A DNA stretch of 50,116 nucleotides from Sulfurovum sp. (GTDB lineage: Bacteria > Campylobacterota > Campylobacteria > Campylobacterales > Sulfurovaceae). Below, in pieces: positions 1 through 50,116 of this stretch; the stretch's first letter is position 1, and each line of letters starts with the position of its first letter. Below the pieces are notes generated by a model. It did no database searches, was not told where the DNA came from, and worked only from the letters and a program-made list of their open reading frames with translations. The DNA lies in contig JAAXPZ010000022.1 in assembly GCA_012329065.1 (NCBI GenBank), positions 1 to 50,116 on the forward strand. Direction: 5' to 3'. A program made the position numbers and the translations under genes.

Positions 1-1676
1 AATCTACTAGCACTCCTAGAGTCATTCAAATCATTCAGTTCGTATACAGAGATGCCTCCCTCGCTAAACCCTTTCATCTCTATACGCCGCTTATTATAAT
101 CCATCTGCTTGAACGCAACCCTGATACCGTTTGCCAGTAGATATTCATGATAATCAAATTTCTTATGGTACTGCTTTTTCATCATTTTTTTAGGTACTAA
201 GGTATTAAAAAGCAACTTGGTGGGTAGCTCTTTCTCTAGAGAAAAGTTTTCTATATTTTTCCTGGCCTCTTTGATAGTAGAGAGAATTTTTCGCTTTGCT
301 ACTTGATTGCCCGTGCTGTTAACAAAGATTATTGCCTTATCCTGTAACGCTACAATTTTTTTAAATTTATTGTTGATATCTGCTAGGGCTATCTCGTCTA
401 TAAACCTCTTGTGTAGACTATACAATACTTCATAATCAACATAAGTACTACCACTCAAGTACGCGTTTGCAAGTGCAGATGCGATTGTTGAGGATTTTTG
501 TGATTTTATGCGTTTATAGCGGCTTTCATTTGCAGAGCTTAATCTTTTTTTGATAAGAGCAAGATCGCCATCAGAGAAACCGTGTTTATCAAAGCTCCAA
601 ATGAGTGCATAAAGTTCATTGAGGGCTGCAAGCTCATCGAGGCCATTATAATGAGCGACAAACTTATATCCGCCTCTTGATTCACCAATCGCCATACCTC
701 TCATGTAGATCCTTTTGGCTTTTGTATTGGCTTTGAGTATCTGCTCACTTGCTTTCATGTTAAAAAGTGCCGTCATCATACTCTCTACAAGACTCTGTCT
801 CAGATCTTTTTCTGTTTTTAGCTTATCGAGATTTTCAATGAATGTTATGTCCAAAAAGTTGGAAGTTGTTTCAGGATCAGTCACTATGCGGATTCTAGTA
901 CTGTTGTTTTCGGGAATACTTCTTGAAGCAGGCTGTCGAGTACTTCTATTTGTGAGTTCTGAAAAATATTCTTTGATTAACGACTCGATTTTAGTTGTGT
1001 TAAAGTCGCCTACTGCCACAAAATGCATCAGATTTGGTCTATACCAGTCGTTATAAAAGTCTATTGCTCTTTGGACAGGTACATTTCGTACGATATCCAA
1101 ATCTCCGATTGGCTCTCGTTCTAGATATTTTGAGTTGGCATACTTCATATCTTTTGTCTTGCGAAACAGTCTATAATTGACTGTATCTCTGCTTCTTGCC
1201 TCTTCGAGTATGACTCCTCTTTCTGCCTCAAAAGCCTCTTTGTCAAACACAAGACCATCTGCCCAATCTTTAAATATAAGGAAACTTTTCTCTAAATTAT
1301 TATTTCTTACGGGTACAGAAAGTTGATAAAGCGTTCTCTCGTATGAAGTACTTGCATTCAGATGTGATCCGAAGCTTACACCTATGGATTCCAAATATTG
1401 AATCAACTCATTTTTTTTGAAATTTTTTGAACCATTAAATGCCATATGCTCAACAAAATGTGCCAAACCCTTTTGGTCATCATCCTCCTCAAGTGATCCT
1501 GCTTTGACAACTAAACGGAACTCAGCTATCTCCTTTGGTTTGCTATTCTGCTTGATTTCATAAGTGAAACCATTCTCAAGCTTTCCTGTGATAACCGAAG
1601 GCTCTTTGGGTAATTCTTTTGCAGACAATAGAGTTGCAACACTAATGGCGAACAACAGACAAATCAATTTTTTCAT
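1..1676 (-). CDS. M16 family zinc metallopeptidase, partial at the left window edge
   Basis: This is the N-terminal 558 or so residues of a secreted or periplasmic insulinase/pitrilysin-type peptidase; the C-terminus lies outside the window. Residues 1-20 form a signal peptide. The inverted zinc motif HFVEH is at residues 73-77, and the expected distal glutamate lies in the stretch ERGVILEE at about residues 152-159. In this family the two histidines and the distal glutamate bind zinc and the glutamate within HFVEH is the catalytic base. The rest is consistent with repeated M16 domains. The start ATG is preceded by AAGGA at good spacing and overlaps the TAA of the decayed upstream ORF by one base (TAATG), so the two were once translationally coupled. 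Its substrate is unknown. Confidence 0.9.
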   Translation of the reverse strand, partial: MKKLICLLFAISVATLLSAKELPKEPSVITGKLENGFTYEIKQNSKPKEIAEFRLVVKAGSLEEDDDQKGLAHFVEHMAFNGSKNFKKNELIQYLESIGVSFGSHLNASTSYERTLYQLSVPVRNNNLEKSFLIFKDWADGLVFDKEAFEAERGVILEEARSRDTVNYRLFRKTKDMKYANSKYLEREPIGDLDIVRNVPVQRAIDFYNDWYRPNLMHFVAVGDFNTTKIESLIKEYFSELTNRSTRQPASRSIPENNSTRIRIVTDPETTSNFLDITFIENLDKLKTEKDLRQSLVESMMTALFNMKASEQILKANTKAKRIYMRGMAIGESRGGYKFVAHYNGLDELAALNELYALIWSFDKHGFSDGDLALIKKRLSSANESRYKRIKSQKSSTIASALANAYLSGSTYVDYEVLYSLHKRFIDEIALADINNKFKKIVALQDKAIIFVNSTGNQVAKRKILSTIKEARKNIENFSLEKELPTKLLFNTLVPKKMMKKQYHKKFDYHEYLLANGIRVAFKQMDYNKRRIEMKGFSEGGISVYELNDLNDSRSASR

Positions 1677-2005
1677 TAATTATTTCCTTTTTTATGTTTA
1701 AAGTTCCAAAACTTTCCAAATACAATCAGTGCAATAATACTATAAATACCGCCCGCGAATATAAACAAAGTAGGGAAAATTCCTTCTCTGTAAATACCTT
1801 TTTGTACCCTAATTACCAACAAATACAATAATGCCATGCATCCATAAAACAGATAAGCCTTAGGGCTAAACCCAAGCCATTCAAAGCTACGATAATACTC
1901 TTTTTCTCGTTCAATCTTGGTTATAAATGGAAAAAGGTATTTGTGTATCCAAAATTACAATTTTTTTCTATATAATGAACCCCATTTTTCAGACCAGTAA
2001 AACAA
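1676..2005 (-). pseudogene. Small membrane-protein gene interrupted by an in-frame stop
   Basis: Reading from a TTG at 2005, 16 codons lead into an in-frame TAA at 1955-1957. The same frame then stays open to a TAA that overlaps the M16 start. The sequence on both sides of the internal stop looks like one continuous protein: aromatic and basic residues, an amphipathic part (KIEREKEYYRSFEWLGF), then two hydrophobic segments and a basic tail. The first ATG after the stop is at 1837 and would leave only 53 residues, starting inside the conserved-looking part. I therefore read it as a decayed gene that was the upstream partner of the M16 peptidase. A short open stretch at 2025-2091 in another frame (ending LPKAS) may be the tail of a further truncated operon gene. 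The family is not recognised. Confidence 0.5.
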
Positions 2006-2062
2006 CTTTTCTTATTTCACCTCACTATGACGCTTTTGGTAACTTTATCTCTCCTTTTGGGG

Positions 2063-2290
2063 CTAAATTATTAGCAGTCTGAAGTTCTTATATCTATTAT
2101 ACTCTCCATCTTCATAAAACATCTCTACAGATTTATCTTTCATCTCTATAAATGCTGTATAGTTGAGTTTTGCTCTGGCTTGTGTGTATGCACTATTTGT
2201 CACGGTATATCCTATATCGCTATTGAGCGTCATATCGTTAAGACTGTTCTGTGAAGATTTACTTGATTTATAGGGATTTGTCGGTGGTTT
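2063..2290 (-). pseudogene. IS4-type (DDE) transposase N-terminal remnant
   Basis: An open frame of about 75 codons, bounded by stops, contains a segment beginning TNSAYTQARAKLNYTAFIE and continuing to YKNFRLL. This resembles the N-terminal part of IS4-family transposases, where a KSAFTQAR-KL-YTAFIEL stretch is followed by KGFRLLAIDGS. Here the frame stops just where the first catalytic DDE aspartate (AIDGS) should come, and no catalytic part follows, so the element is dead. Codons before the ATG at 2233 are less convincing. The remnant sits between the broken operon upstream of the M16 gene and the feo promoter, so it probably marks an old insertion and deletion. Confidence 0.55.
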
Positions 2291-2457
2291 TTAAGTCTTG
2301 TTTTTTTGTTGATTTTTTCAACTGCTTTTATGGATATATTCTTCTTTTTTAGCGCTTAGCTTAATGGTGTTGGGGGGCACCTCCAAAAATAAGTAAAAAG
2401 GGTACACAAAAATCATTCTAAAGCCTCGCGTTAGTGTTCTTCAAGAGTAATAAAATT

Positions 2458-2476
2458 GGTAATGATTGTCAATTAT
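2458..2476 (+). promoter_or_regulatory. Putative Fur box upstream of feoA
   Basis: The 19-mer GGTAATGATTGTCAATTAT matches the left 13 bases of the classical Fur consensus GATAATGATTATCATTATC at 11 positions; the right part matches poorly. Its place upstream of feoAB supports iron-responsive control by Fur. The call rests on similarity and context only. Confidence 0.5.
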
Positions 2477-2514
2477 TTTAACTGCCGTAAACACTCGTAT
2501 TTAAGTGGTTTTAT

Positions 2515-2520
2515 TATACT
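2515..2520 (+). promoter_or_regulatory. Likely -10 element of the feoAB promoter
   Basis: TATACT lies 44 bases before the feoA ATG, in AT-rich DNA without a clear -35 element. This is common in Campylobacterota, where sigma-70 promoters depend mainly on the -10 box. The Fur-like site lies about 40 bases further upstream. Confidence 0.4.
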
Positions 2521-2563
2521 ATACTGAAAATAATTATTAAATCTTATACTTAAAGGAACTCAA

Positions 2564-2842
2564 ATGGTTCATCATGGAGAACATGGCAAAAAACGCCATG
2601 GTAAAGGTCAAAAGCATAAAAGGCTAGATATGATTGAAGAGGGAGGGAAAGTAAAGATTTTAAACATATATACCTCTGGGAAGCTTATGCAAAAGCTTCT
2701 TGATATGGGCTTTATCATCGGATCAGAAATTATTGTTGTCAGAGAGGCTCCTCTGCGTGATCCCATGGAGCTAAAGATACATAATTACAATATCTCTCTA
2801 AGAAAAAGTGAAGCTGCACTTATAGAGGTGGAAGAAGTATGA
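2564..2842 (+). CDS. feoA: Ferrous iron transport protein A
   Basis: A 92-residue FeoA: a small SH3-like cytoplasmic protein that works with FeoB in ferrous iron uptake. The recognisable part runs from about residue 26 (KVKILNI...KLLDMGFIIGSEIIVVREAPLRDPMELKIHNYNISLRKSEA) and shows the usual LxxMGFxxGxxI and P--DP-E----Y-ISLRK--A signatures. The first 22 residues are an extra His/Lys/Gly-rich tail with six histidines, which could bind metal; that is inference. The start ATG follows AAAGGA at good spacing. The gene overlaps feoB by four bases (ATGA), so the two are translationally coupled. Confidence 0.95.
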   Translation: MVHHGEHGKKRHGKGQKHKRLDMIEEGGKVKILNIYTSGKLMQKLLDMGFIIGSEIIVVREAPLRDPMELKIHNYNISLRKSEAALIEVEEV

Positions 2843-5316
2843 GTGATATCAAGGTAGCACTATCAGGTCAGCCAAACTGTGGTAAATCCACCATTTTTAA
2901 CATGGTCAGTGGTATAGACCAGCACATCGCCAACTACCCTGGCGTAACCGTAGATAAAAAAACTGGTCATTTCAAATATGCTGATCACAAAATAGAGATG
3001 GTGGACTTGCCTGGCACATACTCTTTTAGCTCATATTCACTGGAGGAGAGAGTAGCAAAAGAGTTTATCATCGATGAAAGTCCAGATGTAATAGTAGATG
3101 TTGTTGATGCTTCAAATATCAAAAGAAATCTCTACCTGACTTTTCAACTCCTCGAAATTGGTATACCTGTAGTCGTGGTACTCAACATGATGGATGTAGC
3201 AGAACGAAGAGGCATAGATATAGACAGTGCCAAGATCTCTGAAATGTTAGGCTGTAAGGTGATAGAGGCAAGTGGTGCCAAGGGCATAGGTGGTGAAGAG
3301 ATCATGAAGGCTATAGTGGATACTGCAAAAGCTAAAAAGAATTATGAGGATTTCAAAATTCACTATGAAGAGCTTGAACCACATATCAAAGCTATCGAAG
3401 ACAAAATATCAGACACATCTTTGTCACTAAACAAGAGATGGATGGCAATCAAAGTATTGGAGGGTGATGTAACTATATTGTCTCATCTAGAAAAAGAATT
3501 TCCCGATATCAAAGATGCGGCTGATCATGAGATAAATAAATTTCATTCCCTGTACGACAAAGATACAGTCGCTTTTTTGGCGACCTTTAGATATGACTCT
3601 GCTGATATAATATACCACAAAGCCATAGTTGAGAAAAATGCAGGCAAGGAAACACTTACAGACAAGGCAGACAAGATTGTACTAAACAGATGGCTGGCAC
3701 TACCTATATTGTTCGCCATCATGTTCTTAGTGTATCAGCTTTCCATAGTGGGTGGCTACAAGCTTACTGATTACACTTGGCCACTTCTTGCAGCTGTCAA
3801 AAACTTCGTATTGGACATCTCTCCTGCCCCTTACCTGACCGATGTACCCATGATAACCGACTTCGCCTTGTGGATGATCAACAGTGCAAATGCCCTGATG
3901 AACTATATACCTATATTCTTCATACTCTTTGCACTCATAGCTATCATGGAAGATATAGGGTATATGCCTAGAATGGCATTTATTCTAGATAGACTCTTTA
4001 GAAAGTTCGGCTTGCATGGTCAATCAACACTGCCTCTGGTTTTGGGTGGGGCTTTTGTGGGTGGCTGTGCAGTTCCAGGAGTGATGGCTACCAAAGGTAT
4101 AGCAGATGATAGGGCCAGAATGGCGACCATACTGACAGTTCCATATATGAATTGCTTGGCAAAAGTACCGTTCTATACACTTCTTTTGGGTGCATTTTTT
4201 GTCTCCAGCATGTCTCTGATGATGCTATACATCTCTACTGTCACTATCTTTACTGCGCTTATAGCATCCAAGATACTCACAAGTACTTTTCTAAATACAA
4301 GAGAGACAGCGCCTTTCTTGATGGAGCTTCCGCCGTACCATGCACCAACCTTCAAAGGTGTGATCTTAAGTGCTACTCAAAGAGTATGGGTCTATATATA
4401 CAAAGTGCTAACGATTGTATTGGCAGTTGCTGTTGTTTTGTTTGCTATGCTACAGTTTCCAGGTATCAATAAAGATACCAAGATACAGTATGATAAAGAA
4501 TTAGAAAAAGCTCTAGTAGTATTTGATAAAAAAGTCAAAAAAAGCAAATATCATGGGCAGGTAGATACCAAAGATGAAATAGCCGACTTATTGAACTACT
4601 ATGATAGCTATAGAGCAAAAAGAATGGCGACCACCTCTAAAGGAGGTGCTGCATCTATAGATGAAAAATATAAAACCAAAAATGCAGACTTTTTTAACTT
4701 TATCAAACCAAGAAAAGACAAAGAGGCCAAAAAAGTAAATAGGGCTCTTAGAAAACTTGCGAAATCAAGAAACAGAATATTGCGAAATATGAAAAATGAA
4801 AAAGTAGAAAATTCTCTTTTGGGAATGGCGGGTAAATCGGTTGAGCCGTTGACTAAATATGCTGGGTTTGATTGGAAAATCAATGTAGCATTCCTGAGCT
4901 CATTTGCAGCCAGAGAGAGTGCGGTGGCAACACTGGGATCTCTCTATGAGAACAATCAAGCAGACTCCCAAAGAGCTGAAGAAGCGATGGCACAAAACAG
5001 TGGATACACTCCTCTTCATGCTGTAGCGATCATCATCTTTATGCTCCTTACTCCTCCTTGTATAGCTACTATGATAGTAGTAAAAATGCAAACAAATAGC
5101 TATAGATGGATGTTTTTTGCTATATTTTTCCCTGTATTTTTGGGTGTAGCGATATCTTCGCTCGTATTTATTCTTGGAAGTAAATATGACTGGGGTGGAG
5201 TAGAGGCGATGTCATATTTTTATTTTTCTGTGGTTGCTATAGCACTAGCTCTAGGGTTTTATCCCTCCAAAAAGAAAAACTGGACAGGAGGCTTAAGGGC
5301 AGATATCAATAAATAG
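2839..5316 (+). CDS. feoB: Ferrous iron transporter FeoB, GTPase-permease
   Basis: FeoB moves Fe(II) across the inner membrane and couples this to an N-terminal G-protein domain. The G1 loop GQPNCGKS is at residues 10-17, the G2 threonine at about 37 (YPGVTVDK), G3 DLPG at 56-59 and G4 NMMD near 115, followed by a helical spacer. From about residue 285 a polytopic membrane part carries the two Gate modules (GGAFVGGCAVPGVMATKG and FAARESAVATLGS). At 825 residues it is longer than E. coli FeoB (773). The extra length is a highly charged Lys-rich segment at about residues 544-660, between membrane segments. It follows feoA with a four-base overlap. About 75 bases after its stop a new promoter drives the accessory genes. 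Confidence 0.96.
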   Translation: MSDIKVALSGQPNCGKSTIFNMVSGIDQHIANYPGVTVDKKTGHFKYADHKIEMVDLPGTYSFSSYSLEERVAKEFIIDESPDVIVDVVDASNIKRNLYLTFQLLEIGIPVVVVLNMMDVAERRGIDIDSAKISEMLGCKVIEASGAKGIGGEEIMKAIVDTAKAKKNYEDFKIHYEELEPHIKAIEDKISDTSLSLNKRWMAIKVLEGDVTILSHLEKEFPDIKDAADHEINKFHSLYDKDTVAFLATFRYDSADIIYHKAIVEKNAGKETLTDKADKIVLNRWLALPILFAIMFLVYQLSIVGGYKLTDYTWPLLAAVKNFVLDISPAPYLTDVPMITDFALWMINSANALMNYIPIFFILFALIAIMEDIGYMPRMAFILDRLFRKFGLHGQSTLPLVLGGAFVGGCAVPGVMATKGIADDRARMATILTVPYMNCLAKVPFYTLLLGAFFVSSMSLMMLYISTVTIFTALIASKILTSTFLNTRETAPFLMELPPYHAPTFKGVILSATQRVWVYIYKVLTIVLAVAVVLFAMLQFPGINKDTKIQYDKELEKALVVFDKKVKKSKYHGQVDTKDEIADLLNYYDSYRAKRMATTSKGGAASIDEKYKTKNADFFNFIKPRKDKEAKKVNRALRKLAKSRNRILRNMKNEKVENSLLGMAGKSVEPLTKYAGFDWKINVAFLSSFAARESAVATLGSLYENNQADSQRAEEAMAQNSGYTPLHAVAIIIFMLLTPPCIATMIVVKMQTNSYRWMFFAIFFPVFLGVAISSLVFILGSKYDWGGVEAMSYFYFSVVAIALALGFYPSKKKNWTGGLRADINK

Positions 5317-5344
5317 TTATAGAATATGGCTAATTGTTATAGTT

Positions 5345-5367
5345 TTGATAATCAATTATGGTATAAT
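5345..5367 (+). promoter_or_regulatory. Promoter with overlapping Fur-like dyad, for the accessory metal genes
   Basis: A TATAAT hexamer at 5362-5367 forms a good -10 element. Immediately upstream, 5345-5355 is a perfect short palindrome TTGATAATCAA set in a GATAATCAATTAT context that resembles half of a Fur box. The site would cover the spacer/-35 region, which suits repression. Transcription would start near 5374, giving a leader of about 75 bases that contains the dyad at 5391-5420. Fur binding is inferred. Confidence 0.5.
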
Positions 5368-5390
5368 ACCAAATTCGGTTTAGTTAGGTT

Positions 5391-5420
5391 TATTTGTATA
5401 AATTGAAAATTATACAAATA
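5391..5420 (+). repeat. Perfect 11-bp inverted repeat in the leader of the 5450 gene
   Basis: TATTTGTATAA (5391-5401) and TTATACAAATA (5410-5420) are exact reverse complements separated by eight bases. The dyad lies between the predicted transcription start and the Shine-Dalgarno AAAGGA of the next gene. It could be an operator for a dimeric regulator or an AU-rich hairpin in the leader. No T-run follows, so it is not a typical terminator. Confidence 0.7.
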
Positions 5421-5449
5421 TGGTTATTACTCTCAATAAAGGATTTAAG

Positions 5450-5752
5450 ATGTTAAAGAAAATTATATTTGCTAGTTTGCTTACAACTGCTTCACTTTTT
5501 GCACATTCGGCTATCATGAGTTGTTTTGACAATGGTGATGGAACTATCACTTGTGAAGGTGGATTTAGTGACGGAAGCAGTGCATCAGGTGTCAAGTTCA
5601 AAGTCATGCAAGACAAGAAGGTTGTTTTTTCTGCAAAAATGAGCGAGGATAGTGAAGTTACATTCAAGAAGCCAAAGGGTGATTATACTGCTGTTTTTGA
5701 TGCAGGAGAAGGTCATCAGGTTCTCGTAAGAGGTGCTGATATTACTGAATAG
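5450..5752 (+). CDS. Small secreted protein with His at the predicted mature N-terminus
   Basis: A 100-residue exported protein. The ATG at 5450 is chosen because AAAGGA precedes it at six bases and a normal signal peptide follows at once (MLKKIIFASLLTTASLFA); an upstream ATG in frame at 5420 would spoil that. Cleavage after Ala18 would leave His19 as the first residue. The mature part has two cysteines (about residues 24 and 34) and an acidic, beta-rich sequence ending YTAVFDAGEGHQVLVRG. This end resembles the small periplasmic accessory proteins of nickel/cobalt uptake systems (NikL/CbiL-like), but that is from memory and weak. It lies between feoB and the DUF4198-type gene, which suggests periplasmic metal handling. 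Confidence 0.75.
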   Translation: MLKKIIFASLLTTASLFAHSAIMSCFDNGDGTITCEGGFSDGSSASGVKFKVMQDKKVVFSAKMSEDSEVTFKKPKGDYTAVFDAGEGHQVLVRGADITE

Positions 5753-5823
5753 TATTACATGGTAATAGATTAAATATTAGATCGATACAGAATGAAGGCT
5801 ATTAAACATAAAAAGGAAGAATA

Positions 5824-6654
5824 ATGAATAAAACAGTTTTGACAACAGCTATAGCGGCAACAGTACTTACTACAGGAGCATTTGCACATTTTCAAATGCT
5901 CTACACTCCAAATACAGCACTGACAAAAGGTGGTACCGTAGAGCTTTTACATGCGTTTACTCACCCTTTTGCAGATGAACATACTATGGATATGGGCAAG
6001 CAGCATGACAGCAAAGAGTTCACAGCACCATTAGAGTTTTTCGTAATCAACAAAGAGAAGAAAACAGATCTCCTAAGCACCCTAAAAGATATCACATTCA
6101 AAGGATCTCACAATACTGCCCACGCTTACAGATCACAGTATAAAGCTAGAAGAATGGGTGACCATGTCTTAGTAATGGTGCCAGCACCTTATTATGAGAA
6201 AAACGAAGATGTTTATATCCAGCAGGTTACTAAAAGTATCATTAATGTAGCAGGTGCTCCTACTGATTGGGATGCACCTGCTGGTCTCAAGACAGAGATT
6301 GTGCCTCTGGTAAAACCATATGCCATCTGGGAAGGCAGTAACTTTACTGGAATAGTCATGAGTAACGGCAAGCCAGTACCATTTGCTGAGATAGAGGTAG
6401 AGTATCTAAACAGAGATGTAGACCTCAAAGCCAATGCTATGGGTAAATCAAGATATGAAGCCCCTCAGGACAGCTTTGTGACTATGGGCATGAAAGCCAA
6501 TAAAGATGGTGAGTTTACTTTCTCTATCCCAAAAGCTGGTTTCTGGGGATTTTGTGCACTAGGCTCTGGTCCCGACAAAGAGTATAAAGGCAAAGAACTA
6601 AGCCAAGATGCAGTTATCTGGGTAGAAGCCAAAGCAATGAAGCCTGCCAAATAG
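5824..6654 (+). CDS. DUF4198-type periplasmic metal-uptake accessory protein
   Basis: A 276-residue exported protein with a clear signal peptide and predicted cleavage at AFA-HF, so the mature chain begins with His22. The sequence matches the pattern of DUF4198 proteins, often named after the nickel transport NikM/NikK periplasmic part: an early AHFQML motif, a first beta domain rich in histidine (LLHAFTHPFADEHTMDMGKQHD), then an Ig-like C-terminal half with the segment VKPYAIWEGSNFTGIVMSNGKPVPFAEIEVEY and a GEFTFSIPKAGFWGF motif. In known family members an N-terminal histidine takes part in metal binding. The start follows AAAAAGGA. Neighbours (feoAB upstream, Cys-rich peptide and ABC genes downstream) point to iron or another divalent metal. 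Confidence 0.8.
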   Translation: MNKTVLTTAIAATVLTTGAFAHFQMLYTPNTALTKGGTVELLHAFTHPFADEHTMDMGKQHDSKEFTAPLEFFVINKEKKTDLLSTLKDITFKGSHNTAHAYRSQYKARRMGDHVLVMVPAPYYEKNEDVYIQQVTKSIINVAGAPTDWDAPAGLKTEIVPLVKPYAIWEGSNFTGIVMSNGKPVPFAEIEVEYLNRDVDLKANAMGKSRYEAPQDSFVTMGMKANKDGEFTFSIPKAGFWGFCALGSGPDKEYKGKELSQDAVIWVEAKAMKPAK

Positions 6655-6659
6655 AATTT

Positions 6660-6718
6660 GTAGGTTTTTAGAGAGTCGTATAGGCATGCGGCTTTCTATA
6701 AAGCTTACAATTACCTAC
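6660..6718 (+). repeat. Intercistronic stem-loop
   Basis: An outer stem GTAGGT (6660-6665) / ACCTAC (6713-6718) encloses an inner stem AGAGAGTCG (6670-6678) / CGGCTTTCT (6689-6697) that pairs with two wobble pairs. It fills the gap between the DUF4198-type gene and the Cys-rich peptide gene. With no U-run after it, it more likely stabilises or processes the upstream mRNA than ends transcription. Confidence 0.55.
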
Positions 6719-6731
6719 AAAAGGACTTAAG

Positions 6732-6842
6732 ATGGAAACTGCTTTTTTGATAGTAGTAACTTTGGGTGCACTATATTTTTTATATGTCAAACTTGTCAAA
6801 AACAGAGGATGTGACGGAGACTGCAACTGTGGCAAGAAATAA
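6732..6842 (+). CDS. FeoB-associated Cys-rich membrane peptide
   Basis: A 36-residue peptide beginning METAFLIVVTLGALYFLYVK and ending with a basic, Cys-rich tail (Cys27, Cys31, Cys33). A single N-terminal membrane segment followed by a CxxxCxC cluster is the layout of the FeoB-associated Cys-rich membrane protein family, normally encoded directly after feoB. Here it sits about 1.4 kb downstream of feoB, after the two secreted proteins. AAAGGA precedes the ATG at a suitable distance. Its role in the family is not well defined; a membrane-anchored Fe(II) or redox function near the Feo complex is inferred. Its end overlaps the likely GTG start of the ABC ATPase by 14 bases. Confidence 0.82.
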   Translation: METAFLIVVTLGALYFLYVKLVKNRGCDGDCNCGKK

Positions 6843-7548
6843 AGTAATAGAAATAAAAGGCCTGTCCCATAGCTATGGGACAAAAACTATCTATGAAAAT
6901 CTAAATATTGATATTTACGAAGGTAGCGTTTTTGGTCTTTTGGGCAAAAATGGTGTTGGAAAATCAACACTTATTAATATACTTATGGGCTACCTCAAGC
7001 CAAATGCGGGAGAATGCCTCATACTTGGTGAGACATCACATGATCTATCAGCAGGAACAAAAGAAAAAATTGCACTACTACATGAAGGCTTCGTCACATA
7101 TGACTTTATGACTATTGAAGAGATAGAAAAATTTTTTGCACCTTTTTACAAAAAATGGGAAAAAGAACTATTTTATAGCTTAGTTGACCTCATGAAACTT
7201 GACTATACGCAAAAGGTCAGCTCTCTATCATTTGGACAAAAATCTCAAGTAGTGCTAGGCTCTTTGTTTGCACAAGACGCAGATATATTAATGCTGGATG
7301 ACTACTCTATGGGTCTTGATGCTGGATACAGAAGACTGTTCATAAATTATCTAAAAGACTATATAAAAGGCACTTCTAAAACTATCTTGGTTACTTCTCA
7401 TGTCATGAGCGATTTGGAGCATCTGATAGATGACATGGTCATAGTCCAAAGAGGTGGCATTATACACGAAGACACGATGGAAAATTTCAATAATGACAAG
7501 TCGACAACATTTGAAGATAAATTTTTAGACCTAGTGGGAATGTACTAA
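6829..7548 (+). CDS. ABC transporter ATP-binding protein
   Basis: A 239-residue ABC ATPase. Counted from the GTG at 6829, Walker A (GKNGVGKS) is at residues 39-46, the signature is LSFGQK and Walker B is ILMLDDYSMGLD, with a switch His in VTSHVMSD. The residue after the Walker B aspartate is Asp, not the usual catalytic Glu, and the usual Pro-Thr/Ser is Tyr-Ser. The GTG is chosen because GGAG lies nine bases upstream and the domain then starts at a normal distance; in-frame alternatives are GTG 6766 and ATG 6784. The stop overlaps the permease ATG (TAATG), so the two form one transporter. The direction of transport and the substrate are not shown. Confidence 0.85.
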   Translation: MARNKVIEIKGLSHSYGTKTIYENLNIDIYEGSVFGLLGKNGVGKSTLINILMGYLKPNAGECLILGETSHDLSAGTKEKIALLHEGFVTYDFMTIEEIEKFFAPFYKKWEKELFYSLVDLMKLDYTQKVSSLSFGQKSQVVLGSLFAQDADILMLDDYSMGLDAGYRRLFINYLKDYIKGTSKTILVTSHVMSDLEHLIDDMVIVQRGGIIHEDTMENFNNDKSTTFEDKFLDLVGMY

Positions 7549-9158
7549 TGATAAACTCAATTATAAAAAAAGAGTGGTTGAAGATAAAACTATACTTCTT
7601 TGTAGCTATTATTTTGATCATTGGCAGCTTGGCACACTTTGTCTTCAATCTCAATTTTTCATTCTCTACTATTGAGCCTGAATCAATGATGTGGTATCAG
7701 TTTGCTCACATACAGGACAAGCCATACTTTTATCTCTCTTATCTTTTTCTAATAGTTGCCACAGTTGTATCCCTCTCTCAATTTTTGCCAGAAAAAATAC
7801 AAAATCGAATAAAGATTATGGCTCATCTGCCACTAAAAATGAGAAGCAGTTTATTTAGGCATCTTATTGTAGGCATAGGGTTTATAATGATAATTTGTTT
7901 GATTTTAGGCATGTCTATTATTCTTATTTTTGCCCAACACTACCCTAGTGCCATTGTAGAAATCGCAGTAAAAGATATGCTCTGGTATAGTTTTGCCTCT
8001 ATTGTCTTATACTTGGGTCTTAGTGCGGTCATTATCGAGAAAAATCCTGTTATGGCTATTTTTAAATTAATATTAGTTTTGCTATTTATCGCTTCTTTTG
8101 TCAAAGAAAGATTTTGGAGTGCAGATATAGTTTGGATAATTTTTTTAGTCTATATGCCATTTCTCGCTCTTGATAGTTTTTATAGCATAAAGCAACAAAG
8201 GCTAAACTCTATTTACTATAAAATAGGTACTCTAGCTACTGTTGCTGTCTTGTTTTATGGTGGCTATAAAAACTATACAGAAAACTACCAAAAAGAGTTT
8301 GAAAGATACTATATATTCTACTCAAATGTAGCAAAAGATTTTGTCTATCAGAAAAACTTTGGTGACCATCAATTTGAGCATGGCATACAAGGCAAAGGTA
8401 CATTTGACAGACTCAAGTACGAATCTTATCTTCCCTTTGTATATTGGCGAAACCTTGATATACAGAAAAAACTACCAATTGTTGTAAATGGAAAAAAGTT
8501 CGACAAGGCTACTATAAAAAAATCCCGTCTTGGCTTTAGCTACAATCCTAAGCATTTACAAAAACTTGAAGTTGAATTCTATCCTTTACTAAATCCACAT
8601 AGCGATATAGGCATGATAAAGTTTCCTGAAGAGATGTTTGAGATTGCAGCATCTGGAGCAGCTATATATGACTATGACAACGGCTTATCGATAAAACTAA
8701 CAGATGAGATGAATCAACAACTAACAAGTAGTGACTTTGTTTTCCCAGCTACACATATTTGGGGTAAGCCTACAAATATGAAGCCATACGACAAAGGATA
8801 TCTCGTACTTGACAGCAACAAAGCACTCTTCAACATCAAAAGAAAAGATGATAAAATATATGTCACAAAAGTGCATTACCCAGAAGGCATAGATCTTGCA
8901 TATATTAAAATATCCGAAAATAAGCAAAAAGAGCTCAGCGGTTATGCTATAGATACGAATAGTAACTTCTATTTCTTGTCCTGGGATTTTGTATTTGAAA
9001 AGATAAAACTACCAAAGTTTGACTATAGAATAATGAAACTAAAGCTTATCTCTAACCCTCTTAACTATGTCATCAGGTATGATGATGGACAAACCTATTA
9101 CGCCGTGTACATCCCTAGAGATGGTGGCAAACATAAGCATGTAAAGTTTGTATATTGA
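7548..9158 (+). CDS. ABC transporter permease with large C-terminal extracytoplasmic domain (DUF4857-like)
   Basis: A 536-residue protein. The first 240 or so residues contain about six hydrophobic segments in an ABC-2-like layout (after MINSIIKKEWLKIKLYFF). Residues from about 245 to the end are soluble and beta-rich, with repeats of short aromatic strands (YLPFVYWRNLDIQKKLPIVVNGKKFDKATIKKSR; SNFYFLSWDFVFEKIKLPKFD) that suggest a propeller-like domain outside the membrane. This layout resembles DUF4857 proteins that pair with an ABC ATPase, but I have only memory of the family to support it. The C-terminus ends in a His/Lys-rich stretch (GGKHKHVKFVY). It is the last gene of the accessory metal locus and converges with the TRAP operon. 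Confidence 0.75.
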   Translation: MINSIIKKEWLKIKLYFFVAIILIIGSLAHFVFNLNFSFSTIEPESMMWYQFAHIQDKPYFYLSYLFLIVATVVSLSQFLPEKIQNRIKIMAHLPLKMRSSLFRHLIVGIGFIMIICLILGMSIILIFAQHYPSAIVEIAVKDMLWYSFASIVLYLGLSAVIIEKNPVMAIFKLILVLLFIASFVKERFWSADIVWIIFLVYMPFLALDSFYSIKQQRLNSIYYKIGTLATVAVLFYGGYKNYTENYQKEFERYYIFYSNVAKDFVYQKNFGDHQFEHGIQGKGTFDRLKYESYLPFVYWRNLDIQKKLPIVVNGKKFDKATIKKSRLGFSYNPKHLQKLEVEFYPLLNPHSDIGMIKFPEEMFEIAASGAAIYDYDNGLSIKLTDEMNQQLTSSDFVFPATHIWGKPTNMKPYDKGYLVLDSNKALFNIKRKDDKIYVTKVHYPEGIDLAYIKISENKQKELSGYAIDTNSNFYFLSWDFVFEKIKLPKFDYRIMKLKLISNPLNYVIRYDDGQTYYAVYIPRDGGKHKHVKFVY

Positions 9159-9207
9159 GCGCATAGACTGATTGACTCAGCCTATATTGGAAATTTTAGA
9201 GCCAATC

Positions 9208-11100
9208 TCAACTAAATCTTTTTTTCATATAACTATACCAATGAAAACTCAACAGATAGGCATACGAGTATGTTCCAATAGCAATCAAAACAAATGTCAA
9301 TATGATCTCTGTAACGGAATACCATTCATAGCTGCTTGTTTCTGGAATGTATTTGTACATCAGGAATGCTGGAACATAAGCAAATAAAAATGGTCCAAGG
9401 TATAGGAATTTGGCAAATTTAAATGCCGTAAACGCTGTCTTCCACATATTGGCTCTTGCAATTGTTGCACCCACAAAAGCCGCTATACAAACTGGCGGTG
9501 TGATATTGGAGTCTTGGCTTAGCCAATAGATAATAAAATGTGCTGCTATAGGAGAAACACCTAGCTCTACCAAAGCAGGAACTGCTATGACAGCAATAAT
9601 CAAATAAGCAGCAGTTACAGGAACACCCATGCCTAACACTAGTGATGCCAACGCAATGAACAAAATAGTTAACCATAGCTGACCATCTGCAAGCTGTATC
9701 ACAATAGAACTAAAGGAGAATGTCAATCCACTAAATGTGAGCATAGATATTATAATACCTATAACTCCAACTGTTGCTCCTACAAGTAGGCTACTCAACA
9801 CGCCAGTTCTGGTTGCCTCCATAATAAGATTAAAATCTATTCTTGATTCTTTTCTAGCAACAGCTGCTCCCAATGCAACACCAAAACTTATAGATGCTAC
9901 ATAAAAGTTAGAGATATCTAGTGCGGTATAGGCATCTACTGCAAGTAAAAGCATCATAAGTACCATATGCATCAACGAATAAAGTCCGCCTATTGTCCAA
10001 CCTATAAGAATGCATGAAACAATACCAGCAACAGCGGCATAAGCAGGAGAGTATCCTGCTATCATCAATATAGTAATAATCACAAGTGGGACAAAATAAA
10101 ACCATCCTTCATTAAAAATCTTCTTTGCGTCATCTTTTGATCTTTCACCTCTTATTCCCTCTTTTTTTGCTTCATAATGAACCATAACAAATACACTGAA
10201 AAAATACATAAGTGCAGGAAATATAGCAATAAGCATAATAATATTATAAGAAATGCCAGTCAACTCTGCCATTATAAAACCACCAGCACCCATAATCGGA
10301 GGCATGAACATCCCACCAATGGATGCTGCTGGCTCTACTGCTCCTGCTACATGCGGCTTAAAGCCAGCCTTTTTCATAAGGGGTATTGTAAAAGCTCCCG
10401 TAGATGCAGTGTTGGCAATAGCGGAGCCTGATATGGATCCAAACACAGCACTTGCAACAACCGCTACCTTGGCAGGACCGCCAGTTTTGTGCCCTACTAG
10501 TGCCAAAGGTAAATCTATAAAAAACTTCTGTGCACCAGACTTCTCTAGAAATGCTCCAAAAAGAACAAAGAGCAAAACATAAGTTGCCAACACATTTGCC
10601 ATAATGCCAAATACGCCATCATTCGTTAAGAAAATTGTTGTAGATATTGTATCTAAAAGCCCTCCTCCACTATGAGCAAATAGTCCTGGTATATGCTCAC
10701 CATAAACACCATAAAGCATCATAGATACGCCTATTATCACAAAGACATTTCCTATAACTCTCCTAGCAACTTCTATTCCAAGCACAACACCGATAAAAGA
10801 GACCCATTGATCCATTGTTGTCTCTATGCCAGCCCTATGGTTGATGTCAACAAAGTAAACCATATAATATAGAACTGGGATTGCAGCAGCTGCTAGAAGA
10901 ATATAATCTAATACTCTTAAATATCTATTTGTTGATTTATAGACCATAAATACCAATATGTAAGTAATCAATACATATACACTTCTATGGTATTGGGTTG
11001 CGACTGGTTCTACGAGAGCGGCATATGAGTAAAATAGAAGTAGCGTTAACGCCAAAAGATCAAAAAAAAACCTCTCGACTCTATTTAATTTTTGAAACAT
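9208..11100 (-). CDS. TRAP transporter fused permease (DctQM type), TAXI system
   Basis: A 630-residue polytopic protein in which the small (4-helix) and large (12-helix) TRAP permease subunits are fused. The N-terminal part (about residues 1-120) matches the small subunit. The rest has the DctM pattern, for example the GSISGSAIANTASTGAFTIPLMKKAG segment and LVLGMGVPVTAAYLI. Such fused permeases usually pair with TAXI-family solute-binding proteins, and one lies directly upstream in the same operon. It would use the sodium or proton gradient to import an organic anion; the substrate cannot be told from sequence. The start ATG follows AAGGA. A 10-bp hairpin lies in the 81-base gap to the binding-protein gene. 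Confidence 0.92.
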   Translation of the reverse strand: MFQKLNRVERFFFDLLALTLLLFYSYAALVEPVATQYHRSVYVLITYILVFMVYKSTNRYLRVLDYILLAAAAIPVLYYMVYFVDINHRAGIETTMDQWVSFIGVVLGIEVARRVIGNVFVIIGVSMMLYGVYGEHIPGLFAHSGGGLLDTISTTIFLTNDGVFGIMANVLATYVLLFVLFGAFLEKSGAQKFFIDLPLALVGHKTGGPAKVAVVASAVFGSISGSAIANTASTGAFTIPLMKKAGFKPHVAGAVEPAASIGGMFMPPIMGAGGFIMAELTGISYNIIMLIAIFPALMYFFSVFVMVHYEAKKEGIRGERSKDDAKKIFNEGWFYFVPLVIITILMIAGYSPAYAAVAGIVSCILIGWTIGGLYSLMHMVLMMLLLAVDAYTALDISNFYVASISFGVALGAAVARKESRIDFNLIMEATRTGVLSSLLVGATVGVIGIIISMLTFSGLTFSFSSIVIQLADGQLWLTILFIALASLVLGMGVPVTAAYLIIAVIAVPALVELGVSPIAAHFIIYWLSQDSNITPPVCIAAFVGATIARANMWKTAFTAFKFAKFLYLGPFLFAYVPAFLMYKYIPETSSYEWYSVTEIILTFVLIAIGTYSYAYLLSFHWYSYMKKRFS

Positions 11101-11127
11101 TGGCGATAAGTCCTTATTGTGTTATCT

Positions 11128-11152
11128 ACCCAAAGAGAGAAGCTCTTTGGGT
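11128..11152 (-). repeat. Intercistronic hairpin after the TAXI binding-protein gene
   Basis: ACCCAAAGAG (11128-11137) and CTCTTTGGGT (11143-11152) form a perfect 10-bp stem with a five-base loop. In the transcribed (minus) strand no U-run follows. Its position between binding-protein and permease genes fits an RNA stabiliser or partial terminator that gives more binding protein than permease. Confidence 0.75.
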
Positions 11153-11181
11153 TTACTTATTGTGGCAACAGTGATAATAAT

Positions 11182-12147
11182 CTATTTTATTACACCTTTT
11201 TCTTTCCAGAATTTAATAGCTCCAGGGTGAAGCTCAAGCTCAGCAGTTCCTTTTGTTCCACCCTCTACACTCATCTGCTTTGCAGTTTTTTTGATTGTTA
11301 CCATATGCTTCAGACCCTTGTCTGTAAAGACTGCTTTTAGCATCTTATACACTACATCTTCTGGGACTTTTTCATTTGCTATCCACAAGGCTGAGTCCTG
11401 AAATGATTTTATATCATTATCTTGACCTCTATAGGTTTTAGCAGGAATTGTTAATGCACTATAAAAAGGATACTTCTTAAGTACACCAAACTTTTCTGCA
11501 TCCGTATATACATTTATAAGGTCTATATCATTTTGCTGAGCAGCCTGTATGACTGCTGCTGTTGGATAGCCTGAAAATACCCAGAAAGCGTCAAGTTGAT
11601 TGTTGGAAAATGCTGCTGCTGCATTGTTGTAGCCCAAGAACTCAGGTTTCATTTTGTCCCATATACCAATACCTTTGAAAAATCGTTCAGCATTTGCAGC
11701 AGCACCAGAGCCACCTTTGCCAACACCTACCTTTTTCCCAACTAAGTCAGCAGCAGACTTGATTCCTGCACTCTTTTTTACAATTAGCTGAGCAGGTGCA
11801 CCGTATAGATAGGCAACTGCTTTTACTCCAGTGTATTTTCGGTCGTCTTTTGGAGATAGCTTACCTTGAGATGCTAGATATGTATCTCCAGCATATGCTA
11901 TAGCAAAGTCAGCTTTTTTCATACTCACTAGACGCACATTCTGGACAGAGCCTGCGGATGCACTGACATTGATCTTTGCATCAACTATTTTATTATCATT
12001 TGTATACTGGCTAATGCCAGCTGCAAAATACTGGAATGTTCCTCCAGAAGGTCCTCCTGAAAACTTATACATTTGGGCGGATACTGCCGTAGTTGCCATT
12101 ACCGAAAACGCGGCTATAGTGCCTGCAGTCAATAAAACTTTTTTCAT
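11182..12147 (-). CDS. TAXI family TRAP transporter solute-binding protein
   Basis: A 321-residue periplasmic binding protein with a signal peptide (MKKVLLTAGTIAAFSVMATTAVSA). The early motif FSGGPSGGTFQYFAAGIS is the typical TAXI entry (GGxxGGTxxxxA), followed by a KKADFAIAYAGDTYLA segment and VGVGKGGSGAAANAERFFKGIG. It captures the substrate and passes it to the fused permease just downstream. TAXI proteins bind glutamate/glutamine or other organic acids in the few studied cases; nothing here fixes the ligand. It is separated by 134 bases from the DctPQM operon upstream, so it may have its own promoter. Confidence 0.9.
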   Translation of the reverse strand: MKKVLLTAGTIAAFSVMATTAVSAQMYKFSGGPSGGTFQYFAAGISQYTNDNKIVDAKINVSASAGSVQNVRLVSMKKADFAIAYAGDTYLASQGKLSPKDDRKYTGVKAVAYLYGAPAQLIVKKSAGIKSAADLVGKKVGVGKGGSGAAANAERFFKGIGIWDKMKPEFLGYNNAAAAFSNNQLDAFWVFSGYPTAAVIQAAQQNDIDLINVYTDAEKFGVLKKYPFYSALTIPAKTYRGQDNDIKSFQDSALWIANEKVPEDVVYKMLKAVFTDKGLKHMVTIKKTAKQMSVEGGTKGTAELELHPGAIKFWKEKGVIK

Positions 12148-12281
12148 TTTAGTCCTTTGTTTTGAATTGTGATTCAGTATATCTTATTTTTCTTGTATAA
12201 AAGATAAAAAATATAGTAAAATTCTCTCAATATATGTAATAAGTTTCGAAACAGTTATAGGTATCCAACAGAAATGGGTGT

Positions 12282-13619
12282 TTAGCCAAATCCATAAAAC
12301 GATGGAAACATAACTATAGAAGCTAATACAAGTACCTGAAGGAGGATGAATGGTATCACCCCTTTGTATATATCTGTAGTTTTGATAGTTGAGGGTGCTA
12401 CTCCTTTGAGATAGAATAGGCTAAAGCCAAAAGGTGGTGTCAGAAATGATGTCTGTAGGTTGAGTGCGATAAGTATGGCAAACCAGAGAGGATCGATACC
12501 AAGTATATAGACGATAGGCAGAAGTATCGGTACCACTATATATGATATCTCAAAAAAATCTATGAAGAAGCCGAGAAACATGATAATCAGCATAGAAAGA
12601 ATCAAGAAGCCCCATTTTTCACCAGGTAGTGAAGTCATAAAGACCTCAACTAGCTCATCTGCACCGCTATATGTAAACACCATAGAGAATGCTGTTGCTC
12701 CTATGAGAATAGCAAAAACCATTGATGTAGTCTTAACTGTTTCTAGGGAGGCTTCTTTGATCATGCCATAGCTAAGCTTTCTGTACATTAAGGCCAAAAC
12801 AATACTTCCAAATGCACCCAAAGATGCAGACTCTGTTGGAGTGGCGATACCTGCGAATATTGAGCCTAGAACCAGTATGATAAGAGTCAAAGGTGGAATG
12901 ACTGATAAAAGTGCCTTTTTTATATTGGCACCTTTGGTTACTGAGGCATCTATCTCAATAGCTGGAGCAGCATCCTTATCAAAAAAAGCGACAATGAAAA
13001 CATATATAACATAAACAGTCACTAGCATCAACCCTGGCACTAATGCTGCTATAAAGAGATCGCCAACTGGTAATTGGAATACATCTGCCAGAACAATAAG
13101 CACAATAGATGGAGGAATAATCTGCCCTAATGTACCTGCTGCACATATAGTACCGCAACTTAAAGATTTTTTGTACCCATTGTCCAGCATGACGGGTAAA
13201 GATATAACACCCATCGCAACCACTGAGGCTCCGACAACACCAGTGGATGCCGCCAGCAACGCCCCAATCAGCACTGTTGACACGGCAAGCCCGCCACGCA
13301 CTTTTCCAAACAGTATGCCCATAGAAGAGAGCATCCTCTCTGCCAATTCTGACTTCTGGAGCACAATGCCCATAAAAATAAATAGTGGTATAGCCATAAG
13401 AATTTTGTTGGTCATAATACTATATAAACGAAACGGCATCATAGAAAACATAGAAAGAAATTCTTCCCAAAATTCCAATACTGTACCGCCATCTGGTATA
13501 ATCTCAAACCATGCAGCAAGCATCCCAAACAAAATCGACACAGCACCGAAAGTAAAAGCCACTGGGTATCCAACTAGAAGTAGCAACAGGGCCACCCCGA
13601 ACATGATGAGACCTATCAC
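12282..13619 (-). CDS. dctM: TRAP transporter large permease DctM
   Basis: A 445-residue 12-helix TRAP large subunit. Diagnostic stretches are MGIVLQKSELAERMLSSMG, GLAVSTVLIGALLAASTGVVGASVVAMGVISLPVM, CGTICAAGTLGQIIPPSIVLIVLAD and GIATPTESASLGAFGS. It forms the ion-coupled translocation path with the small subunit encoded upstream, which it overlaps by four bases. It is longer by a few tens of residues than the shortest DctM proteins, which is common in the subgroup that pairs with alpha-keto acid or monocarboxylate binding proteins. The family is certain; the symbol is used in the general sense, not as proof of C4-dicarboxylate transport. Confidence 0.93.
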   Translation of the reverse strand: MIGLIMFGVALLLLLVGYPVAFTFGAVSILFGMLAAWFEIIPDGGTVLEFWEEFLSMFSMMPFRLYSIMTNKILMAIPLFIFMGIVLQKSELAERMLSSMGILFGKVRGGLAVSTVLIGALLAASTGVVGASVVAMGVISLPVMLDNGYKKSLSCGTICAAGTLGQIIPPSIVLIVLADVFQLPVGDLFIAALVPGLMLVTVYVIYVFIVAFFDKDAAPAIEIDASVTKGANIKKALLSVIPPLTLIILVLGSIFAGIATPTESASLGAFGSIVLALMYRKLSYGMIKEASLETVKTTSMVFAILIGATAFSMVFTYSGADELVEVFMTSLPGEKWGFLILSMLIIMFLGFFIDFFEISYIVVPILLPIVYILGIDPLWFAILIALNLQTSFLTPPFGFSLFYLKGVAPSTIKTTDIYKGVIPFILLQVLVLASIVMFPSFYGFG

Positions 13620-14122
13620 GATTCAAATCCACGGTAGATATTTATATTGCTAATGATATAGTTTATTGAGCAAAATATCAAAAATATAAATGCCAGAGGA
13701 ATCATGCCTTTGATGATCCAGCGATGAGTCAAACCTCCTGGATCTTCACTAATCTCACCCGAAGTATAAGCGTCAAGAACAAAATCCCAAGATCCGTAAG
13801 CGATGAGGAGTGCCAACGGTATAAGAAAAAGCACTGTGCCAAATATGTTGACTAATGCCTTTGTCTTGTAGCTAAAGTTGGTATAGAGAAAATCCACCCT
13901 TACATGCCCGTCGTGCCTCAACGCGTATCCAGTTCCAAACAGAATAATCACAGCAAAAAGATGCCATTCCATCTCCTGCATTACTATTGAACTATTGTGA
14001 AATGCATACCTCATCAGTACATCATAAGCAACATTAAATATCATTACAACCAACAAGACTCCAGAAATATAGCCGACAGCATCGATAATTTTATCCATTA
14101 CTCTCTCAATCTTTAACAACAA
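13616..14122 (-). CDS. dctQ: TRAP transporter small permease DctQ
   Basis: A 168-residue four-helix small subunit. The sequence has the family features: a first amphipathic stretch (KIERVMDKIIDAVGYISG), VVMIFNVAYDVLMRYAFHNSSI, then MEWHLFAVIILFGTGYALRHDGHVRVDFLY, where the RxDxHVRVD motif is typical. The start is TTG at 14122 (or TTG at 14119), supported by GAGGAG just upstream; the ATG at 14098 has weaker ribosome-binding support and would cut the usual N-terminus. The gene lies between the binding protein and the large permease. Confidence 0.9.
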   Translation of the reverse strand: MLLKIERVMDKIIDAVGYISGVLLVVMIFNVAYDVLMRYAFHNSSIVMQEMEWHLFAVIILFGTGYALRHDGHVRVDFLYTNFSYKTKALVNIFGTVLFLIPLALLIAYGSWDFVLDAYTSGEISEDPGGLTHRWIIKGMIPLAFIFLIFCSINYIISNINIYRGFES

Positions 14123-14181
14123 GCCAACTCCTCTATATCTAATACAAAAAAGACTTCTATCTTCTTGATATTAGATACAGT

Positions 14182-14211
14182 CTATGCCATCTTTCAGCGA
14201 AAGGGGCATAG
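14182..14211 (-). repeat. Intercistronic hairpin after the DctP-type gene
   Basis: CTATGCC (14182-14188) pairs with GGCATAG (14205-14211), and inside it CTTTC (14191-14195) pairs with GAAAG (14199-14203). The result is a long, nearly continuous stem with an AGC loop, located between the binding-protein gene and dctQ. It is the counterpart of the hairpin at 11128-11152 in the neighbouring TRAP operon, and no U-run follows. Confidence 0.72.
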
Positions 14212-14225
14212 TACTGCACAAAAAC

Positions 14226-15284
14226 CTATTTATCTAAATTTAAATAGCCACCCTGCATCATCTGAGACCACGCTCTGGCTTTTTTCATATATGCCTTATA
14301 GTCTGTATAGATCTCTTTGAATTTTGGATCTTTTGTTGCATACGCCTCATATACTTCTGCTGCTGCTGCTTTCATAGCACCAATGACTGGTTTTGGGAAA
14401 GTTTTCACTTTGATATTTGGGAAATCTGTCTTCATTTTGTCCCATGCTTCAAGTGATGCTGAAAAGTTCTCTACATACATATCAAATGATGCAGCTTTCA
14501 TAGCAACCTCTAACATAGTCTGATACTTTTTTGGAAGCTTGTCGAAAGCTTTTTTGTTTACCATAAATTGCATCTCAGATGCTGGCTCGTGCCAACCTGT
14601 ATAGTAGTATGGTGCTACTTTGTGAAAGCCCATCTTTATATCCATACCAGGTCCTACCCACTCTAGAGCATCGATAGTACCGCGATCTAGAGATGTATAC
14701 AATTCACCTGCTGGGATATTGGTCACAGAAACACCAAGTTTTGCAAAAACCTCACCCGCAAGACCAGGAATTCTCATCTTAAGACCTTTTAAGTCCTCAA
14801 CAGTTTTGATCTCTTTTCTAAACCATCCACCCATCTGGTTTCCAGTATTTCCACCAGGATAGTTGTAGATACCAAACTTGTCATATACCTCTTTCATGTA
14901 CTTCATTCCATTTCCATAGTAGAACCATGAGTACTGCTCCGATGGTGTCATGCCAAGTGGCATAGAAGTAAACCATACAGTATTTATATCTTTGCCTTTC
15001 CAGTAGTATGAACCACTATGACCCATCTGATATTGTCCGCCCTTGACCATATCAAGGATTCCAAGTGGAGCCTTGTGTTTCTCTTTTCCCTCTGCTTTGA
15101 TGACAAATTCACCATCAGACATTGCCTTGACATACTCTGCTACTCTTGCAGGTGGTGATGCCAGAGGCGTAAGCGTAGAAGGCCATGTCATAGCCAACTT
15201 CCATTTGATCTTCTTCGCAGCCAAAGGGCTAGCCAGCAATGCTATAGCAGATACAAGTACTGCTGCTTTTGTTACTTTATTCAT
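14226..15284 (-). CDS. TRAP transporter solute-binding protein DctP family (TakP-like subgroup)
   Basis: A 352-residue periplasmic binding protein with a signal peptide ending near ASPLAA. Features of the family are the entry IKWKLAMTWPSTLTPLASPPARVAEYVKAMSDGEF, the segment GNTGNQMGGWFRKEIKTVEDLKGLKMRIPGLAGEVFAKLGVS with the ligand-binding arginine in KMRIPG, and LYTSLDRGTIDALEWVGPGMD. The WVGP motif and the MTWP entry resemble the subgroup that binds alpha-keto acids or lactate/pyruvate (TakP, TTHA0766) rather than classical C4-dicarboxylate DctP; this substrate guess is inference. It is first in the operon with dctQ and dctM and has its own promoter at 15340-15345. Confidence 0.9.
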   Translation of the reverse strand: MNKVTKAAVLVSAIALLASPLAAKKIKWKLAMTWPSTLTPLASPPARVAEYVKAMSDGEFVIKAEGKEKHKAPLGILDMVKGGQYQMGHSGSYYWKGKDINTVWFTSMPLGMTPSEQYSWFYYGNGMKYMKEVYDKFGIYNYPGGNTGNQMGGWFRKEIKTVEDLKGLKMRIPGLAGEVFAKLGVSVTNIPAGELYTSLDRGTIDALEWVGPGMDIKMGFHKVAPYYYTGWHEPASEMQFMVNKKAFDKLPKKYQTMLEVAMKAASFDMYVENFSASLEAWDKMKTDFPNIKVKTFPKPVIGAMKAAAAEVYEAYATKDPKFKEIYTDYKAYMKKARAWSQMMQGGYLNLDK

Positions 15285-15306
15285 TATTACTCCTTAGTGT
15301 ATTTAT

Positions 15307-15345
15307 GTTGAAGATATTGATATCTCAACTAACACGATGATTATA
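15307..15345 (-). promoter_or_regulatory. Promoter and leader dyad of the DctP operon
   Basis: On the minus strand TATAAT (complement of 15340-15345) forms a clear -10 box. Ten bases downstream lies an imperfect inverted repeat, plus-strand GTTGAAGATAT (15307-15317) and ATATCTCAAC (15320-15329), with one bulged base. It would start at the very beginning of the transcript and could be an operator or a 5' hairpin. Confidence 0.5.
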
Positions 15346-15379
15346 GCCCAATTACTCTTTAAAGATAACTGTAAGATGG

Positions 15380-15420
15380 AACTTTTTTGAAACATAAGTA
15401 ATGATGTTACTTTTTTGACA
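15380..15420. repeat. Direct repeat ACTTTTTTGANAC, period 28
   Basis: ACTTTTTTGAAAC (15380-15392) and ACTTTTTTGACAC (15408-15420) match at 12 of 13 bases, with starts 28 bases apart. They lie upstream of both divergent promoters, so they could be a regulator's binding sites. The T-tract makes chance similarity possible in AT-rich DNA. Confidence 0.4.
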
Positions 15421-15504
15421 CAGAATTAATATTACTCTGAATTTTAAACAGCTATAATAGGATTAAATGTATTATTTATGATAGTAACTGTATAGTAATA
15501 CTTT

Positions 15505-15510
15505 TATAAT
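15505..15510 (+). promoter_or_regulatory. -10 element of the riboswitch transcript
   Basis: TATAAT followed by a spacer that would place the transcription start at about 15517, exactly at the 5' end of the riboswitch P1 stem. The T-rich upstream region lacks a clear -35 element. Confidence 0.6.
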
Positions 15511-15517
15511 AAAATAC

Positions 15518-15595
15518 GATCATGCTAAACTTGTCGTAAGTCAAGGACAGAAAGCTATGGGTCTTTTCGGAAGAGAGATTGCCAGGTTGCCGATC
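15518..15595 (+). promoter_or_regulatory. Cyclic di-GMP-I (GEMM) riboswitch
   Basis: The sequence has the GEMM-I architecture. A short P1 pairs GATC (15518-15521) with GATC (15592-15595). The first hairpin CTTGTC-GTAA-GTCAAG has a GNRA loop. Then comes the conserved junction GGACAGAAAGC (family consensus near GGACGCAAAGCC), a GGGTC... second hairpin around TTTTCGGAAGAG, and the closing GCCAGGTTGCC (consensus GCCGGGTTACC). In the family, c-di-GMP binds at the three-way junction. It lies just after a -10 box and about 100 bases before the ATG of the DUF1800-like gene. A transcriptional terminator is not obvious downstream, so control might be at translation or by another structure. Confidence 0.87.
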
Positions 15596-15693
15596 AGCTA
15601 TCTATAAGATATGCAACACAATATCATCTCTTTTGACAAAATTTTCATTTGCTTTTATCTCTTGAATTGACATAATTTAAACTAAGGAAATTG

Positions 15694-17463
15694 ATGAAAA
15701 GTTTTAAAGTTGTACTAAAATGGCTCACTATTATCATGTCAGTCATTGTAATCACGAATTGTGGTGGTGGAGGCAATAATAATGCAAACGGAGCAGGTGG
15801 TGGTAATAACCCTGCAGGTGGTGGTAATAACCCTATCGTTGGCGGGAATAACCCAAATGATGACATAAACACGACCAATGGAGGGGGAACTGGCTCAGAT
15901 AGTGAATTTGATAGGGCTTCTTATCGTGGTCTTAGCTTTTATCATAAAGTTATGCCATCTGCTGACTATAAACTTGATCAATTGACAGACTCAGAATTCA
16001 ATGAATTGAGCAATGAAAAGCAACTGAAGATTGCCAACAAGATTTTGACATCACTATTTTTTGGCTATAAACTAAGTGATTTAAAGTCCAAGATTGCTGC
16101 TGGTAACTTCCTGAGTACTGTTCGCGGAGGACTAGAGGAAGAAAAGACCGACAAAGGATGGCTTGAAGATCATATTTTGGATGATTCTATATTTAAACAA
16201 TATCAAAGTAGTTGGTATGAACCCCAAGCCATCACAATACTTAGCAGATTTTATGCCATGGAAGATTTAGACCAATATTTCCTCAACAACTGGACAGCAT
16301 ATATACTTACACAAACTATCATGTTCTCTCCAGCATATGAGCTATCGTCATCACACACACCAGACATATCAGGTGTCTACAATAGGCTGGTAACCATGCT
16401 AGAAAACGAAAGTGGCATGCGGTTTATCACATATGTGCATATGATGAGTGAAAGCAATTGGAGGAGATTTAGAAGTCCGGAAGACAATGGTCGAGAGATG
16501 CTGGAAATATATCTTTTAGATACAAATGACAGTCATGTCCCTATAGCAGGAAAAGCACTCAGGAACTGGAAGCTCAACACAGATAGTGATACGCTTGAAG
16601 TAGGACTTAACAGAAATACTATAGCACTCCCTGTTTTGACTAATTTTTTTGGTGGTGAACCTATCATAACTGGGGAGGACTTTTATCGCGAACTTGCAAA
16701 ATCAAGCCGTTTTATCAAAGGAGTTACCCGCAGACTTGTAGATTTTTTCTTTCCTGAAAAAGACGATGCAAAAAAGATATCCATCACAGACAGCATCGTA
16801 TCTAGCAATCCAGAGACTTGGCAGGATATTCTATTGCAAATCATATTTTCAGAAGAATATTTGCTACACAACTCTCGTGCCCAAAGTGCTGAGGAGACAT
16901 TTTATTCTCTAGCAAAAAAGATCGACTACAGACATCGAAGAGATACATTCAGACACTTTAAGGATCGTCTCGAAGAGATGCACCAAGCTTCAATGAAATA
17001 TAAACTTGGGAAGATCGAAAGAGTACCGCTAGATTCTTTATCATTTGCACATTACCATAAATTTATCAGAGAAAGTATTTTGATAAGAAAAGCAAATCCT
17101 GAACAAACAGATCGAGATAATTGGAATTATCATGGCTGGCAAGAATCATTTATAGGTTTTGATAAATTTAGTTATGACGAAGAAAATATAAACATAAGCT
17201 TGAAAAATTTTGTCGATTATCTCTTTGAGGTCACAATTGCACGAAAAGCTACATCCGCAGAGCACACTCTTTTTAAAAATCATATGATAGAAACAGATAA
17301 TGGGACAGAGATATTCAAATACGCATTCAATATGTTTACCAGAGATGACGATAGAACAAAAGAGTCCAAAGACAGAGCAGAAAGAAAAGGAAATATAGCC
17401 TATATCGTTTTAGACTATATCTCAAGATTAGATGCAAGCTATAGACAAAGTGAGGTAAGATAA
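15694..17463 (+). CDS. DUF1800-like lipoprotein under c-di-GMP riboswitch control
   Basis: A 589-residue protein. The ATG at 15694 follows AAGGAA; a TTG one codon earlier is less likely. The N-terminus is a lipoprotein signal with the lipobox ITNC and Cys at about residue 25, followed by a low-complexity Gly/Asn linker with repeats of GGGNNP. The body is helical. The segment SPEDNGREMLEIYLLD resembles the NENYARELMELFTLG motif of DUF1800 proteins, and the rest fits that family only loosely. DUF1800 and DUF1501 genes usually sit together, and the next gene two bases downstream is DUF1501-like, which supports the call. The lipid anchor and the riboswitch suggest a surface or matrix role in attached growth (inference). 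Confidence 0.8.
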   Translation: MKSFKVVLKWLTIIMSVIVITNCGGGGNNNANGAGGGNNPAGGGNNPIVGGNNPNDDINTTNGGGTGSDSEFDRASYRGLSFYHKVMPSADYKLDQLTDSEFNELSNEKQLKIANKILTSLFFGYKLSDLKSKIAAGNFLSTVRGGLEEEKTDKGWLEDHILDDSIFKQYQSSWYEPQAITILSRFYAMEDLDQYFLNNWTAYILTQTIMFSPAYELSSSHTPDISGVYNRLVTMLENESGMRFITYVHMMSESNWRRFRSPEDNGREMLEIYLLDTNDSHVPIAGKALRNWKLNTDSDTLEVGLNRNTIALPVLTNFFGGEPIITGEDFYRELAKSSRFIKGVTRRLVDFFFPEKDDAKKISITDSIVSSNPETWQDILLQIIFSEEYLLHNSRAQSAEETFYSLAKKIDYRHRRDTFRHFKDRLEEMHQASMKYKLGKIERVPLDSLSFAHYHKFIRESILIRKANPEQTDRDNWNYHGWQESFIGFDKFSYDEENINISLKNFVDYLFEVTIARKATSAEHTLFKNHMIETDNGTEIFKYAFNMFTRDDDRTKESKDRAERKGNIAYIVLDYISRLDASYRQSEVR

Positions 17464-17464
17464 G

Positions 17465-18847
17465 ATGAAACGAAGAGACTTTATGAGACTATCCCTGACA
17501 GCAGGCTCAGTTGCTCTAGTGCCGAGCTTCAATCATGCGGCAACACTAGATCTAAGCAATATCAATTTTTCAAGTGGAACCTATCAAGACAATCAGGCAC
17601 AAACAATAATAGTGTTTCTGTATGGAGGAGCCAGTCAACTTGGTGGGAATATTAGCAATATTGATGAAATCGACAGGCACTCCCAAAACAACCACAAAGA
17701 TTATTTTCGTGGTGTCACTCCCACTACAAATGGTTGCTGGCAAGAAGCTGGAGGAGATGAGATGGAAAAACTCATAACTGACGGCGACATGACCCTCTAT
17801 AGATGTTGCTACTCGCAAATACGAGAGAATGAGAACAATAAAGCTCATGGTGTATGTGTAGAGCAAAACCAGAGAGGTACATTTGATAATACTGGAGGAG
17901 GAGTCATAGCCAACATAGCAACTATACTCCATGATAAAGGTGCTATTAATAGCAATACCCTAATGCCATTTGTCACCATGGAGGGTGAATCTACCTTTTA
18001 TACTGAAGGAAGCATACCTTTAGCAGGCTATCTAAAGCCGATGGGGATCAATGAAAACTTTGATAATCCATATGAAAGAACGAGATGGACAGTCAGAAGA
18101 TGGACATATTATACTAGGAGTGAAAGAGACTCTGCACCAGACAACTACCATAAACCCGATGAAGAGGGTGGATTTACTCCAGCTTTTACCCAAAAAATGG
18201 ACAGTGTTGCCCAATCCCATAATCAAGCAGGGGATATCAAAACTGCTTTTGGCAGAAGAGGTGGACTATCAGATTTTATCAAAAGCATAGAAACTGCTCA
18301 GGTTCCAGATCTAGGAGTTGATGCTTATCCTGATCATACCTTTGCAGACAAATTAAAAGCTGCCGTCAAGCTTCTGGACAAAAATCCAGATACAAAAATA
18401 ATCACCTTAGGTGCAGGTGGTTTAGGAGGCTGGGATGACCATAACGATGCAAGAGATTATGTCACTAGGCATGAGGCACTGTTTCGTTCTCTTAGGTCTG
18501 CCATGGCTCACTTGAAAGCACTCAATAAAGATGGGCAAGTCAATATCATGGTCTTTGGTGAGTTTGGTAGAAATGTCAATCTAAACTCTGCCAATGGTTG
18601 GGATCATGGAAACCTACAAAACTTCTTTGTGCTAGGTGGAAAAAATTACTTTACCCACAGAGGTGTTGTAGGAGAAACTGTAGTAGATGTCACAGGAAGC
18701 CTCAATCGTCTATGGCTCAAGCCAAAGAGTGGGACTTACTGGTTTGAACCTCTGAGTATCGCTTCAACTCTATATAAAATCTATGGTATAGAAAATCCAA
18801 ATGTTCTGACTGATGGAACTTATCCTCCAGTCAATATCCTCTCTTAG
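17465..18847 (+). CDS. DUF1501-like Tat-exported protein
   Basis: A 460-residue protein beginning MKRRDFMRLSLTAGSVALVPSFNHAA, a twin-arginine signal (RRDFM). The mature part has hallmarks of the DUF1501 family, which is related to the alkaline phosphatase/sulfatase fold: TIIVFLYGGASQLGG near the start, LGAGGLGGWDDHNDA in the middle, and MVFGEFGRNVNLNSANGWDHGNLQNFFVLGG near the end. The Asp/His pairs of GGWDDH and GWDHG are candidate metal ligands. Catalytic activity has not been shown for the family. It starts one base after the stop of the DUF1800-like lipoprotein, so both are presumably under the same c-di-GMP riboswitch. The pair is typical of surface proteins in Planctomycetes and marine Proteobacteria. 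Confidence 0.85.
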   Translation: MKRRDFMRLSLTAGSVALVPSFNHAATLDLSNINFSSGTYQDNQAQTIIVFLYGGASQLGGNISNIDEIDRHSQNNHKDYFRGVTPTTNGCWQEAGGDEMEKLITDGDMTLYRCCYSQIRENENNKAHGVCVEQNQRGTFDNTGGGVIANIATILHDKGAINSNTLMPFVTMEGESTFYTEGSIPLAGYLKPMGINENFDNPYERTRWTVRRWTYYTRSERDSAPDNYHKPDEEGGFTPAFTQKMDSVAQSHNQAGDIKTAFGRRGGLSDFIKSIETAQVPDLGVDAYPDHTFADKLKAAVKLLDKNPDTKIITLGAGGLGGWDDHNDARDYVTRHEALFRSLRSAMAHLKALNKDGQVNIMVFGEFGRNVNLNSANGWDHGNLQNFFVLGGKNYFTHRGVVGETVVDVTGSLNRLWLKPKSGTYWFEPLSIASTLYKIYGIENPNVLTDGTYPPVNILS

Positions 18848-18889
18848 TGTCTAAGTTGGTCTAAGGCGAGGTCTAGCTGATAAAAAACT

Positions 18890-18913
18890 ATGCCTGCTAT
18901 CATTTACTGGCAT
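18890..18913. terminator. Possible bidirectional terminator between DUF1501-like gene and dnaE
   Basis: ATGCC (18890-18894) and GGCAT (18909-18913) form a short stem in the convergent gap. It is flanked by AAAAAAC on the left and GGATTTTTATC on the right, so each strand has a T-rich tail. The stem is only five pairs, so the call is weak. Confidence 0.35.
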
Positions 18914-18922
18914 GGATTTTTA

Positions 18923-21900
18923 TCATTTTACTACTAACTCCTCTTCTAAAGGGTGCCCTAAATATATGCCAAGCTCTTTGGCCTCTTCTAAGATCATTTC
19001 GCTCACTTTCATGCGGCTCTCTATAATCACATCTGCCAATTTACTTTTGATGTGTAACTCAAGAGATCTGCCTCCTGGGTATTTTTCTGCTAGACACATC
19101 AAGTCTTCTGCAATTTGGGGGTCGGGTGTCAAATTTATAGCCAATATAAGTGGCGGAAGATCAGGTTCAATAATATGCTTTTGCTCTTTCTTGATTTTGA
19201 TTTTCTCTTTTCTTACATCTTTTAGTGTCTCGATTTTTAGAATGCTCATACGCGTGAAGTTACCATCTTTGCCAATCTTTATCTTAAACGCAATTGGCTT
19301 GGTGGTGTCAAACCCTTCATCAAGCTCCTTTAGACGATTCTCAAAAAGCATTAATTCGATATTGCCATGCAAATCCATTATATTAACAATACCAAACTTG
19401 TTTCCTTTTTTACTAATTTTTTCTGTAATAGACTCTATTTTTCCAATAATCAATGCCTGTGAACCATCTGCCAATTCACTGATCTCTGAACTAAGAGTAT
19501 AGTTAATTTCACTCAACGCCTCTCTGTACTTATCTAGAGGATGTCCAGAAACATAGAAGCCCAAAGACTCCTTTTCCATCTCCAAGATCTCCATGGGCTC
19601 AAACTCATCCAAATGATTTAGCTCCAGAGTTACCGTCGTCATCTCCTCTCCATCTCCAAATAGTGAGCCAACTGCATTTTTCCTGGCATCTCCTGCCCTT
19701 TTGGCGGTATCTATGATCTCTTCAATCTGAGCAATCAGAGATTTTCTGCTGTATCCAAATCCATCTAGAGTACCTGCTTTGGCAAGAGATTCTATGACTT
19801 TTTTATTGACTTTGCTAGAGTCTATACGAGATACAAAATCACTCAAATCCCTAAACTCCCCCTCTGCTCTGGCATGAAGCATAGAGCTAATAGCAATATC
19901 TCCAGATCCTTTTATAGCTCCCATACCAAACATTACCACCTCATCACCATCTATGTTGGTGGCCTCAAATACAAGACCAGAACGGTTTATATCTGGTGGC
20001 AATAACCTAATACCCATTCTTTTCAGCTCATCTACATACTTGACGACCTTGTCAGTATTGCTTTTCTCTAGTGTCAAAATAGCTGCCATAAACTCTGTTG
20101 GGTAATAGCATTTCAAAAATGAAGTGTAAAAGGTTATCATCGCATATGCAGCAGAATGCGATTTGTTAAATCCATATCCAGCAAACTTGAGAATCAGATC
20201 AAAAAGAGTATTGGATTTTGATTCATCAAATCCATTCTTTACAGCACCGTCAACAAACTCTTTCTTTAGTCTGTCTAGTAGTGCTTCGTCTTTTTTTCCC
20301 ATAGCTCTACGCACTAGGTCTGCATGCCCTAGACTAAAGCCACCGATAGTTTGAACAGCTTGAATAACCTGCTCCTGATATATCATCGCTCCATAAGTTG
20401 CTTCACTGATTGGCTTAAGCTCAGGGAAAATATATGATACCTCAGCTCGCCCATGTTTTCTATCTACAAAATCATCCATGAGATCCATAGGTCCTGGTCT
20501 ATAAAGTGCTATCATGGCGATCACATCATCAAATCCATCGGGCTTGAGCTTTTTTGCCAAGTCTCGCATACCTGATGACTCTATCTGAAACAAACCCAGT
20601 GTCTCACCTGTAGAAATCATCTCATATACGCCTTTGTCATTCATGTCTTCTTCTAAAAAGTCTATGCGTTTTCCGTGTCTTTTCTCTACTAGCTGTAATG
20701 CCTCTTCAATCACAGTAAGTGTTTTTAGTCCCAGAAAGTCAAATTTGATTAGATCCACATCTTCTACATACTTTCCGCTATATTGAGTTGCAAGAGTATC
20801 TAGTCCTGTTGGCTTAAATAGAGGTGTCTTCTCCCACAGTGGTTCATTTGAGATTACCACACCAGCGGCATGTGTTCCTGCGTTTCTGTTGAGTCCCTCA
20901 AGAGCCAGTGCATACTCCCATACCCTTTTTGCCTGTGGATCAGACTCTAGAAGCTCTTTGATCTTAGGCTCTTTTTCATATGAGTTTTTTAGATCTATTC
21001 CAAGCTCATCTGGTATCAATTTTGCCATGGCATCTGCTTTGGAATAAGGCATATCCAGTACTCTAGCAACATCTCGAATCACACCCTTGGCAAGCAATTT
21101 ACCAAATGTAATGATCTGAGCGACATTGACCCGACCATACTTGTCTACCACATAGTCCAGTATCTCCTGACGGCGGGCTTGACAGAAATCCATATCTATA
21201 TCTGGCATAGATACTCTCTCTGGATTCAAAAATCTCTCGAATAACAATCCATATGGTATAGGATCTATATCTGTAATCATAAGTGAATATGCTATCAACG
21301 ATCCAGCAGCTGAACCTCTCCCAGGCCCCACAGGAATACCCATATCCTTGGCGGCCTTGACAAAATCCCAGACAATGAGCATATAACCAGGAAACTTCAT
21401 TTTGTTTATAGTGTCTATCTCTACTTGTAGTCTGTCTCGATACTCTTCATGTTTCTCTTTTGGGACTATTTTTAGTCGCTTCTCAAGTCCACGCCTAGAC
21501 TCTTCAGTAAAAAGTACTTGGTCATTTTCTAACGAATATTCCACATCAGGCTCAGGCAGTTCCAGCCCAATATCAGCTGCAGCCTCTCTTGCAAACTTGA
21601 AATTTGGGGGTGTAGGATCTCCTAGCTTGATCTCGAGATTGCATTTGTTTGCTATCTCTTGTGTGTGCTCTAAAGCCTCAGGTATATCTGCAAAAAGTAT
21701 TGCCATCTCTTCAGGAGATTTAACAAAAAACTCGTGCACTGAGTGTCTCAGGCGATTTGGATCATCATATAGTTTGTTCATAGCTATACACATAAATGCC
21801 TCATGAGCATCAGCGTCTTTTTGTACTGTATAATGAGTGTCGTTGGTAGCCAATAGCTTGATGCCCGTCTCTTTTGCTATCTGCAATATCTGTTTATCAA

Positions 21901-22495
21901 TACGGTGTTGATCTCCTATGCCGTGACGCATGATTTCTAGATAATAATCATCTCCAAATAGCTTCTTATATCTCAACGCTACAGCCTTCGCCTCCTCATA
22001 ACCCTTTGCTCCAAGCTTTAGATTTCTGTCAGATAAGTTCAGATGCCAGTTGACCTCACCTTGCAAACAAGCAGATGAGCAGACAAGTCCTTCGCTATGC
22101 TCTTTGAGTAGTTCCCAGTTGATACGAGGATAATAATAAAAGCCATTTATATATGCTTCAGAACTCAACCTCATGAGATTTTTATATCCTATTTCATTTT
22201 TAGCATATAGGCACAGATGAAACCTCTGTCGTACCGTCTTGTCATCAAGGTCTTTTTGGTTGTGTATATATGCCTCCATGCCTATGATAGGCTTGATGCC
22301 CTCTGCTTTCATCGCATTATAGAAGTCAATAGCACCAAACATATTGCCATGATCTGTCATAGCTACAGAGTCCATGCCCAGCTCTTTTATTTTTCTGGCA
22401 AGTGCTTTGATCTTGTTGGCACCATCGAGCAATGAGTACTCTGTATGTAGGTGTAGATGGGTAAATTTTGGTTTATTTTCAGGTTCTTGAGACAT
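18923..22495 (-). CDS. dnaE: DNA polymerase III subunit alpha
   Basis: A 1190-residue replicative polymerase catalytic subunit. The N-terminal PHP domain begins with FTHLHLHTEYSLLDG. The catalytic part shows GPGRGSAAGSLIAYSLMITDIDP, then PDIDMDFCQARRQEILDYV with the catalytic aspartates at about residues 428-433. It is followed by GLKTLTVIEEAL, the LFQIESSGMRDL segment, RPGPMDLMDDFVDRKHG and GYGFNKSHSAAYAMI. The C-terminus carries an OB-fold part (ALIIGKIESITEKISKKGNKFGIV). Length and order are normal for DnaE1. The gene is alone on the minus strand, converging with the DUF1501-like gene. Confidence 0.97.
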   Translation of the reverse strand: MSQEPENKPKFTHLHLHTEYSLLDGANKIKALARKIKELGMDSVAMTDHGNMFGAIDFYNAMKAEGIKPIIGMEAYIHNQKDLDDKTVRQRFHLCLYAKNEIGYKNLMRLSSEAYINGFYYYPRINWELLKEHSEGLVCSSACLQGEVNWHLNLSDRNLKLGAKGYEEAKAVALRYKKLFGDDYYLEIMRHGIGDQHRIDKQILQIAKETGIKLLATNDTHYTVQKDADAHEAFMCIAMNKLYDDPNRLRHSVHEFFVKSPEEMAILFADIPEALEHTQEIANKCNLEIKLGDPTPPNFKFAREAAADIGLELPEPDVEYSLENDQVLFTEESRRGLEKRLKIVPKEKHEEYRDRLQVEIDTINKMKFPGYMLIVWDFVKAAKDMGIPVGPGRGSAAGSLIAYSLMITDIDPIPYGLLFERFLNPERVSMPDIDMDFCQARRQEILDYVVDKYGRVNVAQIITFGKLLAKGVIRDVARVLDMPYSKADAMAKLIPDELGIDLKNSYEKEPKIKELLESDPQAKRVWEYALALEGLNRNAGTHAAGVVISNEPLWEKTPLFKPTGLDTLATQYSGKYVEDVDLIKFDFLGLKTLTVIEEALQLVEKRHGKRIDFLEEDMNDKGVYEMISTGETLGLFQIESSGMRDLAKKLKPDGFDDVIAMIALYRPGPMDLMDDFVDRKHGRAEVSYIFPELKPISEATYGAMIYQEQVIQAVQTIGGFSLGHADLVRRAMGKKDEALLDRLKKEFVDGAVKNGFDESKSNTLFDLILKFAGYGFNKSHSAAYAMITFYTSFLKCYYPTEFMAAILTLEKSNTDKVVKYVDELKRMGIRLLPPDINRSGLVFEATNIDGDEVVMFGMGAIKGSGDIAISSMLHARAEGEFRDLSDFVSRIDSSKVNKKVIESLAKAGTLDGFGYSRKSLIAQIEEIIDTAKRAGDARKNAVGSLFGDGEEMTTVTLELNHLDEFEPMEILEMEKESLGFYVSGHPLDKYREALSEINYTLSSEISELADGSQALIIGKIESITEKISKKGNKFGIVNIMDLHGNIELMLFENRLKELDEGFDTTKPIAFKIKIGKDGNFTRMSILKIETLKDVRKEKIKIKKEQKHIIEPDLPPLILAINLTPDPQIAEDLMCLAEKYPGGRSLELHIKSKLADVIIESRMKVSEMILEEAKELGIYLGHPLEEELVVK

Positions 22496-22747
22496 TTTTT
22501 GCCTTATATTTATATCATGTTTTATGGATTTTAATATAGCAGAGGATTGATGAAAATGGGGTTAATTGGCAATATATGAGTTCTTATTATCACCTCGATC
22601 CCTATACTTCTTGGCAGCCATAGGAAAATGATATTCTCTGCATATGATTGCTAAAGTATTGGGACTATCACAGAGGCCGTGTGTGGGGTGGTGAAGAGGA
22701 GTAGGGTATGAACTGTAATTGTCCGCCTGCCCCCCCTAAATTATTCG

Positions 22748-23950
22748 CTAGATAAAATCAGACATAAATCCAAACAACCATAGAGGAATCTTTTTACTAT
22801 TTGTAGAGCTGTCTATATCTAAAACCAAGTAGCTGTTTGGAAGCTCTTTTATTTGCTTAAAACTCTTGTTTTTACCACCTATTTCATAGAGTGTGTCGTC
22901 TACTCTAAAATCACCTATATCGCTGTAGTATATCTCATCAAAACATGAGATAAAGTATGTCTCTCTGGTGGTACCTATATCAGGGATTATCTGCAATTCT
23001 ATGCTTAGTGCATGCAGTATGTTGGTATTTTTGAAAAATATCTTGGCAGGTTTTCTAGTCTGTTTAGATGAGTATTTGTGTATCGCCTTAAAAATGCCTG
23101 TTTTATTGAGTATATCAAGGTAGGTATAGAGTGTAGGTTCACTGATGTTTAAATCTTTTGCGAGTGTATCTATCTTGACGGTAAAGGGTACTTTTGCTGC
23201 CATGACTTTATAGATGAGTTGTTTAAATATACTTAAGTTTTCAAACTTTATTTTGTTGGTAGAAGGTATGTCTTCGTAGATGATTTTTTCTATGGCATTA
23301 AAGAGCTTTTTCATATAGTTCTCTATATCACCATCTAAAAAGTACGGATAGCATCCTACTTTGAGATACTCTTTAAATGATTTATAGAGTGCAGGGTACT
23401 TTTGTGTCAACGCAAAAGATATAGTCGTGTGATTTTGGAGTATCTCTTCATAGGTGTAGCCTTGCAGTTGTATGTTGTTTTTTATCTCTAAGTACTCTCT
23501 AAAGCTAAGTTTATGTAGCTGTTTTACAACCATGCGTCTGCTCAGGTCATGGCTTTGCATGATGATGTTTAGCATAGACGAACCACTGATGCGAATGGTC
23601 ATGTCAGGCATAAAATCATAGATGTTTTTGATATGCCCAGCCCACTCTTTAAACATATGTATCTCATCTATGACCACCACTCTCCCACCTAAAGCATAAA
23701 ACTCCTCAACAATACTAATGATGCCGAAATTGGCTATGCCTATATCATCAGCACTAAAGTAGAGTGCTTCATCGATGCTATATTGACTTAGGTATTGTAG
23801 CAGTAGGGTTGTTTTTCCCACTCCGCGTGTGCCGATGAGGGCTATAAGTCTCTCATTACTATTGAAAAAAGTATAGGCATCCCTTCTGTAACCTATGTTT
23901 TCTACAGACTTGACGAGTCTTCGTTGCCGTTCTTTAAGTGTATCTAACAT
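22748..23950 (-). CDS. AAA ATPase of the DUF4143-containing type
   Basis: A 400-residue protein with Walker A GTRGVGKTT in the first 60 residues, Walker B VVVIDEIH, and a sensor-like ISGSSM motif. Then come the segment LHKLSFREYLE, a winged-helix-like region (KIDTLAKDLNISEPTLYTYLDILNKTGIFKAI) and a C-terminal nuclease-like part (YYSDIGDFRVDDTLYEIGGKNKSF). This is the AAA_14 plus DUF4143 architecture, a widespread family without established function; some members behave as mobile or toxin-antitoxin-like accessory genes. The ATG at 23950 is chosen because AAAGGA lies eight bases upstream, whereas the ATG at 23959 overlaps that site. An inverted repeat ACTATAC (23951-23957) / GTATAGT (23970-23976) overlaps the start region. 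It stands alone with gaps on both sides. Confidence 0.85.
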   Translation of the reverse strand: MLDTLKERQRRLVKSVENIGYRRDAYTFFNSNERLIALIGTRGVGKTTLLLQYLSQYSIDEALYFSADDIGIANFGIISIVEEFYALGGRVVVIDEIHMFKEWAGHIKNIYDFMPDMTIRISGSSMLNIIMQSHDLSRRMVVKQLHKLSFREYLEIKNNIQLQGYTYEEILQNHTTISFALTQKYPALYKSFKEYLKVGCYPYFLDGDIENYMKKLFNAIEKIIYEDIPSTNKIKFENLSIFKQLIYKVMAAKVPFTVKIDTLAKDLNISEPTLYTYLDILNKTGIFKAIHKYSSKQTRKPAKIFFKNTNILHALSIELQIIPDIGTTRETYFISCFDEIYYSDIGDFRVDDTLYEIGGKNKSFKQIKELPNSYLVLDIDSSTNSKKIPLWLFGFMSDFI

Positions 23951-24256
23951 ACTATACATCCTTTATAAAGTATAGTTTAACAAAAATAGTATAAAAGTAA
24001 AGTACACTTTTTATTTTAAGCACTACATGCACGAATTATATCTAGTATCGTTGATATTGCGTACCCCCGTTGGGGAGAGCGGGGATGAGAAAAACAGAAG
24101 TCTATTACGTTATGGTCTCTTATAATTTAATTTGTTATTCATAGGTAAATATATGCTAGTATCATTGGATATGAGATAGTTCTAGATGGATGATGCAGTT
24201 ATAGGAAATCATACTATATCATATCACAATGGCAGTGCTCTTTAGAGCACCTACTG
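23951..24256. other. Intergenic region without a gene
   Basis: No ORF or RNA gene is recognised. It contains the inverted repeat at the AAA gene start, a small CCCC/GGGG hairpin-like stretch near 24064-24084 that is GC-rich against its surroundings, and a perfect hairpin GTGCTC-TTTA-GAGCAC (24235-24250) just after the end of the lipoprotein gene. That hairpin lacks a U-run on the minus strand. Confidence 0.4.
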
Positions 24257-25999
24257 CTACATTACTGGCTTGCCATTGACCATCAAACGACCTTTTTCAA
24301 ACTTTATCACAAAGACTGCTTTGTCTCCTTCATATTTGGCGGACACCATCACTATTGCCATCATCTGTGGAGGAGAAGAGGCGGACATTTGATCTAAGTC
24401 TTTTTTTGATAGTTCCAGCCTGCCGTCAGCTTGAAGATACTGAAGTAACATCATCGCTGCCATGGGACTATCAAGCTTGAGGGTGTTTTGAACGAGAGTC
24501 GCATTTATGGATAAATCAATCTTTTCGTAACTCATGTTATTTTTTCCATCATTGAGCATCATAGAATCAATACCTACTGGAGAAAAAGAAAGTCCAAGAC
24601 CACCATTTACGATTTGATGTCCGATAGCTGTCATCTTTTGTTGCTCCTCTTTGCTCAGCTGGTAATCATCAGGGCTTTTGTTTGCAGTCATGGCAGCAAA
24701 TTCCATAAATACTGGGAAGAAGTTATATAAATCTTTAATCTCGTAACCGAACTTAAACCCTTTTAGTTCAAATATAAGAGTGTTTGCTTTCTCTTGTTTT
24801 GCACTTATAAGCTTGATCTTGGTGCTTGTTGTATAGTTGATGGTTTTATCAAGTGATCCCTTTGCTTCCCCCTCATAATCTTTGAGCATGAATCTAGTAA
24901 CATTTGAATCCTCTGTAGCTTTGCCATCTATAGAAGCAAGAGACATCTTGAAGTCATATGTTACCCCAGAACCCATAAGCTCTCCTACCAGCTTCATATA
25001 TTTGGTAAATGTTTCATTATGATCTTTTGGAGCAGTGCCAGCCATTTTATAGATCTCTTTTATCAAAGTCTCATCTGCATTGTCAGAGTTTCCAGCTATT
25101 TTAAGATCTTTCAAATGTACAGTTATATCTTTTTCGCCATCTTTAACCTCTATATTGATATTTGGCATAACAAACAGTATATCAGCTTTGATCTTTTTAG
25201 CATTTAGCGTTGTCATATACTCAAGCATAGTATCTTTGAAAGCTACAGAAACAGTCTCCCCGTCATCATCAACATCGATCTGCATGAGTGGAAATTTACA
25301 ATTCCATTTACCGAGGTAGGGAGCCGTTCTTGCTATAGAGCAGCTAAGATCTTTGTAGCCCAATGCAAAAACCTTAGAGTCCTTCTCTTTGACTTCCACA
25401 TTGAACTCTCCAGCATTTAGCACATACTCTACTAAAGGAGAATCTTTGGTCGCTGTTTCATCTATCTTTATACCAGCACTCTTCAAAGATAGATGAATTA
25501 CATCTGAGCCAGAAGATAATTTTTCATCTATGTCTTTGATGTCAGCTCTTATCAAAGCATCATTCTCGTCAAAGCTAAGATATGCCCCTATCTTCTTCTC
25601 TAAGAGCATCTTTTGTACTGTTTTGATCTCTTTTCCATTTCCGATATAGTAGATAAATACGCTTCTTTCAGCATTGGAGCCATACTTATTCCAGTCAACT
25701 TCTATCCCTATCCTTGCCCCATCTATAACTTCACTTATAGATGTGAGAGCCTGTGCATCAAGTGTTGCCATATCTACGAGAGAAAGCATAGTTAATGCTG
25801 CTTTTTTGCTATTGTTTATATGCAATATATAATTACCCTCTTGGCTTTGATTGATATCAAAGCCTGCATTTTTGAGAGTATTTATTTTTGTATCAAAAGC
25901 CACTTTTCTATCTTCAGTTGAGACCTTTTTGTCGCCACACCCTGTGGTGCCAAGCAACATTACTGTTGCCAGCACAATTTTAAATATTGTTTGTTTCAT
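24257..25999 (-). CDS. Large lipoprotein of unknown function
   Basis: A 580-residue protein with a lipoprotein signal (MKQTIFKIVLATVMLLGTTGC, Cys21). The mature part is mostly alternating short beta strands and charged turns, with two extended segments of similar style (repeats of NTLIFELKGFKFGYEIKDLYNF and SYEKIDLSINATLVQNTLKL). The overall composition resembles the DUF945/YdgA type of envelope proteins, which carry similar strand-rich sequences about membrane-associated functions, but I saw no diagnostic motif and the similarity is only a possibility. It ends in a basic stretch and is monocistronic on the minus strand, downstream of an AT-rich promoter region near 26000-26070. Confidence 0.75.
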   Translation of the reverse strand: MKQTIFKIVLATVMLLGTTGCGDKKVSTEDRKVAFDTKINTLKNAGFDINQSQEGNYILHINNSKKAALTMLSLVDMATLDAQALTSISEVIDGARIGIEVDWNKYGSNAERSVFIYYIGNGKEIKTVQKMLLEKKIGAYLSFDENDALIRADIKDIDEKLSSGSDVIHLSLKSAGIKIDETATKDSPLVEYVLNAGEFNVEVKEKDSKVFALGYKDLSCSIARTAPYLGKWNCKFPLMQIDVDDDGETVSVAFKDTMLEYMTTLNAKKIKADILFVMPNINIEVKDGEKDITVHLKDLKIAGNSDNADETLIKEIYKMAGTAPKDHNETFTKYMKLVGELMGSGVTYDFKMSLASIDGKATEDSNVTRFMLKDYEGEAKGSLDKTINYTTSTKIKLISAKQEKANTLIFELKGFKFGYEIKDLYNFFPVFMEFAAMTANKSPDDYQLSKEEQQKMTAIGHQIVNGGLGLSFSPVGIDSMMLNDGKNNMSYEKIDLSINATLVQNTLKLDSPMAAMMLLQYLQADGRLELSKKDLDQMSASSPPQMMAIVMVSAKYEGDKAVFVIKFEKGRLMVNGKPVM

Positions 26000-26079
26000 T
26001 TCCTATCCTGAGTTTGATTTATTGAGAAGTATATCTTGTTTAGCCCAAATTATGCATTAGAGTCACAAAGTGAGCTTAT

Positions 26080-26103
26080 GGGCACATCTAATAATAGGTG
26101 CCC
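26080..26103. terminator. Hairpin GGGCAC/GTGCCC, possible terminator
   Basis: GGGCAC (26080-26085) and GTGCCC (26098-26103) form a six-pair stem with a 12-base loop just after the end of the DJ-1/PfpI gene. The T-run (TTTT) follows it on the plus strand only; on the minus strand, where the gene reads, only weak T content follows. It could separate the efp/DJ-1 unit from the lipoprotein gene. Confidence 0.4.
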
Positions 26104-26120
26104 TTTTATGCCTATAAAAG

Positions 26121-26672
26121 TTAGCAGAAAGTTGAAAGTGTACCCTCTCGTACTGCCTTATAGCTCTCCTCACCTACTAGTTGTCGTACAATCTCCAGTC
26201 CAAAGCAAATAGCTGTGCCAGGCCCTTGAGATGTAATGACTTTGCCGTCTATGACTACCTTTTCATCTGCTACTCTATCAGCAGGTCTTATCTTCTCTTC
26301 TGCACCAGGATAACATGTGTATCTCTTGCTCAACACTCCTGCTACATGCAAAGCATACGGAGCCGCACACATAGCCGCTATCCACTTGCCATCGCGTTCA
26401 AATCTCTTGATAACACTCTGAGCCAATGGGTTCTCTGCCAATCTATCAGTGCCGTCCCAGCCACCTGGCAAGACTACGATATCATAGTCATCTGGGAATG
26501 CCACCTTGAGTGATATATTTGCTTGAATAGTGATGCCGTTGGCTCCTGTGACCATCTCATTGTCCAGATAGGCACTATGCGTCTCCACCCCACCGCGTCT
26601 GAGTATATCGATGATAGACACAGCCTCTATCTCCTCAAAACCGTCTGCTAACAATACCAATGCTGATGCCAT
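26121..26672 (-). CDS. DJ-1/PfpI family protein
   Basis: A 183-residue protein when the start is set at the ATG at 26672; the 11 codons before it have no ribosome-binding support. The family features are MASALVLLADGFEEIEAVSIIDILRRGGVE with the glutamate near residue 14-16, the nucleophile elbow AAMCAAPYALHVAGVL with Cys102, and VLPGGWDGTDRL. It matches the YajL/ThiJ (DJ-1) subgroup, which includes stress-response proteins, deglycase-like or chaperone-like activities, and it is usually small like this. It lies 45 bases after efp and could be translated from the same transcript. Confidence 0.92.
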   Translation of the reverse strand: MASALVLLADGFEEIEAVSIIDILRRGGVETHSAYLDNEMVTGANGITIQANISLKVAFPDDYDIVVLPGGWDGTDRLAENPLAQSVIKRFERDGKWIAAMCAAPYALHVAGVLSKRYTCYPGAEEKIRPADRVADEKVVIDGKVITSQGPGTAICFGLEIVRQLVGEESYKAVREGTLSTFC

Positions 26673-26716
26673 AATTGCTCCTTTGTGAAATATAAATATG
26701 AACAATTATAGCAAAA

Positions 26717-27283
26717 TTATTTCGCCTTTTCTAGATATTTTCCCTCTACTGTATCTACCTTGATGATCTCTCCTTCGAGAATATGAAATGGTACTTGCAC
26801 TACTGCACCGCTCTCTAGTGTTGCAGGCTTTTTACCGCCTTGTGAATCACCTTTGAAATTTGGTGGTGTTTCGACAATCTTCAGTACTACTGTCTGAGGA
26901 ATCTCTACAGATATTGCTTGTGAGTTATGAAATAGTATATCCGCCTCCATACCATCAATCATAAAATCAAATGTATCTTTGCTGACCTGCTCATGAGTAA
27001 GACCTATCTGGTCAAATGTACTTGTATCCATAAACTGCAACATCTCCCCATCATCATAAAGATACTGCATAGTCTTCTGCTCTAGCTCTGGCACACCAAA
27101 CTTATCTCCAGCATGCACTGTCTTATCGATAACTTTTCCTGTTTTAAGGTTCTTTATTTTCATTCTCACAAATGCAGCACCCTTGCCTGGCTTAACATGC
27201 TGAAACTCTGTTACTCTAAAAGGATTTCCATCAAGTTCTAGTCTTTTTCCCTTTTTGATATCACCCATACCTATCGTTGCCAT
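26717..27283 (-). CDS. efp: Elongation factor P
   Basis: A 188-residue EF-P, which relieves ribosome stalling at polyproline stretches. The three-domain pattern is complete: [49 protein letters not shown], then [19 protein letters not shown], and the C-terminal OB domain [25 protein letters not shown]. The modification site Lys34 sits in the PGKG loop. No modification genes are in the window. The start is preceded by GGAG. Confidence 0.97.
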
Positions 27284-27324
27284 TACTGCTCCTGCTTTAA
27301 TTGGTTGTTGAGATTATACCAAAT

Positions 27325-29022
27325 CTATCTTACTGTCTCATCATCGATATCCATTGATGTGCTATTGTCCATCAGTATTGGTATAAAGATTAGAGAGATA
27401 AATACAGCTGCCACTGTACCAGATATCAATGCTACTCCAAGACCACCAAAAATAGGGTCAGATGCCAAGAGGGCAGAGCCTAGAATAATCGCAATAGCAG
27501 TAAGCATGATAGGTTTGGCTCTAGTAGCTGATGCTACTGCAATTGCTTTTCTTTTTTGCATACCATGAGCCTCCATCAAAGACTTGGCAAAATCGATAAG
27601 CAATAAGGAATTTCTGGAACTTATGCCCATAAGAGCAATAAAACCGATCAGAGATGTAGCAGTCAGGAAGAATGTATCACGAGTAACCAAATCTGCCACC
27701 CAATGCCCAAAAATTACACCAATAATAGATAAAAATGAGCCAAGCAGAACTATAGTACTAAGCATGAAGCTTTTATAGTAGACTACAAGCAATAAAAATA
27801 TCAGAACCAAAGCGGCGATAAATGCACCTCCAAGATCCCTAAAAGTATCTAGAGAAACTTTTATTTCTCCATCCCACCTAAGTAAGTATTTTGCCCCTGT
27901 GTCTTTGTCCGTCAAGTGTAGATCAAACATATAGGTAGTAATGCCCTGCTCTTTTTCAACCTTGTATTCTTTCGAAAAATACTCTATCATACTTTCTCGT
28001 GCATCAAGCAACGGATAGATCTGTGACTCCATATCTGTCTCAGCTATTACATTTATAATGCGACGAAGATTTTTATGCATTATCATAGGTGATGATTTTA
28101 ACTCTTTTATTGCTACAACTTCACTCAATGGAACCATCATTCCTTTTTGGTTCATTAGGTTCAGCGATGTAAGTTTTACTCTAAGTGATTCTTTGCTTTT
28201 GTCTATCATGGTTTTTGTCTCTTTGGCAAGAACCAAAAATATATTAATCTGATCAGTTTCATTTTGGGAGTTTTTGTGTGCTATAGCCATGCCTTCAAAT
28301 GCGAGATATATGATATCATTGACCTGTTTGACACTTAGTCCGCTTTTGGCTATCTTCTCTTTGTCTGGTATCAGTTCATACTTTTGAAATATATCATCTG
28401 CCATAATATCAATATCTACTAGAGTATCGGTCTGAGAAAGTATATTGGCGACCTCTACCGAAAGCTCCCTAATCTTATCTATATCGTCACCACTAACCTC
28501 TACTACAATAGAAGCAAGTGTCGGGGGTCCAGCAGGCTGCTCTATAAGCTTAATAACCGTACCGTTGACTAATGGTTCGCAAGATTGTTTGAGTATAGGT
28601 CTTAGCTTTTGGACTATGAGAAACGATGGCTCTTCTCTGCTAGATTTATCTGTCAGGCTTACTGATAGCTCTGCAACATTTTCAGTATTTTTGATACCCG
28701 ACCCCTTGACTAATCCAGCATAATCAAGTGGTATGCCAGTTCCTAAAAAGAGCTCCATATGCATAACCTCATCTTCACTTTTTAGCATATCTATCACACA
28801 TTGGCTCACTTCCATCGTCTGCTCCTTGGAGCTACCCGTAGGTGTGTCAATATAAACAGAAAAGGTATTGTCACTTTTTCCTGGAAGCATTCTGGCCTTG
28901 ACAAGCTTGCTAGGCAACATCATGATAGAGCCAATAAATGCAACTAAAATCAAAAGTATAACTACAAGTTTTTTAAATCTGCTATCAAGTATCCAATAGA
29001 TAAATCTTCCAAATCTACCCAT
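27325..29022 (-). CDS. RND efflux transporter, C-terminal half
   Basis: A 565-residue protein that begins MGRFGRFIYWILDSRFKKLVVILLIL and corresponds to the second half of a RND permease: one membrane segment, a porter/docking domain (MLPGKSDNTFSVYIDTPTGSSKEQTM onward, with VVEVSGDDIDKIRELSVEVANIL), then five or six C-terminal membrane helices (GGAFIAALVLIFLLLVVYY...ITMGISSRNSLLLIDF-type stretch and KPIMLTAIAIILGSALL). It starts one codon after the TAG that ends the N-terminal half, in the same frame. A perfect GAGGAG ribosome-binding site (29029-29034) lies six bases before its ATG. The pair probably assembles into a functional inner-membrane pump. The stop could also be a disabling mutation, but the well-placed ribosome-binding site argues against that. 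Confidence 0.88.
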   Translation of the reverse strand: MGRFGRFIYWILDSRFKKLVVILLILVAFIGSIMMLPSKLVKARMLPGKSDNTFSVYIDTPTGSSKEQTMEVSQCVIDMLKSEDEVMHMELFLGTGIPLDYAGLVKGSGIKNTENVAELSVSLTDKSSREEPSFLIVQKLRPILKQSCEPLVNGTVIKLIEQPAGPPTLASIVVEVSGDDIDKIRELSVEVANILSQTDTLVDIDIMADDIFQKYELIPDKEKIAKSGLSVKQVNDIIYLAFEGMAIAHKNSQNETDQINIFLVLAKETKTMIDKSKESLRVKLTSLNLMNQKGMMVPLSEVVAIKELKSSPMIMHKNLRRIINVIAETDMESQIYPLLDARESMIEYFSKEYKVEKEQGITTYMFDLHLTDKDTGAKYLLRWDGEIKVSLDTFRDLGGAFIAALVLIFLLLVVYYKSFMLSTIVLLGSFLSIIGVIFGHWVADLVTRDTFFLTATSLIGFIALMGISSRNSLLLIDFAKSLMEAHGMQKRKAIAVASATRAKPIMLTAIAIILGSALLASDPIFGGLGVALISGTVAAVFISLIFIPILMDNSTSMDIDDETVR

Positions 29023-30630
29023 CTATGACTCCTCACTTTCACTATTCTTTTTTCTATGTTTTTGTGCTGTCTTTTTGAGAAGCTTAAGGCTTAGATATGG
29101 TGTAAAGATATACGCTACAAAGAGTGATGCAATAAGTGCAACAGGAACATTATATGGTATAGGTTGCATAAATGACCCCATCATATCTCCAACAAATGCC
29201 ATAGGTACCATAGTCATGATGATGGCCAGAGTTGCTATATTGGTAGGTGGACCTATCTCATCTGTAGCCTCTACAAGCAATGTCTCCATATTTCTATCAT
29301 CTGCATCATGTGTGTGCAAGTGTCTGTGGATATTCTCTATCACAATAATGGCTGCATCCACCAATAGCCCCAAAGAGAGCAAGAATGCAAAAAGTGTAAT
29401 TCGATTAATCGTCTGCCCAGTCAAATAAGCTATAAATAGTGTGATTGCCAAAATAGCAGGTACTGTGAAAGTAACAATGATGGATTCTTTGAAACCGAGA
29501 AAAAATACAAGCATAACAGCAATAATGACAATCGTAATAAGCAAATGATGAACAAGCTCATTAACAGCTTCGTTGGCTCTTTGTCCATAGTTTCTGGTGA
29601 CGATATATCCGATACCCTCTCCATCCAGTTTGGTTGCATATTCCTTTATCAAAGCAAGCACATCGTCTGCAACAAAGACGGCATTTGTGCCAGCAAGCTT
29701 TGCAACTGTTAGCGTAACTTGTTCTTTTAGTTTAGAGGGCTCACCCTTATACTCCTCTTTCATTGTAATGTATGCACTTTTGAAGTTTTGTATATCTATG
29801 CCTCTGCTCACTGTAGCAACTTCCTTGAGATATATTGAGGATCCCATATATTGAGCTACAATGACATTACCGATATCTTCTACACTCTCTATGGCATTTT
29901 TGACGCCAAAAACAACCAGTTCATTAGATTTAGTTCTGCCTTTGACGCTGGGTACATTTACAGCTATTGACTGCACAGCCTGCATAATCTGTCCTAGCGA
30001 AAGGTGATATCCAGCAAGCTTTCCCAAATCAACCTCTATGTTAAATTGAGGTTTTTTTGCTCCCTTGAGTGTAGTTTTTGCTACGCTATCAATAGCATTA
30101 ATTCTATGCTGTATCTTACTTATGATGTCAAACAATTTATCATGATCTACTGTCGTCTCATCTTTGGCATAAAAAGCCAAAGAAATAATAGGAATATCGA
30201 TATCGATATCAAAAGGCTTGACCATGGGTTGCATGGCTCCTTTTGGCATAAGATCCATGTTTTGCATTACTTTGTCATATAATTTTAAATTTGCGTCTTC
30301 TCGCCTTTCACCAATTTTATACATCACATTGATGATACCAACATTCTCCATAGCTATGCCGTAGATATGCTTTATTCCCTTGATTTCGCGCATTTTCCTC
30401 TCCAGAGGGTTGACGATGACATTTTCAATCTCTTCAGGTGTAGCACCAGGCATTGCTACAATTATTGCTCCTCCAGATATAGCGATTTGAGGATCCTCTT
30501 CTCTGGGCATGACCTGCAAAGAGATAAAACCAAGCAATAACAATGCAATACCAAGTAGTGCAGTGAGTGGGCTTGTCAAAAAGGCCTTTGCCAGCTTTCC
30601 TGCAAAATCTTTAGGCTCATACTCTACCAT
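29023..30630 (-). CDS. RND efflux transporter, N-terminal half
   Basis: A 535-residue protein with the first half of an RND permease: a first helix (LTSPLTALLGIALLLLGFISLQVMPREEDPQI), a porter domain with the entry GGAIIVAMPGATPEEIENVIVNPLE, then helices 2-6 that include the conserved LLSLGLLVDAAIIVIENIHRH motif with its aspartate. It ends in a Lys/Ser/Glu-rich tail (KHRKKNSESEES) where helix 7 of the full-length protein would follow. The ATG at 30630 is chosen (AGG seven bases upstream) over a TTG two codons earlier. It lies directly after the adaptor gene and just before the C-terminal half. The family type is the broad AcrB-like group; the substrate is unknown. Confidence 0.9.
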   Translation of the reverse strand: MVEYEPKDFAGKLAKAFLTSPLTALLGIALLLLGFISLQVMPREEDPQIAISGGAIIVAMPGATPEEIENVIVNPLERKMREIKGIKHIYGIAMENVGIINVMYKIGERREDANLKLYDKVMQNMDLMPKGAMQPMVKPFDIDIDIPIISLAFYAKDETTVDHDKLFDIISKIQHRINAIDSVAKTTLKGAKKPQFNIEVDLGKLAGYHLSLGQIMQAVQSIAVNVPSVKGRTKSNELVVFGVKNAIESVEDIGNVIVAQYMGSSIYLKEVATVSRGIDIQNFKSAYITMKEEYKGEPSKLKEQVTLTVAKLAGTNAVFVADDVLALIKEYATKLDGEGIGYIVTRNYGQRANEAVNELVHHLLITIVIIAVMLVFFLGFKESIIVTFTVPAILAITLFIAYLTGQTINRITLFAFLLSLGLLVDAAIIVIENIHRHLHTHDADDRNMETLLVEATDEIGPPTNIATLAIIMTMVPMAFVGDMMGSFMQPIPYNVPVALIASLFVAYIFTPYLSLKLLKKTAQKHRKKNSESEES

Positions 30631-30638
30631 ACTCAAGC

Positions 30639-31433
30639 CTATTCATTGATAGTTACTTTGGTATACATTCCTGGAAATACAAACTTCCCGTGACTATCAA
30701 AATCTATTTTGATTTTAAACTTATGCGTCATTGGATTGGAACTAGGTATAACAGATGCGATCTTCCCTTCTCCTTGGAGCTTGATAGACGGTATCTCAAA
30801 ATCTACCTTTTTGCCTATACGAACTCGTCCCAAATCACTTTCACTTACTTCTATAGCAATCTTCAAATTACTTAAATCTGTCAATACAAGCGATGGCATG
30901 CCTGGTATCTGTATCTCCCCTTCATTTATATTCTTCATAACTATTACTCCATCATTTGGAGCTATTATCCTGAGATATCTATATTGATTTAACACTTCTT
31001 GCATTTTGGCTTTTGCTTGCTCTACCTGCTTTTGGGAAATTTTAACCATATCTGTGTAATTGGCGGCTGCTAACTCTAGCTGCTCCAAATCGTACTTAGA
31101 AACCATTCCTTTGACAAAAAGCCTCTTGTGTCTCGCTAAGTTTTGCTTGATATTAGCATGCTGGGCTCTGTTCATCTGTAGAGCAAGTGTAGCCTGAGAT
31201 ATCGCCAATTCTACCTGCATCTGAGCTGATTCTATTTCCTTGGAGTCTATCTCGTACAGCGGGTCACCTTTTTTGACGACATCGCCTTCTGAGACTTTCA
31301 TATTTTTGACAAATCCCATATATCTACTGGTAATCATCTTCTGGTTATCAGAGACAACGCTCCCTGTCAATTCTAGCTCTATAGCAACAAGATAGACCAC
31401 TGAGATAGTCAGAAACAATATTATTTTTCTCAT
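30639..31433 (-). CDS. RND efflux periplasmic adaptor (membrane fusion protein)
   Basis: A 264-residue adaptor counted from the ATG at 31433 (AGGGG seven bases upstream), which overlaps the TGA of the outer-membrane gene by one base. A GTG one codon earlier is possible. The N-terminus is a membrane anchor or signal. The lipoyl/barrel-sandwich halves are ITSRYMGFVKNMKVSEGDVVKKGDPLYEID and IIAPNDGVIVMKNINEGEIQIPGMPSLVLTD, with an alpha-hairpin between them (ESAQMQVELAISQATLAL...QAKAKMQEVLNQY), then a beta-barrel part. It is shorter than most adaptors and lacks a long C-terminal domain. It links the inner-membrane pump to the TolC-like protein encoded upstream. Confidence 0.9.
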   Translation of the reverse strand: MRKIILFLTISVVYLVAIELELTGSVVSDNQKMITSRYMGFVKNMKVSEGDVVKKGDPLYEIDSKEIESAQMQVELAISQATLALQMNRAQHANIKQNLARHKRLFVKGMVSKYDLEQLELAAANYTDMVKISQKQVEQAKAKMQEVLNQYRYLRIIAPNDGVIVMKNINEGEIQIPGMPSLVLTDLSNLKIAIEVSESDLGRVRIGKKVDFEIPSIKLQGEGKIASVIPSSNPMTHKFKIKIDFDSHGKFVFPGMYTKVTINE

Positions 31434-32848
31434 CACTTTACCCCTAAATTTAATAAACTCTGCAACTCAAAGACTTTGCCGTTACGAGAATTTTTCGCTG
31501 TTAGAAGTTTCAATAAAACCTCAAGCTCTTTTGCCTGCCTAATCAATACATCACCTATAGAAGCAATACCTTCTTTGTATTTTTCTTGATATGTTCTATA
31601 TATAGTTCTTGCCGATTTGAGCTGTGCTCTATAGCTTTTGATATCTGCATCATATCCACCTATTTGCGTCTGTAGATGTTTGACCTTGAGCGCGATACCT
31701 TTTTTTGCTAAACGAACTTGATCAGCCACCATCAGCATATTGACTCTGGCTTTTTCCAGATTTGCCTCATCTGCACCACCGCTAAACATATTGTACTGTA
31801 ACTTCATTCCCACTGTGTAGGCATCTTTGTCAAAAAAGTTATTCAAAGGCTTATTGTCAGCAGAACCATATTCTGCAAACGCTCCTATCGTGGGTCTAAA
31901 CTTTGCTTTTTCAAGCTCCAGAGCCATAGCAGTAATCTTGAGACCTAATCTTGCCTTTTGAATATCAATACTTCTGCGTTCTATCATTGCTTTAGTAACC
32001 CTAGGGCTGGTGGCCAATGCTTTAGTGGTTTTTGCAGAGCTAACTTCTGTGTTGAGCAAAAAAGAGAGAAACTGATAGGCGAGTTCCTTGTTGAGTTTAG
32101 CCTGAGAAAGCATACTCTCTGCCTCTGCCATACGTGCCCTGACCTCTAGTTTATCTGTTTCCTGAGCATAACCCTCTTTTTTCATCTCGGTAATAATCTG
32201 CTTGAGTCTAGCTATATTATTGATAATTTTACGAAGATTATGAACATAGTCCTGTACCAAGGCTATATCATAAAAGGCTTTTTTGACCTCATATCGCTTT
32301 AGGGCTCTTACTTTTTTCATATCCAACTTACTCATCTCAAAGAGTGACTTTGTAATCTTTTTGTACTCTGTTAGCTTACCGCCTGTATATATCGGAAGCG
32401 TGTAGGTAAATTTAGCCACAAAGTGATTTCGTGCAACAGGATAGTTGAGATCTTTTGGCTGCACGGTGAGCAAGGAACCCATGCCTTGAGAAAAACCTAG
32501 AGGCAGCGCGTTTTGATTTGCACCTTCTAAGACCTGCCCTAAAGGTCCTAAAAATTCACTAAATCCAAAGTCACCAAAAGTCGCCTCTCTACTCTGGAGT
32601 TTGAAGCCAAAAACATTACCTGCATCATTCGACCTTATTGCCATGAAGGAAAAGTCTAGTTTTCCATAATCATAGCCCTCCGCAGCAAACTGATCATATC
32701 TCTTCATTTGGGCATTGTATTGTGCTATTTTAATTTCTAAATTATTTTTATCCAATAGCTTCAGTGCCTGATTTAGAGTCAAATTATTCAATCCTGCTAA
32801 AAGAGGTAATTGGTATATAATTAAAAGTACTAAAAGTTTTTTCTTCAT
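31433..32848 (-). CDS. TolC-family outer-membrane efflux protein
   Basis: A 471-residue outer-membrane factor with a signal peptide (MKKKLLVLLIIYQLPLLA). It has two structural repeats: first LNQALKLLDKNNLEIKIAQYNAQMKRYDQFAAEGYDYGKL..., then ARLGLKITAMALELEKAKFRPTIGAFAEYGSADNKPLNNFFDKDAYTVGMKLQYNMFSGG. Long coiled helices follow (QTQIGGYDADIKSYRAQLKSARTIYRTYQEKYKEGIASIGDVLIRQ). This matches TolC/OprM-type channels of tripartite pumps. It is the first gene of the operon (TolC, adaptor, RND-N, RND-C). Confidence 0.92.
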   Translation of the reverse strand: MKKKLLVLLIIYQLPLLAGLNNLTLNQALKLLDKNNLEIKIAQYNAQMKRYDQFAAEGYDYGKLDFSFMAIRSNDAGNVFGFKLQSREATFGDFGFSEFLGPLGQVLEGANQNALPLGFSQGMGSLLTVQPKDLNYPVARNHFVAKFTYTLPIYTGGKLTEYKKITKSLFEMSKLDMKKVRALKRYEVKKAFYDIALVQDYVHNLRKIINNIARLKQIITEMKKEGYAQETDKLEVRARMAEAESMLSQAKLNKELAYQFLSFLLNTEVSSAKTTKALATSPRVTKAMIERRSIDIQKARLGLKITAMALELEKAKFRPTIGAFAEYGSADNKPLNNFFDKDAYTVGMKLQYNMFSGGADEANLEKARVNMLMVADQVRLAKKGIALKVKHLQTQIGGYDADIKSYRAQLKSARTIYRTYQEKYKEGIASIGDVLIRQAKELEVLLKLLTAKNSRNGKVFELQSLLNLGVK

Positions 32849-32950
32849 AAAAACCCTTTATTGAATATGATTTATAACCCAATAAAGGATTATAGCTAAA
32901 ATAAACTTTGCATAAGTTATTTTGAAGTATTCATAGTTTTTTAATAAAGA

Positions 32951-33304
32951 TTATAGACTCTTTCGTGTCTCGTCATGCAAATGACCCCACTTGAGCTTGC
33001 CCCCACCTAGCATATGGAAATGCAGATGATGCACCTCTTGCCCACCGTCGTCACCATTATTTGTTATTAGCCTATATCCCGACTTGTCTACTCCGACCTT
33101 AGTGGCTACTTCTTGAGCAAAAGTTGTTAGTTTTGCCATGGTACCTGAAGGAACATTTTGAAAACAATCTACATGCTCTTTGGGTATAATCAGTATATGT
33201 ATGGGAGCCTTTGGGTAGAGATCATGAAATGCTAAAAAATTATCATTTTCGTGCACTGTATTATTTGGTATCTCTCCTATTACAATTTTGCAAAATATAC
33301 ACAT
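32951..33304 (-). CDS. HIT family protein (HinT-like)
   Basis: A 117-residue histidine triad protein, MCIFCKIVIGEIPNNTVHEND at the start and the triad HHLHFHMLGG near the C-terminus, where the histidines form the nucleotidyl-binding active site. HinT-type members hydrolyse purine nucleoside phosphoramidates. The N-terminal CxxC (Cys2, Cys5) is a usual zinc-binding feature of the subgroup. The ATG is preceded by AAGGA and a -10 box at 33325-33330 (minus strand). It is divergent from pheS, the same arrangement as in Campylobacter jejuni, which supports the Campylobacterota assignment. Confidence 0.95.
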   Translation of the reverse strand: MCIFCKIVIGEIPNNTVHENDNFLAFHDLYPKAPIHILIIPKEHVDCFQNVPSGTMAKLTTFAQEVATKVGVDKSGYRLITNNGDDGGQEVHHLHFHMLGGGKLKWGHLHDETRKSL

Positions 33305-33324
33305 ATATCATCCTTTTTTAGATA

Positions 33325-33330
33325 ATTATA
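33325..33330 (-). promoter_or_regulatory. Likely -10 element of the HIT gene promoter
   Basis: On the minus strand TATAAT is the complement of 33325-33330, 20 bases before the start of the HIT gene at 33304, in the divergent gap with pheS. Confidence 0.45.
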
Positions 33331-33376
33331 GCATATATAGTCAAGTGTACACACCACAATATTAGAATATTTTGGA

Positions 33377-33382
33377 TAGAAT
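33377..33382 (+). promoter_or_regulatory. Likely -10 element of the pheS operon promoter
   Basis: TAGAAT lies about 33 bases before the TTG start of pheS, in the divergent gap. It is a near match to TATAAT and has the AT-rich upstream context usual here. Confidence 0.4.
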
Positions 33383-33414
33383 CACGACAATTTAAGTGCA
33401 CAAAGAGGTTATGA

Positions 33415-34407
33415 TTGGAAACACTTCAAAAGAAAATAGAAGAGGCTTCATCACTAGAAGAACTCGAAAAAATTCGTGTTGAGTTGTTTGGCAAAAAAGG
33501 TATTCTTTCTGCTGAGTTTGCCAAACTAAAAGATATACCTGGTCCAGAAAAAAAGGTATTTGCTGAGGGGCTAAACAAAACAAAAGTACTACTTCAAGAT
33601 AGTTTTGATAAAAAACTTGCAGTACTAAAAAGTATTGCACTAGAAAAGCAGCTCAAAGCAGAAAGTATCGATGTTTCACTCTATAGCAACCTGAGAGAAA
33701 AAGGGGCACTACATCCAGTAGCACAGACTATGGATAAAATTATTGACTATTTTGTATCCCTCAACTTCTCCGTAGAGACTGGGCCTATGTCTGAAGACGA
33801 TTTCCATAATTTTGAAGCACTCAATCTTCCCAAATATCACCCTGCCAGAGATATGCAAGATACCTTCTATTTCGCTGATGGAATGTTGCTGCGTACACAC
33901 ACTTCCCCTACCCAAATACGCACAATGCTCAAAGAAAAACCACCTATACGCATGATAGCACCTGGTGCTGTTTTTCGTAGGGATTACGACCTGACACATA
34001 CACCAATGTTTCACCAAGTCGAAGGCTTGGTTGTTGAAGAGAAGGGAAAAGTAAGCTTTGCTAATCTAAAAGCCATTCTCACAGATTTTCTGCACCATAT
34101 GTTTGGCGATGTCGATATCAGGTTTCGTCCTAGCTTCTTCCCGTTCACTGAGCCATCAGCTGAAGTAGATATTAGTTGTATATTCTGCAAAAGCAATGGC
34201 TGTCGCGTCTGCTCTCATACGGGCTGGCTAGAAGTACTGGGTAGCGGAGTAGTAGATCCAAATGTTTTCAAAGCAGTCGGCTACGATAATGTAAGTGGCT
34301 ATGCTTTTGGTCTTGGTGTGGAGCGGTTTGCGATGCTGATGCATGAGATACCTGATCTTAGAAGCCTTTTTGAGGGTGATATTCGTTTATTGGAGCAGTT
34401 TAGATGA
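33415..34407 (+). CDS. pheS: Phenylalanine-tRNA ligase alpha subunit
   Basis: A 330-residue class II synthetase subunit. The N-terminal coiled part ([41 protein letters not shown]) is followed by the catalytic domain: motif 2 [32 protein letters not shown], the region [18 protein letters not shown] and motif 3 [22 protein letters not shown]. The cysteines in [17 protein letters not shown] are a zinc-type insertion common in this family. The start is TTG, chosen because AGAGG lies at the right distance and the ATG four bases upstream is out of frame. It overlaps pheT by four bases. Confidence 0.96.
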
Positions 34408-36743
34408 TAGTAACAAGAAGTTGGCTCGAAGAGTTTATAGATCTAAGCGATGTCTCCAATAAAAAGCTTTACCAAACATTCAATGCTATTGGTCTAGAAG
34501 TAGACACAATAGAACACATAAAAATCCCAAATGGGGTTGTCGTAGGGAAGGTGTTATCATGCGAAAAGCATCCTGATGCAGACAAGTTGAGTGTATGTCA
34601 GATAGATATCGGAGAAGATACCAAGCAAATAGTCTGCGGTGCTAAAAATATATCAAATGGACAATTTGTAGCAGTTGCAACAATAGGCAGCATCCTAAGC
34701 AAAGATTTCCATATAAAACCTACAGAATTGAGAGGTGTTGCTAGTGATGGCATGGTTTGCTCAAGTACTGAACTTGGATTGCCAAAAATAAATAGCGGCA
34801 TTATGATACTTGATGAGAGCATTGGGGCACTAGAGATTGGAAAAAATATCAACCAGTATTCCAAAATAGCTGATACAGTAATTGAGCTAGAGCTAACTGC
34901 AAATCGTGGTGACTGTCTAAGCATCCATGGTGTTGCTAGAGATCTAAGTGCTTCACTAAATAAAGACATCAAAACTTTCAACTTCGAAAGTAACAACAAG
35001 TCAAAAGTTGCTATAGCTAGGAAATTTAGCATAACAAATCATAGTGACACACCTTTAAGCCTACAATATAAGCTTTCTCAAAATAAACAGATAAGAAACA
35101 GTAATTTACTTATAAACATACGCTTAGGATTTGTTGGGCTGGAGCTTGCAGATTCTATTTCAAATATAGTCCGCTATAGTACGCATGCTACAGGTGTTAT
35201 TTTGAGAGCATATGACAGTGAAAAGCTTCAAAATGGCGACCAAAGCACAGTGCTTACTCTTACAGAAGAGGGAAACAAATTAGTTACTATTAAAAAAGAA
35301 TCTTCTCTGCTTTCAACAATAGGGGTCAATCAAGCACAAGAGTATCTGCCAGATGATAAAAGTAAAGCAATACTCTTTGAGGCAAGTTACATTGAACCCG
35401 AAATACTCATAGAGGGTCTTGCTAGTAGCAAAATAGAATCAGATATGCTTTACTATAAAACATCCAGAGGTAGTGAGCCTGACCTTATTTTTGGAATGCG
35501 GTATCTAGAGTGGGGATGCTCTATATTTTTTGATTTTCACTTTGCAAATAGCTCACTAGTCGTAGAAAGTGAAAAGGATGAGAGAATCATAGCTGTCAAC
35601 TTCCAAGAGCTTAATGATATCATCGGTCAAAAGACAGGAAAAAGTGAAGTCAGCAACATACTCACTAGACTTGGATTTAAGATACACAGAAACAAAGGAT
35701 CGGAGAGTTTTGGCATCCTTGCCCCTCCTCATCGTCACGATATCCTGCACATACAAGATGTTGCGGAAGAGATATTGCGTATCGTAGGCATAAACAATAT
35801 AGATGCAAAGCCTCTTGAGTTGACCGAAAAAGTAAGACTTACAAACAGTACAACCTTATACAGAGCCAAAAGAGACCTCAGAGTCAGAGCTACAGGGAGA
35901 GGCTTTTTTGAAGCAGTCACTTATGCTTTTTGTGATCAATCAAAACTTGAAAAATACGGATTTGACACTCTTGACGAGTCACTAAAACTTCTAAACCCTA
36001 TAGCAGAAGAATTTAATACCATGCGAAGCACACTACTGATCAATCTACTTGATTCTGTCAAAAGAAATATAAACTACGGTATCAAGCGTATTCCTCTTTT
36101 TGAAATAGGAACAGTTTTTGATAAGCAAAGAAATGAAAGTGAGCATATTGCTTTTGTCTGGAGTGGACATATAGACAGTGAGTCTATTGACAACCAAGGC
36201 AAAGCAGAGACCATTAGCTTTCCCTTCTTTGTCAAAGAACTTACTGCAATCATAGGAGAAGTGGAGTTGGTCACATGTAAGAGCAAAAATGGATTAATGC
36301 ACCCATACCAATCTGCCCATATCATAAAAAAAGAGCAGATTATTGGTTTTGTAAGCAAACTACATCCATTAGCATCTGACACATATGCGATTCCAGATAC
36401 TTTTGTCGCAGAGATGAGCTTTGCTGCTCTTATGCCAGAACATATTTCAGTAAGCACCATATCAAATTATCAAGGTGTTTACAAAGATCTCAGTATTGTT
36501 ATTGATAAAGATATGCCATACTCAAAAATTTCACAGACTATTGGGGAGATTGAAAATAGTATCCTGAAGAGATTCTATCCTATAGATGTATATAAAGACC
36601 AATCTCTGGCTGAGCGAAAGAGTGTTACTATTAGGTTTTTTATCCAGTCAACAGAAGGCACTATGTCTGATAACATGATAGATGATTTAATGCAAGATAT
36701 TCTACAAAAACTAGAAACTGACCTAGGGGCTAAAATCAGATGA
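34404..36743 (+). CDS. pheT: Phenylalanine-tRNA ligase beta subunit
   Basis: A 779-residue beta subunit, which with PheS forms the heterotetramer that charges tRNA-Phe. It begins [34 protein letters not shown]. The tRNA-binding OB domain ([27 protein letters not shown]) follows, then B1/B5 domains with the RGD-like [21 protein letters not shown], the editing-type B3/B4 region and a C-terminal anticodon-binding domain ([32 protein letters not shown]...[17 protein letters not shown]). Overlaps by four bases with both neighbours (pheS and aroA) indicate a translationally coupled operon. Confidence 0.96.
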
Positions 36744-38020
36744 AAAATATAACTATAGCTCCTATTAAAAAATCTTTCTCTTTTGTCTGCGAAAATATAG
36801 CTGCAGACAAGTCCATATCTCACAGATCTGCAATGTTTGCTCTACTAAGCGATAAACCTTCTGTAATCAAAAACTTTTTACAGGGAGAAGATACGCTCAA
36901 TTCACTCAACATCATAGAGCAACTTGGAGCAAAAATAAAAAGAACTGGAATGGATCTGAGTATTACGCCACCAAGATTCCTAATAGAACCAAACGATGTG
37001 CTGTATTGTGGCAATGCAGGCACTGGCATGAGGCTTTTTTGTGGTCTCCTTTCTGGATTTGAGGGCAGTTTTGTATTGACGGGTGACAAGTACCTTAGGG
37101 GAAGACCCATGAATAGAGTTGTAAAGCCATTATGTATCATTGGTGCTCATATCGACGGGAGAGAGAATGGCAATCTCGCACCATTGCATATCAGAGGTGC
37201 TAAACTTAAATCATTTCGCTACGAATCTCCCATAGACTCTGCACAGATCAAGTCAGCTCTCATACTGGCTGCCTTAAAGGCTGACGAACCAAGCTACTAC
37301 AAAGAGTCTATCTTAAGTAGGGATCATACAGAAAGAATGCTCAGTGGCATGGGTGCAAATATCTCTACAGATAATGAAGGGTGGATCAAAATAGTACCTA
37401 TCCAACATCCTCTTGCACCCCTTCATATGACCATCCCTGCTGATCCATCAAGTGGGTTCTTTTTTGCTATTGCAGCTGCTATTATTCCTGATGCCAAGAT
37501 CACTCTAAGAAATGTTTCACTGAACTCTACTAGGATAGAGGCATATAGAGCTCTTGAGAGGATGGGGGTATCTATAGAGTATGAGCTAAAAGAGAATATA
37601 TATGAACCAATAGGTGACATTACAGTTGCTCATCAGGGAGAATTAAGGGCTATTGATATAGATTCAAATATCGCATGGCTAATAGATGAGCTACCAGCAT
37701 TATCTATAGCCATGAGTATCGCAAAAGGCACAAGCACGGTTCGCAATGCCAAAGAGCTCAGGGTCAAAGAAAGTGATCGCATCTCTACTGTACTCAAAGG
37801 ACTCAACCTTGCAGGAATTGAGACTAAAGAGAAAGATGACGGATATGATATTGTTGGGGGTGCTCTCAAGCAAGCAACGATCAATAGCCACGGCGATCAT
37901 CGTATTGCCATGAGCTTTGCTATTGCTGGACTACTTTGCGGAATGGTAATAGAGGATGTAGTATGTATAGATACTTCCTTTCCTAACTTCCATGAGATAC
38001 TGCAAGAGCTAAAAGGGTAA
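36740..38020 (+). CDS. aroA: 3-phosphoshikimate 1-carboxyvinyltransferase (EPSP synthase)
   Basis: A 426-residue enzyme of the shikimate pathway, converting shikimate 3-phosphate plus phosphoenolpyruvate to EPSP. Diagnostic parts are the [16 protein letters not shown] entry, [65 protein letters not shown], the [15 protein letters not shown] segment and [16 protein letters not shown]. All key motifs are intact and the length is normal. It lies between pheT and ispH, an order also found in Campylobacter. Confidence 0.97.
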
Positions 38021-38022
38021 AA

Positions 38023-38856
38023 ATGGAGATAAAATTAGCATCCTCATATGGGTTTTGTTTTGGGGTCAAAAGAGCTATTAAAATAGCGGAAAAGAGCCAC
38101 GGTAGTGCAACATATGGTCCCCTAATACACAACAAAGATGAAATCAACAGACTCAAAGAGGGCTTCAATGTAGGGCTTGCAGAAAATATGTCCGACACGG
38201 AGGCATATAACTCTATCGTCATAAGAACACACGGAATCCCCAAAGAAGAGTTATCACAACTAGAAACAGAAGGCAAACAAATCTCTGATGCGACATGCCC
38301 TTTTGTGACCACCCCACAGCAAATAGTAGAAGACATGAGTAGTAAAGGTTACACTATTGTCATTTTTGGAGATGCAGACCATCCAGAGATTAAAGGGGTC
38401 ATTAGCTATGCGAAAGATCTGCAAGATGCATTTGTTGTCCTCGATGAAAGAGAACTAAAAAGCCTACCGCTCAAATCAAAAGTGGCAATTGTCGCACAAA
38501 CCACAAGAAAACCTACAGATTTCATGAAAATAGTTAACAAACTCATTCTTCAAACAAAAGAAGTAAGAGTTTTTAACACTATATGCAACGCAACATTTGA
38601 AAATCAAGATGCAGCAGCCTCCCTTGCGGAAGAAGCAGATGTGATGATAGTAATAGGTGGTAGAAACTCATCCAATACAAAGCAACTATACTCAATTTGC
38701 AAAAACTACTGTACCGATAGTCACTTGATAGAAAACGAAAAAGAACTAAAGCCAGAATGGTTCAATAAAAAAGGGTTGTGTGGCATCAGTGCAGGTGCTT
38801 CCACTCCTGATTGGGTCGTTCAAAATGTTATAAATGGAATCAAAACAATACTCTGA
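38023..38856 (+). CDS. ispH: 4-hydroxy-3-methylbut-2-enyl diphosphate reductase
   Basis: A 277-residue [4Fe-4S] enzyme, last step of the non-mevalonate isoprenoid pathway, making IPP and DMAPP. Cluster cysteines are at residues 12 (YGFCFGVKRA), about 92 (DATCPFVT) and about 188 (NTICNATFENQDAA). Other family features are RTHGIPKEEL, the DADHPEIKGVISYA segment, VIGGRNSSNTKQLYSICK and GISAGASTPDWVVQNVI. It starts three bases after aroA. Confidence 0.97.
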   Translation: MEIKLASSYGFCFGVKRAIKIAEKSHGSATYGPLIHNKDEINRLKEGFNVGLAENMSDTEAYNSIVIRTHGIPKEELSQLETEGKQISDATCPFVTTPQQIVEDMSSKGYTIVIFGDADHPEIKGVISYAKDLQDAFVVLDERELKSLPLKSKVAIVAQTTRKPTDFMKIVNKLILQTKEVRVFNTICNATFENQDAAASLAEEADVMIVIGGRNSSNTKQLYSICKNYCTDSHLIENEKELKPEWFNKKGLCGISAGASTPDWVVQNVINGIKTIL

Positions 38857-38879
38857 CAGCAGTTTTAAATAAAAGATAG

Positions 38880-38885
38880 TATAAT
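38880..38885 (+). promoter_or_regulatory. Likely -10 element of the rpsA promoter
   Basis: TATAAT lies 34 bases before the rpsA ATG in the short gap after ispH. A separate promoter would let ribosomal protein S1 be made at a higher level than the upstream enzymes. Confidence 0.5.
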
Positions 38886-38918
38886 TACGCCAAATTAGGC
38901 AAACAGAAGGATAGGTAA

Positions 38919-40565
38919 ATGAAGTTCGAAGATATCGAAGTAGAAGAAGTTGATTTTGAAGCGATGCTTGAGGAGTCGTTTAAAAAAACAGAATCAAAAA
39001 GTGACTTAATAGAAGGAACTGTTGTAAAGATAGATGAGGCAGAAAATCAAACCGTTATAGACATAGGTGGTGGTAGAGACTCTGTGCTCTCTCTCGATGA
39101 GATCAAAGATGAAAATGAAAATATACTTTTCAAGGTCGGTGATCCTATAAACATAGTCACTATGGGTAGAGGTAGAATCTCCTATCTTGCTGCACAAAAA
39201 AGAGTTGCTCTAAATGAATTTATAGAATCATATAACCCTGAAGAAGAACAAATTGTAGAAGGTGTTGTTACCAAAAAGAATAAAGGTGGTTATGTTGTAG
39301 AGGTAGATGGTCTAGAATTCTTTATGCCAAGAACCCTATCATACCTTAGTGCGAAGATTGAAGCAATAGGAAAAAAAGTCAAAGCATTAATAGTAAAAGT
39401 AGATAAAAATAGGGGCTCTGTAGTAATCTCCAGAAAAGAACTCATCGAAAGAGATAAGGCAAAATCACAAGAGATTGTAGGCAAACTGCTTGAAAGTAAA
39501 GATCCAGTAATTGGCATAGTGAAGAAAATTACAAGCTATGGTATGTTTGTAGATGTGGGTGGCATGGACGGACTTGTTCACTATTCTCAGATTTCGCACA
39601 AAGGACCAGTAAATCCATCTAAGTATTTTGAAGAAGGCGACGAAGTCAGCGTAATCGCACTAGACTACGACAAGAAAAAAAAGCATCTATCACTATCCAT
39701 TAAAGATGCAAGCTCTGACCCTTGGCAAGAAATTGATGATATTCTTGGAGTAGGCGACACTGTAACTGTCACTATAAGTAACATTGAGCCGTATGGTGTG
39801 TTTGTAGACTTAGGAGAGGATCTTGAAGCATTTTTGCATGTATCAGAGGTTTCTTGGGACAAAAATGTAAAGCATCCTAAAGACTATATGAATATAGATG
39901 ATGAAATTAATGTAGAAATCATCGAAATAGACAAAGAAAAAAGAAGACTCAGAGTAAGCTTAAAAACACTTTTGCCAAAACCGATGGAAGCATTCACTCG
40001 CAATCACAAGACTGGAGATATACTTACAGGCACAGTCACTTCACTGACAGACTTCGGAGCATTTGTGAAGCTTGACAATATTGAGGGGCTACTGCATAAC
40101 CAAGAGACATCTTGGGATAAAAGCGTAAATGCCAAAGATATTTTTAAAACTGGGGACGAAGTCGAAGTAAAAATTATCAAAATTGACTCTGACGCTGGAA
40201 AAATATCACTAAGCAAAAAAGCATTAGAGGACTCACCTGTGGATGAGTTCGCTAAAACGCATAAAAACGGTGACATAGTTACTGGTACTGTAAAAGACAA
40301 GAAAGACTTCGGTGTATTTGTTGCAATTAATAGCAGTATCGATGCTTTGATCAGAACAGAAGATCTATATCCGTTAAAGTTTGATGAAATTGAAAAAGAC
40401 CAAGAGATCAGGGCAGTTATTAGTTTTATAGACTCTCAAAGTGGAAGAATCAGAATATCAGTCAAGAGACTTGAAAGACAAGAAGAAAGACAAGCACTTG
40501 ATTCTCTTAATAGTGAGCAAGACGACAGCATGACGCTCGGTGACCTAATCAAAGATAAATTCTAA
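38919..40565 (+). CDS. rpsA: 30S ribosomal protein S1
   Basis: A 548-residue ribosomal protein with six S1 (OB-fold) domains. They begin at EGTVVKIDEAENQTVIDIGG, EGVVTKKNKGGYVVEVDGLEFFMP, IGIVKKITSYGMFVDVGGMDGLVHYSQIS, VTISNIEPYGVFVDLGEDLEAFLHVSEVSW, TGTVTSLTDFGAFVKLDNIEGLLHNQETSW and TGTVKDKKDFGVFVAINSSIDALIRTEDL. The first two are the divergent ribosome-binding domains, the others the RNA-binding ones. It binds mRNA leaders and helps start translation of messages with structured or weak Shine-Dalgarno sites. It begins 62 bases after ispH, after a -10 box and a GAAGGA site. Confidence 0.97.
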   Translation: MKFEDIEVEEVDFEAMLEESFKKTESKSDLIEGTVVKIDEAENQTVIDIGGGRDSVLSLDEIKDENENILFKVGDPINIVTMGRGRISYLAAQKRVALNEFIESYNPEEEQIVEGVVTKKNKGGYVVEVDGLEFFMPRTLSYLSAKIEAIGKKVKALIVKVDKNRGSVVISRKELIERDKAKSQEIVGKLLESKDPVIGIVKKITSYGMFVDVGGMDGLVHYSQISHKGPVNPSKYFEEGDEVSVIALDYDKKKKHLSLSIKDASSDPWQEIDDILGVGDTVTVTISNIEPYGVFVDLGEDLEAFLHVSEVSWDKNVKHPKDYMNIDDEINVEIIEIDKEKRRLRVSLKTLLPKPMEAFTRNHKTGDILTGTVTSLTDFGAFVKLDNIEGLLHNQETSWDKSVNAKDIFKTGDEVEVKIIKIDSDAGKISLSKKALEDSPVDEFAKTHKNGDIVTGTVKDKKDFGVFVAINSSIDALIRTEDLYPLKFDEIEKDQEIRAVISFIDSQSGRIRISVKRLERQEERQALDSLNSEQDDSMTLGDLIKDKF

Positions 40566-40576
40566 TAAGAAAAAAT

Positions 40577-42160
40577 ATGACAATAATAGTATGTGACCAT
40601 ATTCATGAAAAAGGGCTAGATATTCTAGCCTCTGATTCTTCAATAAAAGTGATAAATGCAGCAGATGAGCCCAAAGATATACTTTTAGAAAAGTTTATTC
40701 CCCAAGCAGATATTGCCATCACAAGAAGCTCTACGAATATAGATGATAGTTTTTTAGAAAGAGCTCACAAGCTTAAAGCAATTGTTCGTGCAGGTGTTGG
40801 TGTAGACAATGTAGATATTCCAAGTTGTAGCAAACTTGGGATTGTTGTTATGAACATCCCCACCGCGAATACTATTGCAGCAGTAGAGCTGACAATGGCA
40901 CATCTGCTTAGCTGTGTAAGAAAATTTCCATATGCCCACAATAACCTTAAAATTGACAAAGTTTGGAGACGGCAGGATTGGTATGGCTCTGAACTAAAAG
41001 GCAAAAAACTTGGTATCATTGGTTTTGGAAATATTGGCTCTCGTGTGGCAAAAAGGGCACAAGCTTTCGAAATGGATATCATGACTTATGACCCATACAT
41101 AAATCCATGTAAAGCAACTGATTTAGACATCGCTTACACAACTGACTTTAATGATATTCTCACTTGCGATATCATCACAATACATACTCCAAAAACCGAT
41201 GAAACGATTAATATAATTTCTGATGAAGAGATAAGCAGAATGAAAGATGGTGTCATTCTCATAAACTGTGCCAGAGGTGGATTATACAATGAAAGAGCAT
41301 TATTTAATGGACTAAAACAGCGCAAAATTGCAATGGCAGGCATTGATGTTTTCGATACGGAACCAGCGATAGATCATCCACTTTTAGATCTGGATAATAT
41401 TATAGTCACACCTCATCTAGGAGCCAATACAAAAGAGTCCCAACAAAATATAGCCATTCAGGCAGCAGAAAATGCAATCTCCTCCGCAAAAGGCATATCA
41501 TATCCAAATGCACTAAATCTTCCTATCAAAGAGAGTGAGCTACCTGATTTTTTACGCCCTTATTTAGAATTAACACAAAAAATTGGACATATGAGTGCTC
41601 AGCTAGCTAAAAGTGGGATACAATCCATGAGGCTAACTACTTACGGAGAAGTTTCCGAACATATAGAATCTCTTTCAACTTTTGCTACTGTTGGCGTACT
41701 CAAGGAATCACTTGGCGATCAGATCAATTATGTAAACGCGAAACATGTTGCAAAAGATAGAGGCATGGAAATCGAAAAAGATATTTCAGAATCAGATACA
41801 GGATTTAAAAATATTGTTACCGTCAGGCTCACAACTCAAAACGGAAGCGTGTTCAAAATAAGCGGTACAGTACTTGGTGACTCTGCTCAAAGGATTATAG
41901 GTATTGACGGGTATGAATTGGAGCTTGAACCAAAAGGACAACTCATACTTTTTAAGAACAATGATGAACCTGGTGTTGTTGGTGATGTAGGTCACATCAT
42001 AGCACAACACAAAATAAACATATCAGATTTTAGACTTAGTAGAGACGGCAAAGGTCAAGCTTTGGCAGTAGTTAAATCAGATGGCATCATCACTAAAGAA
42101 CTTTTGTCTGATTTGGAGAAACTAGAAGCTTGCATAAGTGTTAGATCAGCCATTTTATAA
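40577..42160 (+). CDS. serA: D-3-phosphoglycerate dehydrogenase
   Basis: A 527-residue enzyme, first step of serine synthesis, oxidising 3-phosphoglycerate to 3-phosphohydroxypyruvate with NAD. The substrate and NAD domains show VRAGVGVDNVDIPSCSKLGIVVMNIPTANTIAAVELTMAHLL, the nucleotide motif LGIIGFGNIGSRVAKRAQAF, INCARGGLYNERALFNGL and VTPHLGANTKESQQN with the catalytic His. The long C-terminal part has the intermediate (ASB) domain and a final ACT-type domain (LILFKNNDEPGVVGDVGHIIAQHKINISDFRL) likely to mediate serine feedback. It starts 11 bases after rpsA and ends 15 bases before the convergent exonuclease gene. Confidence 0.96.
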   Translation: MTIIVCDHIHEKGLDILASDSSIKVINAADEPKDILLEKFIPQADIAITRSSTNIDDSFLERAHKLKAIVRAGVGVDNVDIPSCSKLGIVVMNIPTANTIAAVELTMAHLLSCVRKFPYAHNNLKIDKVWRRQDWYGSELKGKKLGIIGFGNIGSRVAKRAQAFEMDIMTYDPYINPCKATDLDIAYTTDFNDILTCDIITIHTPKTDETINIISDEEISRMKDGVILINCARGGLYNERALFNGLKQRKIAMAGIDVFDTEPAIDHPLLDLDNIIVTPHLGANTKESQQNIAIQAAENAISSAKGISYPNALNLPIKESELPDFLRPYLELTQKIGHMSAQLAKSGIQSMRLTTYGEVSEHIESLSTFATVGVLKESLGDQINYVNAKHVAKDRGMEIEKDISESDTGFKNIVTVRLTTQNGSVFKISGTVLGDSAQRIIGIDGYELELEPKGQLILFKNNDEPGVVGDVGHIIAQHKINISDFRLSRDGKGQALAVVKSDGIITKELLSDLEKLEACISVRSAIL

Positions 42161-42174
42161 TTTTTTCATATATA

Positions 42175-42804
42175 TTACGAAAAGGCACCTTTGTATTCAG
42201 GCATAGATTTAAGTTTTAGATAAATCATTGCTGACATAATAGCATCATTGAGTGCATCATGTTTACCTAAAAATGGCAACCCTAATCCATTCATAATCGT
42301 ATCAAACTTCAAGTCCACAAATTCATAAGATGAAGACTTTCTGTATCTCTTATAGTACATACTCGACAGCTCAACGGTTGGATTTGGAAGCCTAGACCCA
42401 ATAATTTTTTTAGTGTATCTACTAATTATCTTGTGATCAAAACTTATATAGTATCCAACTATTGGGCGATTTCCTATAAAGTCCAAAAGTTGTTTGATAG
42501 CCTCTTCTGGCTCCACAGCGTTAACAAGGTCACACTCTCTAATATGATGTATCTTAATGCTTTCGTGGTTTATATTGCCAGAAGGCTTCAGGAAACACTC
42601 AAAGGAGTTACTTATGCGTATTTTATCATCTCTGATAATCACTGCACCGATAGAAATGATTTCATCTTTTTTGGGATTAAGCCCTGTCGTCTCAGTATCA
42701 AGTACAACTAACTCATCACCGAAGTAGGGCTCAAAAAGTTTGATATATTCTTTGCTTTTAAGAGCTCTTTTATTTTGCCATTGCCTTAGAAATCTAAATA
42801 TCAC
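42175..42804 (-). CDS. DnaQ-like 3'-5' exonuclease
   Basis: A 209-residue DEDDh-type exonuclease: VVLDTETTGLNPKKDEIISIGAVII carries the first DxE motif, the middle GYYISFDHKIISRY has the second acidic residue, and HDALNDAIMSAMIYL has the HxxxxD motif. It is close to the polymerase III epsilon family but lies far from dnaE, in an operon with a DUF294 protein and a symporter. It starts with GTG overlapping the upstream stop (GTGA), so it is translationally coupled to that gene. Similar exonuclease genes accompany DUF4212 symporter clusters in other Proteobacteria. Its specific role there is unclear. Confidence 0.9.
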   Translation of the reverse strand: MIFRFLRQWQNKRALKSKEYIKLFEPYFGDELVVLDTETTGLNPKKDEIISIGAVIIRDDKIRISNSFECFLKPSGNINHESIKIHHIRECDLVNAVEPEEAIKQLLDFIGNRPIVGYYISFDHKIISRYTKKIIGSRLPNPTVELSSMYYKRYRKSSSYEFVDLKFDTIMNGLGLPFLGKHDALNDAIMSAMIYLKLKSMPEYKGAFS

Positions 42805-44618
42805 AAATTTTCCAAGCGGAAATGCCTAACAATAAACTTTTTAAACTGTTCAACTATTTGAAGGCTATCCTTAAAAAGATCTCTTTGAATTCTACTCAAT
42901 AGCTCTGTATCAATTACATTGTTAATGGGTTTTCCTTTTCTTACACAATCAATCTGTCGTTCGAGACGCAAATAAAGCAACACCTCAAATACCTCTATAA
43001 GCTCATCTGCCATTGAATCAGGCAGTATTTTTCTTGACTTTAGCTCTTTGATTCTTTCTACTGTTGACAGTGTGTCTATTTTATACTGCAAAGAGAGAGA
43101 TCTGGTTCCTTGTACCACAGGGAATACTCCAGCTTTTTTGATATCTACCTTTTTATCTTGGTTCAAAAGGGTAGAAAAAAATCCAACAGGTGTCTCAAAT
43201 AATGTAGTCAATTTGGCAAACCTAGCCATATAGACTTCGTTGTCAGTATCTATTTTCTTAGAAATTATGTATTTTATGCTCTCTAGTAGCTCAGGGTCTC
43301 CTGCCACACACTTTGCATCAAAAAAGATCGAGAAATGCATATAGCTATCCATATCTGGATACTCTATCCAGTGTATAATCTCTTTTTTGTACCCTTCTTC
43401 ATTTTTACACCAATATGGGTTGGACACCATGATATTGCCATCACATCGTGGATAGCCAAATGATATAAGCATTTCTGTAAACTTTTGCATGTATGGATAA
43501 TACTGGCTTGTCTCAATTCCATCACGGATTATCAGACCGTTATCCTGATCTGTACGCAATATTTGTTCTCCTCTGCCTTCACTACCCATAACAAGAAGTG
43601 CACAATCTTTTTGTAAGTTTTCTGGTAAAATCATCTCAAAAAGTTTTGAGAAAACCTTTAGATTTATCTCTGATATCAGCTTGGCTATGTATCTAGCCTT
43701 GACCCCTTGAGCATGTAGCTTTTTTACTACACTGATATAGTCCATGCTGGCTTCTCTTAGCTCGTCTATTGTTTTAGACTTCTCTATTTTGACTGTAGCT
43801 AGCCTTGAGTTGTTGGCAAAATAGCTCAAAATATCCATCTGTTCTAGCATTCCAATTATTTCACCATTTTCTCTAACCGCTACCCTCTTGATATTTTTCT
43901 GTAAAAGCAAAAGATAGACATTGAATAAAAAGTCCTCTTTGTCAACAGAGATGATTGGAAATTGTGCCATCTGGTCTATGGTTGATGCGAGATTTAATGT
44001 CTCCTCTGCCAGAGCTATCTTTATGCCACTGTCTGTAACAATACCATATTCATTGCCCTTTTTAACTACAATGGAAGAGCTTTTCATTTCCACGGATTTC
44101 TTAATCGCGACAGAAACCAATGTATCACTCGATACAATACAAGGCTCGTGAATATAACTGGCATCAACCCTGTCTACCATAAAGCTACTCAGATCCGATG
44201 ATGTCTCTTTCTTCTTGAGGTAGTTCATTCTCTCAACAACATCCATAAGATAAAACTGTTTAAATTTTTTGCTATTGTTGAGTAGCTTTATAAATCCTTT
44301 TCGACTCAACTCGTAGCATATCAAATCTTCTGTTACAATACAACTAGTTTGACTCTTATTACTTGTCAGTGCATTTGCACCAAAGCTCTCTGTTTCATGA
44401 TAGTCTCTAATAATATTTCCATCTTCATCGTAAGTCTTTACCTCACCTTTAATGACAATATACAACACGGAAGCCTCTGAGCCTATGATTATAATCTCGC
44501 TATCTTTAGCATAAAAGCCTATTTCAATATTTTCTATAGCTAGATCTAGCCCCGTATCACTTAAGTCAGAAAAAGGGCATATGGATTTTAAAAACTCTTT
44601 TTGATCACTGAAACTCAA
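42801..44618 (-). CDS. cNMP-binding, CBS and DUF294 nucleotidyltransferase-like signalling protein
   Basis: A 605-residue multidomain cytoplasmic protein. It begins with a cyclic-nucleotide-binding-like domain (residues about 15-130, IEIGFYAKDSEIIIIGSEASVLYIVIKGEVKTYDEDGN). A CBS pair follows at about 150-270 (SSIVVKKGNEYGIVTD..., VAVRENGEIIGMLEQMDIL). Next is a DUF294 GlnD-like nucleotidyltransferase domain with LLVMGSEGRGEQILRTDQDNGLII; the GSEGRxE and DxD-like RTDQDNG residues are the likely active site. A helical C-terminal domain ends it. It overlaps the DnaQ-like gene by four bases and lies 117 bases after the symporter, past a terminator. The combination is known from acetate/solute symporter operons and may sense nucleotides to control the transporter (inference). 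Confidence 0.92.
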   Translation of the reverse strand: MSFSDQKEFLKSICPFSDLSDTGLDLAIENIEIGFYAKDSEIIIIGSEASVLYIVIKGEVKTYDEDGNIIRDYHETESFGANALTSNKSQTSCIVTEDLICYELSRKGFIKLLNNSKKFKQFYLMDVVERMNYLKKKETSSDLSSFMVDRVDASYIHEPCIVSSDTLVSVAIKKSVEMKSSSIVVKKGNEYGIVTDSGIKIALAEETLNLASTIDQMAQFPIISVDKEDFLFNVYLLLLQKNIKRVAVRENGEIIGMLEQMDILSYFANNSRLATVKIEKSKTIDELREASMDYISVVKKLHAQGVKARYIAKLISEINLKVFSKLFEMILPENLQKDCALLVMGSEGRGEQILRTDQDNGLIIRDGIETSQYYPYMQKFTEMLISFGYPRCDGNIMVSNPYWCKNEEGYKKEIIHWIEYPDMDSYMHFSIFFDAKCVAGDPELLESIKYIISKKIDTDNEVYMARFAKLTTLFETPVGFFSTLLNQDKKVDIKKAGVFPVVQGTRSLSLQYKIDTLSTVERIKELKSRKILPDSMADELIEVFEVLLYLRLERQIDCVRKGKPINNVIDTELLSRIQRDLFKDSLQIVEQFKKFIVRHFRLENL

Positions 44619-44700
44619 GGGGTGTATCCTTATATTTATATATAAGTATATTGTTCATGCATGGCTTCACCAATACACTCATATATTAATATCGTAGACA

Positions 44701-44728
44701 AGAAACCCTCTTGGTAGTGAGGGTTTCT
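44701..44728 (-). terminator. Rho-independent-type terminator after the symporter gene
   Basis: AGAAACCCTC (44701-44710) and GAGGGTTTCT (44719-44728) form a perfect 10-bp stem with an eight-base loop, seven bases after the symporter stop. On the minus strand TTTCTTGTCT follows, a modest U-tract; on the plus strand TTTT follows. It may act as a partial terminator between the symporter and the downstream DUF294 gene. Confidence 0.75.
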
Positions 44729-44735
44729 TTTAGCA

Positions 44736-46613
44736 TTAATGATCGTGAGCCTCTCCAGCACCTTTTGGTATACGGATACGCTCCACCATATCCTGAATCT
44801 CTTGTGGTGGTGGTGCAGTCATGCGAGATACCGTGTATGCAACAACAAAGTGTAATATCATACCAATTGTACCTATGCCAGTTGGTGCAACACCAAACAA
44901 ATAATCTTCTTTTACTCCACCCATAAATACAAAATAGACAATATAACTAAAGGTAAATACAAGACCTACAATAATACCTGCAATTGCACCCTCTCTATTC
45001 ATTCTTTTGTCAAAAATACCCAATATAATAGCAGGAAAGAATGATGCTGCAGCCAAGCCAAATGCAAATGCAACAACCTGTGCAACAAAACCAGGAGGGT
45101 GTATCCCTAGATACCCAGCTACGCATATAGCTACCACAGCTGAGAGTCTAGCCGCCATCAATTCTGTCTTTTCGCTCAATTTTGTTCTTCCTGTCTTTGG
45201 ATCATTGAATATTACTTTTCCAAGTAAATCATGTGATATAGAAGAGGCAATGACAAGCAATAAACCAGCCGCTGTAGACAAGGCAGCTGCTAGTCCACCT
45301 GCTGCCATCAGAGCTATTACCCAATTTGGCAAATTCGCTATTTCTGGATTTGCAAGTACCATAATATCTCTATCTACATAAATCTCATTGTCAAAGGGTT
45401 TGGCTCCAGCTGCAGGCAAAGCATTAGTTGTCAATCTCTGCCCATATTCACCAATTTTCTCACCATCGTATTCAGGCTTACCTTTTGCGTGGTCAAAAAC
45501 TTTCCCAGAAGAATATTGTATCTTCCCGTCACCATTTCTATCATTCCACGCCAGCAAACCACCTTGCTCCCATGTCTTGAACCAGCCGCCATCATTTGTA
45601 GTGCCGTCTAGATGTTTTGCCTTCCCATCTATAAACTGCTGATATTCAACATTTTGAACATTTTTTATCAGATTTACTCTAGATATAGCTGCCACTGATG
45701 CAATTGCTGTATACAATAAGGCTATGAATAGTAATGCCCATCCAGCAGATATTCTTGCATCTTTAACCTTTGGAACAGTGAAGAATCTCACAATGACATG
45801 AGGAAGACCAGCGGTTCCGACCATCAGTGCCACTGTTAGCATAAACATATTAAGCAGGCTTCCTGGCTCAGTGTAGGTACTAAAACCAAGATCCTCTACA
45901 GCCTGATCAAGTGCATGCATAAGATAGGTTCCCTCTGGTATTATGCGAACTCCGTCGTTAAATGCAAATGTCGTTTGTCCAAAAATACCAAGTTGTGGTA
46001 TTGCAATACCTGTTACTTGAAGTGACAAAAATATAGCTGGTACTGTAAAAGCGAATATCATAACTATATACTGTGCTACTTGGGTATATGTTATGCCCTT
46101 CATTCCTCCCAGCACTGAGTAGACAAACACAATACCCATACCAATCAATACACCTGTAGTAACATCAACTTGCAAGAATCTAGAAAAGACGATACCCACA
46201 CCTCTCATCTGCCCTGCAACATATGTAAATGAAACAAAAATCAGGGCAACGACCGCAACCGTTCTTGCAACATTGGAATAATATCTGTCACCAATAAAAT
46301 CAGGGACTGTGAATTTACCAAATTTTCTCAAATATGGTGCCAACAGCAATGCCAAGAGGACATAACCACCAGAAAAACCCATGAGATAAGCTGCACCGTC
46401 ACTGCCCTTAAAGGCAATGATACCTGCTAAAGAGATAAACGAGGCTGCACTCATCCAGTCCGCTGCTGTCGCCATGCCATTTACCACAGGATGGACACCA
46501 CCTCCCGCTATATAGAACTCTTTTGTGCTAACCGCCTTAGACCATATAGCTATGCCAATATATATAGCAAAACTTACACCAACAAATAAATATATTAAAT
46601 TTTGTAATTCCAT
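44736..46613 (-). CDS. Sodium:solute symporter large subunit (acetate-permease type)
   Basis: A 625-residue SSS-family transporter. Family marks are the first helix (LIYLFVGVSFAIYIGIAIW), STKEFYIAGGGVHPVVNGMATAADWMSAASFISLAGIIAF, the FTVPDFIGDRYYS segment and GMKGITYTQVAQYIVMIFAFTVPAIFLS. It belongs to the group with a small DUF4212 partner (VC_2705-type) and is close to acetate permease ActP. A large insertion after the helix 7-8 region (about 110 residues) contains an EF-hand-like loop, DRNGDGKIQ. It follows the DUF4212 gene by eight bases and is preceded by GTAGGAG. The substrate is probably acetate or another short-chain acid (inference). Confidence 0.93.
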   Translation of the reverse strand: MELQNLIYLFVGVSFAIYIGIAIWSKAVSTKEFYIAGGGVHPVVNGMATAADWMSAASFISLAGIIAFKGSDGAAYLMGFSGGYVLLALLLAPYLRKFGKFTVPDFIGDRYYSNVARTVAVVALIFVSFTYVAGQMRGVGIVFSRFLQVDVTTGVLIGMGIVFVYSVLGGMKGITYTQVAQYIVMIFAFTVPAIFLSLQVTGIAIPQLGIFGQTTFAFNDGVRIIPEGTYLMHALDQAVEDLGFSTYTEPGSLLNMFMLTVALMVGTAGLPHVIVRFFTVPKVKDARISAGWALLFIALLYTAIASVAAISRVNLIKNVQNVEYQQFIDGKAKHLDGTTNDGGWFKTWEQGGLLAWNDRNGDGKIQYSSGKVFDHAKGKPEYDGEKIGEYGQRLTTNALPAAGAKPFDNEIYVDRDIMVLANPEIANLPNWVIALMAAGGLAAALSTAAGLLLVIASSISHDLLGKVIFNDPKTGRTKLSEKTELMAARLSAVVAICVAGYLGIHPPGFVAQVVAFAFGLAAASFFPAIILGIFDKRMNREGAIAGIIVGLVFTFSYIVYFVFMGGVKEDYLFGVAPTGIGTIGMILHFVVAYTVSRMTAPPPQEIQDMVERIRIPKGAGEAHDH

Positions 46614-46621
46614 ACTATCTC

Positions 46622-46876
46622 CTACTCTTGTACATCATATTTTTCATCTAGCTTATTCATAAATCTAACATAGATAAATATAAGAACCACAAATATCATA
46701 ATAGACCCCTGCTGTGCAAACCAGAACCCAAGCTTCACTCCACTAATCTCAATGCTATTCATTTGATTAATAAACAGTATTCCCGCTCCATATGAGACGA
46801 TAAGCCATACAGCCAATAGTTTAAGTATCATAGAGATATTCTCCCGCCAATATGCCTTGGCTTTTTCTTCTGTCAT
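46622..46876 (-). CDS. DUF4212 sodium:solute symporter small subunit
   Basis: An 84-residue protein with two hydrophobic segments (MILKLLAVWLIVSYGAGILFI and FWFAQQGSIMIFVVLIFIYVRFM) and the typical MTEEKAKAYWRENISMILKLLAVW start. This is the small-subunit family encoded just before VC_2705-type symporters. Its start is preceded by AAAGGAGA. It is the first gene of the symporter unit and follows a -10 box at 46924-46929. Confidence 0.93.
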   Translation of the reverse strand: MTEEKAKAYWRENISMILKLLAVWLIVSYGAGILFINQMNSIEISGVKLGFWFAQQGSIMIFVVLIFIYVRFMNKLDEKYDVQE

Positions 46877-46923
46877 GTACTCTCCTTTTATTTGAATATA
46901 TGTGTGTAAATACGCAACTCCGT

Positions 46924-46929
46924 ATTATA
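46924..46929 (-). promoter_or_regulatory. Likely -10 element of the symporter operon promoter
   Basis: On the minus strand TATAAT is the complement of 46924-46929, 47 bases before the DUF4212 ATG, in a 163-base gap after the response regulator gene. The linked two-component system may act on this promoter. Confidence 0.5.
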
Positions 46930-47039
46930 TACTTTTAACATAGCAATATCATAGCAAGGTATTTTTTGTTCTTTTTGTGTTTTTCCAAATACCTAAGTGT
47001 AACTTTTTACTACATATATAGGCTTTTACTATAGGACAC

Positions 47040-47702
47040 CTATACAGTTTTCTTTAGTCTATACCCTACACTCTTAATACTCTCTATAAGGTTTTCTTTT
47101 AGTGAGCCTCTTACCCTGTGAACTTCGGCACGAATAGTTGCATTATCAACATGGACATTCTCCCAAACATAGTATCTTAGAGTATCAAAATCTACAATTT
47201 TTCCTTCAAACGATGCCAGTAGATCCACTATTTGAGATTGTTTTTGCGTCAGCGGCTGATCTTCCCCATCAAAGATTAATTTTTTTCTCTCAAGATCATA
47301 AGTATAAAATTTACTCAACTGCACTATTGTACTTGATGCTATATTGGCGATCTTCAGCAGTCTCTCTATATGTAAAGTTAGCTCCTTGAGATGAAAAGGC
47401 TTTTTCAGATAATCATAGCAACCCAACTCATATGCTTTGCTAATTTGTTCAATTTGAGTAATGGCTGATATAAAAATAGTGGGCACAAATATCTTCTCTT
47501 TTTGTAGTTTTTCAAGTAGTGACAACCCATCTATAGATGGTGTATTGATATCAAATATAAATAGATCATAGGACTCCTTGCATATTGCACTATAAGCGTC
47601 TTTGCCGTCTTCATATGCGTCTACTAAATAGCCAGTATTATCGAGATACTCTTTGATAGCCTGCTGAAGCATTAGCTCATCTTCTAGTAGTAAAACTCTC
47701 AT
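47040..47702 (-). CDS. OmpR-family response regulator
   Basis: A 220-residue regulator. The receiver domain shows the acidic pair Glu7/Asp8 (LLLEDE), the phosphorylation aspartate at residue 51 (FIFDINTPSIDG) and the lysine in YDYLKKPF. The C-terminal winged-helix domain (LIFDGEDQPLTQKQSQIVDLLASFEGKIVDFDTLRYYVWENVHVDNATIRAEVHRVRGSLKENLIESIKSVGYRLK) binds DNA. It begins immediately after the sensor kinase stop (TAAATG). It lies just upstream of the symporter operon and is its most likely regulator. Confidence 0.94.
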   Translation of the reverse strand: MRVLLLEDELMLQQAIKEYLDNTGYLVDAYEDGKDAYSAICKESYDLFIFDINTPSIDGLSLLEKLQKEKIFVPTIFISAITQIEQISKAYELGCYDYLKKPFHLKELTLHIERLLKIANIASSTIVQLSKFYTYDLERKKLIFDGEDQPLTQKQSQIVDLLASFEGKIVDFDTLRYYVWENVHVDNATIRAEVHRVRGSLKENLIESIKSVGYRLKKTV

Positions 47703-49337
47703 TTAGGCTCCTCTAAAATAATATTTAAATATAGTTCTATAGTCATTAGAAGATACTTCTATGCCTACATCATTGTCATCGCAGATTAACTTCACTATCT
47801 CAAGCCCCAACCCAAATCCTCCTATTTCCATTATCTCTCTATGATATGGTTCAAATATTTTTTTTGTATCTTCAATCTTGGGTGACTGAGTACGAAACTC
47901 TAGTATAACTTTAGCATCTTTTGTATAAAGCCATATATATATGTGTGTAGATTTTGTTGCATACTTTATTGCATTTGATATATTATTATCTATGACTCTT
48001 TGTAGCTCAATATCACTAAAATAAATATCTACTCCCTCTTCAATATCTATTACTAAGTCTTGCATATTCCCTGATGCAATATCATGAAAAAATCTCACTC
48101 TCTCATGTAAAAATGAAGAGAAGTCTATCTTTGCCTTTGTATACTCAAGTCTATCTTTTTTTACAACATAACTTAAGTCGTCATATAAAGTTGAAATCAT
48201 TTTTGCTCCAGCTTCTATATTGGACATATACTTGTTCTTGCTGTACTTCATTTGAAATATATCAATATGTGTCATAATGACCGCCAGAGGGGTATTCATT
48301 TCGTGTATAGATCTTCTTATGAACTTATCTTGTCTACTCACAAGTGCCTCGCTAAACTCCTTTTCTTTTGCTAGCAAGGTATTTTGCTCCAATAAGTTTT
48401 GTGTTTTTTCTGCCACTTTTTTTTCCAATGACTTATTTAGTTCTTTTAATTTATTCTCCCTGTCATGAATTCCGATTACCATTCTATTAATATATCTAGA
48501 CATTTTTTTGAACTCTTGAAATTTTACATTATGATCATCTATAAGTATATGCTCTCTTGAGGCTTTTTTAAAAAAATGGTTAAAACTGTCTATTTCACGC
48601 CTAATAATATAATTTATTATCTTGACACCAATTAATCCCACAATAAACAGTAGACCCATTAACACACTTATTTTCATCAAATACCCAATGAGTTTATCTT
48701 TTAACGCTGCTTTTTTAGCAGAAATCACCTTGTCTGCTTCGTCAAGATACACACCCGTACCTATCATCCATTTCCATGGCTCAAATGCCATAGCATATGA
48801 TATTTTTGGACTAAGTATCTTAGTTGTTGGCTTCACCCATGTATACTCTACAAAAGCAGCATTTTTTTTACTAGACGCGCTTATAAGATCTTTTATGACT
48901 TGTACACCATTTGCGTCTCTATGATTATATAAATTTTTTCCTATGTTATGAGGTTGTGCAGGATCAGATAAACAAGTGCCATTATAGTCATAGATAAATA
49001 TATATCCAGTATGATCTGACCTTCCATAAAGCTGTGAGATAGCATTTATTATTTGTCGCTTCAGTAACTCTTCGCCCATAGTTGACTTTCTAGAGTAGTA
49101 CTCATTAGAAATAAACTTTAAAACTCTATTTGTATCAAAGACAATGCTCTCTTTCTGCTCTACAATATATACATCACGAATACTGCTAGCTTCTTTATCA
49201 AAGTTGCTATATTCGCTGTAAATCACATAAGCAGTAAAGATAAAGACTAAATAAAATACAACCACTGCCCCCCTCATATAAACAGAGGTAATTGTCCTAT
49301 TCTGAAAAACTGAGAGTAATGTTTTTAGTTTGTACAA
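47703..49337 (-). CDS. Membrane sensor histidine kinase with a Cache-type sensor domain
   Basis: A 544-residue kinase. A first membrane helix (VVVFYLVFIFTAYVIY) is followed by a periplasmic domain of about 170 residues with Cache-like features (GRSDHTGYIFIYDYNGTCLSDP..., SYAMAFEPWKWMIGTGVYLDE). Then a second helix (IGYLMKISVLMGLLFIVGLIGVK), a coiled coil, the H-box RRSIHEMNTPLAVIM, the N-box DNNISNAIKYA and the G-box GGFGLGLEIV. Cache domains of this type usually bind small organic acids or amino acids, which suits the adjacent acetate-type symporter. The listed start is TTG; an ATG at 49277 would cut 20 residues and still leave the first helix, so the start is uncertain. Confidence 0.93.
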   Translation of the reverse strand: MYKLKTLLSVFQNRTITSVYMRGAVVVFYLVFIFTAYVIYSEYSNFDKEASSIRDVYIVEQKESIVFDTNRVLKFISNEYYSRKSTMGEELLKRQIINAISQLYGRSDHTGYIFIYDYNGTCLSDPAQPHNIGKNLYNHRDANGVQVIKDLISASSKKNAAFVEYTWVKPTTKILSPKISYAMAFEPWKWMIGTGVYLDEADKVISAKKAALKDKLIGYLMKISVLMGLLFIVGLIGVKIINYIIRREIDSFNHFFKKASREHILIDDHNVKFQEFKKMSRYINRMVIGIHDRENKLKELNKSLEKKVAEKTQNLLEQNTLLAKEKEFSEALVSRQDKFIRRSIHEMNTPLAVIMTHIDIFQMKYSKNKYMSNIEAGAKMISTLYDDLSYVVKKDRLEYTKAKIDFSSFLHERVRFFHDIASGNMQDLVIDIEEGVDIYFSDIELQRVIDNNISNAIKYATKSTHIYIWLYTKDAKVILEFRTQSPKIEDTKKIFEPYHREIMEIGGFGLGLEIVKLICDDNDVGIEVSSNDYRTIFKYYFRGA

Positions 49338-49442
49338 AATAAATCCAGAATATTTTTTATAATTATATCCTATTACCTATTAGAGTGATTGCTTTGAAGT
49401 GATTGATTTGTTTTAATTTGATTTAAAAGTATAAGAAACTCT

Positions 49443-49563
49443 CAAGATGGCACTGACCTACATTTCCACAAACGTAGCCTGCAGTATTATCGGCGATGGG
49501 AGGCTTGACTTCCAGGTTCGGAATGGAGCTGGGTATGACCCTCTCTCTAACAGCACCATCAAG
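49443..49563 (-). rRNA. rrf: 5S ribosomal RNA
   Basis: The minus strand reads CTTGATGGTGCTG... with the conserved core CCCAGCTCCATTCCGAACCTGGAAGT and CATCGCCGATAATACTGCAG, and its ends pair (GATGGTGC with GTGCCATC) as helix I of 5S rRNA. The length of about 121 bases is usual. It is downstream of 23S rRNA in the same operon. Exact ends are approximate. Confidence 0.95.
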
Positions 49564-49693
49564 AGAAACAAAGCTTCCGTAAAAGACTTGTTTCTCTTGA
49601 CTTAAGAGTATAACTTATGTTATGAAGTGATAATAACTTATCATAGTTAAGAGCCTAAGCAATGTTGCAAATTACAATCTTTTTGCATTCTCA

Positions 49694-49713
49694 TATTAAG
49701 TTTGCACTTAATA
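49694..49713 (-). repeat. Hairpin with GNRA loop in the 23S-5S spacer
   Basis: TATTAAGT (49694-49701) and ACTTAATA (49706-49713) form a perfect eight-base stem. On the transcribed strand the loop is GCAA, a stable GNRA tetraloop. It lies close to the 3' end of 23S rRNA and may take part in rRNA processing. The spacer (about 175 bases) holds no tRNA. Confidence 0.5.
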
Positions 49714-49737
49714 AGGTAGTGCCAATGAAGATTAAAA

Positions 49738-50116
<379 letters not shown>

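Follow-up and report, generated by a model that had tools for sequence, protein, structure and literature searches.

How FeoB comes by its Fe2+ in the periplasm, and whether it acts alone there, is still an open question. Among the described systems that come closest to the locus considered here, NosDFY spends ATP to work on periplasmic copper delivery. FeoB-associated Cys-rich peptides (PF12669) have been described mainly for Firmicutes and Bacteroidetes (PMC8749426). Relatives of NikK and NikL are parts of ECF Ni/Co transporters (PMC2667541, PMC545781), and orphan NikK and NikL proteins were noted earlier even in organisms without nickel use, their place being left unexplained (PMC2667541). 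The Fet system of Campylobacter jejuni includes a Fur-controlled ABC transporter whose substrate is unknown and which assists a separate iron permease; FetB, FetC and FetD are each required for good growth in low iron, although the iron permease is FetM (PMC10783030). In Bacteroides thetaiotaomicron, the split-permease relative BT3625-BT3627 is up 37-65-fold in low iron (PMC10434189).

The stretch of Sulfurovum sp. DNA analysed here (the window, 50,116 nucleotides) carries feoAB together with two exported proteins, one NikL-like and one NikK-like, and an ABC transporter whose outer domain is large; judged from sequence, all of these appear to belong to a single iron-controlled operon. The original prediction had placed a row of five genes after feoAB, and all five open reading frames (5450-9158, plus strand) were confirmed directly downstream of feoA and feoB, which overlap each other by 4 bases. 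The features are as follows.

3-1676, minus strand: M16 peptidase gene (PF00675), a flanking marker outside the module
2457-2471, no strand assigned: Fur box TGGTAATGATTGTCA before feoA, matching TGATAATNATTATCA at 13 of 15 positions, a score reached by fewer than 1% of dinucleotide shuffles
2564-2842, plus strand: feoA, 92 aa, its N-terminal extension rich in His (PF04023, E 1.7e-20)
2839-5316, plus strand: feoB, 825 aa, divergent NikL-linked subtype (TIGR00437, 482 bits against a cut-off of 315.65)
5359-5367, plus strand: extended -10 TGGTATAAT, a weak candidate for an internal promoter; the window has six strings of this kind, with 4.96 expected
5450-5752, plus strand: P0001, 100 aa, NikL-like domain without membrane anchor, signal-peptide-like N terminus (predicted export)
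5824-6654, plus strand: P0002, 276 aa, NikK-like DUF4198 protein, signal-peptide-like N terminus (predicted export; PF10670, E 1e-56)
6732-6842, plus strand: 36-aa Cys-rich peptide with one TM segment, of the FeoB-associated kind (18.3 bits against PF12669, under the cut-off), with position and Cys pattern conserved in relatives
6829-7548, plus strand: ABC ATPase, starting probably at GTG 6829, otherwise at ATG 6784 (PF00005, E 2.6e-20, 73.9 bits)
7548-9158, plus strand: ABC permease with a C-terminal DUF4857 ectodomain at 8313-9104 (PF16149, E 8e-72, 242 bits)

The five downstream genes had been read as a separate accessory locus with its own promoter and a Fur-like site near 5345, and this part of the prediction did not hold. 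The Fur-like matches in the gap between feoB and P0001 reach 11 of 15 and 12 of 19 positions, scores attained by at least half of dinucleotide shuffles; the promoter amounts to a single extended -10 at chance level (6 in the window against about 5.0 expected); and the feoB-NikL gap is short or absent in most relatives. The five genes therefore look like the downstream portion of a single feo operon. The 13/15 box at 2457-2471 would, on its sequence, give the locus the Fur control found in Feo systems, and is the probable control site of the whole operon. Comparable Fur boxes lie at feoA or at the ABC genes in relatives, with boxes of 14/15 directly before the Cys peptide-ABC genes in L036, L067 and L068; no significant box was scored at the four Campylobacter ABC loci that stand apart from feo, and about half of the remaining loci likewise had none.

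With Feo systems that include a PF12669 peptide the locus shares feoA, feoB, a small Cys-rich one-TM peptide downstream and the Fur box. To ordinary Feo it adds the NikL-like and NikK-like exported proteins, the ABC unit and a separate FeoB clade with an insert; the term 'ABC transporter' is absent from two papers on Feo (PMC8749426, PMC10353542). The 36-residue peptide scores 18.3 bits against PF12669, under the 27-bit gathering cut-off, and has the single TM segment, Cys-rich tail and closeness to feoB of this family. Its position is conserved in 14 loci, homologues occupying the same place in 13 further loci, and its gene abuts or overlaps the ATPase gene in all 14 loci compared.

Small proteins of the locus had been linked to nickel uptake, and a nickel/cobalt tie was borne out for P0001 and P0002. 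P0001 matches the NCBIfam NikL profile over positions 2-88 of 180 (E 3.6e-11, 43.4 bits against a cut-off of 100), and alignments identify it as the N-terminal (extracytoplasmic) half of NikL minus the membrane anchor; with a score below the cut-off and no C-terminal anchor, it does not qualify as a NikL equivalog. P0002 is a clear DUF4198 protein (PF10670, 192.8 bits against a cut-off of 34) and shares 44-49% identity with NikK-type DUF4198 proteins whose genes neighbour cbiM/nikL/cbiQ. In P0001 and P0002 alike, an N-terminal histidine is predicted to be exposed after cleavage of the signal peptide. Foldseek returned only generic immunoglobulin-like folds for P0001, and a search by sequence for relatives of either protein among solved structures gave chance-level matches only. 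The likeness to the ECF nickel/cobalt transporter NikKMLQO lies in the NikK-type P0002 and in P0001. The locus differs in that a family search of its proteins found no NikM, NikQ or NikO, in the unanchored NikL-like protein and in having FeoB as partner: P0002 keeps company with feoAB and the DUF4857 ABC genes.

The tie of the module to iron uptake is well supported. The sequences show the gene set, its conservation and co-occurrence, the distinct FeoB clade and the Fur boxes; we infer the metal, its periplasmic hand-over and the direction of action. Our preferred reading, to which we give a probability of roughly 45%, is an extended Feo system. Its seven genes would form an operon for ferrous-iron uptake under Fur control, with the ABC unit helping FeoB from the periplasmic side. 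FeoB would move Fe2+ across the inner membrane with FeoA as its cytosolic partner, while P0001 and P0002 would bind periplasmic Fe2+ and hand it on towards FeoB; at the membrane, the Cys-rich peptide may serve either FeoB or the ABC unit. The ATPase-permease pair would itself be no iron importer; its ATP would move the DUF4857 outer domain, whose action on FeoB or on the NikL/NikK-like carriers would power the loading or release of iron in the periplasm. By analogy, the ABC unit may work much as NosDFY does for copper, and its role would be comparable to that of FetBCD in Campylobacter jejuni. We also offer, tentatively, a model in which the DUF4857 ABC machine, at the expense of ATP, transfers Fe2+ from periplasmic carriers derived from NikK/NikL to a dedicated FeoB subtype, giving a second energy input besides the FeoB NTPase; accessory subunits of ECF nickel/cobalt transporters would here have been taken over by Feo.

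The DUF4857 domain and the adjoining ABC ATPase (PF16149, PF00005) place the last two genes among the DUF4857 ABC transporters. For the ATPase we favour the GTG at 6829 over the ATG at 6784 as start codon, since L065 and L038 have GTG at the corresponding position. The predicted structure of the permease shows 7 helices and, C-terminal to them, a beta domain of about 280 residues. The type V (ABC-2) core of NosY, PmtC and KpsM has six helices, and the resemblance of the permease model to these proteins is weak (match probability 0.5-0.98 but E > 0.01, the best E being 0.019, with target TM-scores of at most 0.47). The fold matches of the outer domain, from a weak-scoring search, are propellers. 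DUF4857 has one invariant His, no Cys and no obvious conserved set of metal ligands. The permease had no match in 72,556 plasmid records, and a search by sequence found no relatives of it among solved structures.

Three known transporters share parts of this architecture. With NosDFY(L) the module would have in common a type V-like permease and an ATPase with an outer domain, NosY being among the best, if weak, fold matches; it differs in that its outer domain is fused and propeller-looking, not the beta-helix of NosD (again on weak fold scores), and a family search found neither a NosD beta-helix nor nitrous oxide reductase families among the locus proteins. BT3625-BT3633 and the split-permease loci of Campylobacterota share the DUF4857 protein, the permease and the ABC ATPase, with the low-iron induction of BT3625-BT3627 as a possible further parallel (PMC10434189); they differ in having DUF4857 as a separate protein, in neighbours that are a TonB receptor and PepSY proteins and not Feo, and in forming a separate branch of the ATPase tree. 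FetMP-FetABCDEF, from the same phylum, is alike in having an ABC transporter that supports a separate iron permease. It differs in its FetM permease and FetP/P19 periplasmic protein, and in having two permease subunits and thioredoxins in place of the DUF4857 permease; family search found neither FetM/FetP nor the thioredoxins FetE/FetF among the module proteins.

The same features can be read the other way, with the ABC unit as an exporter (type V/ABC-2) that secretes or recycles an iron-mobilising compound, such as a small chelator or peptide, while Feo takes up the freed Fe2+. The ATPase is nearest to the exporter families PmtA, DrrA and GldA, and PmtC, a peptide exporter subunit, and KpsM match the permease model as well as NosY does. 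The split-permease relatives sit in a setting of ferric-chelate uptake, with TonB receptors, ExbB/ExbD/TonB and PepSY proteins, and a TonB receptor lies beside the fused ABC unit in L042 and before feoA in L038/L097. Against this, most fused-type loci have no adjoining TonB receptor, and the module loci show no recurrent recognisable genes for chelator or peptide biosynthesis, outer-membrane factor or adaptor. We consider this explanation unlikely, though it fares best of the alternatives.

The FeoB of the operon, the only one in the genome, exceeds the curated cut-off for FeoB with its G and Gate domains (TIGR00437; PF02421, PF07670 and PF07664 are also matched). In the tree the NikL-linked FeoB proteins form a clade of their own; they carry an insert of about 80 aa, and their conserved pore motifs differ from those of ordinary FeoB. 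The ABC unit is not essential to NikL-type Feo, since of the 27 loci with this FeoB type that the tree contains, 13 lack a linked ABC unit. Insert and pore motifs, together with the relationship of P0001 and P0002 to NikL and NikK and the predicted control of Helicobacter feoB by NikR as well as Fur (PMC10353542), would also suit an operon that serves nickel/cobalt or several divalent metals rather than mainly iron, its FeoB subtype, which has NikK/NikL partners, having changed metal. This is improbable: Fur boxes precede the operon and its relatives, and with a sole FeoB in the genome, loss of its iron function would leave no uptake of iron by Feo.

A module joining proteins of the periplasmic metal-binding kind, FeoB and an ABC transporter, as had been predicted, proved in a search for the same gene order to be conserved well beyond close relatives, and the co-occurrence is therefore not confined to these. 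The seven-gene module occurs in two gene orders in at least six families of Campylobacterota, its genes standing together in the window and in 15 other loci, though two of these 15 very probably represent a single locus. The order feoAB-NikL-NikK-Cys peptide-ABC is found in the window, L038, L040, L045, L066, L075 and L083, and the order Cys peptide-ABC-feoAB-NikL-(NikK) in L035, L036, L037, L065, L067-L069 and L071, and in part in L070. L075, from a 'Deltaproteobacteria' MAG, is the sole locus outside Campylobacterota in the comparison and may be mis-binned. All fused DUF4857 ABC transporters form one clade (100/99), within which four Campylobacter units that are not beside feo are nested. 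A NikL-type Feo operon is present in 12/12 sampled genomes with fused DUF4857, compared with 26 of the 296 genomes as a whole (P 1.3e-14, uncorrected for relatedness).

The co-occurrence might also be largely a matter of shared ancestry and joint horizontal transfer of the block, with ABC unit and Feo functionally untied; the P value carries no such correction, and the operon does look horizontally acquired in the Sulfurovum genome. This reading is very unlikely given that the gene set is kept while its order is shuffled between lineages, that the Cys-peptide and ATPase genes stay joined as described, and that both loci, fused ABC and NikL-type Feo, are retained, though separated, in the three Campylobacter genomes checked (3/3). 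Least probable of all is that the ABC unit imports iron, heme or some other metal complex across the inner membrane on its own and is merely co-regulated with Feo: operon and Fur boxes are common to both, but the module has no importer-class substrate-binding protein, its permease fold (on weak matches) and its kind of ATPase point to exporter/type V units, and co-retention in 12/12 genomes argues for joint action.

As far as could be found, the combination of feoAB, NikL/NikK-like proteins and a DUF4857 ABC transporter in several bacterial families has no earlier description; in the open-access literature we found no description of a NikL-FeoB link, and there DUF4857 appears in one paper and DUF4198 together with FeoB in one work. 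In this module a FeoB clade with a distinctive insert and pore motif is accompanied by conserved partners: a NikL-like protein, a NikK-like protein, a small peptide of the membrane and a unit driven by ATP. Should these partners act on FeoB, the hand-over of metal in the periplasm could be approached directly by experiment through them. The module also gives context to the orphan NikK/NikL proteins (PMC2667541). We do not claim a ferrosome reading for the neighbouring HMA/P-type ATPase cluster, FezC having been described as a cytochrome (PMC10979944).

Two points lie outside the original prediction, namely the divergent FeoB subtype that travels with NikL/NikK partners and the apparent replacement of an ordinary feoAB. 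The M16 peptidase gene also flanks an ordinary feoAB in the congener G004, with 61% identity between both M16 genes, and this gene context suggests that the operon replaced ordinary feoAB in place.

The window, complete contig 46 of its genome, carries feoAB followed by five genes on the same strand.

Features of the feoAB locus
2564-2842, + strand: feoA
2839-5316, + strand: feoB
5450-5752, same strand as feoAB: P0001, exported NikL-like domain (partial NCBIfam NikL match, 3.6e-11, profile 2-88 of 180)
5824-6654, same strand as feoAB: P0002, exported NikK-like protein (Pfam DUF4198, E 1e-56)
6732-6842, same strand as feoAB: Cys-rich peptide gene, 36 codons, product METAFLIVVTLGALYFLYVKLVKNRGCDGDCNCGKK (Pfam FeoB_associated, below cut-off)
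Ending at 7548, same strand as feoAB: ABC ATPase (Pfam ABC_tran, 2.6e-20)
7548-9158, same strand as feoAB: permease (Pfam DUF4857, 8e-72, residues 256-519)
From 9208, opposite strand: TRAP-transporter-like genes

GTG 6829 is the probable start codon of the ATPase gene, as the homologous position is also GTG in two further loci, L065 and L038 (L numbers denote loci, G numbers genomes). From this start the ATPase gene shares the final 14 bases of the peptide gene, and the two genes overlap or abut in 14/14 loci compared. The layout makes co-transcription likely, and we place the genes in a Feo-based iron-uptake operon with a probability of about 0.85. The FeoA protein has a His-rich N-terminal extension (MVHHGEHGKKRHGKGQKHKR, 2564-2623) ahead of its FeoA domain.

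The original prediction gave the five genes their own promoter and Fur-like site. Using the Fur-box consensus TGATAATNATTATCA and dinucleotide shuffles for reference, the best score in the feoB-P0001 gap is 11/15, which about half of the shuffles match, and the site does not hold up. An extended -10 (TGGTATAAT, 5359-5367) is present, but the window contains six such strings against 5.0 expected, leaving the separate promoter unsupported. A Fur box scoring 13/15, equalled by <1% of shuffles, lies upstream of feoA at 2457-2471. Across 26 partly related loci, scanned upstream of feoA or, where the gene order is the alternative one, upstream of the Cys-peptide/ABC genes, 12 have a box reached by <5% of shuffles, with ~1.3 expected. 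Boxes of 14/15 lie 34-51 bases upstream of the Cys-peptide/ABC genes in L036, L067 and L068, linking iron control directly to the ABC unit at these loci.

DUF4857 is present in 27/298 Campylobacterota genomes, and relatives of the window permease in 2-3/60 near genomes. Its neighbourhoods are of two kinds, with permease and DUF4857 either fused or split into two proteins. The fused kind is accompanied by feoAB and a NikL-like gene, usually also by DUF4198 and the Cys peptide. Its ABC genes follow Feo in the window, L038, L040, L045, L066, L075 and L083 (where the contig stops after the ATPase), and precede it in L035, L036, L037, L065, L067, L068, L069, L071 and, in part, L070; L036 and L069 are very probably one locus from two collections. 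The predicted module of metal-binding-like proteins, FeoB and ABC transporter thus recurs well beyond close relatives, in at least six families, with hosts including Arcobacteraceae, Sulfurospirillum, Halarcobacter, Aliarcobacter, Sulfurovum, Helicobacter sp. 16-1353 and a 'Deltaproteobacteria' MAG. In a tree of the ATPases, members of the fused kind form a single clade (support 100/99), within which four Campylobacter members encoded away from feo nest adjacent to a Feo-linked member; the shuffle test gave no significant Fur box at these four loci. Three of those genomes (G126, G094, G294) keep feoA-feoB-NikL-DUF4198-Cys peptide elsewhere. NikL-type Feo, that is, feoAB joined to a NikL-like gene, occurs in 12/12 sampled fused-kind genomes against 26/296 overall (hypergeometric P 1.3e-14, uncorrected for relatedness). 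We consider it likely that the fused ABC unit is functionally tied to NikL-type Feo. The unit is an optional addition, because 13 of the 27 NikL-type FeoB loci in the FeoB tree have no linked ABC genes.

Two variants were seen among these loci. In L070 (Sulfurovum sp. E29_bin29; 5907-6610), feoA and short feoB-like pieces precede the Cys peptide-ABC genes and a further feoA-feoB start follows them, as if both gene orders came from tandem duplication and loss. In L038, L040 and L066 the operon is interrupted after DUF4198, ahead of the Cys peptide or ATPase, by a ~380-codon gene of one cluster; the L040 copy encodes a GGDEF domain.

The FeoB proteins themselves are distinct. All 27 NikL-linked FeoBs cluster together in the tree, apart from seven ordinary FeoBs (support 100/100); with few exceptions they carry GGCAVPG and MNCLAKVPF where ordinary FeoBs have GCxVPA and MSCGARLP or near variants, and they contain an insert of ~80 residues. 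The window FeoB, the sole FeoB of its genome, is 68-69% identical to those of G040 and G011 and 30-36% identical to relatives' other FeoBs, same genus included. An M16 peptidase gene 61% identical to the window gene at 3-1676 is present in the congener G004, one gene away from ordinary feoAB; from this one congener we infer that the NikL-type operon took the place of ordinary feoAB at the same site.

In the modelled permease (pLDDT 85, 13 sequences), seven helices run to residue 246 and are followed by a beta domain. Foldseek returned no match under E 0.001; for the membrane part the best, weak matches included NosY of NosDFY, PmtC and KpsM, and for the outer part they included WD/Ycf48-type propellers. 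Together with an ATPase of the DrrA/PmtA/ABCA-like kind, these matches, though their scores are weak, suggest that the unit is a type V exporter or a mechanotransmission machine rather than a classical importer. The same phylum offers a precedent for an ABC transporter assisting a separate iron permease: C. jejuni requires FetBCD, which has no assigned substrate, for good low-iron growth even though the permease itself is proposed to be FetM (PMC10783030). That the ABC unit assists FeoB by a specific periplasmic mechanism is our tentative proposal, at somewhat under even odds. The main rival, which we rate as less likely, is that the unit exports or recycles an iron-mobilising compound.

P0002 shares 44-49% identity with DUF4198 proteins from Rhodobacterales plasmids, whose gene lies directly upstream of cbiM, a NikL gene and cbiQ in 2/2 plasmids inspected; a 199-residue protein from one of them is NikL above cut-off. 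P0001 aligns to the N-terminal half of these NikL proteins and is without the membrane anchor. Both P0001 (LFA/HSAIMSC) and P0002 (AFA/HFQML) have a conserved His just past the likely cleavage site of a signal peptide judged by eye, a predicted metal site; in P0001 two cysteines are also invariant, and there is a GEGH motif. NikK and NikL are proposed periplasmic, possibly nickel-binding components of nickel transporters, and orphan copies without assigned role are on record (PMC545781, PMC2667541). Nickel or cobalt in place of iron as the operon's metal seems improbable. Earlier work covers Cys-rich peptides associated with FeoB (PMC8749426), the occurrence of DUF4198 in iron settings (PMC11870441) and, with Fet, ABC transporters that help iron permeases; in the open-access library searched we found no description of NikL/NikK-like FeoB partners, the NikL-linked FeoB clade or a DUF4857 ABC unit joined to Feo.

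A second NikL-like/DUF4198 pair lies away from Feo in the same genome (L078, contig C51, 29585-29875 onward), flanked by two CobN-like chelatase genes and accompanied by an 893-residue protein and a TonB receptor. Window 1-385 overlaps the start of C51 (L132 1-385) by 385 bp at 96.9% in reverse orientation, so the contigs probably adjoin, with the second pair ~30 kb off. Longer NikL-like proteins (~160-200 residues; L035 12907-13518, L067 15678-16175 and others) adjoin a 525-residue membrane protein, PepSY-like by eye, and in L067 also a probable TonB receptor, apparently an additional use of the domain.

Often beside NikL-type Feo or ABC genes (L045, L066-L068, L072, L073, L076, L081, L085, L086) is a conserved cluster of a FUR-family regulator, an HMA_2 protein, a protein weakly similar to rubrerythrin, small uncharacterised proteins and one or two heavy-metal P-type ATPases, possibly for iron storage or efflux. 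Split-kind DUF4857 loci (L041, L043, L044, L047-L057, L062, L063) neighbour a TonB receptor, ExbB/ExbD/TonB, a PepSY protein or an M16 peptidase. They are reminiscent of ferredoxin-import (Fus) systems, which combine three components: a TonB receptor, an M16 protease and an ABC protein. Their neighbours also resemble those of the Bacteroides thetaiotaomicron iron-starvation locus BT3625-BT3633 (PMC10434189).
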